Shown here piece by piece: positions 1 to 45,487 of a DNA stretch of 45,487 bases. Origin of the DNA: Candidatus Dadabacteria bacterium (lineage in GTDB: Bacteria > Desulfobacterota_D > UBA1144 > Nemesobacterales > Nemesobacteraceae); the NCBI GenBank assembly GCA_022819805.1, contig JAJEGO010000023.1, positions 1 to 45,487 on the forward strand. The letters run 5' to 3'. The first letter of the stretch is position 1. Every line of letters begins with the position of its first letter. The notes under the pieces were generated by a model that had not been told where the DNA came from, did not search any database, and saw only the letters and a program-made list of their open reading frames with translations. The position numbers were made by a program, and so were the translations under genes.

Positions 1-87
1 GGAGAGCACCTTGTAATTTTCCCCGCGCGGCAAGTCGTATCTGCTTGCGGCGGAAGAAGTTTCGCGTATATATTTTCGCTGCTTGAA

Positions 88-738
88 ATGAATATCCGGG
101 ATGTAAAAGAGAAGGCGCGAAGGGTAGTTCGATTTCTTAAAAAGACCTATCCCGACGCGAAGTGCCACCTTGTCTTTAAAAACGCGTCAGAACTTCTGAT
201 CGGGTCTATTCTCTCCGCCCAGTGCACGGATAAGCGAGTAAACATGGTGACCCAGGGACTTTTCCGGAAATACCCGAGTCTCGAGGCCTTTTCGCAGGCA
301 TCCGAAGAAGAGCTGCAGAACGATATAAGATCAACGGGTTTTTACAGAAATAAGGCAAAAGCGATAATAAACTGCTCAAGGCAGATAGTACAAACGCATG
401 CGGGCGAGGTCCCGTCCGAAATGGAAGAGCTGGTCAGGCTTCCAGGAGTTGGAAGAAAGACGGCAAATGTTATAATCGGGAATCATTTCAGGAAACCCGG
501 AATCATAGTTGATACCCATATAATGAGGTTAAGTCGTCGTTTGGGCCTTACGCGCAATTCTGACCCGGTAAAAATCGAATTCGATCTTAGGAGCTGCATT
601 CCGGAAAAAGACTGGACATTTTTTTCAAACTCCCTCGGTGACCATGGAAGAACTATCTGCAAGGCGAGGAAGCCGCTTTGCTCAAAGTGCGGCATATCCG
701 ATATATGCCTGTATTTCGAACAGCTGTACGTGTCATGA
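88..738 (+). CDS. nth: Endonuclease III (DNA glycosylase/AP lyase)
   Basis: This base-excision repair enzyme removes oxidised pyrimidines from DNA and nicks the abasic site. The 216-residue length is normal for bacterial Nth. A helix-hairpin-helix motif LPGVGRKTA carries the catalytic lysine (about residue 124), and VDTH supplies the catalytic aspartate (about 142). The C-terminus has four cysteines spaced C-X6-C-X2-C-X5-C (residues 191, 198, 201, 207), the [4Fe-4S] cluster loop of the family. The ATG at 88 fits the family N-terminus. The frame is open upstream to the window edge, so a slightly longer protein cannot be excluded, and short open stretches in the other plus frames could be the tail of an upstream gene. 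A small unknown gene follows 52 bases later. Confidence 0.96.
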   Translation: MNIRDVKEKARRVVRFLKKTYPDAKCHLVFKNASELLIGSILSAQCTDKRVNMVTQGLFRKYPSLEAFSQASEEELQNDIRSTGFYRNKAKAIINCSRQIVQTHAGEVPSEMEELVRLPGVGRKTANVIIGNHFRKPGIIVDTHIMRLSRRLGLTRNSDPVKIEFDLRSCIPEKDWTFFSNSLGDHGRTICKARKPLCSKCGISDICLYFEQLYVS

Positions 739-790
739 CGGTCGCAATGAGAAGATTTTTCGGGAAACGCTTCTGTAGGAGAGACAACTG

Positions 791-1015
791 ATGGAACCTG
801 GTGCTGACTATTCGGGATTTTTCCCTTTCGGATGGCTAAGAGGTTTTCGGGATGATAACTGGCAGATTTTCTGGAACAAGAAAACGGGAGATCTTTTCCT
901 GAAAGCCACAAGGGAAAACACGCTTGTAAAAGTCGGGGAGGCGTCTGACTGGATGGAGGCAAAGAAAAAAGCGGATCTTCTGATGGAAAACCCCGGGAAT
1001 TATATACAATCCTAA
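791..1015 (+). CDS. Small hypothetical protein with transposon-altered C-terminus
   Basis: This 74-residue protein is not recognised. It is rich in aromatic residues at the N-terminus (SGFFPFGWL) and ends in a charged, probably helical stretch. The ATG has a good ribosome-binding site (GTAGGAGAG) just upstream. Its last six codons and stop are not original: the left end of the tnpB element begins at 995, and the gene now terminates inside that terminal repeat. Joining 994 directly to 2299 (removing the element and one copy of the 8-bp duplication) keeps the frame open for ten more codons to a TGA at 2329-2331. The ancestral product would have been 78 residues. The insertion exchanged the tail for GNYIQS and probably left the protein largely intact. 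Confidence 0.7.
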   Translation: MEPGADYSGFFPFGWLRGFRDDNWQIFWNKKTGDLFLKATRENTLVKVGEASDWMEAKKKADLLMENPGNYIQS

Positions 1016-1018
1016 CCA
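995..1018 (+). repeat. Left terminal inverted repeat of tnpB element
   Basis: It begins GGGAATTATATAC at the outer edge and ends CTAACCA. It pairs with 2267-2290 with two mismatches (inner positions 15 and 17 from the tip). The outside neighbour is the target duplication AAAACCCC at 987-994. The stop codon of the 74-residue gene (1013-1015) lies inside this repeat. Confidence 0.9.
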
Positions 1019-1040
1019 GAATGAGGGATAAGCATTAGTA

Positions 1041-2273
1041 ATGACTAAAGAAGTCCGCACAGTAGAGTTTGTCGTCCTTCCGACAAGCAAGGCGAAGGCA
1101 CGGAAGATGTTCCAGATAGCCGGAGCGTGCAGGTACGTCTGGAACCATTTCAGGGAGAAGAACCTTGCCGACTATCAGGCATTTGTAAACGGCAAGGGGG
1201 GACGACCGCGGACCAGTTATTTCAGCCTCGGGGTGGAGTTTACCAGGCTAAGGCATGAGACGAGCTGGCTCAGGGAGCTTCCCGCCAATCCTATTAAATA
1301 TACTCTCAAGTATTTTGCGGATGCATTGAAAGAGGCGATGGTTGGCAAAAAGGGCTTCCCGAAGCCGAGAAGCAGAAAGAGAACCACCCCCGGTTTTACG
1401 CTTCCCAGCAAGGAGAATTTCGCAATAAAGAAACTTGACCGGAAGTACTCATTGCTCCGTGTTCCTCTGGTCGGCTGGGTAAAGATGACCCGCAAGGGTG
1501 GCAATCCTTACGAGGACGGAACACCCAAGCAGGTTGTGCTACGCCATGACGGGCACAGGTGGAGGGTGTTTGTCTTCTACGAAGTGGAAGTGGCGCGGAG
1601 ACCGGATGATGGTGAGTTCCTCGGAGTTGACATGAATGTCCGGCAGGTCGCTACTTCTGACGGACATTTCTATTTCCTGCCTGACCTTGAGAAAAAGGAG
1701 AGAAGGAGGAAGCGTTACCAGCGAAGGATGGCAAGGCAGATAAAGGGGTCTAACAGGCGGAAGGACACAAAGAAGAAACTTGCGAAGGTAAGCAGAAAGA
1801 TAGCCAATATCCGCAAGAACTGGGTTCACAAGACTACAAGGGAGGTTGCTGAGAGATGCGGAACGATAGTCGTAGAAGACCTTAAGGTGAAGAACATGAC
1901 CGCCTCAGCACGGGGGACGGTGGAGAATCCTGGGAAGAACGTGAAGCAGAAGACTGGACTTAACAGGGAAATGCTGGACACTGCCTTCGGTGAACTCAGA
2001 AGAAACCTTGAATACAAGTGCGGGAGGCTTATAGAAGTGAATCCCGCATATACGAGTCAGACATGCTCCGAATGCGGGCATACAGATAGAGAGAACCGTA
2101 AATCTCAAGCACGGTTCCTATGTGTTGATTGCGGGTTTGTTTCCAATGCGGACACGAACGCTGCAATGAACATACGGCGTCTGGGAATGGCGCAACTGCA
2201 CGGCGAGAAGCGTTCTGGCATTAAGCAGACTTCTAAGACCCGTGAAATTGATACGAGAACACCGTATGGTTAG
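1041..2273 (+). CDS. tnpB: TnpB RNA-guided nuclease (OrfB/IS1341 type)
   Basis: This intact 410-residue TnpB belongs to the family ancestral to Cas12, which uses a transposon-derived guide RNA to cleave DNA. The N-terminal helix-turn-helix-like part is followed by the central OrfB domain and a split RuvC nuclease. The likely catalytic acids are D197 in LGVDMN, E279 in VVEDLK and D371 in NADTNAA. A zinc ribbon (C342, C345, C361, C364) lies between the second and third. All key residues are present, so it is probably active. No TnpA tyrosine or serine transposase is adjacent. The start lies 22 bases inside the left terminal repeat, and the TAG stop (2271-2273) lies inside the right repeat, so there is almost no 3' non-coding room. 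Any guide-RNA scaffold must overlap the coding end. Confidence 0.95.
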   Translation: MTKEVRTVEFVVLPTSKAKARKMFQIAGACRYVWNHFREKNLADYQAFVNGKGGRPRTSYFSLGVEFTRLRHETSWLRELPANPIKYTLKYFADALKEAMVGKKGFPKPRSRKRTTPGFTLPSKENFAIKKLDRKYSLLRVPLVGWVKMTRKGGNPYEDGTPKQVVLRHDGHRWRVFVFYEVEVARRPDDGEFLGVDMNVRQVATSDGHFYFLPDLEKKERRRKRYQRRMARQIKGSNRRKDTKKKLAKVSRKIANIRKNWVHKTTREVAERCGTIVVEDLKVKNMTASARGTVENPGKNVKQKTGLNREMLDTAFGELRRNLEYKCGRLIEVNPAYTSQTCSECGHTDRENRKSQARFLCVDCGFVSNADTNAAMNIRRLGMAQLHGEKRSGIKQTSKTREIDTRTPYG

Positions 2274-2290
2274 TAATGTATATAATTCCC
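2267..2290 (-). repeat. Right terminal inverted repeat of tnpB element
   Basis: The reverse complement reads GGGAATTATATACATTACTA from the tip inward and matches the left repeat at 22 of 24 positions. It contains the tnpB stop codon. The target duplication AAAACCCC follows at 2291-2298. Compared with the tips of the IS1595 element at 27702 and 30322, 18 of 24 positions agree. Confidence 0.9.
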
Positions 2291-2358
2291 AAAACCCCGA
2301 TTCAGTCACAATGCAATCTACCGACAATTGAATTTGCCGCTCCGAGGACAGGCGCCTA

Positions 2359-2385
2359 TTGACTTGCCCGGCTGACCTTTATAAT
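2359..2385 (+). promoter_or_regulatory. Probable sigma70-type promoter for hydrolase pair
   Basis: TTGACT at 2359-2364 and a perfect TATAAT at 2380-2385 are separated by 15 bases, a little short of the usual 17. They lie 33 bases before the hydrolase ATG at 2419. Confidence 0.5.
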
Positions 2386-2418
2386 ATCTGTGTTTTTTAA
2401 AAACCCCCGCGTCTAACA

Positions 2419-3321
2419 ATGAAATACGTAGAACAGGAACTGATTTCCGTACCCGTAGGAAAAGGAAAAGTTAACGCTCTATACTACAGGGCGCTTAACA
2501 ACGATTCCGACAAGAGAAAGACCATAATAATTCATGTTCACGGGTTCCTGGGGAACTTCCTTGACGGAAGCCAGAGGTTCTTGCCGCCGATGCTTGCCAA
2601 GGCCGGCTATTCGTCTATCTCGATAAATACCAGAATGGCCAATTTCGGGCTTTTCTTCGGTTTTGGTATAGTGGACGACACCATCCCGCAGATAGACGGT
2701 GTGGTGAAATATCTGGGGGAGATAGGTTATGAGAAGATCATAGTTTCGGGCTACAGTCTGGGGGGAGGTGTGGTTCTCAGATATCTTTCCCAGAAAAGCC
2801 GCCAACCGGACTCCGATGAGTCAGAACTGCTAAAAGGTGTAATCGCTCTTGCTACTCCGTATTCGATTCCTGATTCGATAAAGAGAAGATGGAACAAGTG
2901 GGAAAGTCAACCTTCTTACGATGAGGTTTATGAGGAAGCGAAGATGATACTTGGCGACGACCCTCATGATTCAGAACAGGACAGGACGATTCTTATCTTC
3001 AAGGCGAGGGGAAACTCCTACCGGCCGGAGCACACGGAGATATATACTTACAAAACATGGTGGTATCTCGCCGGCCCCGAGGCAGAGGCCGTAAAGAGCT
3101 ATAAGCAGGTAAAAAACATCAAGTTGCCTATTCTTCTTATACAGGGCTGGGACGATGCGTTTGTGAAACCGGATGAAACTCACAACCTTGCACAGATAGC
3201 CATAGACAACGGGAACGATGATGTCTCCGCCTACTATCTGAACACCGGTCACAACCTCGAAGGGAAAGAAGAGGAAATGGGTGACATTATAGTAAGGTGG
3301 CTTGACAGAAGGTTCATCTGA
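2419..3321 (+). CDS. Alpha/beta-hydrolase fold protein, copy 1
   Basis: This 300-residue cytoplasmic protein has the alpha/beta-hydrolase fold, probably an esterase or peptidase-like hydrolase of unknown substrate. A HVHGF oxyanion segment lies near residue 41 and the nucleophile elbow GYSLGG places the serine at 113. The likely acid is D245 or D246 in GWDDAF, and the histidine is H278 in TGHNL. A lid-region block YTYKTWWYLAGP (about 209-220) recurs in the next gene as YTYRTWWF-type sequence and looks family-specific. There is no signal peptide. The upstream context is the remnant tail left by the tnpB element and a promoter-like pair. The downstream paralogue begins within a few bases, so the two are probably co-transcribed. 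Confidence 0.85.
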   Translation: MKYVEQELISVPVGKGKVNALYYRALNNDSDKRKTIIIHVHGFLGNFLDGSQRFLPPMLAKAGYSSISINTRMANFGLFFGFGIVDDTIPQIDGVVKYLGEIGYEKIIVSGYSLGGGVVLRYLSQKSRQPDSDESELLKGVIALATPYSIPDSIKRRWNKWESQPSYDEVYEEAKMILGDDPHDSEQDRTILIFKARGNSYRPEHTEIYTYKTWWYLAGPEAEAVKSYKQVKNIKLPILLIQGWDDAFVKPDETHNLAQIAIDNGNDDVSAYYLNTGHNLEGKEEEMGDIIVRWLDRRFI

Positions 3322-3328
3322 TTCTGCG

Positions 3329-4231
3329 ATGGTAAACGAGCAAAAGAGTCTTCTTACCTACAAGACTGAAGATGGGTTTGAGGTTAATTCTCTTCTTGTT
3401 ACCCCTGAGTTTGAGTCCGAAGAAGATCTTTACGAATCTCCCATAATCATAAATCTCTACGGAGTATTGGGACATTTTCTCACGAGAGGAACCCCGCTTA
3501 GGCTCCCTCCGCTTCTCAAGGAAAAAAACATAAGCACACTTTCTGTGAATACCCGCATGGCGTTTATGGGGCAGATAATGGGGGAGGGGATTTTCCCCGA
3601 CACAATTCACGAAATGAAGGAATCGGTGAATATTCTCCGAAAGGAAGGCTTTCGCAACATTTTCATGCTGGGCTACAGCCTCGGGGCTAACATGGCCGTC
3701 TACTACGCATCTCAGACCGGCTCTTTCGGGATAAAAGGACTCATACTGGAAGGCTGTTCCTACTCTCTTCCCTATTCGCAGCAAAGAAGGCTCGAGAAAA
3801 ACAGAAGCATTCCCTCTTATGAGGCTATTTCCCTGAAAGCCAAAGATGTGTTGGGTTCGAATCCCGAGAAGAAGAAAAACGATCAGGTGTTTATTGTCTA
3901 CAGGGCATGGGGGGATTCCTTTAACCCGGTTGACGGCGAGATGTTTACATACAGGACCTGGTGGTTCATGAGAGGACCCCATGCCTACTACGCGAAAACC
4001 TGCGAGATTATAGAGGATGTGAAAGTCCCCGTTCTGTTTATCCACGGGGCAGAAGACGACATCGTCGATGTATGGGAGCCCAAGGAGCTTAAAACCATAA
4101 TGAACCAGGCGGGCAACAAAGACGTGACGCTGCGCTATATACCCGGGGCCAAACACGACTGCGTGGAGAATCCCAAAGAGTCTATAGATGCCATAAGAGG
4201 ATGGATATCGGAGGTTATGGCAAAGACGTAA
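3329..4231 (+). CDS. Alpha/beta-hydrolase fold protein, copy 2
   Basis: This is a 300-residue paralogue of the preceding gene, sharing the overall plan and the motifs NTRMA, GYSLGA (serine about 117) and the TWWF block. The acid is probably in GAEDDIVD and the histidine is in GAKHDC. The HG oxyanion dipeptide of copy 1 is replaced by LYG, so catalysis may differ. I chose the ATG at 3329. An in-frame TTG at 3302, overlapping the stop of copy 1, would add nine residues and cannot be excluded. Tandem duplication followed by divergence is the natural explanation. The substrate is unknown. A terminator-like hairpin follows. Confidence 0.82.
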   Translation: MVNEQKSLLTYKTEDGFEVNSLLVTPEFESEEDLYESPIIINLYGVLGHFLTRGTPLRLPPLLKEKNISTLSVNTRMAFMGQIMGEGIFPDTIHEMKESVNILRKEGFRNIFMLGYSLGANMAVYYASQTGSFGIKGLILEGCSYSLPYSQQRRLEKNRSIPSYEAISLKAKDVLGSNPEKKKNDQVFIVYRAWGDSFNPVDGEMFTYRTWWFMRGPHAYYAKTCEIIEDVKVPVLFIHGAEDDIVDVWEPKELKTIMNQAGNKDVTLRYIPGAKHDCVENPKESIDAIRGWISEVMAKT

Positions 4232-4240
4232 ACCCGGTTC

Positions 4241-4270
4241 CTTCTGCGAATTTTGCGGAAGTTGTTTTTT
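4241..4270 (+). terminator. Rho-independent terminator after hydrolase pair
   Basis: A 7-bp stem CTTCTGC (4241-4247) pairs with GCGGAAG (4255-4261) with one G-U pair, and is followed by a T-rich run (4262-4270). It lies 10 bases after the hydrolase stop. Confidence 0.6.
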
Positions 4271-4390
4271 GTTCTTGAAAAAAGGGAAACTTTGTATATC
4301 TTACAAACCCTTCAATAGAATAGTCGATTTCCCCCGACATCTTCACTGTTCGTAAGTCCATGGGCGACAGGAAATTTGGAGGCGAAAAAC

Positions 4391-5950
4391 ATGTCTGAGA
4401 ATTTTTCGATCGAAAAGGAACTTTCAGAAAAACACCAGCTTGAAAATCCTTCCGGGGTCTATTACAACCTCTCCGTTCCCAGGCTTTATGAAGAGGCAAT
4501 TGCAAGGAATGAAGGACACGTTGGCGAGCGGGGAACTTTCGTAGGCTTTACTTCTCCCCATACTGGAAGGTCTCCTAAGGACAGGTTTGTGGTAAAGGAA
4601 CCTTCTACTGAAAAATATATAGACTGGGGAGCCGTAAATAAGCCTGTGTCACCGGAGGTGTTTGATCACTTTTATAAAGAAGTGATGAATTATTTCGAGG
4701 GGAAAGACGTTTTCGTAAGGGATCTGCAGGTTTGTGCTCATCCCAACCACAGAACAAACGTAAGGGTAATAAACGAGTTTGCTTGGCACAATCTTTTCGT
4801 AAACAATCTTTTCATAAGGCCTAACGCTTCCGAACTTCCCCATAAGGAAGTTGGCTTTACCGTTATCTCGGCCCCGGGCTACAAGGCGGATGATCCCGAG
4901 AGCTACGGTCTTAACAGCGAGACATTCATATTTCTTAATCTGAGCCGGAGAATCGCCCTGATCGGGGGAACACGCTATGCGGGAGAAATGAAGAAATCCG
5001 TTTTTGCCGCGATGAATTTCCTTCTTCCGGAAAAAAACGTTTTTCCCATGCACTGTTCGGCAAATATTGGAAAAGACGGGGACGTAGCGCTTTTCTTCGG
5101 GCTCTCAGGAACCGGCAAGACCACGCTTTCTGCCGATCCTGAAAGGGCACTTATCGGAGATGACGAGCACGGCTGGTTTGATGAAGGAGTGTTCAATTTC
5201 GAGGGTGGTTGTTATGCGAAAACCATAAAGCTTAGCCCGGCAACAGAACCCGAGATTTATCGTGCAGCGCTTAATTTCGGTTCGGTCCTGGAGAACGTTG
5301 AACTTGATCCGGAAACAGGAAAGATAGACTTTGACAGCGACAAGTACACGGAAAATACCCGCGGGGCTTATCAAATTGATATGCTTGAGAATATAGTTCC
5401 GGAGGGCATGGGAGGCATTCCGAAAAGTATTTTCATGTTGACCTATGACGCTTTCGGAGTTCTGCCCCCGATATCGAAGCTTGATCCCGACCAGGCCATG
5501 CGTTATTTCCTTCTGGGATACACGGCAAAGGTCGCCGGTACGGAAAGAGGGGTTAGCAAGCCTCAAGCGACTTTCAGTTCGTGTTTCGGGTCTCCCTTCC
5601 TTCCAAGACCCCCTAAGTTCTACGGCAGGATGCTGAAAGAGAGAATGGAGGCGCATGAGGCAAATGTCTGGCTTCTGAATACCGGAATCTCCGGCGGACC
5701 TTTCGGAGTTGGCAAAAGAATGCCTCTCCCGTCTACAAGGGCTCTTGTGAGTGCTGCGGTAAACGGTTCGCTTGAAGGCAAGGAATTTGTCACGATTCCC
5801 ATACTTGATCTGTCCGTGCCGGTTGAGTGCCCGGGAGTTGATTCTACTCTTCTTCAGCCTAGGCTTTCATGGGATGATCCGGAAGAGTATGACCGCAAGG
5901 CCCGCGCACTGTCGGATCTTTTTGAAAAGGAATACGAAAAGTATCTTTAA
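4391..5950 (+). CDS. pckA: Phosphoenolpyruvate carboxykinase (ATP)
   Basis: This enzyme converts oxaloacetate and ATP to phosphoenolpyruvate, CO2 and ADP, the committing step of gluconeogenesis in the cytosol. The 519-residue length is normal for the ATP-dependent type. Visible family signatures are TGRSPKDRF near residue 58 (substrate arginine region), RYAGEMKKS near 195, the kinase-1 P-loop GLSGTGKTT at 237-245 and the metal-binding kinase-2 segment LIGDDEHGW just after. The ATG at 4391 is chosen because GGAGG lies 8 bases upstream; a TTG at 4376 is upstream of that site. The gene appears monocistronic, between a terminator and a 217-base gap before the MFS gene. Confidence 0.97.
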   Translation: MSENFSIEKELSEKHQLENPSGVYYNLSVPRLYEEAIARNEGHVGERGTFVGFTSPHTGRSPKDRFVVKEPSTEKYIDWGAVNKPVSPEVFDHFYKEVMNYFEGKDVFVRDLQVCAHPNHRTNVRVINEFAWHNLFVNNLFIRPNASELPHKEVGFTVISAPGYKADDPESYGLNSETFIFLNLSRRIALIGGTRYAGEMKKSVFAAMNFLLPEKNVFPMHCSANIGKDGDVALFFGLSGTGKTTLSADPERALIGDDEHGWFDEGVFNFEGGCYAKTIKLSPATEPEIYRAALNFGSVLENVELDPETGKIDFDSDKYTENTRGAYQIDMLENIVPEGMGGIPKSIFMLTYDAFGVLPPISKLDPDQAMRYFLLGYTAKVAGTERGVSKPQATFSSCFGSPFLPRPPKFYGRMLKERMEAHEANVWLLNTGISGGPFGVGKRMPLPSTRALVSAAVNGSLEGKEFVTIPILDLSVPVECPGVDSTLLQPRLSWDDPEEYDRKARALSDLFEKEYEKYL

Positions 5951-6112
5951 GGCTGCCAGCCGTTTTCAACTGAAAAAGTTATTATCCTGCCCACGGATTT
6001 TTCCGTAACTCCGCCCCACGGTCTTCACTTATAGCAAACCTGTTTGTGGAGATTTCACGTAAAAGCAATGAGTGCAATTTCCAAAAGTTTGGCCATAAGT
6101 GTCAACACAAAA

Positions 6113-6126
6113 TATAAAATCGTGTA
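6113..6126 (+). promoter_or_regulatory. Shared promoter-like element upstream of first MFS gene
   Basis: The 14-base string TATAAAATCGTGTA lies 42 bases before the MFS start and is repeated exactly at 7707-7720, 42 bases before the paralogous MFS gene. TATAAA would serve as a -10 box. No convincing -35 box is seen. Confidence 0.45.
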
Positions 6127-6167
6127 GAATTCAGTTTCTAATTTCTTTAATTAGAACAGGCATAAAG

Positions 6168-7340
6168 ATGGAGTTCATAAGAGAATACAAAGATTTTTCT
6201 CTGATCACTCTGGGAAATTTCTTCTTCCAATGTGGTTTTACCTCGTTTTTCCTGCTCCCACTCTTCGTAAAAGATTTGGGAGGTGATGCGGCCTCTATTG
6301 GTTACGTGATGGGGATTTTTGGTATAGCGTCGGTCAGTACCGCTTTGGTTTCTGGTTTTCTCATAGACCGTTACGGGCAGAGAATCTTCATGCTCTTGGG
6401 TTCAGCCCTGATGTTTTTGTTCTCTCTTCTTTACCTGTTTGTATCGGATATTAACGCAATAATGTACGCTTTGAGGCTTTTGCAGGGTATTGCGTTCGGT
6501 CTTTTCTTTACTTCCGCGGCTACGGCGGTTTCATATACCATTCCCAGGGAAATAAGGCATTCGTGCCTCACTACTTTCGGCATCACCACCATAGCCTGCT
6601 TTTCAGTCGGACCCTTCTTCGGAGAAATTCTCATTGAGAAATTCGGCTACAATACGTTCTTTCTTTACGCTTCCAGCTTCCAGCTGCTTGCGTTTATACT
6701 TTGCTTTTTCTCGGCGAAATCAATCCGCGGCGTTCTTACCGGCCGCATTTTCCAGGGATTCTACAAAGTTCTTTTCTCCGACAAGTTCAGCGTACTCTTC
6801 CTTGTAAACCTTATGATTGCCGTGGGGCTTGGCTCTCTGGTTCATTTCTTCCACGTTCATCTCTACGAGAAGGGCCTCCAGATGGGAATTTTCTTTGTCA
6901 TATATGCCGTGGCAGCGATATTAATAAGGCTTGTCGGGGGGAAATTCTCGGATGTTATAGAGAGAAGAAAGATAGCTCTGCCCGCACTCTTTATGATGGT
7001 TGCCTCTATGCCCATAGCTTTTTTTGTGGAGTCCTATACGCATTTAATTCTGTTCTCCGTGGTGTTCAGCGTAGGCTATGGGTTTGCTTATCCCACGGTA
7101 AATACAATGGTTATTGACAGAGCACATGCCGGCGAGAGGGGAACCGCCGTGGGTATATTCAATATGGCTTACGGAACAGGAATAAACTCTTCTGCCATTA
7201 TTCTTGGACTGATAGTGCGCGACTACGGTTACTTCGGCATGTATTTGTCGACAGCGCTGTTCTTGGTTGCCGGGTGCGTGATCTTTACTTACAAATACTA
7301 CATAACCGCAATAATGGGTGAGGAAGTTGCAGTAGAGTAA
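6168..7340 (+). CDS. MFS transporter, copy 1
   Basis: This 390-residue inner-membrane carrier of the major facilitator superfamily has about twelve hydrophobic segments in two six-helix halves. The loop after helix 2 carries the typical FLIDRYGQR, a form of the GX3DRXGRR signature, and a related block (GGKFSDVIERRK) sits at the start of the second half. The substrate is unknown; the drug/sugar-exporter-like subfamily is plausible. The ATG at 6168 is chosen because the paralogue at 7762 starts at the matching residue (both continue with YKDFSL or YRDFSL and TLGNFFF). A GTG at 6099 is less likely because it would start upstream of the promoter-like element. Confidence 0.88.
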   Translation: MEFIREYKDFSLITLGNFFFQCGFTSFFLLPLFVKDLGGDAASIGYVMGIFGIASVSTALVSGFLIDRYGQRIFMLLGSALMFLFSLLYLFVSDINAIMYALRLLQGIAFGLFFTSAATAVSYTIPREIRHSCLTTFGITTIACFSVGPFFGEILIEKFGYNTFFLYASSFQLLAFILCFFSAKSIRGVLTGRIFQGFYKVLFSDKFSVLFLVNLMIAVGLGSLVHFFHVHLYEKGLQMGIFFVIYAVAAILIRLVGGKFSDVIERRKIALPALFMMVASMPIAFFVESYTHLILFSVVFSVGYGFAYPTVNTMVIDRAHAGERGTAVGIFNMAYGTGINSSAIILGLIVRDYGYFGMYLSTALFLVAGCVIFTYKYYITAIMGEEVAVE

Positions 7341-7479
7341 AGCAGAGAAGGGGATGTCTTTCTGCCCCCGGTAGTGGTTGTAGGAACAAAAAAGATCAGC
7401 TTGTATAAGAATCACTTTAATCAAAAGCCGTAATTAGCTGTTCTTATTGCAGTTTTTAAGCTGTTGAGGAAATTTTCTC

Positions 7480-7557
7480 TGGCGTCCCCGAGGGGATTTG
7501 AACCCCTGTTACCGGCGTGAAAGGCCGATGTCCTAGGCCTGACTAGACGACGGGGAC
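7480..7557 (-). tRNA. tRNA-Glu (TTC)
   Basis: On the minus strand the acceptor GTCCCCG (7557-7551) pairs with CGGGGAC (7490-7484). The anticodon loop CTTTCAC gives anticodon TTC, and the T-loop is TTCAAAT. The discriminator is G and the CCA end is encoded (7482-7480). Confidence 0.95.
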
Positions 7558-7567
7558 GGCGGAAAAA

Positions 7568-7640
7568 TGAGCCGTACAGGATTCGAACCTGTGACCCACT
7601 GCTTAAAAGGCAGTTGCTCTACCAGCTGAGCTAACGGCTC
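7568..7640 (-). tRNA. tRNA-Lys (TTT)
   Basis: On the minus strand the acceptor GAGCCGT (7640-7634) pairs with ACGGCTC (7575-7569). The anticodon loop CTTTTAA gives anticodon TTT, and the T-loop is TTCGAAT. The discriminator is A. Unlike the neighbouring tRNA-Glu, the CCA end is not encoded. It is 10 bases upstream of tRNA-Glu, so the two are likely co-transcribed. Confidence 0.95.
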
Positions 7641-7706
7641 AGAAGATGCCGTATTATATCACGGGCTTCTTTCATGTCAAAAAACCATAGCTGCCCTGAT
7701 AGAAAG

Positions 7707-7720
7707 TATAAAATCGTGTA
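7707..7720 (+). promoter_or_regulatory. Shared promoter-like element upstream of second MFS gene
   Basis: This is an exact copy of the 14-base string at 6113-6126, in the same position relative to the paralogous gene. It therefore appears to have been duplicated with the gene and kept. Confidence 0.45.
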
Positions 7721-7761
7721 AACTCCGTTTTTTACTTTCTTCTTTTCAGGTCAGCCCCGAG

Positions 7762-8928
7762 ATGCTTTTCCTACAAAAATACAGAGATTTTTCCCTGGTT
7801 ACTCTGGGGAACTTTTTTTTCTTTTGCAATTTCTCCTCTTTTTTCCTGCTTCCGCTTTTCATAAGGGATATTGGGGGTGACGAGGCCCGTATAGGTTACG
7901 TTATGGGAACTTTCGGCATAACTTCAATAGGAGTCATTCCCTTTGTAGCCTTCCTGATAGACCATTATGGACGAAGGAGATTCATGCTTGGGGGTTCCTG
8001 CCTGATGTTTTTAATCTCTCTTCTCTACATTTTTATATCGGATGTTAACGTGAAAATATTTATTCTGAGACTCATGCAGGGAGTCGCTTTCGCTTTTTTC
8101 TTCACCTCCGCCGCTACGGCGGTCTCCGACTATGTTCCAAGCGAGGTAAGGGCTTACGGACTTGGCATCTTCGGCGCTTTCACGATAGCTTCCTACTCGG
8201 TTGGGCCTCCCATTGGAGAATTCGTAATCGAGAGATTCGGTTACTCAACCTTCTTTATCTATACTTCTCTGTTCAGTCTGCTCGCCTTTATTTTCTGTTT
8301 TCTCTCGCGGGAGGGTGACTTTACGGTATCCAGAAAATCAGTTTTCAGCGGATTTTTCGACCTCGTTTTCTCTGCCAGGTTCCGTGTGCTTCTGCTGACC
8401 AATCTTATAATTGCCGTCGGGCTTGGAAGCATGCTCAATTTTTTCTCCGTTTTTCTTGAGGAAAACAAAATTCACGCGAGGAGCTTTTTTCTTACATATT
8501 CCGTAACCGTGATATTAATCCGGGTTCTGGGCGGAAGGCTTCCGGATATTGTTGAGAGAAGAAAGATAGCTCTGCCTTCAATGATTATCATGATCTTGTC
8601 CCTGCTTATGATTTCTTCCATAAGTTCCACTTTGAGCGCCGTCCTGGTCTCCTTTGTTTTCAGCCTGGGTTACGGAATTCTCTACCCCACAATAAGCGCG
8701 ATGATTATCGACAGGGCGCTTGATGACGAGAGGGGAGCGGCTATGGGCGCGTTTAACATGTCGTTTAGCATAGGGATAAACTTTTTTGCCTTTGCTCTCG
8801 GGCTAATAGCGCGTGATTATGGTTTTTCGAACATGTATTCCGCAACGGGAATATTCATGGTCGCAGGGTGTATTATCTTTACCTATAAATATTTCCTGAG
8901 CGGGGGGAGGGCGAAGCGGCTTTCATGA
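7762..8928 (+). CDS. MFS transporter, copy 2
   Basis: This 388-residue inner-membrane carrier is strongly similar along its whole length to the MFS protein at 6168-7340. It has about twelve membrane segments, FLIDHYGRR after helix 2 and GGRLPDIVERRK at the start of the second half. The C-terminus ends in a short basic tail. The two copies are separated by 420 bases holding tRNA-Glu and tRNA-Lys on the other strand. The stop overlaps the next start by four bases (ATGA), so this gene leads an operon with trmI, rsmG, a phosphorylase and a PfkB kinase. The operon offers no clear hint of substrate. Confidence 0.9.
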   Translation: MLFLQKYRDFSLVTLGNFFFFCNFSSFFLLPLFIRDIGGDEARIGYVMGTFGITSIGVIPFVAFLIDHYGRRRFMLGGSCLMFLISLLYIFISDVNVKIFILRLMQGVAFAFFFTSAATAVSDYVPSEVRAYGLGIFGAFTIASYSVGPPIGEFVIERFGYSTFFIYTSLFSLLAFIFCFLSREGDFTVSRKSVFSGFFDLVFSARFRVLLLTNLIIAVGLGSMLNFFSVFLEENKIHARSFFLTYSVTVILIRVLGGRLPDIVERRKIALPSMIIMILSLLMISSISSTLSAVLVSFVFSLGYGILYPTISAMIIDRALDDERGAAMGAFNMSFSIGINFFAFALGLIARDYGFSNMYSATGIFMVAGCIIFTYKYFLSGGRAKRLS

Positions 8929-9722
8929 AAATAAAATCCGGCGACACGATCGTTCTGGTCTCTCCAGACAATAAGAGTTTTATGGTAGTGGTGGAAGAGG
9001 GGAAATCTTTCAGCTCTCATATGGGAATACTGGATCTTTCCTCGTCTATTGGAAAAAAATGGGGAGAGACAATAGCCTCGAGTCTAGGGAACGATTTTGT
9101 GATCCTTAGCCCGACTGTTGAGCAAAAAATGATGAAGGTAAGAAGTGCAACACAGATCGTTTATCCCAAGGACGCGGCGCTGATTCTGTTTAAAACGGAC
9201 GTGAAGGCGGGAAGCAGGGTAGTTGAAGCCGCTACCGGCTCGGGGGCTCTTACCATCGCGCTTGCGAACTCAGTGGCTCCTTCAGGGAGAGTCTACACGT
9301 ACGAGAAAAGGGAGCAGTTCATGAATAACGCCTGGGACAACGTGCGGCGGGCGGGACTTTCAGAGTACGTGGAATTTAACTGCGGCGATGCCAGAGAAGG
9401 CTTTGGGGAAAGGGACGTCGACGTTGCGATACTTGATCTTCCCTCTCCATGGTACGGAATTCCGGCGTCTTACGAAGCCCTTGCGCCAGGCGGGAGAATA
9501 GCAAGCATTTCCCCGACCTACAACCAGGTGGAAAGGACTGCGGAAGTGCTTGAGGAAACGGGGTTTGTGAGAATTGAAACCGTGGAGCTCATAATGAGAA
9601 ACTACCAGGTAAAAAAGGGAAAGACCCGCCCGGACAACAGAACCGTGGCCCACACGGGATTTCTTACTTTCGCCTTTAAGAGAATAAGTGACGCAGACGC
9701 TGCGAGTGAAGATGACGAATGA
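8925..9722 (+). CDS. trmI: tRNA (adenine-58-N1)-methyltransferase, TrmI family
   Basis: This 265-residue Rossmann-fold methyltransferase uses S-adenosylmethionine to methylate A58 in the T-loop of tRNA. The N-terminal small beta domain of the family (about residues 1-70) precedes the catalytic domain. Motif I reads VVEAATGSGALT, and DLPSPW is the characteristic motif IV. The ending GKTRPDNRTVAHTGFL is also typical of TrmI/Trm61. It overlaps the MFS stop by four bases and the next gene (rsmG) by eleven, so translational coupling is likely. Two RNA methyltransferases in succession suggest an RNA-modification segment within the operon. Confidence 0.9.
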   Translation: MKIKSGDTIVLVSPDNKSFMVVVEEGKSFSSHMGILDLSSSIGKKWGETIASSLGNDFVILSPTVEQKMMKVRSATQIVYPKDAALILFKTDVKAGSRVVEAATGSGALTIALANSVAPSGRVYTYEKREQFMNNAWDNVRRAGLSEYVEFNCGDAREGFGERDVDVAILDLPSPWYGIPASYEALAPGGRIASISPTYNQVERTAEVLEETGFVRIETVELIMRNYQVKKGKTRPDNRTVAHTGFLTFAFKRISDADAASEDDE

Positions 9723-10374
9723 ACAACTTCTGAGAGAAGGCGCAAGACGCATAGGTATCAAGAACCTGAGGGCCGATCTCTTTCTTTCCTATGTTGACCT
9801 GCTGCGCAAGTGGGGCAAGCGCGTAAACCTGACTTCGGTTCTTACCGACCGGGAAATTATAATCAAGCACCTGATTGATTCTCTCACCGTAGCCGAATTC
9901 ATGCCTCCGGGTTCAAGGGTGCTTGATATAGGAACAGGAGCCGGTCTTCCCGGAATTCCGCTCTCTATTTACGACCCTTCGCTTCGCGTTACGCTTGTTG
10001 AGTCGGTGGGAAAGAAAGTAGCTTTTCTAAAACACGCGAAAAGGTCTCTGGGGCTCTTGGGTGTCGATATTCACCATGCCAGGGCCGAGGACCTGACCGA
10101 GAGGATGCGCGGGCGTTTTGACCGGGTGACGTCCCGCGCGGTTGGAAGCGTGGATACCGTCATCTCTCTAGGTGCTCCGTATCTGGATATCGAGGGGGAG
10201 ATGGTTATAATGAAGGGGCCTCGGGGAAAGGGCGAGTGGGAAGATTACGCGAACCGGTATCCGGAGGATATGGAACTTCTTTTCACAAAAGAACTCAAAC
10301 TGCCTTTTTCAGGTGAAAACAGGGTGATTATTTCGGCAAAACCGGTGTACCGGCCGATGGAGACAGAAATTTGA
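9712..10374 (+). CDS. rsmG: 16S rRNA (guanine-527-N7)-methyltransferase
   Basis: This is the RsmG (GidB) protein of 220 residues, which makes m7G527 in 16S rRNA; loss gives low-level streptomycin resistance in many bacteria. The N-terminal LLRKWGKRVNLT segment, SAM motif VLDIGTGAGLPGIP, the EDL and TSRAVG segments and a late MKG-containing strand follow the family order. I chose the ATG at 9712 inside the end of trmI; an upstream GTG at 9688 would add eight residues not expected in the family. The gene is not beside mnmG or parA-type genes as in many genomes. Confidence 0.92.
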   Translation: MTNEQLLREGARRIGIKNLRADLFLSYVDLLRKWGKRVNLTSVLTDREIIIKHLIDSLTVAEFMPPGSRVLDIGTGAGLPGIPLSIYDPSLRVTLVESVGKKVAFLKHAKRSLGLLGVDIHHARAEDLTERMRGRFDRVTSRAVGSVDTVISLGAPYLDIEGEMVIMKGPRGKGEWEDYANRYPEDMELLFTKELKLPFSGENRVIISAKPVYRPMETEI

Positions 10375-11225
10375 AAACCATAGGAGTAATGGGCGGAAGC
10401 GGTCTTTATGAAATGGAAGAGCTTTCGGATGTTAAAAGCGTTTCCGTGAAAACTCCGTGGGGCAGCCCGTCCTCAAGCCTCGTCACGGGAACTCTTGGCG
10501 GTGTGCGGATGGTTTTTCTTCCAAGGCACGGAACGGAACACACAATATCTCCCCCGCAGATAAATTTCCGGGCGAACATATACGCGATGAAAGCCATGGG
10601 AGTCGAGTGGGTTATATCCGTAAGTGCGGTGGGGAGCTTGAAAGAGGAAATAGAACCCGGACACATAGCAATACCCGATCAGTTTATTGACAATACAAAA
10701 AGGCGGCCTTCTACCTTCTTTGAAGATGATCTGGTAGCGCATGTCTCAATGGCCGAGCCCGTGTGTTCGGTGCTTTCGGACTGCCTTAGGGAGGCATCGC
10801 TTGGCTTTGGCGGGACAGTTCACTCGGGAGGAACCTATATCTGCATCGAGGGCCCTCAGTTTTCCACTAGGGCGGAGAGTCATCTCTACAGGGAATGGGG
10901 AGCAAGCGTGATAGGAATGACCGCGATGCCGGAAGCAAGACTCGCGAGGGAAGCCGAGATCTGCTATTCCGTGATAGCTCTCTGCACGGATTATGACTGC
11001 TGGAAGGAAGATCACGACGATGTCACAGTCTCAGACATAATCGAAATCATGAACAAAAACGTTGATGCGGCGAAAAAGATACTGGCCGCCGCAGTTGAGA
11101 TCATTCCGCAGGAAAGGGGATGTCCCTGCGCGGACGCCCTGGGCTCTTCACTTATAACATCCCCAGATTGCGTAACCGAAGAGACTAAAAACAGGCTTGG
11201 GCTTATTATAAAAAAATACATGTAG
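10371..11225 (+). CDS. mtnP: S-methyl-5'-thioadenosine phosphorylase (MTAP/PNP family)
   Basis: This 284-residue purine-nucleoside phosphorylase of the trimeric MTAP/PNP family probably splits methylthioadenosine to adenine and methylthioribose-1-phosphate. It begins GVMGGSGLY, then PRHGTEH (phosphate-binding region), INFRANIYAMK and AVGSL, followed by EGPQFSTRAES and the base-binding segment GMTAMPEA with CTDYDCW. The residues are closest to methylthioadenosine-type enzymes, but inosine-type specificity cannot be excluded from sequence alone. The start is TTG at 10371, overlapping the rsmG stop in TTGA. The PfkB-family kinase 9 bases downstream may act on a nucleoside or sugar from the same salvage route. 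Confidence 0.88.
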   Translation: MKTIGVMGGSGLYEMEELSDVKSVSVKTPWGSPSSSLVTGTLGGVRMVFLPRHGTEHTISPPQINFRANIYAMKAMGVEWVISVSAVGSLKEEIEPGHIAIPDQFIDNTKRRPSTFFEDDLVAHVSMAEPVCSVLSDCLREASLGFGGTVHSGGTYICIEGPQFSTRAESHLYREWGASVIGMTAMPEARLAREAEICYSVIALCTDYDCWKEDHDDVTVSDIIEIMNKNVDAAKKILAAAVEIIPQERGCPCADALGSSLITSPDCVTEETKNRLGLIIKKYM

Positions 11226-11233
11226 AGGTTCTA

Positions 11234-12136
11234 ATGAGCATTGTTGTCGTAGGTTCAGTAGGAATTGACACCATAGAGACGCCTTTTGGAAGAGAGGAGG
11301 ATGTTCTCGGGGGGTCCGCCAGTTATTTCTCCCTTGCGGCCCGGAATTTCACGGATATTCATATGGTCTCATCCGTAGGAGACGACTTTCCTTCCGCCTA
11401 TTCCGAACTGCTTCACTCAAGGGGCGTTGATACGGAGGGAATAGCTGTCGATGACGGAGAAACCTTCAGGTGGGAAGGCAGATACGACTATGACATGAAG
11501 GATCCGGAAACCGTTTCCGTGACCCTTGGCGTTCTGGGGTCGTTTGACCCGGTGGTTCCCGAGAAATCCAGGGGCGCCGACTATCTTTTTCTGGCCAACA
11601 CGGACCCCGAGATACAGATGAAAGTTCTTGAACAGGTGAATTCGCCTCGCATTGTGGCCTGCGACACCATGAATTTCTGGATAGAGAACAAACTGGAGGA
11701 GCTTAAGGAGCTTCTCGGCAAAGTTAACATTCTCATAATAAACGACTCTGAAGCAAGGCAACTGTCAGAAGAACCGATGATGCTCAGAGCGGCGAAAAAG
11801 ATAATGGATATGGGGCCGGAATTTCTGATCGTGAAAAGAGGGGAGTACGGAGCTTTGCTTTTTTCTCGGGAGGACCTGTTTTTCGCCCCAAGTTACATGC
11901 TTGAACAAGTACTTGACCCGACGGGGGCTGGAGACACTTTTGCCGGGGGATTCATGGGGTACGTGGCATCGCGGGATAAAGACCTTGACTTTGCCGGTTT
12001 CAAAAAAGGGGTGGCCTACGGGAGTGTCCTGGCTTCTTTCACGGTTGAGGATTTCAGCGTAAGGCGCCTCGGTTCGCTTCAAAAAGAGGAAATAGAGGAA
12101 AGATACGCACAGTTCCTGAAACTCTCGACTATGTAG
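11234..12136 (+). CDS. PfkB-family sugar or nucleoside kinase
   Basis: This 300-residue ribokinase-fold kinase has the N-terminal signature GGSASYFSLAARN and the C-terminal PfkB signature DPTGAGDTFAGGF, with the catalytic aspartate in GAGD. It transfers phosphate from ATP to a sugar or nucleoside hydroxyl. It follows the phosphorylase by 9 bases in the same operon, so a substrate from purine or methylthioadenosine salvage, such as adenosine or a ribose derivative, is a reasonable inference; the sequence does not prove it. The gene ends 7 bases from the convergent DUF1844 gene. Confidence 0.85.
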   Translation: MSIVVVGSVGIDTIETPFGREEDVLGGSASYFSLAARNFTDIHMVSSVGDDFPSAYSELLHSRGVDTEGIAVDDGETFRWEGRYDYDMKDPETVSVTLGVLGSFDPVVPEKSRGADYLFLANTDPEIQMKVLEQVNSPRIVACDTMNFWIENKLEELKELLGKVNILIINDSEARQLSEEPMMLRAAKKIMDMGPEFLIVKRGEYGALLFSREDLFFAPSYMLEQVLDPTGAGDTFAGGFMGYVASRDKDLDFAGFKKGVAYGSVLASFTVEDFSVRRLGSLQKEEIEERYAQFLKLSTM

Positions 12137-12143
12137 AAGATAA

Positions 12144-12407
12144 TCAGCTCAGGGACTTTACGTATTTCATGCGGATGTTGTAAATCATGTCGTCGAGAAG
12201 TTGCTTCTCTTCTTCTGTGAGGTTTCCCTCGGTTTTTTCCGCTAGTATCTCGAGGATGGTTATGGTGTGCTTGGCGGCGGGAATATTAACCTCTCTTTTT
12301 TTTGAGTGAGGGTCGGGAATTTCTCCCAAGTGAATAAGGGCCGAGGCGTTTAACGAGAGAATAAATCCCGAAAAATCCATTGTTAATTCTTCTTTTTCGC
12401 CACTCAT
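12144..12407 (-). CDS. DUF1844 domain protein
   Basis: This 87-residue protein has the DUF1844 pattern: FSGFILSLNASALIHLGEIPDP, followed by the LEILAEKTEGNLTEEEKQLLDD helices. The family is widespread in Deltaproteobacteria and related phyla and its function is unknown. I start at the ATG at 12407, which has AAGGAGAG upstream; a GTG at 12416 is too close to that site. It is the last gene of a minus-strand run after the DnaJ-like gene (46-base gap). Confidence 0.82.
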   Translation of the reverse strand: MSGEKEELTMDFSGFILSLNASALIHLGEIPDPHSKKREVNIPAAKHTITILEILAEKTEGNLTEEEKQLLDDMIYNIRMKYVKSLS

Positions 12408-12453
12408 AGCAAACACTCTCCTTGCGCGCGCGTCATGAATTCCACCCGATGAA

Positions 12454-13404
12454 TTATAGATACTGGCGGAGTTTTTTTCTAGGGTCGTAGGGATATTTCT
12501 CCTCTATCTCGCCCATTAGGTCCCGCATGTGTTTATCGGATTCCTGCGGCATTGCTATCTGAACAACCACAAACTGATCTCCTCTCTTGCCGGTTTTGGG
12601 ATTTCTAACCCCTTTTTCTTTAAGCCGCATTTTTGTGCCGCTTCCGACGCCGGAAGGTATAGTAAGTCTTACGGGGCTCTCTACGGTCGGCACGTCGATC
12701 TGCGTTCCTAGGGCGGCCTCGTAAACCGTCAGGGGAAGATCGATATATATATCGTCATTCTCTCTTCTGAAAACCGGATGGGACAAAACCTTTATTTCGA
12801 GTATCAGGTCTCCGGCCATGGAGCTTAGCTGCTCCCCTTTATCCGGCAGTCTTACCTTCGAGCCGGTTTTTACTCCCGCCGGGATCTTGACCGTTATTTT
12901 TTTGGTTTCGCCCGCGGGGGATTTTACCAGAAGTTCTTTTTCTCCCCCTTTTACGGCGGTCCCAAAATCAAGGGTTACGGCATGATGAGTGTTTCTCGGT
13001 TTTCTCGGCCGCTGTCGCGCGGTGCCGAAATCGAAAACATCCCCGAAACTTCCCCCCGCTCCACCCATACCGTAGGACGCCCGGCCTTGGGAGAAAATAT
13101 CCTTGAAGATCTCGTCTATGCCCGGAAAACCCCGGGAATACTGCCTGTAACTTGCGCCGCCCCCCGGCTGCTGCCCGCCAAAACCGGTTGTTCCGAACAT
13201 ATCATAGGTTTTTTTCTTCTCAGGGTCGGAAAGGGTCTCGTAAGCGTGCTGGATCTCCTTGAACTTCTCCTCGGATTTTTTATCTCCCTGATTCATATCC
13301 GGGTGATGTTTCCTGGCGAGATCTCTGTATGCTTTCTTTATCTGATCCTGTGTTGCGTTTCGTGATACGCCGAGTACCGCGTAAGGATCTTTTCCTGTGT
13401 TCAT
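12454..13404 (-). CDS. DnaJ-like co-chaperone without zinc finger (CbpA type)
   Basis: This 316-residue Hsp40 protein stimulates DnaK ATPase and delivers unfolded substrates. An N-terminal J domain (about 5-70) contains HPD at residues 34-36. A Gly/Phe-rich linker (about 75-125) precedes two C-terminal beta-barrel domains (about 140-310). The CXXCXGXG zinc-finger repeats of DnaJ proper are absent, so it is a class II (CbpA/DnaJ-like) form. The sequence KVRLPDKGEQ and LRLKEKG-type segments are typical. It sits between mrp and the DUF1844 gene on the minus strand. Confidence 0.92.
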   Translation of the reverse strand: MNTGKDPYAVLGVSRNATQDQIKKAYRDLARKHHPDMNQGDKKSEEKFKEIQHAYETLSDPEKKKTYDMFGTTGFGGQQPGGGASYRQYSRGFPGIDEIFKDIFSQGRASYGMGGAGGSFGDVFDFGTARQRPRKPRNTHHAVTLDFGTAVKGGEKELLVKSPAGETKKITVKIPAGVKTGSKVRLPDKGEQLSSMAGDLILEIKVLSHPVFRRENDDIYIDLPLTVYEAALGTQIDVPTVESPVRLTIPSGVGSGTKMRLKEKGVRNPKTGKRGDQFVVVQIAMPQESDKHMRDLMGEIEEKYPYDPRKKLRQYL

Positions 13405-13519
13405 GAAAATAAAAGCTCCGGTCTCTTCATCTTCAATATAATAATTCTACTTGAGATTCAAGGGAATTGAGCAGAACCATATTCCTGCAGAACCTTGAGA
13501 GGGTGGGTAAATCCGTCGG

Positions 13520-14566
13520 TCAGTTCTCTATTGATTCGAGTATTCTGTCCGCGATCTCGAAGAAAGCCTTGCCCGCGGCGCTTTGCGGGTCGGATTCCAC
13601 AATAGGGGTTCCGTTGTCGCCCCCGATTCTTATCCTGGGATCGATCGGAATTTCTCCCAGAAACGGAACTTCAAACTTCTCCGCCATCCGTCTTCCTCCG
13701 CCCCGGCCGAATATGTCGATTTTTCCGTCCACATCCGGCATGTCGAGATAGCTCATGTTCTCCACTATTCCAACAATGGGGATATTGAGTTTGTTAAACA
13801 TCAGTATTCCCCTTCTCACGTCTACAAGGGCCACATCCTGAGGGGTAGTTACTATGACACCTCCGCTTATCGGGGCCGTCTGTGCCAGAGAAAGCTGGGC
13901 ATCCCCCGTGCCTGGAGGAAGATCGATTACCAGATAATCGGTTCCGCTCCACTCAACATCCTCAATAAACTGCTTTATCGCCCCGTGCACCATGGGTCCT
14001 CTCCATATAACGGCGTCTTCCTCGTTCACCAAAAACCCTATGGACATCACCTTGAGACCGAATTTCTCTATGGGGACGATCTTGTCGTCGGCGGTCGCTC
14101 GGGGCTTTTCGCTTATTCCCATCATCAAGGGAGCGCTCGGCCCCCAGATATCGGCATCCATAAGCCCGACTTTCTCTCTCTTTTTGGAAATTGCCAGGGA
14201 AAGATTGGTCGCTATGGTTGATTTGCCGACTCCTCCCTTGCCGCTTGCGACGGCTATGTAGTACTTTATGTCGGGAAGTTTGCTCTTTTCGCCGCCGGGG
14301 TCGGTAGTTATCTGCTTCTGCGGCCGCGAGCCGACTTTCATCGAAAGGTCTTCAACCCCGGGTATGCCGAAGACGGCTTTTCGGACTTCCTCTTCGATTG
14401 CGGACTGAAGCTTCTGGTCGGGTTTGGGGAGCACTATGGAGAGGGTTACTTTCGACCCTTCCACAAGAATGTCCTTTACGAGACCGAAAGATATTATGTC
14501 GCGGTTAAAACCCGGATACTTAACGCTTTTAAGGACTTTTATTATCCGTTCTCTGTTTAGTTCCAT
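13520..14566 (-). CDS. mrp: Mrp/NBP35-type Fe-S carrier ATPase
   Basis: This 348-residue P-loop ATPase of the Mrp family probably scaffolds or transfers Fe-S clusters. An N-terminal DUF59/MIP18 domain (about 1-80) precedes the ATPase with the deviant Walker A motif SGKGGVGKST at 108-117 and the DLPPGTGD segment. The CXXC pair that bridges a cluster in many Mrp proteins is missing: the stretch after NMSY reads LDMPDVDG. Several bacterial Mrp proteins also lack it. I choose the ATG at 14566 with GGGAG upstream; an extended start would overlap the preceding gene. It follows the DUF59 gene by 14 bases, which supports a shared role in Fe-S assembly. Confidence 0.92.
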   Translation of the reverse strand: MELNRERIIKVLKSVKYPGFNRDIISFGLVKDILVEGSKVTLSIVLPKPDQKLQSAIEEEVRKAVFGIPGVEDLSMKVGSRPQKQITTDPGGEKSKLPDIKYYIAVASGKGGVGKSTIATNLSLAISKKREKVGLMDADIWGPSAPLMMGISEKPRATADDKIVPIEKFGLKVMSIGFLVNEEDAVIWRGPMVHGAIKQFIEDVEWSGTDYLVIDLPPGTGDAQLSLAQTAPISGGVIVTTPQDVALVDVRRGILMFNKLNIPIVGIVENMSYLDMPDVDGKIDIFGRGGGRRMAEKFEVPFLGEIPIDPRIRIGGDNGTPIVESDPQSAAGKAFFEIADRILESIEN

Positions 14567-14580
14567 GCAGAGCGTCTCCC

Positions 14581-14985
14581 CTAAGCGATACCCAGTTTCT
14601 TTTTTCCTTCTTCGGATATCATGTCGGGGTTCCAGGGAGGGTCCCATATTACTTCTATGAGCACGTTATCTGCTCCCGCGTTTTTAAGCGCCATCTCGGC
14701 CTGGCCCGCTATATGCGCTCCCATGGCGCACCCGGGAGTGGTAAGGGTCATCTTGATCTGAACGTTTTTCCCGGAAATCTTGGTGTCGTAAATAAGCCCG
14801 AGATCCACTATGCTCACGGGGAGCTCGGGATCGTACACATCCTTAAGAGCGCCGTAGACGATCTCTTCCGTTATTTCGGGACTGTCCTCGGGTTTTTTCT
14901 TCTTCTCAAACTTGGTAAAAGACACTCCGCTTTTATCTTTCGAGGGGCTGCCACTGTCTATCTGAATTATTTTTTTCATCCCCAT
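14581..14985 (-). CDS. MIP18/DUF59-family Fe-S assembly protein
   Basis: This 134-residue protein has a charged N-terminal extension of about 40 residues and a C-terminal DUF59 domain. VYDPELPVSIVDLGLIYD and LTTPGCAMG carry the conserved DPE and the family cysteine, and the ending VIWDPPW is typical. Related proteins (SufT, PaaD-like, MIP18) help mature Fe-S proteins. The start at 14985 has AGGAGG upstream. It leads a minus-strand operon with mrp 14 bases downstream; mrp carries its own DUF59 domain. Confidence 0.9.
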   Translation of the reverse strand: MGMKKIIQIDSGSPSKDKSGVSFTKFEKKKKPEDSPEITEEIVYGALKDVYDPELPVSIVDLGLIYDTKISGKNVQIKMTLTTPGCAMGAHIAGQAEMALKNAGADNVLIEVIWDPPWNPDMISEEGKKKLGIA

Positions 14986-15212
14986 GATTTTTCGCCTCCT
15001 GATTTTTCCCTTTATCGCTGACTATGAAAAACCTGTTTGAACCGGCTTTTCTCCGCGCCATCCAGGCTGTTTCTTGTCCCCTGTTTGGCTCTTCAAAAGA
15101 AATAAAGACCTTTTAAGGATTTAACCGAGTTAAAAAAGCTCTTCAGGGCGTATATTCGGTCTTACGCTTTCTTGACACTATAATAACTATTCAATAGCAT
15201 TCTCCGCAAGTC

Positions 15213-16271
15213 ATGAGACAATCCCGGCAGATATCAATCGGTGACGTAAAAATAGGCGGGGGAGCCCCCGTGTCGGTTCAGTCAATGACCATTACCGACA
15301 CGAGAGATGTCACCTCAACGGTTGCCCAGATAAAAAGGCTTGAGAAGGCTGGCTGTGACATAGTCAGGGTCGCCGTTCCGGACATGGATGCCGCCAAAGC
15401 TCTGGGGGCGATACGAAAAGAGATAAGAATTCCCCTTGTCTCAGACATACACTTTGATTACAAATTGGCCCTCGAATCAATAAAACAGGGAGTTGACGGG
15501 ATGAGAATAAATCCCGGAAACATCGGCGCCAGATACAGAATAAAGGCCGTGGTTGACGCCTGCAGGGAAAGGGAAATTCCCATAAGGATAGGCGTAAACT
15601 CGGGCTCTCTTGAAAAAGACATACTAAGAAAATACAGCCATCCCACCGCGGAAGCTCTGGTTGAAAGCGCGATGAGGCATGTGCGCATACTCGAAGACCT
15701 TGATTTCTACGACATAAAGATTTCCGTTAAGTCCACCGACGTAAGGAAAATGATCGCCGCGTACAGAATGCTCGCGGAAAAAACCGAATACCCTCTCCAC
15801 CTTGGAGTCACCGAGGCGGGAACCCCCGGAATGGGAACCGTGAAATCCTCGATAGGAATCGGGGCGCTCCTGGCCGAAGGCATAGGAGACACAATAAGGG
15901 TTTCCTTAACGGGCGATCCTGTGGAAGAGATTGTTGTGGGGATGAACATACTGAAATCCCTGGGCATGAGGAACAACGGGATCGAGCTTATCTCGTGTCC
16001 CGGGTGCGGGAGGCTTGAAATCGATCTTGAGAAACTCGTTTCGGAAGTTGAGCAGGGTGTTTCCGGTTTTAACCTCCAAAGACCGGTTAAAGTCGCCATA
16101 CTGGGTTGCGTTGTTAACGGGCCGGGTGAGGCCGCGGAAGCCGATATAGGAATAGCCGGGGGAAGGGGAAAGGGAATGCTTTATCGGGACGGGAAATTGA
16201 TAAAATCTTTCAGAGAAGCCGATTTGGTCGGGGAACTTGTTAAGGAAATACAAAGAAACTACGTCAACTGA
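15213..16271 (+). CDS. ispG: 4-hydroxy-3-methylbut-2-enyl diphosphate synthase
   Basis: This enzyme (GcpE) makes HMBPP from MEcPP in the MEP isoprenoid pathway, using a [4Fe-4S] cluster. The two-domain bacterial form has 352 residues. The N-terminal TIM-barrel begins with VQSMTITDT, and MRINPGNIG is a family block. The cluster cysteines are C262 and C265 (SCPGCGR) and C299 (LGCVVNGPGEA, with E306). The ATG at 15213 lacks a strong ribosome-binding site. It is the only MEP gene in the window; a prenyl synthase that would use its products lies at 42991. Confidence 0.97.
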   Translation: MRQSRQISIGDVKIGGGAPVSVQSMTITDTRDVTSTVAQIKRLEKAGCDIVRVAVPDMDAAKALGAIRKEIRIPLVSDIHFDYKLALESIKQGVDGMRINPGNIGARYRIKAVVDACREREIPIRIGVNSGSLEKDILRKYSHPTAEALVESAMRHVRILEDLDFYDIKISVKSTDVRKMIAAYRMLAEKTEYPLHLGVTEAGTPGMGTVKSSIGIGALLAEGIGDTIRVSLTGDPVEEIVVGMNILKSLGMRNNGIELISCPGCGRLEIDLEKLVSEVEQGVSGFNLQRPVKVAILGCVVNGPGEAAEADIGIAGGRGKGMLYRDGKLIKSFREADLVGELVKEIQRNYVN

Positions 16272-16334
16272 ATTCAATCCCCCGCCAAACTGTTTCCCTG
16301 CTGAATCTCAAATTGCTTTAGAGGAGAAAGACGG

Positions 16335-18080
16335 ATGAGGTTTTCTTCCTATTTCATACCCACGGTCAAGGAAGATCCCGCGGACGCCGAGATTATAAGT
16401 CACAAGCTCATGGTAAGGGCCGGCATGATAAGAAAACTCGCGGCCGGGATATACAACTACCTTCCCCTTGGACTCAGGTCCATAAGAAAAGTTGAGAACA
16501 TAGTGCGGGAGGAGATGAACAGGGCCGGGGCAATAGAACTTCTCATGCCCGCGGTGCTTCCCGCCGAACCCTGGATCGAAAGCGCCAGGTGGGATTACTA
16601 CGGAAAGGAGCTGCTTCGCTTTAAGGACCGCGCCGAGCGGGATTTCTGCCTGGGTCCCACCCATGAGGAAATAATAACGGACATAGTGCGAAGGGAGATC
16701 CGTTCCTACAAGCAGCTTCCCGTTAATTTCTACCAGATCCAAACGAAATTCAGAGATGAAATCCGCCCCCGGTTCGGAGTGATGAGGGCGCGCGAATTCA
16801 TAATGAAAGACGCCTACAGCTTTGACGTTTCAGATGAGGAGGCAGATCGTTCCTACCAGGCGATGTACGACGCTTACGTGCGCATATTCGAGAGATGCGG
16901 GCTTGAGTTCAGCGTTGTAGCCGCTGACTCCGGAAACATAGGAGGAAGCTTCTCTCATGAGTTCATGGTGACGGCTGATACCGGGGAGGATGTGATAATG
17001 AGTTCCACGGAAGCCGATTACGCTGCCAACCTGGAACTTGCAAAAATCGGCGTTTCGGAAGACGAGAGGGAAGGGATGAGAGCAACCTCCGGACTTGACG
17101 AGGTTTCCGAGGTCCATACCCCGGACCTTAGAACAGTCGAGGATGTGGCGCAGCTTTTAAAAGTCGGGCCGGAGAAACTAATAAAAACCCTTATAGTAAG
17201 TACGGAAACAGAACCTGTCGTTGCTCTTGTCAGAGGAGACACAGAGCTCAGCCTGACCAAACTTAGAAATTTTCTCGGATGCGATGTCGCGGAACTTGCC
17301 GACCCGCAGACAATCTTTGAGGTTTCAGGCGGACCTCTCGGGTTCAGCGGGCCGGTGGGACTTAAAAGAAACGACGTAAAAGTGGTTGCGGATAAGTCTG
17401 TTCGCAATATGGAAAACGCCGTAACAGGGGCCAACAAGGGTGACTACCATATAACCGGCGTTAACCCCGGGCGGGATTTTGAAACCGATTCCTATACAGA
17501 TATAAGAGTGGCGAGGGAAGGGGACCCGTGCCCGGTTTCTGAAAACGGCGTTCTGAAGGCGTCAAGAGGCATCGAAGTCGGACATGTTTTTAAACTGGGA
17601 ACCAAGTACAGCGAGGCCTTGGGTGCTACCTACGTAGATGAAAACGGAGCGGAAAAACCTCTTGTTATGGGTTGTTATGGAATAGGGATAGGAAGAACGG
17701 TGGCGGCAGCGATAGAACAGAATAACGATGAGTACGGAATAAAATTCCCTCTTCCTTTAGCCCCGTTTGAAGTTTCTGTGCTTCCGATAAACATGAAACA
17801 GCAAGATGTAAAGGATGCGGCGGAGGATATATACTTAACGCTTCTGCGAGACGGAGTAGATGTTCTGATTGATGACAGGGCAGAGACTGCCGGGGTGAAA
17901 TTCAAGGATTCGGACCTGCTCGGAATCCCGATTCAGGTTACCATCGGTCGAAGAAATCTTAAAGAAGGCAAAGTAGAGATAAAGAATAGAAACTCCGGCG
18001 AGAGAACAACCGTGGCTGTGGAAAAGGTCCCTGAAGAAATTGCGGCTCTTTTGGCTGAGAAAGAGCAAAGAGACTGGTAA
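16335..18080 (+). CDS. proS: Prolyl-tRNA synthetase (bacterial type)
   Basis: This 581-residue class II aminoacyl-tRNA synthetase charges tRNA-Pro. Class II motif 2 lies in PRFGVMRAREFIMKDAYSF (about 139-157) and motif 3 in CYGIGIGRT near residue 445. Between them, about residues 220-385, is the INS/YbaK-like editing domain that clears mischarged alanine, which marks the bacterial type. The anticodon-binding domain is C-terminal. The ATG at 16335 has GAGGAG upstream. It lies 63 bases after ispG, an arrangement seen in many bacteria, so the two may be co-transcribed. Confidence 0.97.
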   Translation: MRFSSYFIPTVKEDPADAEIISHKLMVRAGMIRKLAAGIYNYLPLGLRSIRKVENIVREEMNRAGAIELLMPAVLPAEPWIESARWDYYGKELLRFKDRAERDFCLGPTHEEIITDIVRREIRSYKQLPVNFYQIQTKFRDEIRPRFGVMRAREFIMKDAYSFDVSDEEADRSYQAMYDAYVRIFERCGLEFSVVAADSGNIGGSFSHEFMVTADTGEDVIMSSTEADYAANLELAKIGVSEDEREGMRATSGLDEVSEVHTPDLRTVEDVAQLLKVGPEKLIKTLIVSTETEPVVALVRGDTELSLTKLRNFLGCDVAELADPQTIFEVSGGPLGFSGPVGLKRNDVKVVADKSVRNMENAVTGANKGDYHITGVNPGRDFETDSYTDIRVAREGDPCPVSENGVLKASRGIEVGHVFKLGTKYSEALGATYVDENGAEKPLVMGCYGIGIGRTVAAAIEQNNDEYGIKFPLPLAPFEVSVLPINMKQQDVKDAAEDIYLTLLRDGVDVLIDDRAETAGVKFKDSDLLGIPIQVTIGRRNLKEGKVEIKNRNSGERTTVAVEKVPEEIAALLAEKEQRDW

Positions 18081-18227
18081 CAAAAATCCCCCCGTTGCTA
18101 GGAAAAATGCTGGTATCCGTTAATTTTTTGTAGTCCTTTCCAATACTAAGGTTCAATTGAGTTAAGGAGGAAGGATAGAGTATTCATTCATGCGTTTCGC
18201 AGGGAATTGCTAAAAAAAGACTGGACG

Positions 18228-20768
18228 ATGACTCACAGGTTTTGTGAAGCGAGGAATCCGGTTGCGTTTCTGGCCTTGGTTTTTGCGCTTGTAGTTCTGA
18301 CGGCAGGACATACAATGGCTCGGGATGAAGTTGAGGAGAACGAGGTCCTTGTGGGTGGCCGGCCGCATTCAGAAGTAATGTCGAAAAAGCTGCATCCCAT
18401 GGTGGTAATCACCCGGCGCGACATAGAACTCTCCGGTATAACCAAACTAAGCGACCTGTTGTCGCAAAGATCGAATTTCAATGATTTTGGTTCGCATAGA
18501 CCTTTTATCCTCGGACCTGGTCGTTATGCACTTAGGGTAAACGGGAAACACGCCTCAAGCTTTGACATTGACTTTGACCTAATCCCGATCTCGGCGATTG
18601 AACGCATCGAGATTCTCAAGGACAGTGTAAGCGCTCCTTATCTCGGAAAAGCCACAAGCGCCGCCATAAATATAGTTTTCAGAACCGATTATGAGGGTTT
18701 TGAAGTTCGGTCAGGTGTTGCACGTCCGCGTTCTGAAGGCGGAGATTCAGAACATTTAAGCACTCTTTGGGGAAGCAGTTTCGGTCAAGGTCATTTAATC
18801 GTCGGTGCGGAAATATTCCGACGCGATGAGGTCCGTGACGCGGACCGCAACTACAGCCGTGCCATGTATACGCCGGGGGGCTCCTTCGCGGATACTCAGG
18901 GCGTGTCGGTAGGAGGCAATACCCTCCTGCTAACAACAAATGACGGGAAGAAGATAGTAGCGCCACTCAATGACTGCGACGAAAGCATATATACGGGAAT
19001 ATTAACACTCCCTCCGGATGAAATGCGCGGTAGTGTCTGCGGTTTTGCCTACGCTGATATCTCATGGCATTTGCAGCAAAGGAAAAATGACAACGTATTT
19101 ATGGATTTAGAGTACCCGCTAGGGGATACGACCACTGTTCACATTAAAGCCCGAGTGGCTAGATCAAGAACAAAGCTTCTTCGTGCACCAGAATCCAATG
19201 CTCTTTCCTTCTTGCCGACCGAAACGCTGAAGCAAAATATAATTGACAGTATTGAAGGTCTTGACGACGGAAATTTCCCACCGGAAATCAGGTTGGAACA
19301 CACCTTCTTGGGACATGGAAACCGTCAATGGAACACAGATGTCCAAGATTACGACATCGCGATTGGTTTAGAAGGCACAATCAGGGATGACATAGATTAT
19401 CACGCGGACATTCACTACAACCGCTACAAATACGTTAATACAGGAAGTACTTACATTCACCTGCCCACAATTAAAGCTGCCATTGAGAACGGAAGTTATG
19501 ATATCCAGGATCCTCTCTCCGAAATTACTGAACACAAAACAGCAATTAGTGAAAGCGGCTTGAGAAGGGATGCAAGAAAAGAGCTCCGCCACATCGAATC
19601 CGTATTTATTATGGATGGTCCGTTGTTTGAAGTTCTGGGCAACAGGCTCGATTGGTTAGCGGGTATCCAGCTTTCATATAACAAACAAAGCGACACCTAC
19701 GAATATTTCAACCGCCACGGTCGCTCAGTCGACCCTGAAGACGTGTTCGGAGAAACTTTGAATTCTAAAACAGTCAATCGCCGGTTTCTAGGTGTTTTCG
19801 GCGATATATCGGTACCGTTGGGCGATAAACTGGATCTTTTGGTGGCTGGCCGGTACGAGGACTTTGGTGATCTGCCCACAACATTTTCACACCGTATGGC
19901 AACCCTGTATCGGGTGACGCCGAATCTGGCTCTTCAAGCTTCTTGGAGCATGGGATCACGGTTCCCGGGACTGTTTGAGCTTTACGAAAAAGGATCTGTC
20001 TCTTATCCATTTGTGTGCGATGCGGATACGGTGACAGCCGACTGTTCCGCAGAGCAGGTGGAATTTAGTCAGGATGCCAACCCGAACTTGGAGCCGGACA
20101 AAACTGAAACCTTTGGGGCTGGAATCTCAGCGGGCTGGGGTTCATTTTATGCCGATGTTCAGTGGTTTCGCCTGCGAATTTCTGATATACCAAGCATGTT
20201 GGACCCGCAACTTATTATAAATCTGGAGAGAAGCGGAAAGCTTGATGACTATCCTGCGATTAAAGTGATACGTCCTAACGGCCAGCTAATCAGAATCGAG
20301 AACCTCTTTACCAACAGCGGAGAGTCAGATGTTGACGGAATTGACGTCGGAATTAAAACCGACTTGAAAACGGACCGGGCAAATTTTGTGCTTAACGCCA
20401 ACTGGCTGAGAATAACTGATTATGAGACGCGCGTAGCTGGACAGGTGCAACCCGGAGAAATTCCTCGTAACCGCCTGCACATTTTTCTCCGTGCTGATCG
20501 CAACGATTTGACCGCGCAATGGACTACTCATGCGGTTTCAAGTTTCCGGAACAAAGATAGGACTAAACGCTACCGGCGCTGGATAGGGCATGATATCACG
20601 CTTAACTGGAGAAAGGCATTTGGCTTCAGCTGGTTTGAGCTTACTGGAGGCATCATGAATATCGGCAACGAAGGTCAATCTAGTTTCAACCGGGGTGAAG
20701 ATCAGATCTTATATCTGGATTCTGTCTTGGGACGGACACTGTTTCTAACTACCAGGTTTGAACTCTGA
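18228..20768 (+). CDS. TonB-dependent outer-membrane receptor
   Basis: This 846-residue outer-membrane importer starts with a hydrophobic signal segment (FLALVFALVVLTAGHTMA) and a possible TonB box around ENEVLV. A plug domain follows (about 50-160, with VITRRDIELSG and IERIEILKDS), then a long beta-barrel. NPNLEPDKTETFGAG is a typical barrel block, and the C-terminus ends in an aromatic pattern, LTTRFEL. The ligand is unknown. No tonB, exbB or exbD lies in the window, so energy must come from elsewhere. I choose the ATG at 18228; a TTG at 18207 is possible. A seven-codon open stretch with start at 18190 precedes it and may mean nothing. It faces clpB with a 7-base gap. Confidence 0.9.
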   Translation: MTHRFCEARNPVAFLALVFALVVLTAGHTMARDEVEENEVLVGGRPHSEVMSKKLHPMVVITRRDIELSGITKLSDLLSQRSNFNDFGSHRPFILGPGRYALRVNGKHASSFDIDFDLIPISAIERIEILKDSVSAPYLGKATSAAINIVFRTDYEGFEVRSGVARPRSEGGDSEHLSTLWGSSFGQGHLIVGAEIFRRDEVRDADRNYSRAMYTPGGSFADTQGVSVGGNTLLLTTNDGKKIVAPLNDCDESIYTGILTLPPDEMRGSVCGFAYADISWHLQQRKNDNVFMDLEYPLGDTTTVHIKARVARSRTKLLRAPESNALSFLPTETLKQNIIDSIEGLDDGNFPPEIRLEHTFLGHGNRQWNTDVQDYDIAIGLEGTIRDDIDYHADIHYNRYKYVNTGSTYIHLPTIKAAIENGSYDIQDPLSEITEHKTAISESGLRRDARKELRHIESVFIMDGPLFEVLGNRLDWLAGIQLSYNKQSDTYEYFNRHGRSVDPEDVFGETLNSKTVNRRFLGVFGDISVPLGDKLDLLVAGRYEDFGDLPTTFSHRMATLYRVTPNLALQASWSMGSRFPGLFELYEKGSVSYPFVCDADTVTADCSAEQVEFSQDANPNLEPDKTETFGAGISAGWGSFYADVQWFRLRISDIPSMLDPQLIINLERSGKLDDYPAIKVIRPNGQLIRIENLFTNSGESDVDGIDVGIKTDLKTDRANFVLNANWLRITDYETRVAGQVQPGEIPRNRLHIFLRADRNDLTAQWTTHAVSSFRNKDRTKRYRRWIGHDITLNWRKAFGFSWFELTGGIMNIGNEGQSSFNRGEDQILYLDSVLGRTLFLTTRFEL

Positions 20769-20775
20769 TATACGG

Positions 20776-23361
20776 TCACTTTTTTCCGAAAGTGAAGTTC
20801 CCTTCTTTGTCCAATGCTACCTTTACAGTGTCTGAATCCTTGAAGTTTCCTTTCAGTATTTCATTTGCGAGTGGGTCCTGGACGTATTTTTGTACGGCGC
20901 GTTTAAGCGGCCTGGCTCCGAAAACAGGATCGTAACCAATATCAACCAACCTGGTAACGACTTTCTCTGAGAGTTCTATGCCGAGGTTTCTCTCAGCAAG
21001 CCTCTCTTTTAGATCTCCAATCTGTATCTCTGCTATTTTCATAAGGTCGGCTCTTTTTAGACCGTCGAATATAACGACTTCATCAATTCTGTTTAAGAAC
21101 TCGGGGCGGAAATAGTTCTTGAGCATCTCGTTTATCCTGTTCTCCGTCTCTTCTCTGTTCTCCGCCGATTCCTGTATATGCTGACTTCCTAGATTAGAGG
21201 TCATTATTATCACGGTGTTTCTGAAATCCACGGTTCTCCCCTGCCCATCGGTGAGTCTTCCGTCGTCAAGAATCTGAAGAAGCAGGTTAAACACGTCAGC
21301 GTGCGCTTTTTCTATCTCGTCAAAAAGCACCACAGAGTAGGGCTGCCTTCTCACGGTTTCTGAAAGCTGGCCTCCTTCCTCGTATCCGACATACCCGGGA
21401 GGTGCTCCGATCAGCCTTGATACGGAGTGCTTTTCCATATACTCGCTCATGTCAATCCGCACAATCGCGTTCTCATCATCAAACATGAACTCGGCAAGTG
21501 ATTTAGCGAGCTCGGTCTTTCCGACCCCGGTGGGACCGAGGAATATAAACGAGCTTATCGGTCTTTTCGGGTCGGAGAGTCCGGCCCTTGATCTGCGAAG
21601 CGCGTTTGAAACCAGTTTTATCGGTTCAGACTGTCCCACCACCCGTTTGGAAAGCCTCTCCTCCATGTGAACGAGTTTCTCGACTTCCTCCTCAACCAGA
21701 CTTGATACGGGTATTCTCGTCCACTTCGATACGACGGTAGCTATATCCTCGGCGCTTACTTCCTCGCGAAGCATTTTTTTATGGCTCTGTATTCCGGAGA
21801 GTTCCGCGTTCAGGCTCTCCATTCTCTTTTCAAGCTCAGGAATCCTGCCATAGAGAAATTCCGATGCACGAGAGAAATCTCCCTCTCTCTGCGCCTTTTC
21901 AGCTTCCACCCTGCTGTTTTCTATCTCCTCCTTGGCTTTTCTTATCCTGGATATGCAGTCTTTTTCCTTTTGCCAGTGCGTTTCAAGCGCTTCTGCTTCC
22001 TTCTTCAGTTCCGAGAGGCTTCCCTCGATTTCCTCAAGCTTTCCAAGAAGTTCGGGGTCCCGCTCTTTTTTAAATCCCTCCCTCTCCACTTCAAGGCGCA
22101 TGATCTTTCTTTTTACCTCGTCTATTTCCGTCGGCACGGAGTCAATTTCCATTTTCAGCCGTGCGCAGGCCTCATCCATGAGGTCGACGGCCTTATCGGG
22201 CAGGAACCGCCCGGAGATATACCTGTTTGAGAGATGGGCGGCGGCGACAAGGGCTTCGTCCTTGATTTTCACGCCGTGGTGAACTTCGTATTTTTCCTTA
22301 AGACCCCTTAGAATCGATACGCTTTCCTCAACTGAAGGCTCACTAACGTAAACCTGCTGGAATCTGCGCTCAAGGGCGGCGTCTTTTTCTATGTGATTTC
22401 TGTATTCATCAAGGGTGGTCGCTCCTATGCAGTGAAGTTCTCCCCGCGCCAAAGCCGGCTTGAGCATGTTTGACGCGTCCATCGCTCCATCGGCCGCCCC
22501 GGCTCCAACTACGGTGTGTATCTCGTCTATGAAGAGAATTACTTCTCCCCGGGATTCCGTAACCTCTTTGAGCACCGCTTTGAGCCTCTCCTCGAACTGT
22601 CCCCTGTACTTGGCCCCGGCAAGCAGCGATCCCAGATCAAGGGAAATCAGCTTTTTGTCCTTAAGTCCTTCCGGAACGTCAGAGTCAACTATGCGCTGGG
22701 CAAGTCCCTCGACTATGGCCGTCTTTCCCACTCCGGGCTCCCCTATGAGCACCGGGTTGTTCTTCGTTCTTCGAAGAAGTACGCGGATCACATTTCTTAT
22801 CTCATCGTCTCTTCCTATGACAGGGTCTATTTTTCCGCCTCGGGCAAGTTCGGTGAAATCCTTTCCGTACTGGCGAAGCGGCTCCATTGTATCTTCTGGG
22901 TTCTGTGTGTTCACTGTCTGGTTACCTCTCAGTTCTTTTAGCGCCCTTAAAATCCCTTCCCTGGTTACATTCAACCCGGAGAATCCGTCTTTCAGATCCC
23001 CGCCGGCGTGAGAAACAGTGCCGAGCAGAAGGTGTTCAGTGCTTACATACGCATCTCCAAGATTTTGTGCTTCCTTGTCGGCCGAGCGGATTGCGGAATC
23101 AAGCTCCCTGCTCATGTATGCCTGGTCTGAGGTTCCTTCGACCTTGGGAAGCTTGGATATCTGCTCCGCGGCTATCTGCGCAAGCGCCCGGGGGTCGGAC
23201 CCCAGTTGCTCCAGAATCCTGGTTGGCATTCCGGGCCGGCTTACAAGGGCCGCGAACAGATGTGGCAGGTCAACCACCTGGTTTTCGCTGTCGCCAGCCG
23301 CGTTTTGGGCCTCAAGAATCGCTTCCTGGGCCTTCAAAGTGAATTTCTCAGGTGAAATCAT
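20776..23361 (-). CDS. clpB: ClpB protein disaggregase
   Basis: This 861-residue AAA+ chaperone rescues aggregated proteins together with DnaK. It has an N-terminal Clp-N repeat domain (about 1-150) and a first AAA domain with GEPGVGKT near residue 200. The middle coiled-coil (about 400-530), rich in Glu, Lys and Arg, distinguishes ClpB from ClpA/ClpC. A second AAA domain has GPTGVGKT near residue 600, and a C-terminal ClpB-D2-small domain follows. No ClpP-docking loop is apparent, as expected. I prefer the ATG at 23361 over a GTG at 23370. The upstream 190 bases contain no clear CIRCE or sigma32-type box that I could identify. Confidence 0.97.
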
Positions 23362-23531
23362 CTCAAACACAAAATAATTCTTCTTTGTGCGGAATCAAGA
23401 AATTACTTGGAACTCGGAAACCGCAGGGGGGAGGGGTGAAAAGGAAATTACGCAGTAGTTCCCGAGCGCAGCTAAAACAGCGCGCGCAATTCCCCTGTAT
23501 GGCTAGCGCAGAATAAAAACCAAAAGATTGG

Positions 23532-23550
23532 AAAAACGCCGGTTACGGCG
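23532..23550 (-). terminator. Short terminator after thiolase gene
   Basis: On the minus strand CGCCG-TAAC-CGGCG is followed by TTTTT, starting 8 bases after the thiolase stop. The stem is only 5 bp but GC-rich. Confidence 0.5.
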
Positions 23551-23558
23551 CTACCAAG

Positions 23559-24713
23559 TTACTTCCCGAGGATGCTCACAACGCAGGTGATTCCGTCCAT
23601 GGCGGGCTGAGCGCCTCCCATGGTCTCGATGATGCCGACTTTCGCGTCTTTCACCTGGCGTTCGGGTTCAACTTCTTCCCTTAGCTGCCTTACGATCTCA
23701 GCAGTCTGAAGAAGTCCGGTAGCTCCGACGGGATGTCCTCTTGAGAGCAGACCGCCGCTTGGATTGACCGCGACTTTGTCACCGCCCACCCATGTGCTTT
23801 TTTCATCTATCAGGGTTGCTCCCTCTCCCTTCTCGCAGAAGCCGAGAGATTCAACAACCATCATCTCCGCTATTGAGAAAGCATCGTGAATCTCGGCCAC
23901 GTCCATATCCTCGGGCCCAAGTCCCGCCATTTCGTAAGCCATCTGGGAAGTTCTCCAGACATTCTCGGAAGGATCGCAGGTAAGACCCGTGGGACTGCTG
24001 TACTTGCCCGACTGCGCGACGCAGCCCAGGATTTTTACCGGCATCTTTTTAGCGAGCTCTCCGACCTGTTCCTCGGAACACAGAACCGCGGCCGCGGCGG
24101 CGTCTCCAACGGGACAGCACATGTTACGCGTAAGCGGGTCGGCGATAACCGGCGCGTTCAGTACTTCTTCTACGGTGGTAGTTTTTCTGTATTGAGCAAG
24201 GGGGTTGAGCGAGGCGTGGTAGCGGCTTTTTACGACAACTTCGGCAAGCTGCTCCAAGGTAACTCCATACTCGCTCATGTACTTCGAGGCTCTTATGGCG
24301 TAGAGCCCCGGCATTCCCATCCCGATGGATACCTCGAGATCATCTTCCTCGAGGGGCAGGGGGCCTCCCGAGAGAATTCTGCTCAGGTTCTCAACACCCA
24401 AGGCAAGGGCTATGTCGTACTGACCGTAGGCTATGGTTCTCCATGCTTCCCACAGGGAAAGCGTTCCGCTTCCGCAGGCTCCCTCCACGTTTATGGTCGG
24501 CTGGCCGACGAGTCCTATATCTTTAAGCGCCCTCTGGCCGACTCCCATACCCTGGTAGACATGGCCGCAAAAGGCGATCTCTATTTTTCGCGCGTGAATT
24601 CCCGAGTCCTGTATCGCGGCCCATGCGGCTTCCCTCGCCAGCACGTGAGCCGGTTTGTCGGGAAATCTTCCGCAGGCGGTGTTTCCCACTCCTATGATGT
24701 ATACGTCTCTCAT
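23559..24713 (-). CDS. Thiolase-family protein (SCP2-like acetyl-CoA acyltransferase)
   Basis: This 384-residue thiolase fold protein has the nucleophilic cysteine in VEGACGSG (C80). EIHDAF and SRGHPVGATG supply the active-site histidines. The second catalytic cysteine found in biosynthetic thiolases is absent: the C-terminal block reads IETMGGAQP. That places it with SCP2-thiolase-like proteins, used in lipid or steroid side-chain breakdown or of unknown role. These often pair with a DUF35 OB-fold protein, but none is adjacent here. The ATG at 24713 follows GGAGGAATT. It is divergent from the nitroreductase gene across a 184-base AT-rich spacer. Confidence 0.88.
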   Translation of the reverse strand: MRDVYIIGVGNTACGRFPDKPAHVLAREAAWAAIQDSGIHARKIEIAFCGHVYQGMGVGQRALKDIGLVGQPTINVEGACGSGTLSLWEAWRTIAYGQYDIALALGVENLSRILSGGPLPLEEDDLEVSIGMGMPGLYAIRASKYMSEYGVTLEQLAEVVVKSRYHASLNPLAQYRKTTTVEEVLNAPVIADPLTRNMCCPVGDAAAAAVLCSEEQVGELAKKMPVKILGCVAQSGKYSSPTGLTCDPSENVWRTSQMAYEMAGLGPEDMDVAEIHDAFSIAEMMVVESLGFCEKGEGATLIDEKSTWVGGDKVAVNPSGGLLSRGHPVGATGLLQTAEIVRQLREEVEPERQVKDAKVGIIETMGGAQPAMDGITCVVSILGK

Positions 24714-24897
24714 TGATAATTCCTCCTGCTTGCGCTTTAAATTCGGCAATAAAATGTATACCAAATCATCTGTGTTGTAAAATTTAAGGGATTTTGATTT
24801 TCAATGATGAAATTTCTGTGATTTAATGGTATGATGTCTGGAGAGGTTATGGAGTTTAACTCTGAATAAAAAAATACCCAGATAGGAGGTTATTAAT

Positions 24898-25914
24898 ATG
24901 AGTGATGTACCAAGTGCCAGCGAAGTTGGTAATATCATGGACACCTTCAGTTCCATAGGACTAAGAAGGTCCATCAGGTGGTATGAGCCGCATAAGTCCG
25001 TTGAGAAATGGAAGGTTCAGGCCATGCTGGAAGCTGCCAGGCTTTCTCCTACGGCAGGCAACTTCAATGGACAAAGAGCAATAGTTGTATACAGGGATGA
25101 AGATCCCGAAATATGGGAGTTTATATCCGACTGGAGTCAGATCACAACGCAGATGGCTCCCGTGCTTATCTTCTGGTGCTATGACATGGGCAACTATGAC
25201 ACAATGGGTCAGTCTATCCACGACCTTCTAAGGACCGGAGCACTCGATAAGGCGCATGGCTGGGAATATGACAGGGTATCCAGGCTGTTCCCGCTTCCTG
25301 CTATGCTTCCCGATGCGGTGCTGCACAGGCTTGCCGCAATCGATCTTGGAAACGCGATACAGAACGCCTGTCTCGTTGCAACATCCCTGGGTCTCGGAAC
25401 CTGTCTTAACGGTGCCAGCGGCGGAGCAAGAAGGAACACGAAAGCAAAGTTCAATCTTCCAGACACTTACGTGTTCAGTTGGCTTATGACCGTCGGCTAT
25501 CCCGCGGAGAGCATGGACGGCGGCGGAGCAAGAAGTCGTCCCCCGTTTGAAACCATGTTCTTTGAGAAACAGGTCGGAAACGGCTTCCCGAGAGATCCCG
25601 AGGTAGTAAAACTTCTACAGGATTTGAACCTGCTTCAGCCAGCAGGACCTCTTCCCGGAAGACTTGAGGAGATCAACAAGCTTACCAAACGTTTCGGTCT
25701 CGGAGACGAGTGGCTTACGGACTGGAAGCTTGAAGAGTCCCAGCTCGGAGACCTTGCGGGAGACAAAAAGCCTGCCCCCCTCAGTGCCGAGGAAGTTCAG
25801 GCTACGGCCGCAGGTGCATCCGCTGACCCCTCAGGCTTTACTCTCAAACCGACGGTAAAGCGGGAGGAAATCCAGAAGTACAGAGAGGAAAAAGGCATAG
25901 GAGATGCCGACTAG
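24898..25914 (+). CDS. Nitroreductase-family flavoprotein with C-terminal extension
   Basis: This 338-residue protein has an FMN-dependent nitroreductase domain. LRRSIRWYEP near residue 23 is the usual FMN-phosphate segment, and ARLSPTAGNFNGQ follows. NAIQNACLVATSLGLGTC is the conserved helix later in the domain. The family normally has about 200 residues; here roughly 100 extra C-terminal residues, charged and Ala/Pro-rich near the end, are present. The substrate is unknown. The ATG follows GGAGG with good spacing. A 63-residue protein follows 33 bases later, before a strong terminator, so the two form a short operon. Confidence 0.85.
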   Translation: MSDVPSASEVGNIMDTFSSIGLRRSIRWYEPHKSVEKWKVQAMLEAARLSPTAGNFNGQRAIVVYRDEDPEIWEFISDWSQITTQMAPVLIFWCYDMGNYDTMGQSIHDLLRTGALDKAHGWEYDRVSRLFPLPAMLPDAVLHRLAAIDLGNAIQNACLVATSLGLGTCLNGASGGARRNTKAKFNLPDTYVFSWLMTVGYPAESMDGGGARSRPPFETMFFEKQVGNGFPRDPEVVKLLQDLNLLQPAGPLPGRLEEINKLTKRFGLGDEWLTDWKLEESQLGDLAGDKKPAPLSAEEVQATAAGASADPSGFTLKPTVKREEIQKYREEKGIGDAD

Positions 25915-25947
25915 TTCTAATCAAAAAAAAACAAGGAGGTTTTGGTA

Positions 25948-26139
25948 ATGGCAGAGATAACGCTGAATATTCCAGATCCGATTCATGACAGAATAAAGAG
26001 AAGGGCCGAGCAAACCAAAAATACCGACATTGGTATTATAATCGCTACTCTGGCTCTTACTTTTGGCGCTGCGTTCTATGACCATACAAAGTGGCTCCAG
26101 AATCTAGATGGAGTGGACGACAAGTCCAAGCCTTGGTAA
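25948..26139 (+). CDS. Small protein with one hydrophobic segment
   Basis: This 63-residue protein is not recognised. Its start resembles a short amphipathic or ribbon-helix-helix-like stretch (ITLNIPDPIHDRIKRRAEQ). A hydrophobic segment (IGIIIATLALTFGAAF, about 29-44) and a Trp-rich polar tail follow. The ATG at 25948 has AAGGAGG upstream. Placement between a nitroreductase-type gene and a strong terminator suggests it works with that enzyme, perhaps as a membrane anchor; that is inference. Confidence 0.65.
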   Translation: MAEITLNIPDPIHDRIKRRAEQTKNTDIGIIIATLALTFGAAFYDHTKWLQNLDGVDDKSKPW

Positions 26140-26165
26140 GGTCACAGAAGTAAAAAACAAAAAGG

Positions 26166-26199
26166 GGGATGTTCGCAGAAACGGACATCCCTTTTTTTT
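26166..26199 (+). terminator. Strong rho-independent terminator
   Basis: A 10-bp stem GGGATGTTCG (26166-26175) pairs with CGGACATCCC (26182-26191) with one G-U pair and a 6-base loop, then eight T. It closes the nitroreductase operon. A purine-rich run before the stem gives partial function in the opposite direction. Confidence 0.9.
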
Positions 26200-26313
26200 C
26201 GCCTTCGTGGCAACGAACAGATATTGAGAGAAGAGAAAGAACAGTAAAAAAGCAAGAGGCGTGAACACGTCTGAGAAGCGTTCCGTCGGGTCAGGATTCC
26301 GCTAACGACGCTT

Positions 26314-27546
26314 TTATCTCCACATCGCTCCAAAAGGAAGTAGCCAGAGACCTTCACCGAACGAACCGGCGATTTCCCCCGAATACAGAACGATACCGAC
26401 AAATGGACGGTCCCCGGCAATCTTTTCCCTGAACCATCTCAGGTGCCTAAAATCGTTTCTCCCCGCCGTCGTACCCGTTTTCACCTCTACGCCCAGTATA
26501 GCCCCATCATCGCGCTCAACGAGAAAATCGATTTCGCGACGGTCGCGGTCGCGGTAGTGGTAGAGCCTGTATTTGCCGTTGCCGACATCCACAAGCGACG
26601 CGAGTTCGCTGAACGCGAAGCTCTCAAGCAGCTTTCCCGCGCGGTCGGGATCTTGTTTCACCTGATCGACGTGCCAGCGCAGCATTGAGGAAAGCAATCC
26701 GCTGTCGGTCATGAAGATTTTTTTCCGCTTTCCGGCTCTCCCGTAATCGGTATGGCTCCACGGCGGCACCCGTTCTACCAGAAACATGGCCTCAAGCGTG
26801 TTGACGTAGGATTCCAAGGTTGGCCGCCTGATGGACATGCCGCCGCCTATGGACGAGAAATCGACGAATCTTGATGACCACGCGGCAAGAGTGTTCACGA
26901 GCTCGCGCATGGCTTCCCGGCGTCGTATTCTTGCCGCGTATTTCAGATCCCTTTCCATAAGAGCGTCTATATAGTCCTCGTGCCATCGTCTCCGCGCGCG
27001 ATTCCCCAAGCCAACCGCTTCCGGGTAGCCACCCCTCAACGCCGCCTCGATCAGTTCGCCACGGTCATAGTTCTGCCAGCCCTCTCCGAAATCCTGCTCA
27101 AAAGCCCGCTCAAGAAATCCCGCCCCCGTATTTCTTATCTCCCCCTCCGTAAAGGGTCTCAGGCGTATCCTAGCGACCCGGCCGGCAAGAGATTCCCTTA
27201 CGGCTGGCAGACTCTGGATATTGGCTGACCCGGTCAGCAGGAACTGCCCCGGTTTCCTGTTCCGGTCAACCACCATCTTGATTACGGGCAGAAGTTTCGG
27301 AAATTTCTGGATTTCATCAATTATCAGCATTCCTTTCTCATTGCTGACAAACTCAACAGGGCTGATCTCGGCCAGTTCTCTCGATGTTTCATCGTCAAGC
27401 GTGCGATAATCTGTGTTTTCCCACTCAAGGTGGCTTACCAAGGTGGTTTTGCCGCATTGACGCGGGCCGACCAAGAGCAGAATACGCCGTTCTTCCATAG
27501 CGGTTTCGATCGTTTGTCTTTGCCATCTGGAGAGTATTTTTGTCAT
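26314..27546 (-). CDS. AAA+ ATPase with DUF4143 domain
   Basis: This 410-residue protein belongs to the archaeal/bacterial AAA family with a DUF4143 C-terminus. Walker A is GPRQCGKTT (27-35), Walker B is LIIDEIQKFP, and FLLTGSANI is the sensor segment. The C-terminal part has REIDFLVE and LGVEVKTG, the acidic-then-EVK pattern of a PD-(D/E)XK-like nuclease fold. Function is unknown; such genes are scattered, often horizontally acquired, and sometimes suspected of toxin-like or defence roles. It is a single gene facing away from the IS1595 element, with four 23-24-bp degenerate repeats in the region just upstream of its start. The plus-strand nitroreductase operon converges on it. Confidence 0.9.
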   Translation of the reverse strand: MTKILSRWQRQTIETAMEERRILLLVGPRQCGKTTLVSHLEWENTDYRTLDDETSRELAEISPVEFVSNEKGMLIIDEIQKFPKLLPVIKMVVDRNRKPGQFLLTGSANIQSLPAVRESLAGRVARIRLRPFTEGEIRNTGAGFLERAFEQDFGEGWQNYDRGELIEAALRGGYPEAVGLGNRARRRWHEDYIDALMERDLKYAARIRRREAMRELVNTLAAWSSRFVDFSSIGGGMSIRRPTLESYVNTLEAMFLVERVPPWSHTDYGRAGKRKKIFMTDSGLLSSMLRWHVDQVKQDPDRAGKLLESFAFSELASLVDVGNGKYRLYHYRDRDRREIDFLVERDDGAILGVEVKTGTTAGRNDFRHLRWFREKIAGDRPFVGIVLYSGEIAGSFGEGLWLLPFGAMWR

Positions 27547-27576
27547 CTTCCGTCCGTCTCGATTTTCGTGTTAGAG

Positions 27577-27670
27577 CTTGCGCAATTTTAATAACATGAT
27601 CTTCGCAATTTTACCAATAAAGCCTTCGCAATTTTTATAATACGATCTCTGCTGTTTTCATAATAAAGAT
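27577..27670. repeat. Four tandem 23-24-bp degenerate repeats upstream of DUF4143 ATPase
   Basis: The units start at 27577, 27601, 27624 and 27647. The second and third both begin CTTCGCAATTTT, the first begins CTTGCGCAATTTT, and the fourth is diverged (CTCTGCTGTTTT). Each ends in an AT-rich stretch such as AATAAAG or TAATACGAT. The array occupies the space between the ATPase start (27546) and the IS1595 target duplication (27694). It could be an operator for the ATPase gene; that is inference. Confidence 0.65.
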
Positions 27671-27701
27671 GGAAATGGTACCGTCAGTCTACAAATGGAA
27701 A

Positions 27702-27728
27702 GGGAATTATAAAGTTTACTTGACAAAC
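27702..27728 (+). repeat. Left terminal inverted repeat of IS1595 element
   Basis: It begins GGGAATTATAAAGTTTACTT at the outer edge. It contains the -35 box TTGACA of the transposase promoter, so this end is both recombination site and promoter. The target duplication AATGGAAA lies directly outside, at 27694-27701. Confidence 0.93.
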
Positions 27729-27748
27729 TCTCCGCCATTCGTTATAAT
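27720..27748 (+). promoter_or_regulatory. Transposase promoter
   Basis: A perfect TTGACA (27720-27725) and perfect TATAAT (27743-27748) are separated by 17 bases. The -35 box is inside the left terminal repeat. The transposase ATG follows 26 bases later with AAGGAGG in between. Confidence 0.9.
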
Positions 27749-27774
27749 TTTACCATAAAGTCAAGGAGGTAACG

Positions 27775-28743
27775 ATGGCAAAAGCACCCGGAAAACACAA
27801 AAGAGCGGGCATTACGCTAATCCAACTGATGGCGATGTTTCCCGATGAGGAAACGGCTACGGCGTGGTTTGAAAGCATAGTCTGGCCGAATGAACGCCAC
27901 TGCGGAAAATGCGGAAGTCTCAACACGAGCGAGGTTCCGAACGCAAAGCCTATGCCTTACTGGTGCAAGGATTGCCGGGGATATTTCAGCGTCAGAACCG
28001 GAACGGCTATAGCAAGGTCAAATGTTCCCCTTCAAAAATGGGCGATCGCAATTTACCTGTGCCTTACAAGTCTCAAGAGCGTATCGAGCATGAAGCTTCA
28101 CAGGGATATAGGGGTTTCCCAGCCTACAGCGTGGTTCATGCTTCACCGGATACGGGAAGCTTGGCAACAGGAATCGGACGGCGGTTTCAATGGTCCGGTG
28201 GAAGCCGACGAGACTTACTTCGGCGGCAGGCGGAAGAACATGCCCTCGGCAAAGCGGAAAGCTCTTGAAGGAAGGGGAGTGTCCGGCAAGACGGCGATTA
28301 CCGGAATTAAAGACCGCTCAAGCAATCAGGTAAGGGCAAAGACGGTCAGGAACACGGATGCCCGGGCGCTCCAAGGATTCATAACGAAGCACACGGAAAG
28401 AGACGCTCAGGTATATACCGATGACGCAACCGCTTATTCAAGCCTGCCGTTCCGCCATGAGACGGTCAAGCACTCGGTCGGGGAATATGTCAGGCAACAG
28501 GCGCATACGAACGTGATTGAAAGCTTCTGGTCGATGCTCAAGCGGGCGCACAAGGGAACATTCCACAAGATCAGCCCTAAGCACCTTGACCGCTACATTC
28601 AGGAATTCGTGAGCAAGCACAATATGCGGGAATCAGGAACCCTTTTTCAAATGAGAGCTACGGTCGCCGGGCTTGTCGGCAGAAACCTTCTTTACAGAGA
28701 CCTTATCCGGGACAACAGCCTTTCTTCCACCGCTAGACCGTAA
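27775..28743 (+). CDS. IS1595-family DDE transposase
   Basis: This 322-residue transposase has an N-terminal zinc ribbon (C43, C46, C64, C67 in CGKCGS and CKDCRG). A helix-turn-helix-like segment (about 95-125) and an ISXO2/IS1595 DDE domain follow. Likely catalytic residues are D145 in EADETYFGG, D216 or D217 in YTDDATAY and E249 in NVIESFWS. All look intact. The start has a strong Shine-Dalgarno and a consensus promoter reaching into the terminal repeat. Its 3' end is overlapped on the other strand by a 61-codon reading frame. I infer it can act on its own ends and perhaps on the related ends around tnpB at 995-2290. Confidence 0.95.
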   Translation: MAKAPGKHKRAGITLIQLMAMFPDEETATAWFESIVWPNERHCGKCGSLNTSEVPNAKPMPYWCKDCRGYFSVRTGTAIARSNVPLQKWAIAIYLCLTSLKSVSSMKLHRDIGVSQPTAWFMLHRIREAWQQESDGGFNGPVEADETYFGGRRKNMPSAKRKALEGRGVSGKTAITGIKDRSSNQVRAKTVRNTDARALQGFITKHTERDAQVYTDDATAYSSLPFRHETVKHSVGEYVRQQAHTNVIESFWSMLKRAHKGTFHKISPKHLDRYIQEFVSKHNMRESGTLFQMRATVAGLVGRNLLYRDLIRDNSLSSTARP

Positions 28744-28818
28744 CAAGGCTCTTGCCAGTGTTTCCGGCGTTGCTCCTTTTAGATCTTCCTTTGGGTTTAG
28801 TGTTGGTTTGTTTGCCAT
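28633..28818 (-). CDS. Small passenger protein overlapping transposase 3' end
   Basis: This 61-residue basic protein is not recognised. The N-terminal half (LKGATPETLARALLR) looks like a genuine helix and lies mostly outside the transposase gene. The C-terminal half overlaps it in antisense for 111 bases. The start is 8 bases after the stop of the preceding minus-strand gene, which suggests co-transcription, but no good ribosome-binding site is visible. It might be a small regulator of the element; no function can be assigned. Confidence 0.4.
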   Translation of the reverse strand: MANKPTLNPKEDLKGATPETLARALLRSSGGRKAVVPDKVSVKKVSADKPGDRSSHLKKGS

Positions 28819-28826
28819 AATTAGCC

Positions 28827-29081
28827 CTACTTTAAAAAATCTTTGAGATGTTCTGACGCAAGCAATTTTTCCAGCACTTCTTCCGTGCGGTTTATTTCTG
28901 CCTCAATAAGATCATGAATTAGGCACTCATCATCCGCAATTAAGTTCTTTGAATATATAGCCGTTGGATCAGATGTTCCAGGAATCTTGCTAACTATTTT
29001 TGTGAAATAATTATCCTGAATTGCCCGCAACCTAGATAACTGGGCTTGACTTACCTTTACAGATATTTTCTTGTCGCTCAT
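28827..29081 (-). CDS. Small passenger protein of unknown function
   Basis: This 84-residue protein is charged and probably all-helical, with a VKVSQAQLSRLRAIQDNYF beginning and a Glu-rich C-terminal helix (LIEAEINRTEEVLEKLL). There is no membrane segment and no recognised domain. It lies third in the minus-strand passenger cassette of the IS1595 element, 78 bases after the membrane-protein gene and 8 bases before the 61-residue frame. Confidence 0.55.
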   Translation of the reverse strand: MSDKKISVKVSQAQLSRLRAIQDNYFTKIVSKIPGTSDPTAIYSKNLIADDECLIHDLIEAEINRTEEVLEKLLASEHLKDFLK

Positions 29082-29159
29082 TTCAAGAATACCCTTGCTA
29101 GTTCTATCGAGTTGTCCAATATAGGGCAGCTATGATTAACGCGGTGAAAATCAAAACCA

Positions 29160-29402
29160 TCATTGAAAAATCTTTGAAAAAAGCTTGATAGTTAGAAGTG
29201 CAATCGGCACAGCGGCAATTAGCCCTCCGATCACCCCTCCGAGTATCCAAACTCTTACTCCCTGAATATCCTCTCTAGTCGCTAAATGTTCCGTTCTTTC
29301 CTCAAGTTTAGCTACTCTTTCACGCAGGTTCCCATTTCCACCATTCCCACCGGAACCGGGAGCTTCTTTGATGTAGATTACGTTATCCTTCTGCCCAGGC
29401 AT
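29160..29402 (-). CDS. Small coiled-coil plus membrane-segment passenger protein
   Basis: This 80-residue protein has a Gly/Asn-rich linker (about 14-24) and a heptad-like coiled coil (LRERVAKLEERTEHLATRED, about 25-45). A single hydrophobic segment follows (about 49-73, VWILGGVIGGLIAAVPIALL). This plan is found in small phage-associated membrane proteins (XhlA-like) and in some toxin-type peptides, but there is no diagnostic match. Its start overlaps the end of the preceding gene by 20 bases, so the two are translationally linked. Confidence 0.6.
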   Translation of the reverse strand: MPGQKDNVIYIKEAPGSGGNGGNGNLRERVAKLEERTEHLATREDIQGVRVWILGGVIGGLIAAVPIALLTIKLFSKIFQ

Positions 29403-29673
29403 CTAGTTTTTCCCATATATTGATAGAATCAAAACCTCGATAACTCCCTATCTCAAAAACGATTCCCGCATTACACTTAGAGGTGTCCTCCTCAAGCATT
29501 CCTAGTAGTCCCGCTATTTCAGATGTAGTTTGATATTTTTCTGTCGCAACAACCCAAAGAGGATAAGGTCTTTTTTCTAAAGAGATATAATAGGCGGGTT
29601 CAAAATGGCTTTCAATCTTGTTTTTGATCGCTTCAAGCGACCTCTCTTGAGGCGACACTAGAAACAGTTTCAT
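29383..29673 (-). CDS. Small soluble passenger protein, first gene of cassette
   Basis: This 96-residue protein is not recognised. It alternates short strands and helices: MKLFLVSPQ, YPLWVVATEKYQTTSEIAGLL, NAGIVFEIGSYRGF. There is no membrane segment. The ATG at 29673 has a strong AGGAGG 6 bases upstream, making it the best-supported passenger start. It opens the minus-strand cassette and overlaps the coiled-coil/membrane protein gene by 20 bases. A cytoplasmic protein translationally coupled to a small membrane protein would suit a two-component toxin/immunity or regulatory pair, but nothing in the sequence proves it. Confidence 0.6.
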   Translation of the reverse strand: MKLFLVSPQERSLEAIKNKIESHFEPAYYISLEKRPYPLWVVATEKYQTTSEIAGLLGMLEEDTSKCNAGIVFEIGSYRGFDSINIWEKLDAWAEG

Positions 29674-29745
29674 GGAATCCTCCTGAAAGGCTTTTTAAGG
29701 CTATCACCTTTCTGCATCTACTGCAAACATTTTTACATAGTTGAA

Positions 29746-29774
29746 TTATCACGTATAATAGCAACTGTTGACAA
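29746..29774 (-). promoter_or_regulatory. Possible promoter of passenger cassette
   Basis: On the minus strand TTGTCA (29774-29769) and TGATAA (29751-29746) are spaced by 17 bases. They lie about 75 bases before the first passenger start at 29673. Confidence 0.4.
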
Positions 29775-29883
29775 CGGGCAGAACCCGCTCCGTAGGGTCT
29801 CCATTCTGTTATAATACCCGCCTGGGAAATAAACGGAACTTCAAGTCTGCATAAGCATGTCAGAGTTAAGATTAGGAATGTGA

Positions 29884-29958
29884 AATCGGGATAGGGGAAA
29901 ATCTCGCGATTCATCCCCTCCCACACCACCGTGCATATGGGTCCGTACACGGCGGTTC
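29884..29958 (-). ncRNA. Group II intron 3' end (domains V-VI), probable remnant
   Basis: On the minus strand AACCGCCGTGTACGGACCC is followed by ATATGCACGGTGGTGTGGGA. Together they resemble the domain V hairpin of bacterial group II introns, with CCGCCGTG pairing with CACGGTGG. A second hairpin (GGGGA...TCCCC, 29918-29894) with unpaired purines, then CCTATCCCGATTT, matches domain VI and the usual intron end. No reverse transcriptase gene lies upstream, so the intron is truncated or stripped of its protein. I recognise the pattern from memory of intron ends; a covariance-model search was not possible here. Confidence 0.55.
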
Positions 29959-30129
29959 GACGGATTTAAGCTAGCTATATTGGCTGACAAAACTACGGTT
30001 CGAGAAAGGGAAAGGCGAATGGCGGTTCGGAGTACGGCAGAAGAAAACAAGAGACGACTAGCAGAGTTCCAAAATAGATAACGAAGCATTTCAAAAGATG
30101 TGCAGCGCAAGCACAAGGAGAAAATACGC

Positions 30130-30285
30130 ATGGATTATGATAGGAAAAAACCTGTGAAAAAGAGATGGCCGAAAGTTCCGGGAAGATGGATCAATGATCC
30201 GAAGAAAAAATCGAGTGAGAAACCTAAGAAAAGCCTAAAGGGAGATTTCTCCCATGAGCGTTCAAGAAATCTTGAAAATCTTTGA
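30130..30285 (+). CDS. Small basic protein near right end of IS1595 element
   Basis: This frame gives a 51-residue, very Lys/Arg-rich product (DRKKPVKKRWPKVPGRW) of unknown function. The ATG at 30130 follows AAGGAG at a suitable distance; a GTG at 30100 would add ten residues. A second, overlapping frame begins at an ATG at 30254, reads through the right terminal repeat and stops at 30401-30403. It has GGGAGA upstream and is about equally uncertain. Confidence 0.3.
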   Translation: MDYDRKKPVKKRWPKVPGRWINDPKKKSSEKPKKSLKGDFSHERSRNLENL

Positions 30286-30295
30286 GAGTGAAAAG

Positions 30296-30322
30296 GTTGG
30301 TCAAGTAAAGTTTATAATTCCC
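30296..30322 (-). repeat. Right terminal inverted repeat of IS1595 element
   Basis: The reverse complement begins GGGAATTATAAACTTTACTT at the tip. Of 27 positions, 25 match the left repeat. The target duplication AATGGAAA follows at 30323-30330. Confidence 0.93.
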
Positions 30323-30399
30323 AATGGAAAACTTCGGATAAGGGAGAAAATGGCTCGCACCCAAAGCTCGCCGCCTCCCGCGGCTAGCAACGTGAAGGG

Positions 30400-32137
30400 T
30401 TAACAGTAGGCATGCGGTGGAAGTTGCATGGCATCCTCAACTTTTTCTCCAGGGAGAGGATTCATGCCTTTTGAATCAGCTTCAACTCGATCAAGTGCTT
30501 TCTCTATATGGGAAAGCAACCCTCTGAAATCCTTGCCGTTTTTCGCTGAGAGAACAGGTGCCCCAGGGAACGCTTCACGAAGGGATGCCTGCGTCCGCCC
30601 ATTCGCCTCGTCCGCTTTGTTGAACACGAGAACGCTCGGTATATCCTCGTATTCCATGGATTCCAGTATGTTGGTTACGGACTCTATCTTCTCCCTGACA
30701 TCGGGATCGCTCGCGTCGGCAACATGGATAAGCAGGTCGGCTTCGCCTATTTCCTCAAGGGTGGCGCGGAAAGCGTTTATAAGTTCTTTGGGAAGCCTGC
30801 TTATAAAGCCTACAGTATCTGTCATGAGCACATGTTTGCCTCCAGGGAGCATCATCCTTCTCGTGGTCGGGTTAAGGGTTGAGAAAAGCTTGTCCTGGGT
30901 AACAATGGAGGATTTGGTCAGGCGATTAAAAAGCGTGGATTTGCCGACATTCGTGTACCCGATAAAAGAGAGAGTCGGAATCTTCGAGGTTTTCCTGTTC
31001 TTTCTTGTGTGCTCCCTTCTTCTGCAGAGACCGTCAATCTGTCTTTCAAGCTGCTCAATCTGTTTTCTTATGTTTCTTCTTTCCTGCTCGAGCTTCTTTT
31101 CTCCGGGACCTCTTGTGCCTATTCCACCCCCCAGCTGGGAAAAAGCCGTTCCCCTGCCTTTAAGTCTCGGAAGGTTGTATTGATATTCGGCAAGCCTTGC
31201 CTGAATTTTTCCTTCGTTTGTCTTGGCGTGTTTTGCGAATATCTGTATTATCAGTTGGCTTCGGTCCATTATGTCAAGACCGGACTCTTCCCCGATAGCA
31301 TTTGCCTGGGCAGGGGTAAGTTCCGTGTCAAAAATTATGGTGTCCGCTCCAAGGTGCTTGGCGTGAAGGGCAATCTCCCTGAGTTTACCTCTGCCGACCA
31401 GATAACGGGGATCGATGTTTTTTCTTATCTGAACCATCTTGTCGAGCACCACCTTTTCTGCGGAAAGAGCCAGGGAGTCAAGCTCCTCAAGGGATTTCTC
31501 GGCCAGGGAACGGAACTTCGTGCTGAATCCCGCAAGTATCACCCCCTCCCTGTTCTCCTTGCCCCCGTTCTTTAGAAAAGCGCGCCTCAGAGACTGCTCT
31601 ATGCCGTTTATTTCCTGCTCGAGGTTGATGTTTATTCGACCCAGGTCCGAGAACTTCGAAATTTCCCATTTCACCTGGCTATCTCCATTCGGCGGGACAA
31701 GGTTCGCGTACTCAAAGCGACCCGCCGAACCGTTTTGACTGACGGACACGGAGGCTACCAGATCGAGTCTTTCGTTTACCAGGGTCGCAAGGTCGGAACT
31801 GGTAAGACCGGACCCCTTGAGGTTTGTTCTTACGACACGAAATCCCCTGAGCCTGTACTTTGCTCTTCGCCTCCTTCCGAGCAGCTTTTCAAAAGGAAAA
31901 TCGCTAGGTTCTCCGACGAAAACGAATCTTACCTTTCCCTTGCGGTCAATAAGCGCCGTTATGGTTTTTTGGAGTTCGCCCGAGAGGGCTAAAAGGGTGC
32001 GGGTAAATTCAAGGGTTACTAAACGGTCCCGGGGGATTTTTCTCTTGTATATCCTGAGTATGTTCTTCTGGTCGCTTCTGGTGAGACCTGAGGTGTTTCC
32101 GTAGAGTCTGTCTATCTTTTGTTTCCCCTTGATCCAT
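30400..32137 (-). CDS. hflX: Ribosome-associated GTPase HflX, probable one-base frameshift near start
   Basis: HflX is a GTPase that splits stalled ribosomes. The part that opens at a normal start (GTG 31749) has 449 residues with the HflX domain (LVGRGKLREI), LGGGIGTRGPGE, a coiled coil, and a G domain with GYTNVGKST, DTVGF and NKAD. Coding clearly continues upstream in the same frame to about 32130 (YGNTSGLTRSDQ, LIDRKGKVRFVFVG), the N-terminal region of long HflX forms. No ATG, GTG or TTG occurs in that frame. An ATG at 32137 is one base out of frame; dropping one G from the GGGG run (32128-32125 on the minus strand) would join it as MDQGKQKIDRLYG and give about 578 residues. This is a sequencing indel, a real frameshift, or an unusual start codon. 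Confidence 0.88.
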
Positions 32138-32290
32138 ATATTATTATATTGTGCGGAAAATTTGAAGCGTTTTCAGTGAAAAACGAGAAAAAACTTGCCG
32201 ATACACAGGTCTTTCGGAACTGAAAACGGCAAAGCTTTCTTGTTTCCAAGTTCCGGGTTGAAAGCTGCAGAGCAGGAGGGGTGATAAGCC

Positions 32291-32764
32291 GTGGGAACGG
32301 AAAAACAGCCATGGATTGCTGAATTTTATGAAAAGCAGACGGTCTCTACAGATTCGGATAAAACGTGCGAAGAAATGAAGAAAGTCTCGGGTTTTCTCTG
32401 CCGCAGCTTCGAGGCCTGTGTTGAATCCTTAAACAAGGAATACGGCCAGGACACAATCAGCGTGGTTTCCACGCCACCTGGGTTTATGCATGCGGTCTTT
32501 GATACCGAGGCGGAAACCCAGGGTTTTTTGCTCCTTTTCGGAACTTCCAGGCTGGTTATGGTTCTCTGCGGGGGCGACAACACGGTTACTTTCGTCGGAA
32601 GGAAAATCAGCCCCGACCCCCAAAAACCGAAAAAGAGCCTGAAACTTCTGGGAGTCACTTGGGAAAAGGAGAAAAACGGGGAATATCTTTTCCGGGACAG
32701 TACGGGAGTAGAGATCGAGATCCGCGAACTTATCTTGCGGGTAATCCGCTGGGGCGCTGCCTAG
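32291..32764 (+). CDS. Hypothetical protein
   Basis: This 157-residue soluble protein is not recognised. Charged helical N-terminal residues (about 1-50) precede an alternating strand region (GFMHAVFDTEAETQGFLLLFG, LVMVLCGGDNTVTFVGRK) and a last helix ending in a tryptophan. The start is taken as GTG 32291, 10 bases after GGAGGGG. It is divergent from hflX across a 150-base gap and overlaps by four bases the end of a possible small minus-strand gene. Confidence 0.6.
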   Translation: MGTEKQPWIAEFYEKQTVSTDSDKTCEEMKKVSGFLCRSFEACVESLNKEYGQDTISVVSTPPGFMHAVFDTEAETQGFLLLFGTSRLVMVLCGGDNTVTFVGRKISPDPQKPKKSLKLLGVTWEKEKNGEYLFRDSTGVEIEIRELILRVIRWGAA

Positions 32765-32910
32765 GGCGCAAGAATAAAGTGTGTTAAAAAGGCGATAATC
32801 ATTATGAGTCCAATAAGTATTGGAACGCCAAGTATGTATTTAAACCCTTCTTTTTCGTGCGGTTCGAGATTAAACATGATGCCGCAAAGATAACCTATGC
32901 TTTGCGTCAT
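32761..32910 (-). CDS. Possible small membrane protein
   Basis: This frame encodes 49 residues with a polar N-terminal half (FNLEPHEKEGFKYI) and a strong hydrophobic C-terminal helix (LGVPILIGLIMIIAFLTHFIL), like single-span small membrane proteins. It fills the gap between the hypothetical gene and the radical SAM gene, on the opposite strand. The frame stays open further upstream into the radical SAM gene, but that part looks like antisense shadow. No good ribosome-binding site is visible. Confidence 0.4.
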   Translation of the reverse strand: MTQSIGYLCGIMFNLEPHEKEGFKYILGVPILIGLIMIIAFLTHFILAP

Positions 32911-32961
32911 TGCAAAAGTTTTATTGAACAGGTTTTGAAATTTTGTTAAGTTTCTACAGTG

Positions 32962-33858
32962 ATGATTGAATACGTAACTCCCTTTTTCCGCCCTCCAAGC
33001 GAACACAAAAGCTTTATTCTTCAAGCTACCGTCGGCTGCTCCCACAACAAATGCACCTATTGCGCGATGTACAGAAAGGAAACCCAGAAGTTCAGGGTGA
33101 GGCCCATGGGCGAGATAAAAGAGATTATTGATGCCGCCGAGCGCAATGGGCTGCTTGAACGAAGGGTTTTCATAGCGGACGGCAACGCGCTTGTCCTCTC
33201 TACTGCTAAGCTGATGGAAATAATGGATTATCTCCATGAAAAAGCCCCGGGTCTTGAGAGGATCACCATGTACGCAAACGTTGGAGACATACTCAGAAAA
33301 TCGATTGAAGACCTCACGCGTCTCAGGGAAAACGGTCTCACAATGGTCTACATAGGTTTTGAGAGCGGAGACGACGTGGTGCTCGAGAGAATAGAAAAGG
33401 GAGCGGATTTTGCCGAAACCGTTGAAGCCTCAAGGAAACTGAAGGCCTCAGGGATAATGAACTCTGTTATGGTACTTCTCGGCATCGGCGGAAAAGACAG
33501 GAGCAGGGAGCACGCCCTGGCTACCGGGAAGCTTCTTACCGAATGTGACCCGGAATATGTCGGAGCTCTCTCCCTTCAGCTTCGTCCCGGAGCGCCAATT
33601 TACGAGCAGTGGCAGGAAGGGCTTTTTGAGCTTCCGGACAAGTTTCAGATGATAGAGGAACTTGAAACCATAGTTGAGAATACGGAACTCTCCGACGGCT
33701 ATTTCTACTCAAACCACATATCAAACTATCTTCCTGTCAGGGCGAAATTCCCCGAGGAAAAAAACAAAGTTCTTGAAGAGATAAGAGAAGTGTTGAAGAC
33801 AAGAGACGAAGCTTCCCTTCGTCCGGATTATTACAGAGACGTAGTAAATCAGTACTGA
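32962..33858 (+). CDS. Radical SAM protein with CX4CX2C motif
   Basis: This 298-residue enzyme begins with the Fe-S motif GCSHNKCTYCAMY. The three cysteines (26, 31, 34) are spaced X4-X2 instead of the usual X3-X2. Later segments (TMVYIGFESGDD, VMVLLGIGG) are typical of the TIM-barrel core of Elp3/HemN-like radical SAM proteins. It probably cleaves S-adenosylmethionine to start radical chemistry; the substrate is unknown. There is no cobalamin-binding domain or C-terminal SPASM cluster. I choose the ATG at 32962; a GTG lies directly before it. An LLM-class oxidoreductase follows after 21 bases, so the two are likely co-transcribed. Confidence 0.88.
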   Translation: MIEYVTPFFRPPSEHKSFILQATVGCSHNKCTYCAMYRKETQKFRVRPMGEIKEIIDAAERNGLLERRVFIADGNALVLSTAKLMEIMDYLHEKAPGLERITMYANVGDILRKSIEDLTRLRENGLTMVYIGFESGDDVVLERIEKGADFAETVEASRKLKASGIMNSVMVLLGIGGKDRSREHALATGKLLTECDPEYVGALSLQLRPGAPIYEQWQEGLFELPDKFQMIEELETIVENTELSDGYFYSNHISNYLPVRAKFPEEKNKVLEEIREVLKTRDEASLRPDYYRDVVNQY

Positions 33859-33879
33859 AAAAACTCAAGGAGGCTAAAA

Positions 33880-34812
33880 ATGGGAAAAATTGCTACAACT
33901 TCACCGGTTTGGGGCTGCAGCGTGAGCGATCTTAGAGCGCTGGCGGGAATTACTGAAGAAGCGGGTTTTGACGGTATCTTCTCTCCCGAGGTACCGCCTT
34001 ACAATGCCATAACCAACGCTCAGGTGTTTGCGGAGTGCACCGAGAGGGTAAACGTCGGAACTTGGATAGCCAACATATACATGCGCCAGCCCGTGGTTGC
34101 TACAGCAACGGCGCTAACGATACAGGAAATAACGGGGGGAAGGATGATTCTCGGACTCGGAGTCAGCCACAAGCCCGTTAACAGCAGATACGATATAGAC
34201 ATGGGAGACCCGATTGAGGCGATGAGAAACTATGTCGGGGAAGTGAGGGCCTTTGCCGACGGAACGTCTCCCAGGCTTTCTCTTAAAAGACCAATGGATC
34301 TCCCGGTCCATATAGCAGGACTTACCAAGGCCGCAGCGGAGCTTGCCGGAGAGGTCGCCGACGGCATAATGCCGTATCTATGCCCTCCCGCTTATATAGC
34401 TACCTTAAAAGAGCATGTTGCCGCGGGTGCCGCGAAAGCGGAAAGGGATTCCTCAGCTATATCGATTACAAACGGCATTCCATCCTTTGTCTCGGATGAT
34501 GGAGCCGCGGCCGTCGCCGCAGCCAAAAGAGGGCTCGGTCCATACGCCAGGTTTCCTTTTTACCAGAGGCTCATAAGGAACATAGGTTTCGGGGATATAA
34601 TCGATCAAGTGCAGGACGGAGCGAATCCGGCCGAAGTTTTCACCGATGAGCTGATAGATTCAGTGGCGCTTGCCGGTACGCCCGATAACTGCAAGAAAAA
34701 GCTTGAAGAGCATTTCGCAGCCGGGGTCGATCTTGCCATACTCGTTCCCGGACCAGTAGGAAAACAAAGTAATATAGAAGTAATGGAGATAACAGCTAAA
34801 GCTTACTCTTAA
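33880..34812 (+). CDS. LLM-class (luciferase-like) flavin- or F420-dependent oxidoreductase
   Basis: This 310-residue TIM-barrel oxidoreductase of the bacterial luciferase superfamily has EAGFDGIFSPEV near the start, then AECTERVNVGTWIANIY. EITGGRMILGLGVSH is the typical loop after strand 4, and a late VALAGTPDNCKKKLEEHFAAGVD is the usual C-terminal block. The cofactor may be FMN or F420; the sequence alone does not decide. The start has AAGGAGG upstream. It is the second gene of a pair with the radical SAM protein and ends at a terminator. Confidence 0.88.
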   Translation: MGKIATTSPVWGCSVSDLRALAGITEEAGFDGIFSPEVPPYNAITNAQVFAECTERVNVGTWIANIYMRQPVVATATALTIQEITGGRMILGLGVSHKPVNSRYDIDMGDPIEAMRNYVGEVRAFADGTSPRLSLKRPMDLPVHIAGLTKAAAELAGEVADGIMPYLCPPAYIATLKEHVAAGAAKAERDSSAISITNGIPSFVSDDGAAAVAAAKRGLGPYARFPFYQRLIRNIGFGDIIDQVQDGANPAEVFTDELIDSVALAGTPDNCKKKLEEHFAAGVDLAILVPGPVGKQSNIEVMEITAKAYS

Positions 34813-34829
34813 GTTTTTTGCAAACCAAA

Positions 34830-34866
34830 GGGGCGGAAAGTAAAGAATATTTTCCGCCTCTTTTTT
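34830..34866 (+). terminator. Rho-independent terminator after LLM oxidoreductase
   Basis: GGGGCGGAAAG (34830-34840) pairs with TTTTCCGCCTC (34850-34860) with two G-U pairs, and is followed by six T. Confidence 0.85.
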
Positions 34867-35018
34867 GTCTCCTATAACTAGTGTTTCTCTCCGAAACCAG
34901 CCATTTTCCCGAGACCTGTGGCGGGAATCTCAGTTTTTTCGCGTGCGCGGTTGAGAACGGAATCTTATAAAAGTATAATTACGGCGATTTTATTCTCTTT
35001 GCCTAGGTCTGCCTGAGC

Positions 35019-36578
35019 GTGAGTCTCGATAACAACATTCTGTCCCTGCTCATATTCTTTCCTCTTCTGGGAGCTGTCGTTCTTGCGGTTCTGCCGTATT
35101 TCCAGAAAGTCTCCGATTACCAGTTAAAAACAGTCGCTTTTGTAATAACGCTGGCTCAATTTGTGATTTCACTGCCGCTTTTTTTCCGCTTTAACGGTTC
35201 TCTTTCCACCATGCAGTTCGAGGAGAAGATCCCCTGGCTTACGGAGCTGGGAGTTTCTTATCATCTGGGAGTCGACGGTCTTAGCCTTCTGCTCGTGCTT
35301 CTCACGACTTTTCTGTTCCCGATTACGATTCTCTGCTCCTGGAACGCGATAAAAGGCGGATGGAGAGCGTTTCTGTGTCTTACTCTTTTCCTTGAATCGG
35401 CCCTTGTAGGGACCTTCGTCGCGCTTGATATGGTTCTTTTCTTCATATTCTGGGAGGCGGTGCTCATTCCCATGTATTTCATTATAGGAATCTGGGGATC
35501 TTCAAGAAGAATCTACGCGGCAATAAAATTTTTCATCTACACGGCGCTTGGAAGCGGACTTATGCTGGTCGCGATCATCTATATGTACTACGCTCACATA
35601 GACCAGTTCGGCTTCGCGTCAATGAACCTTTTTGATCTCCAGAGAACCAGTCTTGTTTTTGACGGCATACTGAGTCCCCAGGGGCTTGTATTTCTGGCGT
35701 TTTTTCTGGCTTTCGCAATCAAGGTTCCGATGTTTCCGTTCCACACATGGCTTCCCGACGCCCATGTCGAGGCCCCCACGCCCGGAAGCGTTATACTCGC
35801 GGGCGTGCTGCTTAAGATGGGAACCTACGGGGTGATAAGATTTCTGATTCCCTTTTTCCCGGAGGCTATAGAGGCATACACCGGGGTTCTAATAATCCTT
35901 TCAATCATCGGGATAATCTATGGAGCGATGGTGGCATTCATGCAGACGGACCTCAAGAAGCTGGTTGCCTACTCAAGCGTAAGCCACATGGGGCTTATAA
36001 TGCTGGGCGTGTTCATTTTCAATCTCCACGGCGTACAGGGCGGAATCTACCAGATGATAGGCCACGGCCTCTCCACCGGTGCTTTGTTTATTCTCGTTGG
36101 GATGATATACGAAAGACGTCACACCAAAATGATTTCGGAATTTGGCGGACTCGCAAAAGTTATGCCGATTTTCGCACTGTTCTTCATGATTGCCATGCTT
36201 TCTTCCATAGGACTTCCCCTTTTAAACGGCTTTATAGGGGAATTCCTGATTCTGCTTGGAGTGTTTGCGGAGAGCTACGTGTACGCGGCGCTTGGAGCCA
36301 CGGGGCTTGTACTCGGAGCCGTCTATATGCTCTGGGCATACCAGAGAGTGATGTTCGGACCTATAGTAAAGAAAATAAACGCGGGGCTTGGGGATCTTAA
36401 TCCCAGGGAAATAGCCCTTATGGTTCCGATTGCCGTGATGATATTTCTTATGGGAATCTATCCGCAGCCGTTTCTCTCAAAAATGGAGCCCACAGTAACA
36501 AGAATAATAGAGGGGACGCCGCAAGAAGCTTTCAGTGCTGACGTTATAGTGCCGGAGATCCCGAAAAACATGCCTTAA
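35019..36578 (+). CDS. nuoM: NADH-quinone oxidoreductase subunit M (lone copy)
   Basis: This 519-residue inner-membrane, antiporter-like subunit of Complex I has about fourteen membrane helices. NuoM-type blocks are SYHLGVDGLSLLLV near residue 82, FFIFWEAVLIPMYF near 142 (with the conserved glutamate), the broken-helix lysine region FPFHTWLPDAHVEAP near 240, and LKKLVAYSSVSHMG near 311. It resembles NuoM more than the NuoL, MrpD or HyfF relatives. The start is GTG at 35019. No nuoL or nuoN flanks it: a terminator lies upstream and pterin-type genes lie downstream. It is therefore an isolated copy here, either relocated or part of a split locus. Confidence 0.93.
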   Translation: MSLDNNILSLLIFFPLLGAVVLAVLPYFQKVSDYQLKTVAFVITLAQFVISLPLFFRFNGSLSTMQFEEKIPWLTELGVSYHLGVDGLSLLLVLLTTFLFPITILCSWNAIKGGWRAFLCLTLFLESALVGTFVALDMVLFFIFWEAVLIPMYFIIGIWGSSRRIYAAIKFFIYTALGSGLMLVAIIYMYYAHIDQFGFASMNLFDLQRTSLVFDGILSPQGLVFLAFFLAFAIKVPMFPFHTWLPDAHVEAPTPGSVILAGVLLKMGTYGVIRFLIPFFPEAIEAYTGVLIILSIIGIIYGAMVAFMQTDLKKLVAYSSVSHMGLIMLGVFIFNLHGVQGGIYQMIGHGLSTGALFILVGMIYERRHTKMISEFGGLAKVMPIFALFFMIAMLSSIGLPLLNGFIGEFLILLGVFAESYVYAALGATGLVLGAVYMLWAYQRVMFGPIVKKINAGLGDLNPREIALMVPIAVMIFLMGIYPQPFLSKMEPTVTRIIEGTPQEAFSADVIVPEIPKNMP

Positions 36579-36629
36579 AATTATAGCCAGCCGGTTTCCA
36601 GATGGCTGTTTGCCGGCCTGATCGGATCA

Positions 36630-37052
36630 ATGTCTTTTAAAAAGCTCATAACGAAAAAAGTCGAATTCTCCGCCTCTCACAGGTACTGGAACAAAAACTG
36701 GAGCGAGGAGAAAAACCGTGAATTCTACGGCAGATCAAGCCTGCCGGGCGGACATGGACATAATTTCGTGCTTGAAGTTACGGTGGAAGGAGAAATAAAC
36801 CCAGAAACGGGGATGATAATCAATCTCTTTGACCTGAAGCAGATCGTTTCATCCGTTCTGGCTGATTTTGACCACAAGAACTTAAACGAGGACAACCCCC
36901 GTTTCGAGGATCTTATACCGACGACGGAAAACATAGCCAAGGTTCTTTGGGAAGCGGTCGAGGAAGAAATCCTCGAGAGGGACGACTGCCGTCTTTACAA
37001 GATAAGGGTATATGAAACGGACGAACTTTTCGTCGATTACCGAAAATGCTGA
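36630..37052 (+). CDS. PTPS/QueD-family protein lacking the catalytic cysteine
   Basis: This 140-residue T-fold protein belongs to the 6-pyruvoyl-tetrahydropterin synthase / 6-carboxytetrahydropterin synthase family. The zinc histidines are H17 (SASHR) and H42 and H44 (GGHGHN). The position of the catalytic cysteine is serine (YGRSSLPGG, about residue 36). The conserved late segment TTENIAKVLWE is present. It may act on another pterin, or serve as a non-catalytic partner of the next protein, which keeps the cysteine. The next gene overlaps its end by seven bases. QueD in queuosine synthesis, biopterin synthesis and folate-type roles are all possible. Confidence 0.85.
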   Translation: MSFKKLITKKVEFSASHRYWNKNWSEEKNREFYGRSSLPGGHGHNFVLEVTVEGEINPETGMIINLFDLKQIVSSVLADFDHKNLNEDNPRFEDLIPTTENIAKVLWEAVEEEILERDDCRLYKIRVYETDELFVDYRKC

Positions 37053-37477
37053 AGAGAAAAGAACAGGTGCTTCTTACGAGGGTTTTCAGGTTTTCCGCAA
37101 GCCACAGGCTTTTCATAGAGGGTTTGTCGGATGAAGAGAACTTCGCCATATTTGATAAGTGTGCGAATCCCGCGGGGCACGGACACGACTATACGGCGGA
37201 AGTAACTATGAGCGGGGAAATAGACGATGAAACGGGCATGCTCATAAACCGCATTGATTTTGAGAAACAGGCGGCGCCCATAATCGAGGAACTTAACTAT
37301 AAGTGGATAGACAGGGATATTCCTTTCTTTCAGGAGAACATATCGACTGTTGAGAACATCGGAAAATACCTGTGGCAGAAGTTCTCAGAAATCGTCCCGG
37401 GCAAGCTCGATCACATAAGGGTCTGGGAAAATCCGAAAAGCTATTTTGAGTATTTCGAGGAAAAACAAGATGGCTGA
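37046..37477 (+). CDS. PTPS/QueD-family protein with catalytic cysteine
   Basis: This 143-residue paralogue of the preceding protein has zinc ligands H20, H45 and H47 (GHGHDY) and C39 in FDKCANPAG, the position of the catalytic cysteine of pyruvoyl-tetrahydropterin and carboxytetrahydropterin synthases. STVENIGKYLWQ is the conserved late helix. It overlaps both neighbours by a few bases, so the two PTPS-type genes and the SDR gene form one translational unit. No queC, queE, queF or folE is in the window to fix the pathway. Confidence 0.87.
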   Translation: MLKRKEQVLLTRVFRFSASHRLFIEGLSDEENFAIFDKCANPAGHGHDYTAEVTMSGEIDDETGMLINRIDFEKQAAPIIEELNYKWIDRDIPFFQENISTVENIGKYLWQKFSEIVPGKLDHIRVWENPKSYFEYFEEKQDG

Positions 37478-38174
37478 AAAAATCGCGATAGTGACCGGGG
37501 CGGGAAAAGGGATAGGAAGAGCGATCGCAGTTGAGTTGCTCGAGGCGGGGTTTTTCACGGCGCTTTGTTCAAGAAGCCAAGAGAGCGCAGCTTCCCTCGA
37601 GGCTGAAATATCGTCCTTTGCTGGAAATTTCATGGTTTCTTCCGTTGACATATCGATTGAGGAGGAAATCGAAAGATTCATCTCGAGCGTTGCGGAGAAA
37701 AAGGGAAGGATTGACGTGCTGATCAACAACGCGGGCGTCGTTTACACGGGTCCGGTAGAGAAAACCGACACCGAGCAGTGGGATGAAATGATGGCCGTAA
37801 ACGCAAGAGGGGCCTTTCTCATGGTAAAGCATTCGCTTCCGTTTATTCCCAATGGAGGCCATATAGTAAATATCGGTTCAAATGCTTCAAAAAAGGGCTT
37901 CCCCGGATGGGCCGCCTACTGCGCTTCCAAGTTCGCCGTTTTGGGCTTCACCAACTCACTGAGAGAAGAGTTAAGAGACCGGGGAATAAAAGTATCCGCT
38001 GTCCTGCCGGGTCCAACCAGAACGGATATCTGGGATTCTCTCGGCGGAAAATGGGACAGGACGAAAATGATGTCTCCTGAAGTTACGGCGAAGACAGTCA
38101 TGTCGGTCATAAATCAGCCCCCGGGAGCAAACATAGATGAAATTGATATAGTTCCATCCACGGGTAGTTTATAA
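37470..38174 (+). CDS. Short-chain dehydrogenase/reductase (sepiapterin-reductase-like context)
   Basis: This 234-residue classical SDR has TGAGKGIG near residue 9 (NAD(P) binding), NNAGVVYTG, the catalytic serine in IGSNASK and YCASK with the catalytic Tyr and Lys. The fingerprint does not fix the substrate; FabG-like carbonyl reduction is the default reading. Its eight-base overlap with a PTPS-type gene raises the possibility of a pterin carbonyl reductase, as sepiapterin reductase is also an SDR. The ATG at 37470 follows CGAGG; a TTG at 37446 is less likely. hemA starts 29 bases downstream. Confidence 0.87.
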   Translation: MAEKIAIVTGAGKGIGRAIAVELLEAGFFTALCSRSQESAASLEAEISSFAGNFMVSSVDISIEEEIERFISSVAEKKGRIDVLINNAGVVYTGPVEKTDTEQWDEMMAVNARGAFLMVKHSLPFIPNGGHIVNIGSNASKKGFPGWAAYCASKFAVLGFTNSLREELRDRGIKVSAVLPGPTRTDIWDSLGGKWDRTKMMSPEVTAKTVMSVINQPPGANIDEIDIVPSTGSL

Positions 38175-38203
38175 TTGCGCAAGACCGGTTTTGGAAGAAG
38201 CGG

Positions 38204-39532
38204 ATGATAGAAATAGTCTCAGTTGGAATCAGCTACAAGACGGCCCCGGTGGAAGTGCGGGAGCGGTTTTCTTTTTCTGATACGGACCTTCGAAAAGCGC
38301 TTGGAATACTTCGCTTGAGGGAGAACGTGCTTGAATGCTGCATTGTGTCCACATGCAACCGCGTTGAGGTATATGCGGCAACTGAGAACTATGGAAAATG
38401 CGAAGAGGAAATCAAATCCTTTCTTCTGGATTTTCATAAGCTTCCCGGCGGAAACCTTCATTCCTATATGCACACCCGCGTGGGATCCGGCGCCGTAAGA
38501 CATCTTTTCAGAGTAGCCGCCAGCATCGATTCCATGGTAATCGGGGAAACCCAGATTCTGAACCAGCTCAAAAACTCATATAGCGTGGCGCGCTCTGAGA
38601 ACACGGTCGGACTCATACTCAACAGGCTTTTTAACAGGGCTTTTTTCGCCGGCAAGAAAGTGAGAGCCGAGACGGGAATCTCCTCTCAGGCGGTATCGAT
38701 AAGCTATCTCGGAGTGGAGCTTGCCAAAAGGATCTTCGAGAACCTTGCGAATCGGACCGTCATGCTGGTGGGAACCGGGGAAATGGCAGAACTCTTCGCG
38801 AAACATCTTGTTTCGAACAACGTAAAGGATCTCTACGTAACAAGCAGGGATTTCCGCAACGCGGAAAAACTTTCCCAATCCCTGAAGGGTAAACCCGTCA
38901 GGTTCGAGGAGATGCTCTACCGTCTGAAAGACATCGACATTCTTGTAACCGCAACCGGGTCTTCTGACTACATAATAAGAAGCGAACATGTAAAGCAGTC
39001 TCTTAAGCTCAGGAAGAACGATCCGATCTTCATGATCGATATAGCCGTTCCACGCGATATAGACCCGAAGATAAACAGAATCCCCGGAGTTTATCTCTAC
39101 GATATAGACGATCTGAGAGTGGTTCAGGGCGAAAACCTGAATTCCAGAAAGGAAAATCTCAAAAAAGCCGAGGAAATAGTCCTGACCGTAGAAAGAGGTT
39201 TTAACGACTGGATGGAAAGTCTTGAGGTCTTCCCCGTCATAATTGATATCAAGCAGAAATTCGAGAACATAAAAAAGACTGAGGTCGAGAAGGCGCTTCG
39301 AAGACTCGAGGGTGGCACCGGGACGCAGAAAGAAATCATAGAGAGCCTGGCGAATTCCATAATCGGAAAAATATTTCACGACCCGGTCACTAACCTAAAG
39401 AAAAGAACGTCCGGTTACGAAGCGGCTCTTTACTCCGAGGTAACGAGAAGGCTTTTTGAGCTCGACCCGGTGGATGCCTCGCAGGACGTAACAGATATTT
39501 ATGACGAAGCTGAGAATTGGTACCAGGGGTAG
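38204..39532 (+). CDS. hemA: Glutamyl-tRNA reductase
   Basis: This enzyme reduces glutamyl-tRNA to glutamate-1-semialdehyde, the first step of the C5 route to tetrapyrroles. The 442 residues follow the family order: a catalytic domain with the nucleophile C51 in STCNRVEVYA and the FRVAASIDSMVIGETQI block, an NADPH-binding domain with MLVGTGEMAE, and a C-terminal dimerisation helix region. The ATG at 38204 follows GGAAG. The end overlaps hemC by 32 bases, so the two consecutive-pathway genes are coupled. Confidence 0.97.
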   Translation: MIEIVSVGISYKTAPVEVRERFSFSDTDLRKALGILRLRENVLECCIVSTCNRVEVYAATENYGKCEEEIKSFLLDFHKLPGGNLHSYMHTRVGSGAVRHLFRVAASIDSMVIGETQILNQLKNSYSVARSENTVGLILNRLFNRAFFAGKKVRAETGISSQAVSISYLGVELAKRIFENLANRTVMLVGTGEMAELFAKHLVSNNVKDLYVTSRDFRNAEKLSQSLKGKPVRFEEMLYRLKDIDILVTATGSSDYIIRSEHVKQSLKLRKNDPIFMIDIAVPRDIDPKINRIPGVYLYDIDDLRVVQGENLNSRKENLKKAEEIVLTVERGFNDWMESLEVFPVIIDIKQKFENIKKTEVEKALRRLEGGTGTQKEIIESLANSIIGKIFHDPVTNLKKRTSGYEAALYSEVTRRLFELDPVDASQDVTDIYDEAENWYQG

Positions 39533-40403
39533 CAGGCTCGCCCTGTTCCAGGCCCGTCTGGTCGAAACGGAACTTCGCACTGCATTCCCTTCACTTGAAA
39601 CGGAAATAAAGGAAATAAAAACTTTGGGAGATATAAAACCCAAAGAAGACATCTCCCGGATGGGCGGCAAGGGCGTCTTCGTAAAGGAAATCGAGCAGAG
39701 CCTTCTCTCGGGTGAAATAGACATTGCCGTTCACAGCATGAAGGACATGCCCTCGGTTCTTCCAGACGGTCTTGTCATAGGTTCCGCGCTAAAAAGAGAA
39801 GATCCCAGGGATGTATTTATCTCAAGAGACGGCAGCGCCCTTGAACAACTCCACGGAGAGGGAAGGGTGGGAACCGGAAGCGTAAGAAGAAAAGCACAAC
39901 TGCTTTCCCGGTTTCCCGATCTCGAAGTCGTTTCCATAAGAGGAAATGTCGATACCAGACTCAGGAAAATTTCCTCAGAAAACCTTGACGGAATAGTTCT
40001 GGCCGCGGCAGGACTTAACCGGCTCGGGCTCTCCGAGCGTATCACTCAGCATTTTGCGCGCGACTACCTGGTTCCGGCCCCATGTCAGGGGATAATAGCC
40101 GTTGAATGCAGAGAAAATGAGACGGAAACAAGAAATCTCATATCCGCAATCACGCACACGGACACGGAAACCGCAGCGGTATTCGAGCGTTCTTTCCTGA
40201 AAACTTTCGGCGGAGACTGTCAAATTCCGCTCGGATGCTGCGCGGATGTATCTCTTGGAAAAATATCTGCAGACTCCGTTTTTATAGATATGGAGAAAAA
40301 AGCAGTTTACAGGAACACCTGGGAGTGCGATTCAGAAAGAGCATCCGCCGAAGGATCTCTTATGGCCAGGGATCTTATGGAACGGGCAGGGCTTTCACAA
40401 TAA
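39501..40403 (+). CDS. hemC: Hydroxymethylbilane synthase (porphobilinogen deaminase)
   Basis: This enzyme joins four porphobilinogens into hydroxymethylbilane. The 300-residue protein begins IGTRGSRLALFQA, has VHSMKDMP with the catalytic aspartate (D82) and RRKAQLL, and carries C240 in GGDCQIPLG, the attachment site of the dipyrromethane cofactor. The start lies inside the hemA end (32-base overlap). No hemD or hemB follows; the next 235 bases hold no convincing gene before the initiator tRNA. Confidence 0.96.
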   Translation: MTKLRIGTRGSRLALFQARLVETELRTAFPSLETEIKEIKTLGDIKPKEDISRMGGKGVFVKEIEQSLLSGEIDIAVHSMKDMPSVLPDGLVIGSALKREDPRDVFISRDGSALEQLHGEGRVGTGSVRRKAQLLSRFPDLEVVSIRGNVDTRLRKISSENLDGIVLAAAGLNRLGLSERITQHFARDYLVPAPCQGIIAVECRENETETRNLISAITHTDTETAAVFERSFLKTFGGDCQIPLGCCADVSLGKISADSVFIDMEKKAVYRNTWECDSERASAEGSLMARDLMERAGLSQ

Positions 40404-40638
40404 AACCAGCCTGGAGGTGAGCCGCGGCTATCCAAGTCTCCTTTTACCGGACATCGGGATTTGGCTGGGGAATGATAGTAACTACGACTCCTTTCTTGTG
40501 AATTTTCAGTCAGCAAATCAGCCTGAAAACGAGTGTTTTGATAGGGAAAACCTGAAATAAGTCTGACAGGATGTTCAGATTCTATTTTGCTTGACATAAT
40601 CAAGGTTTTAATTACAGTTTTGGTTTCATTGCTTCTGT

Positions 40639-40715
<77 letters not shown>

Positions 40716-40868
40716 ATTCCTTAGACCTCGTTCAGAAGTCTAACCGCCCGCCTGTTTTCAGTGCTATACACGTGATTTATGTTTCATTTTTGAGCCCGCT
40801 CGGGTTATAATTGGTCGAAACGGGTTCTTTTTAGAACCTCCACTTCCTAAAAAGGTTGGATATCTCTA

Positions 40869-42740
40869 TTGCTTGTTATGGTGTCCCTTGCCTTGGTGCT
40901 GGGAGTAATCGGTCAGATGCTCTCCATCAGGACAGGGTTTCCAAGTATCGTATTTTTTCTCATTTTCGGGGTTCTCGTAGGACCGGAATTCTTGTCTCTG
41001 GTTCATCCCTCGGAGTTCGGAGAAGGGCTTGAAGTAATAATAAAGCTCTGTGTAGCGATAGTTCTTTTCGAGGCGGGACTTAACCTGAACAAAGAAGACG
41101 CGCTTAGCCACGGAAACATAATACTGCTGCTGATAACCGTGGGCGGGGTGATTACGATGATAGGCGGAGCGGCCTTCGCGCGCTTTGTGGCCAATCTTTC
41201 CTGGGAAATGGCCTTTGTTTACGGTTCTCTGGTCATAGTAACCGGCCCGACCGTCGTTCAGCCCCTTCTAAGAAGATTCAAGGTCAAGCCCAACCTGAAG
41301 CACATACTTGAGTACGAAGGAGTGCTGATTGATCCCATTGGAGCCCTGATAGCTATTTTTGTAGTTGAGATAGTCCTCATCCAAAGTGCCCATACCGCGT
41401 CCGGACTGGTTCTCGGATTTGGAGGCCACATGATGGAGATAGGTCAGGTAGTGCTTCTTGTCGCCTACAAATTTATAGTAGGAGGGGTTTTGGGTTTTCT
41501 CGGAGGTTACGCGGCGACTTTCGCAGTTAAGAGATTCTATATCTACATGGAGGATTTTGTAGATCTTTTCATGCTTGCCTCCGCGCTTGCCGTCTACGGG
41601 TTTGCCGAGATGCTGGCTCCGGAGGCCGGACTTGTAGCGGCCATCGTCTCCGGGGCTATAATCGGAAACCTGAACATTCCAGAGGAAGAGGAAATGAAGA
41701 AATTCAAGGGTAAGCTTACGATTCTCGTCATTTCCCTGCTCTTCATTTTTCTTGCCGCAAGCCTGGAGCTTGACTACATAAAGGATCTGGGCATCTATGG
41801 CCTTTTGGTCGTATTCGGTCTGCTTTTTGTTGTACGTCCGGTGGAAATATTTCTTCTCTGCGTGCGTTCCAGTCTTTCAATCAGGGAGAAACTGTTTCTC
41901 TCGTTCGTTTCACCAAGAGGAATAATTGCCGCGTCAATAGCTTCGATTATCGCACTGGAACTGCACCAACATGACATTGAAGGGGGCAATACCGTCCAGG
42001 GGCTGGTTTTTCTCACAATAGCAATCTCGGTTCTGCTCCAGGGGGGCGCGGGAGGCTTTGTCTCAAGAGTGCTCGAGGTTAACGATAAAAGAAACAAGGT
42101 GGTGCTGGTAGGAGCTAATAATTTCTCAAGACTTCTGGCAAAACTTCTTGAGAGAACCGGCAAGGAAGTCTGCCTGATAGACACAAACAGAAGGCTTGTG
42201 GAGATTTCCAAGTCAGAGGGACTAACTGCGGTTGAAGGAAACAGTCTGACCGTGGACGGACTTGAGAAAACGGAGATTTCTTCCCCGGATACTCTCATAT
42301 CTCTTACTACGAGCGATCATGTGAATGTTCTTGCATGTCGTCTGGTGAGAATAGATTTCAAGATCAACAGCGTATGCGCACTTATAAACAGAATGGCAAG
42401 TCCTTCTGATATTGAGGATATGGAGAGGTTCAGGGTTCCCCTTGCTTTCGGAAAAAAAATTGACGTAATGGACTTATATTCCAGAATTACTGAGCAGAAA
42501 TATGTCGTTTTCAGGTCCCGGCTCGAGAAAGAAACAATCGATAAAATGGATTTCGATAAATCGCTTACCGAACGCCTGATTCCACTTATCGTGGAGAGGG
42601 AAAGAACTGACGAAGTTTTTGTTTGTCATGAAGGCTTTAACCTCGAAGCGGGCGATATCATATCCATTCTGGATATGGATCCGCTTTTCTCGAGCCCCGA
42701 TATTCTCAGGGATATTAAAAAAGAGCTAATTGAAGTGTAG
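40869..42740 (+). CDS. Cation/proton antiporter with TrkA-N regulatory domain
   Basis: This 623-residue inner-membrane antiporter of the CPA superfamily (NhaP/KefB-like) has about twelve membrane helices over residues 1-390. GPTVVQPLLRRFK and the EYEGVLIDPIGALIAI block, with its conserved acidic residues, mark the exchange site. The cytosolic part (about 408-520) is a TrkA-N nucleotide-binding domain (VVLVGANNFSRLLAKLLE, CLIDTN), followed by about 100 residues that resemble TrkA-C. It probably exports Na+ or K+ in exchange for H+, under nucleotide control. The start is TTG 40869 or ATG 40878. A 6-bp hairpin (40823-40838) lies upstream. Confidence 0.9.
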   Translation: MLVMVSLALVLGVIGQMLSIRTGFPSIVFFLIFGVLVGPEFLSLVHPSEFGEGLEVIIKLCVAIVLFEAGLNLNKEDALSHGNIILLLITVGGVITMIGGAAFARFVANLSWEMAFVYGSLVIVTGPTVVQPLLRRFKVKPNLKHILEYEGVLIDPIGALIAIFVVEIVLIQSAHTASGLVLGFGGHMMEIGQVVLLVAYKFIVGGVLGFLGGYAATFAVKRFYIYMEDFVDLFMLASALAVYGFAEMLAPEAGLVAAIVSGAIIGNLNIPEEEEMKKFKGKLTILVISLLFIFLAASLELDYIKDLGIYGLLVVFGLLFVVRPVEIFLLCVRSSLSIREKLFLSFVSPRGIIAASIASIIALELHQHDIEGGNTVQGLVFLTIAISVLLQGGAGGFVSRVLEVNDKRNKVVLVGANNFSRLLAKLLERTGKEVCLIDTNRRLVEISKSEGLTAVEGNSLTVDGLEKTEISSPDTLISLTTSDHVNVLACRLVRIDFKINSVCALINRMASPSDIEDMERFRVPLAFGKKIDVMDLYSRITEQKYVVFRSRLEKETIDKMDFDKSLTERLIPLIVERERTDEVFVCHEGFNLEAGDIISILDMDPLFSSPDILRDIKKELIEV

Positions 42741-42753
42741 AGGTGAAGAGAAG

Positions 42754-42990
42754 ATGAGTTCCGAGATGAAATCCTTCGAAGACCTGCTTGATGAAATAAA
42801 GAAGATTGTCGATACGCTTGAAGCTGGAAAACTGCCTCTTGATGAGTCAATTGAGAATTTCGAGAGGGGGGCAAGCCTTATAAAGGAATGCTACTTAAAC
42901 CTTGAAAGCGTAAAGAAGAAAATAAGCCTCATAGTGGAGAAAAACGACGGCACTCTCGATCTCGAGGATTTTGGCGACGAAAAGCAGTAA
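42754..42990 (+). CDS. xseB: Exodeoxyribonuclease VII small subunit
   Basis: This 78-residue helical protein fits XseB: FEDLLDEIKKIVDTLEAGKLPLDESI is the family core, followed by the FERGASLIKECYLNLESVKKKI helix. It forms exonuclease VII with several copies per XseA; no xseA lies in the window. The ATG at 42754 has GAGGTGAAG upstream. It sits 13 bases after the antiporter stop and its TAA abuts the ATG of the prenyl synthase, a common xseB-ispA arrangement. Confidence 0.92.
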   Translation: MSSEMKSFEDLLDEIKKIVDTLEAGKLPLDESIENFERGASLIKECYLNLESVKKKISLIVEKNDGTLDLEDFGDEKQ

Positions 42991-43884
42991 ATGAGTTTTG
43001 ATATAAAAAATTATCTCGACAGAAGAAAAGAGATAGTTGACCGTGCTCTGCGGGAATACCTGCCGCCCGACGAGGCCGAAACAAAACTCCACCAGTCAAT
43101 TGTCTACAGCATCCATCCGGGCGGAAAAAGGCTAAGACCCGTTCTCTGCCTTGCCGCCTCGGAACTTATATGCGGAAGCCACAAAAACGCTCTGCCCGCG
43201 GCCTGCGCCATTGAAATGATCCATACCTATTCCATCATTCATGACGACCTGCCCTCAATGGATGACGACGATACCAGAAGAGGGAAACCGGCAAACCACA
43301 GGGTGTTCGGAGAAGCCGTGGCCACGTTAGCGGGAGACGCTCTCTTAACCGATGCTTTCGGTTTGATGACGGAAAAACTCCTCGAGGAAGATGTATCTCC
43401 AGGACTTATATTACGAGTGATTTCAGTTGTTTCGAAGGCAGCCGGATCAAAAGGAATGGTTCTTGGGCAGGCATTTGACCTTGAAATGGATGAGGGTGAA
43501 CATCTCTTAGTTAACGAGATATCGAATACTTACCTAATGAAAACGGCAAAAATGATCGAAGCGTCCGTCCTCAGCGGGGCGATACTCGCAGGAGCGGGAG
43601 AGGGGGAACTTTCAAGACTTAAATCCTATTCGGAAAAAATAGGTATCGCCTTTCAGATAAAAGACGACATTCTGGATGTTATGGGAAATGATGACACAGC
43701 GCAAGAGTCAAGAGAGAGAACCGGAGCGAAAAAACACACCTACGTATCGGTTATGGGAATTCAGAAATCAAAAGCAAAAGTCTCTGAGCTTACAAGCCAA
43801 GCCATAGCCGAGCTTGAGAATTTTCCGGAAAACCCGAATCCCCTAAGAGAAATAGCCATCTGGTTGCGTGAAAGAGAAGAATAA
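42991..43884 (+). CDS. ispA: Polyprenyl diphosphate synthase (farnesyl/geranylgeranyl type)
   Basis: This 297-residue trans-prenyltransferase condenses isopentenyl diphosphate with allylic diphosphates. GGKRLRPVLCL precedes the first aspartate-rich motif DDLPSMDDDDTRRG (DDX4D form), and KDDILDVMGND is the second motif. Two residues inserted in the first motif mark the bacterial short-chain (type II) FPP synthase group, so farnesyl or geranylgeranyl diphosphate is the likely product. The ATG follows the xseB stop with no gap. It overlaps tlyA by 17 bases. The dxs gene that often stands between these two is absent. Confidence 0.93.
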   Translation: MSFDIKNYLDRRKEIVDRALREYLPPDEAETKLHQSIVYSIHPGGKRLRPVLCLAASELICGSHKNALPAACAIEMIHTYSIIHDDLPSMDDDDTRRGKPANHRVFGEAVATLAGDALLTDAFGLMTEKLLEEDVSPGLILRVISVVSKAAGSKGMVLGQAFDLEMDEGEHLLVNEISNTYLMKTAKMIEASVLSGAILAGAGEGELSRLKSYSEKIGIAFQIKDDILDVMGNDDTAQESRERTGAKKHTYVSVMGIQKSKAKVSELTSQAIAELENFPENPNPLREIAIWLREREE

Positions 43885-44635
43885 GACAAGGCTTGACAGC
43901 CTCCTTGTTGAAAAAAATCTGGCCCCAAGCGGAAACCGCGCCCGCGCGCTTATAATGTCGGGGCGGGTTACCGTTGACGGAAAAAAGGTGGAAAAGCCCG
44001 GAACGGCCGTAAAGAAAGATTCCGAAGTTATTGTGGAACAGGATCCCAGGAGATTCGTGAGCAGGGGAGGGCTTAAGCTTGAGGGGGCGATAACGGAGTT
44101 CGACATAGATGTGAGGGGGAAAGTCGCCCTTGATATAGGGGCTTCAACCGGCGGCTTTACGGACTGTCTTCTGCACTTCGGGGCCTCCAGAGTTTACGCA
44201 TTTGACGTCGGTCACGGGCAGATTGACTGGAAACTAAGAAATGATGGACGGGTCATAGTAAGAGAGAAAATAAACTGCAGGTATCTGCAAGCTGGAGACG
44301 TCGGAGAAAAAGTCGAGATAGTGACGATCGATGTTTCCTTTATTTCGCTTACGATGATAGTGGAACCCGCCATCTCCGTACTTGCCGATAACGCAACGCT
44401 GATCGCTCTTATAAAACCCCAGTTCGAGGTAGGAAGAAAGGATGTTGGAGCGAAGGGAATAGTAAAAAACGAGGATAAATTAAAAGAAGCTAACGATAAA
44501 ATAACGTCTTATTTAAGTGAATTAGGATTTAAAATTAAAGGTATAACTGAATCTCCCATAAAAGGATCAGGGGGGAACAGAGAGTTTTTAGTCTGTGCCT
44601 CCTGGACCGCGCCTACTTCTTCCCCCAGTCCTTGA
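43868..44635 (+). CDS. tlyA: TlyA-family rRNA 2'-O-methyltransferase
   Basis: This 255-residue protein has an N-terminal S4 RNA-binding domain ([25 protein letters not shown], about 8-65) and an FtsJ-type methyltransferase domain. SAM motif I is [16 protein letters not shown], and [15 protein letters not shown] and [10 protein letters not shown] follow. TlyA homologues methylate 16S and 23S rRNA and in mycobacteria affect capreomycin sensitivity; older hemolysin labels reflect indirect effects. The start is GTG 43868, inside the prenyl synthase end. Its 3' end overlaps the convergent transaldolase gene by 23 bases. Confidence 0.93.
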
Positions 44636-45257
44636 GAAACCTCTCGAGTCCTATGTCGGTAAGAGGATGCTTGAACAGCTGGGTAAACACCCTGTAGGGA
44701 AAAGTGGCGACGTCGGCTCCCATCTTGGCCGCTTCCACTATGTGCATGGGATGTCTTACGCTTGCTACCAGTATTTCGGTTTCGTAGGCGTAGTGCGCGT
44801 AGACCTCGCAGATATCAAGCACAAGGTCCATTCCGCTTGACGATACGTCGTCAAGCCTTCCCACGAAGGGGCTTACGTAAGCAGCTCCCGCCTTTGCGGC
44901 TAAAAGCGCCTGGGAAGGAGAAAAAACAAGGGTTACGTTGACGTTTATCCCCTCGTCGGAGAGGGTTTTCGTGGCTTTTACGCCATCTTCGGTCATGGGG
45001 AGTTTGACTACTATATTCTCATCTATTCCCGCCAGTTTTCTCCCTTCCGAAATCATCTGGGAGTATTCGGTGCTGAGCACCTCCGCACTCACCGGGCCCT
45101 TTACTATATCGCATATCTCCTTGACCAGATCCTCGAAGCTCTCCTGGCTTCCTTCCTTGGATACAAGTGAAGGATTTGTGGTCACCCCGTCCACTATTCC
45201 AAAGGCCGCGGCACTTTTGATTTCCTCTAAGTTAGCGGAATCTATAAAGAATTTCAT
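44613..45257 (-). CDS. Transaldolase / fructose-6-phosphate aldolase family (TalC type)
   Basis: This 214-residue TIM-barrel class I aldolase has [13 protein letters not shown] and GVTTNPSLV near the start, and K85 in [10 protein letters not shown] as the Schiff-base lysine. [26 protein letters not shown] completes the core. The short length marks the TalC/FSA group, used either as transaldolase in the pentose phosphate pathway or as fructose-6-phosphate aldolase; transaldolase is more common in such genomes. A separate longer transaldolase is not seen in the window. The ATG at 45257 follows GAAGGAGAAAG at good spacing. Confidence 0.93.
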
Positions 45258-45487
45258 TGTTTCTTTCTCCTTCAGGGAATACCGTTTAACCCATTATAAT
45301 AGGTGGTTTGAATAATTTTTCAAAAAGATTCTGCACCTTGATACCAACGGACAGAATGAAAACCTTCGGGCGGCGAAGGATATTGTTTTATAGGATTCAG
45401 TCACTACGAGTCGGCATAAACTTAAGAGTTTAGGGTTTTGTTAACCAGGGAAAGCCAAGAAGTCTTTACAGAGGGACTCAAAGACCT

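Follow-up and report, generated by a model that had tools for sequence, protein, structure and literature searches.

The window, i.e. the whole stretch of 45,487 nucleotides that has been analysed here, carries at positions 987-2298 a unit with an intact tnpB gene enclosed by 24-bp inverted repeats, which are complementary at 22 of 24 positions. The initial annotation had described a complete tnpB, 24-bp repeats matching at 22/24 and a perfect 8-bp duplication at this locus; the coordinates have been re-derived and all of these elements are borne out, as listed below.

987-994, no strand: left 8-bp target duplication, AAAACCCC
995-1018, + strand: left terminal inverted repeat, GGGAATTATATACAATCCTAACCA
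1041-2273, + strand: tnpB, 410 aa, no internal stop
2267-2290, + strand: right terminal inverted repeat, containing the tnpB stop
2291-2298, no strand: right 8-bp target duplication, AAAACCCC

The left and right copies of the duplication are identical (8/8), and the stop codon of tnpB, TAG at 2271-2273, is located inside the right repeat. Elements of the IS607 type are moved by a serine recombinase; no second gene besides tnpB is found among the open reading frames of the window unit, and the IS607 serine recombinase is thus absent from the unit. The host is a 1.57-Mb draft genome with a single copy of the unit's tnpB, and the nearest named relatives of the encoded protein come from Candidatus Dadabacteria metagenome-assembled genomes.

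By its sequence family, its RuvC D/E/D residues and its zinc ribbon, the window protein is assigned to TnpB: it scores 80 bits on OrfB_IS605 and 70 bits on Cas12f1-like_TNB in Pfam, and 237 bits on the NCBIfam model guided_TnpB (cut-off 100). Residues D197, E279 and D371, which we take to be the RuvC residues, and the cysteines of the zinc ribbon show no variation when one member from each of the three lineages that are described below is aligned. Its relatives in the PDB include the TnpB chains 8h1j and 8bf8/8exa, with 8EXA being named as ISDra2 in the available text of PMC10711439.

The window unit is a member of a family, in which three TnpB lineages are located between similar ends; lineages 1 and 2, whose TnpBs are distant from each other, occur in one Dadabacteria genus, and lineage 3 occurs in Caldilineaceae (Chloroflexota). 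A search of related genomes for units with such ends, as had been proposed for this locus, has revealed repeats and duplications around 21, 20 and 28 counted copies of lineages 1, 2 and 3, respectively. The duplication matches at 7/8 or better in 41 of the 69 counted copies of the three lineages together, and the distances from repeat to gene are similar over the 69 counted insertions. Because the placement of the ends had scored the duplication too, a control was run in which the same rule was applied with the left and right halves swapped between copies; matches of at least 7/8 occurred in 2/420, 0/380 and 8/756 swapped pairs, compared to 13/21, 10/20 and 18/28 real copies in lineages 1, 2 and 3.

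Lineage 1, defined by matches to the window TnpB at 70% identity or above, comprises 29 rows, all confined to the genus among the 100 relatives searched; 23 of these were placed and 21 counted, with L034 (same site as L030) and L036 (left end unplaced) being excluded, and six more genus matches (one copy at a contig edge, five fragments) being uncounted. The initial annotation had named the absence of the inverted repeats around all other copies of this TnpB as one observation that would refute it; in the 21 counted copies, the best-placed repeats match at 16-23/24, and the duplication matches at 8/8 in 7 copies, at 7/8 in 6, at 6/8 in 2 and at lower values in 6. The TnpB of lineage 2 is 26-31% identical to that of lineage 1, and its units have ends such as GGGAATTATGTATTTAAGTTGACA; of 27 matches, 20 are counted (duplication 8/8 in 7, 7/8 in 3, 6/8 in 3, lower in 7), after the exclusion of L218 (same site as L206), L215 (outside the genus) and L216, L221, L225, L223 and L224 (decayed, cut, or no pair placed).

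Lineage 3 was reached through a generic test for repeats and duplication around 38 TnpB relatives from outside the genus, where one clear case was found, L122 from Caldilineaceae (score 23, shuffled values at most 20), the pursuit of which gave this lineage. It is present in 6 of 46 Caldilineaceae genomes, with unit ends GGGAATTATATACTTGACTGCACA plus variants, and most copies of any genome are found in G120 (27 matches), which consists of one 5.06-Mb contig. The 28 counted copies (L330 and L353, both cut, being excluded from 30 loci, and three shorter matches having no locus) have duplications of 8/8 in 15 cases, 7/8 in 3, 6/8 in 3 and lower in 7. Across lineages 2 and 3, repeat identity ranges from 11 to 24 of 24. 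In the same generic test, L094 has a score of 21 and a 6/8 duplication. L111 (Rhodothermaceae) is a tentative case: its repeats can be aligned only if a 1-nt gap is allowed, its duplication matches at 5/8, and a G is found just before the left duplication. L037 has an 8/8 match next to weak repeats (12/20), and has been left out of the counts.

The endonuclease III gene that neighbours the window insertion has been located in 12 of the 13 genomes of the genus, 11 of them other than the window's own, and the orthologous loci are uninterrupted in 11 out of 11 cases, that of G005 included. An empty-site allele with a single copy of the duplication had been predicted; the G005 site, GATGGAAAACCCCGATTCAGTCACAATG, agrees with the predicted junction letter for letter, i.e. 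it consists of a single AAAACCCC plus its flanks. A 74-aa frame (791-1015) has, by eye, had its final codons replaced by the window insertion. The empty site of a single lineage 2 copy is found in 2 of the 12 loci examined, while the remaining 10 fail to align across the junction.

The carrier was assigned to the IS1595 (DDE) type in the initial annotation, and the comparison with relatives supports this assignment for the window unit, as judged by its repeats and its 8-bp duplication. The same annotation had the unit placed by cut-and-paste; no excision event has been seen. The IS1595-type transposase family PF12762 is represented in 12 of the 13 genomes of the genus (52 rows), with 6 matches in the window's own genome; no match is found in the draft genome G007, though it has tnpB units, and no IS1595 transposase frame is found in the 1.6 Mb (32%) of G120 that were examined. 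Thirteen IS1595 elements have been delimited with both ends and 8/8 duplications, the remaining PF12762 rows being fragments or having ends that were not found. Among these elements, L263 (in G002) has ends of the lineage 2 kind and L269 (in G006) has ends of the lineage 1 kind; the transposase of L269 scores 190.9 bits on the NCBIfam model transpos_IS1595 (cut-off 75), its duplication is 8/8, and its ends are identical to the left repeat of the window unit at 18 and 19 of 24 positions. The window itself contains one such element, whose transposase scores above the same NCBIfam cut-off of 75:

27702-30322, + strand: IS1595-family element, duplication AATGGAAA (8/8), transposase frame at about 27748-28740

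This element is a possible helper for the window unit, though not the best-matching one, with ends that are identical to the left repeat at 16/24. The right repeats of the units match the nearest IS1595 element end at a median of 19, 19 and 21 of 24 positions (minimum 13, 15 and 15) in lineages 1, 2 and 3, compared to a median of 9 and a maximum of 16 for random 24-mers of the window, a likeness that is raised by the placement of the units through their tip pattern.

In the known scheme of the IS200/IS605 TnpB, the omega-RNA overlaps the 3' end of the gene, the guide is derived from the right flank, and the TAM is located at the left flank. For the units described here, we infer from the covariation in lineage 2 and from synonymous conservation an omega-RNA scaffold that ends at the right edge of the unit, with the following predicted features in the window:

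2161-2290, + strand: predicted omega-RNA scaffold, formed by the tnpB 3' end and the right repeat; its 5' limit is arbitrary
2183-2188, + strand: loop GGGAAU, predicted pseudoknot partner of 2285-2290, from complementarity and from loop/tip co-variation in a few copies outside lineage 1
2285-2290, + strand: right repeat tip AUUCCC, predicted 3' end of the scaffold

At the fourfold-degenerate sites of lineage 1, conservation peaks at the 3' end of tnpB (0.84 in codons 381-400 and 0.71 in codons 401-416, with 0.39-0.65 elsewhere); in lineage 2, it reaches 0.70-0.71 in codons 361-400, but also 0.75 in codons 301-320 and 0.67 in codons 1-20. In both lineages, conservation is higher in the right repeat than in the left one (0.79 vs 0.67 in lineage 1, 0.74 vs 0.62 in lineage 2).

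The RNAalifold consensus of 20 lineage 2 sequences has 21 pairs, 8 of them with changes on both sides, and its covariation score is reached by 0 of 500 shuffles, with the structure being derived from the same alignment as the one that was counted and with related rows inflating such scores. The last helix pairs the 3' end of tnpB with the right repeat, and two of its four pairs have double changes in 10/20 and 8/20 sequences, with every cell being paired. The arms of this helix include TGTAT/ATACA, TCCTT/AAGGA, TGTAG/CTACA, TATAC/GTATA and others, as well as TAGAG/GACTA, which pairs at only 3/5; in total, 87 of 100 positions are paired, compared to a mean of 66 and a maximum of 80 in 10000 shuffles. 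At the same place in lineage 3, the arms AUAUGCUUG/CAAGUAUAU are recognised by eye.

In most copies, a hairpin loop GGGAAU that is located upstream occurs opposite the repeat tip AUUCCC; the tip GCCCC of other Caldilineaceae goes with a loop GGGGC or GGGGU, and the tip UUUCC of L231 is accompanied by the loop GGAAA. Loop and tip form 320 of 340 pairs in 68 copies, a count that retains four lineage 2 loops (out of 20) that were mis-picked by the loop pattern, compared to a mean of 308 and a maximum of 318 in 5000 shuffles; this excess is small and rests on few changes. A pseudoknot of this kind is described for TnpB RNAs in the available text of PMC10711439. In lineage 1, the terminal hairpin is variable, and the helices of the consensus are mostly invariant, with little to nearly no covariation; the 130-nt 3' end of the window unit itself folds no better than its shuffles (z -0.24), and the Rfam search of window positions 1900-2400 has found nothing. 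It appears, as far as can be judged from these comparisons, that the end of the transposon has been recruited into the guide RNA.

A guide that starts at the right edge of the unit requires the TAM to be located just 5' of the left duplication, i.e. at position -1 in the orientation of tnpB. At this position, G occurs in 19/20 copies of lineage 2 and in 28/28 copies of lineage 3, while at the mirrored position of the right side it occurs in 4/20 and 6/28, respectively (47/48 vs 10/48 together, combined p 3e-26). The motif of lineage 1 is weaker: a purine is found at -1 in 20/21 copies (mirror 9/21), and A is the first base of the duplication in 18/21 left and 20/21 right copies. The G precedes the insertion: G005, G007 and G011 already have it at their empty sites. 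Its one-sidedness persists in the nine counted units that have two identical 24-bp repeats (left 9/9, mirror 2/9), and among the 30 ends of the 15 genus units without tnpB, 9 have the G (Fisher 3e-6 relative to lineage 2), with a single palindrome that received three insertions accounting for six of the 9. The corresponding features of the window are:

982-987, + strand: predicted TAM, GATGG plus the first duplication base A, at the place of the lineage 1 motif
2291-2310, + strand: predicted guide, the right duplication plus the next flank, placed from the TAM-like base and the scaffold end; its length is assumed

A transposase that reads identical ends should leave no one-sided base, so TnpB would be the factor that selects which insertions persist; interior sequence of the unit that orients the transposase could in principle also be the source. 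The context of a ribosome-binding site or start codon has been considered too and is not favoured, as the two-base words at this place vary (TG, GG, AG, CG). A 222-bp unit in G120 (L392:110-331, duplication TTAAATTA, 8/8) is without tnpB and has kept the RNA scaffold; in the direction of the RNA, the base before its duplication is G, a single case.

We consider it quite likely that these are non-autonomous IS1595-type units, whose TnpB is re-aimed with each insertion and cuts the empty allele, where expression, cleavage and transposition are what we infer from the sequences. An IS1595 transposase made elsewhere would recognise both inverted repeats and insert the unit with an 8-bp duplication, presumably acting in trans, and transcription that runs from the 3' end of tnpB across the right repeat would then yield an omega-RNA, with its scaffold ending at the right edge of the unit. 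The terminal repeat would thereby have two roles, as the binding site of the transposase and as the 3' end of the guide scaffold (stem and pseudoknot strand). Since the scaffold stops at the right edge, the flanking target DNA would become the guide upon every new insertion; the uninterrupted allele would be recognised because the left flank provides the TAM, while the duplication and the right flank provide the matching target. TnpB would cut this allele and repair would copy the unit in, resulting in homing and retention, as proposed for the IS605 TnpB. TnpB would also act as a filter, with insertions that lack a TAM on the correct side being undefended and lost; such a loss would account for the strong one-sided base preference that is observed.

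Alternatively, TnpB could be a passive passenger of an IS1595-type unit, with no guide taken from the flank and with the one-sided base reflecting a target preference of the transposase or the context of the gene, which we regard as rather unlikely. The IS1595 elements of the genus do carry varied passengers, e.g. DNA methylases, and A/T-rich duplications occur whether or not a unit has tnpB, as such a reading would have it, but the preference is confined to the 5' side of tnpB even where the two repeats are identical, it is not seen in the 15 units without tnpB, and the right repeat is conserved beyond the left and, in lineage 2, co-varies with the 3' end of tnpB. That the TnpB of these units has turned into a regulator instead of a retention nuclease is very unlikely: RNA-guided, nuclease-dead relatives of TnpB are known, but the catalytic D, E and D and the zinc-ribbon cysteines are unchanged in the three aligned members. 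Least credible of all is an IS200/IS605- or IS607-type element inside an older IS1595 unit or MITE, to which the repeats would belong, since, although TnpB is otherwise known from those families, the tnpB of lineages 1 and 2 ends in the right repeat or a few bases from it, leaving little space for other ends, the repeats keep similar distances to the gene over all counted insertions, and the IS605 transposase family PF01797 has one weak match per genome (13/13, frames of 290-310 aa), which adjoins no tnpB in the 13 genus genomes and is several kb off on tnpB-bearing contigs.

The reading of a non-autonomous IS1595-type unit with a re-aimed TnpB shares with IS200/IS605 elements of the ISDra2 type the TnpB family, the predicted omega-RNA over the 3' end of the gene, a predicted guide from the right flank and a predicted TAM at the left flank. 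The IS605 TnpB is described as a gene drive in plasmids (PMC11870625). Unlike those elements, the present units have 24-bp inverted repeats and 8-bp duplications, no IS605-type transposase partner has been found for them in the genus genomes, and the duplication of lineages 2 and 3 would itself form the start of the guide, with the TAM-like base being located outside it. In IS607, a nucleotide of the right flank belongs to the RNA scaffold according to the available text of PMC10711439; the first base of the lineage 1 duplication, which is near-constant, may be its counterpart, while the inverted repeats and the duplication set the present units apart. The solo-tnpB elements of the IS1341 group, whose autonomy is described as unclear in the accessible part of PMC9956272, resemble the present units in their single tnpB and in their length near 1.25-1.4 kb, but have LE/RE ends of the IS605 kind according to the same source, in place of inverted repeats and duplications.

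Among eukaryotes and the viruses that infect them, Fanzors ride DDE transposons; the carriers include the SfAV element and IS4-type elements from Ectocarpus and from its virus (PMC3627910 and PMC10711439, available text). The likeness to these, as far as these texts describe them, consists of a TnpB homologue with inverted repeats and duplications, and of a guide RNA that reaches into the repeat; unlike in Fanzors, whose duplication is reported as RNA scaffold (PMC10711439, available text), the duplication appears to be used as guide in lineages 2 and 3, and the carriers are bacterial IS1595-type units in place of elements of eukaryotes and viruses. IS1595 elements with passenger genes have similar ends and the 8-bp duplication, and their transposases are present in all but one of the 13 genomes of the genus; the present unit differs from them in being without a transposase and in its passenger, for which the terminal repeat appears to serve as RNA. 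The literature search, which covered neither ISfinder nor most subscription papers, has yielded no earlier description of IS1595 units with a bacterial TnpB, in agreement with the initial annotation, which knew of no such carrier; the one-sided base, the base pairing between upstream RNA and the right repeat, and the other lineages are additions to that annotation.

If the proposed mechanism is true, TnpB homing is not bound to the IS605 and IS607 transposases and can be grafted onto a DDE-type transposon with loose target choice, and the insertion record itself reveals the TAM. The units would be a bacterial parallel to the capture of Fanzors by eukaryotic DDE transposons, could explain the movement of some solo tnpB genes, and point to compact nucleases whose predicted TAM is very short, being a single G in the case of lineages 2 and 3. 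With its 27 matches on one 5.06-Mb contig, G120 makes the idea testable.

In a tree of 31 rows, lineages 2 and 3 are sisters (support 95/98), while lineage 1 is separated from them by a branch with support 100/99, with relatives without such detected ends on both sides; the simplest reading of this topology is that TnpB has been captured by such units at least twice. Taken jointly, a repeat with a dual role, re-programming with each insertion, a TAM filter, at least two origins, occurrence in at least two phyla and a possible road to small CRISPR effectors form a larger claim, which we hold less firmly than the mechanism itself, although on balance we favour it. In the same tree, L037 is placed closest to lineage 1, and behind it two full copies and one partial copy of a 39-nt repeat occur with 27-nt spacers; given this short repeat-spacer array, such an arrangement could be one road that leads from a transposon nuclease toward small CRISPR effectors.

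The closest relative of the window TnpB lineage in the tree, locus L037, encodes a TnpB-like protein with 49% identity to the window TnpB, and the gene is followed by a 39-nt repeat, present in two full copies and one partial copy with spacers of 27 nt; this repeat terminates in ATTCCCAAG, similar to the tip of the terminal repeats in the IS1595-type units. Gene and repeats together possibly constitute a minimal type V CRISPR system.

L037 (G022:C4), about 380-540 and 611-1732: TnpB-like gene and repeats

In the Caldilineaceae genome G120, the predicted omega-RNA scaffold is kept in a 222-bp unit that lacks tnpB (L392:110-331), where an additional hairpin of about 20 nt adjoins one of the repeats.

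In the window, the insertion of the tnpB unit has replaced the final codons of a 74-aa frame (791-1015), which runs on when the flanks are joined as an empty site; both were read by eye. Unassigned short frames lie behind the transposase of a separate element, the IS1595 element at 27702-30322.

Window 27702-30322: IS1595 element, 2.6 kb, duplication AATGGAAA (8/8)

IS1595-type elements are also located at TGTTTCACGTGAAACA, the parS (ParB-site) palindrome; the palindrome was verified in L148, L157 and L278, one half-site is covered by the target duplication of the inserted elements, and the elements of L277 and L278 are devoid of a transposase.

L148 (G000:C55): insertion at TGTTTCACGTGAAACA
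L157 (G002:C8): insertion at TGTTTCACGTGAAACA
L277 (G012:C47): insertion at TGTTTCACGTGAAACA
L278 (G007:C13): insertion at TGTTTCACGTGAAACA

The passengers of the IS1595-type units of the genus are varied (L265, L269, L272, L278, L146, L148 and L162), and include two kinds of DNA methylase (N6/N4 with an HNH domain, and C5), an aspartyl protease of the gag type, a HELLH-motif protein that has no match in Pfam, and small proteins with the motif AIQSFGW.CNE.
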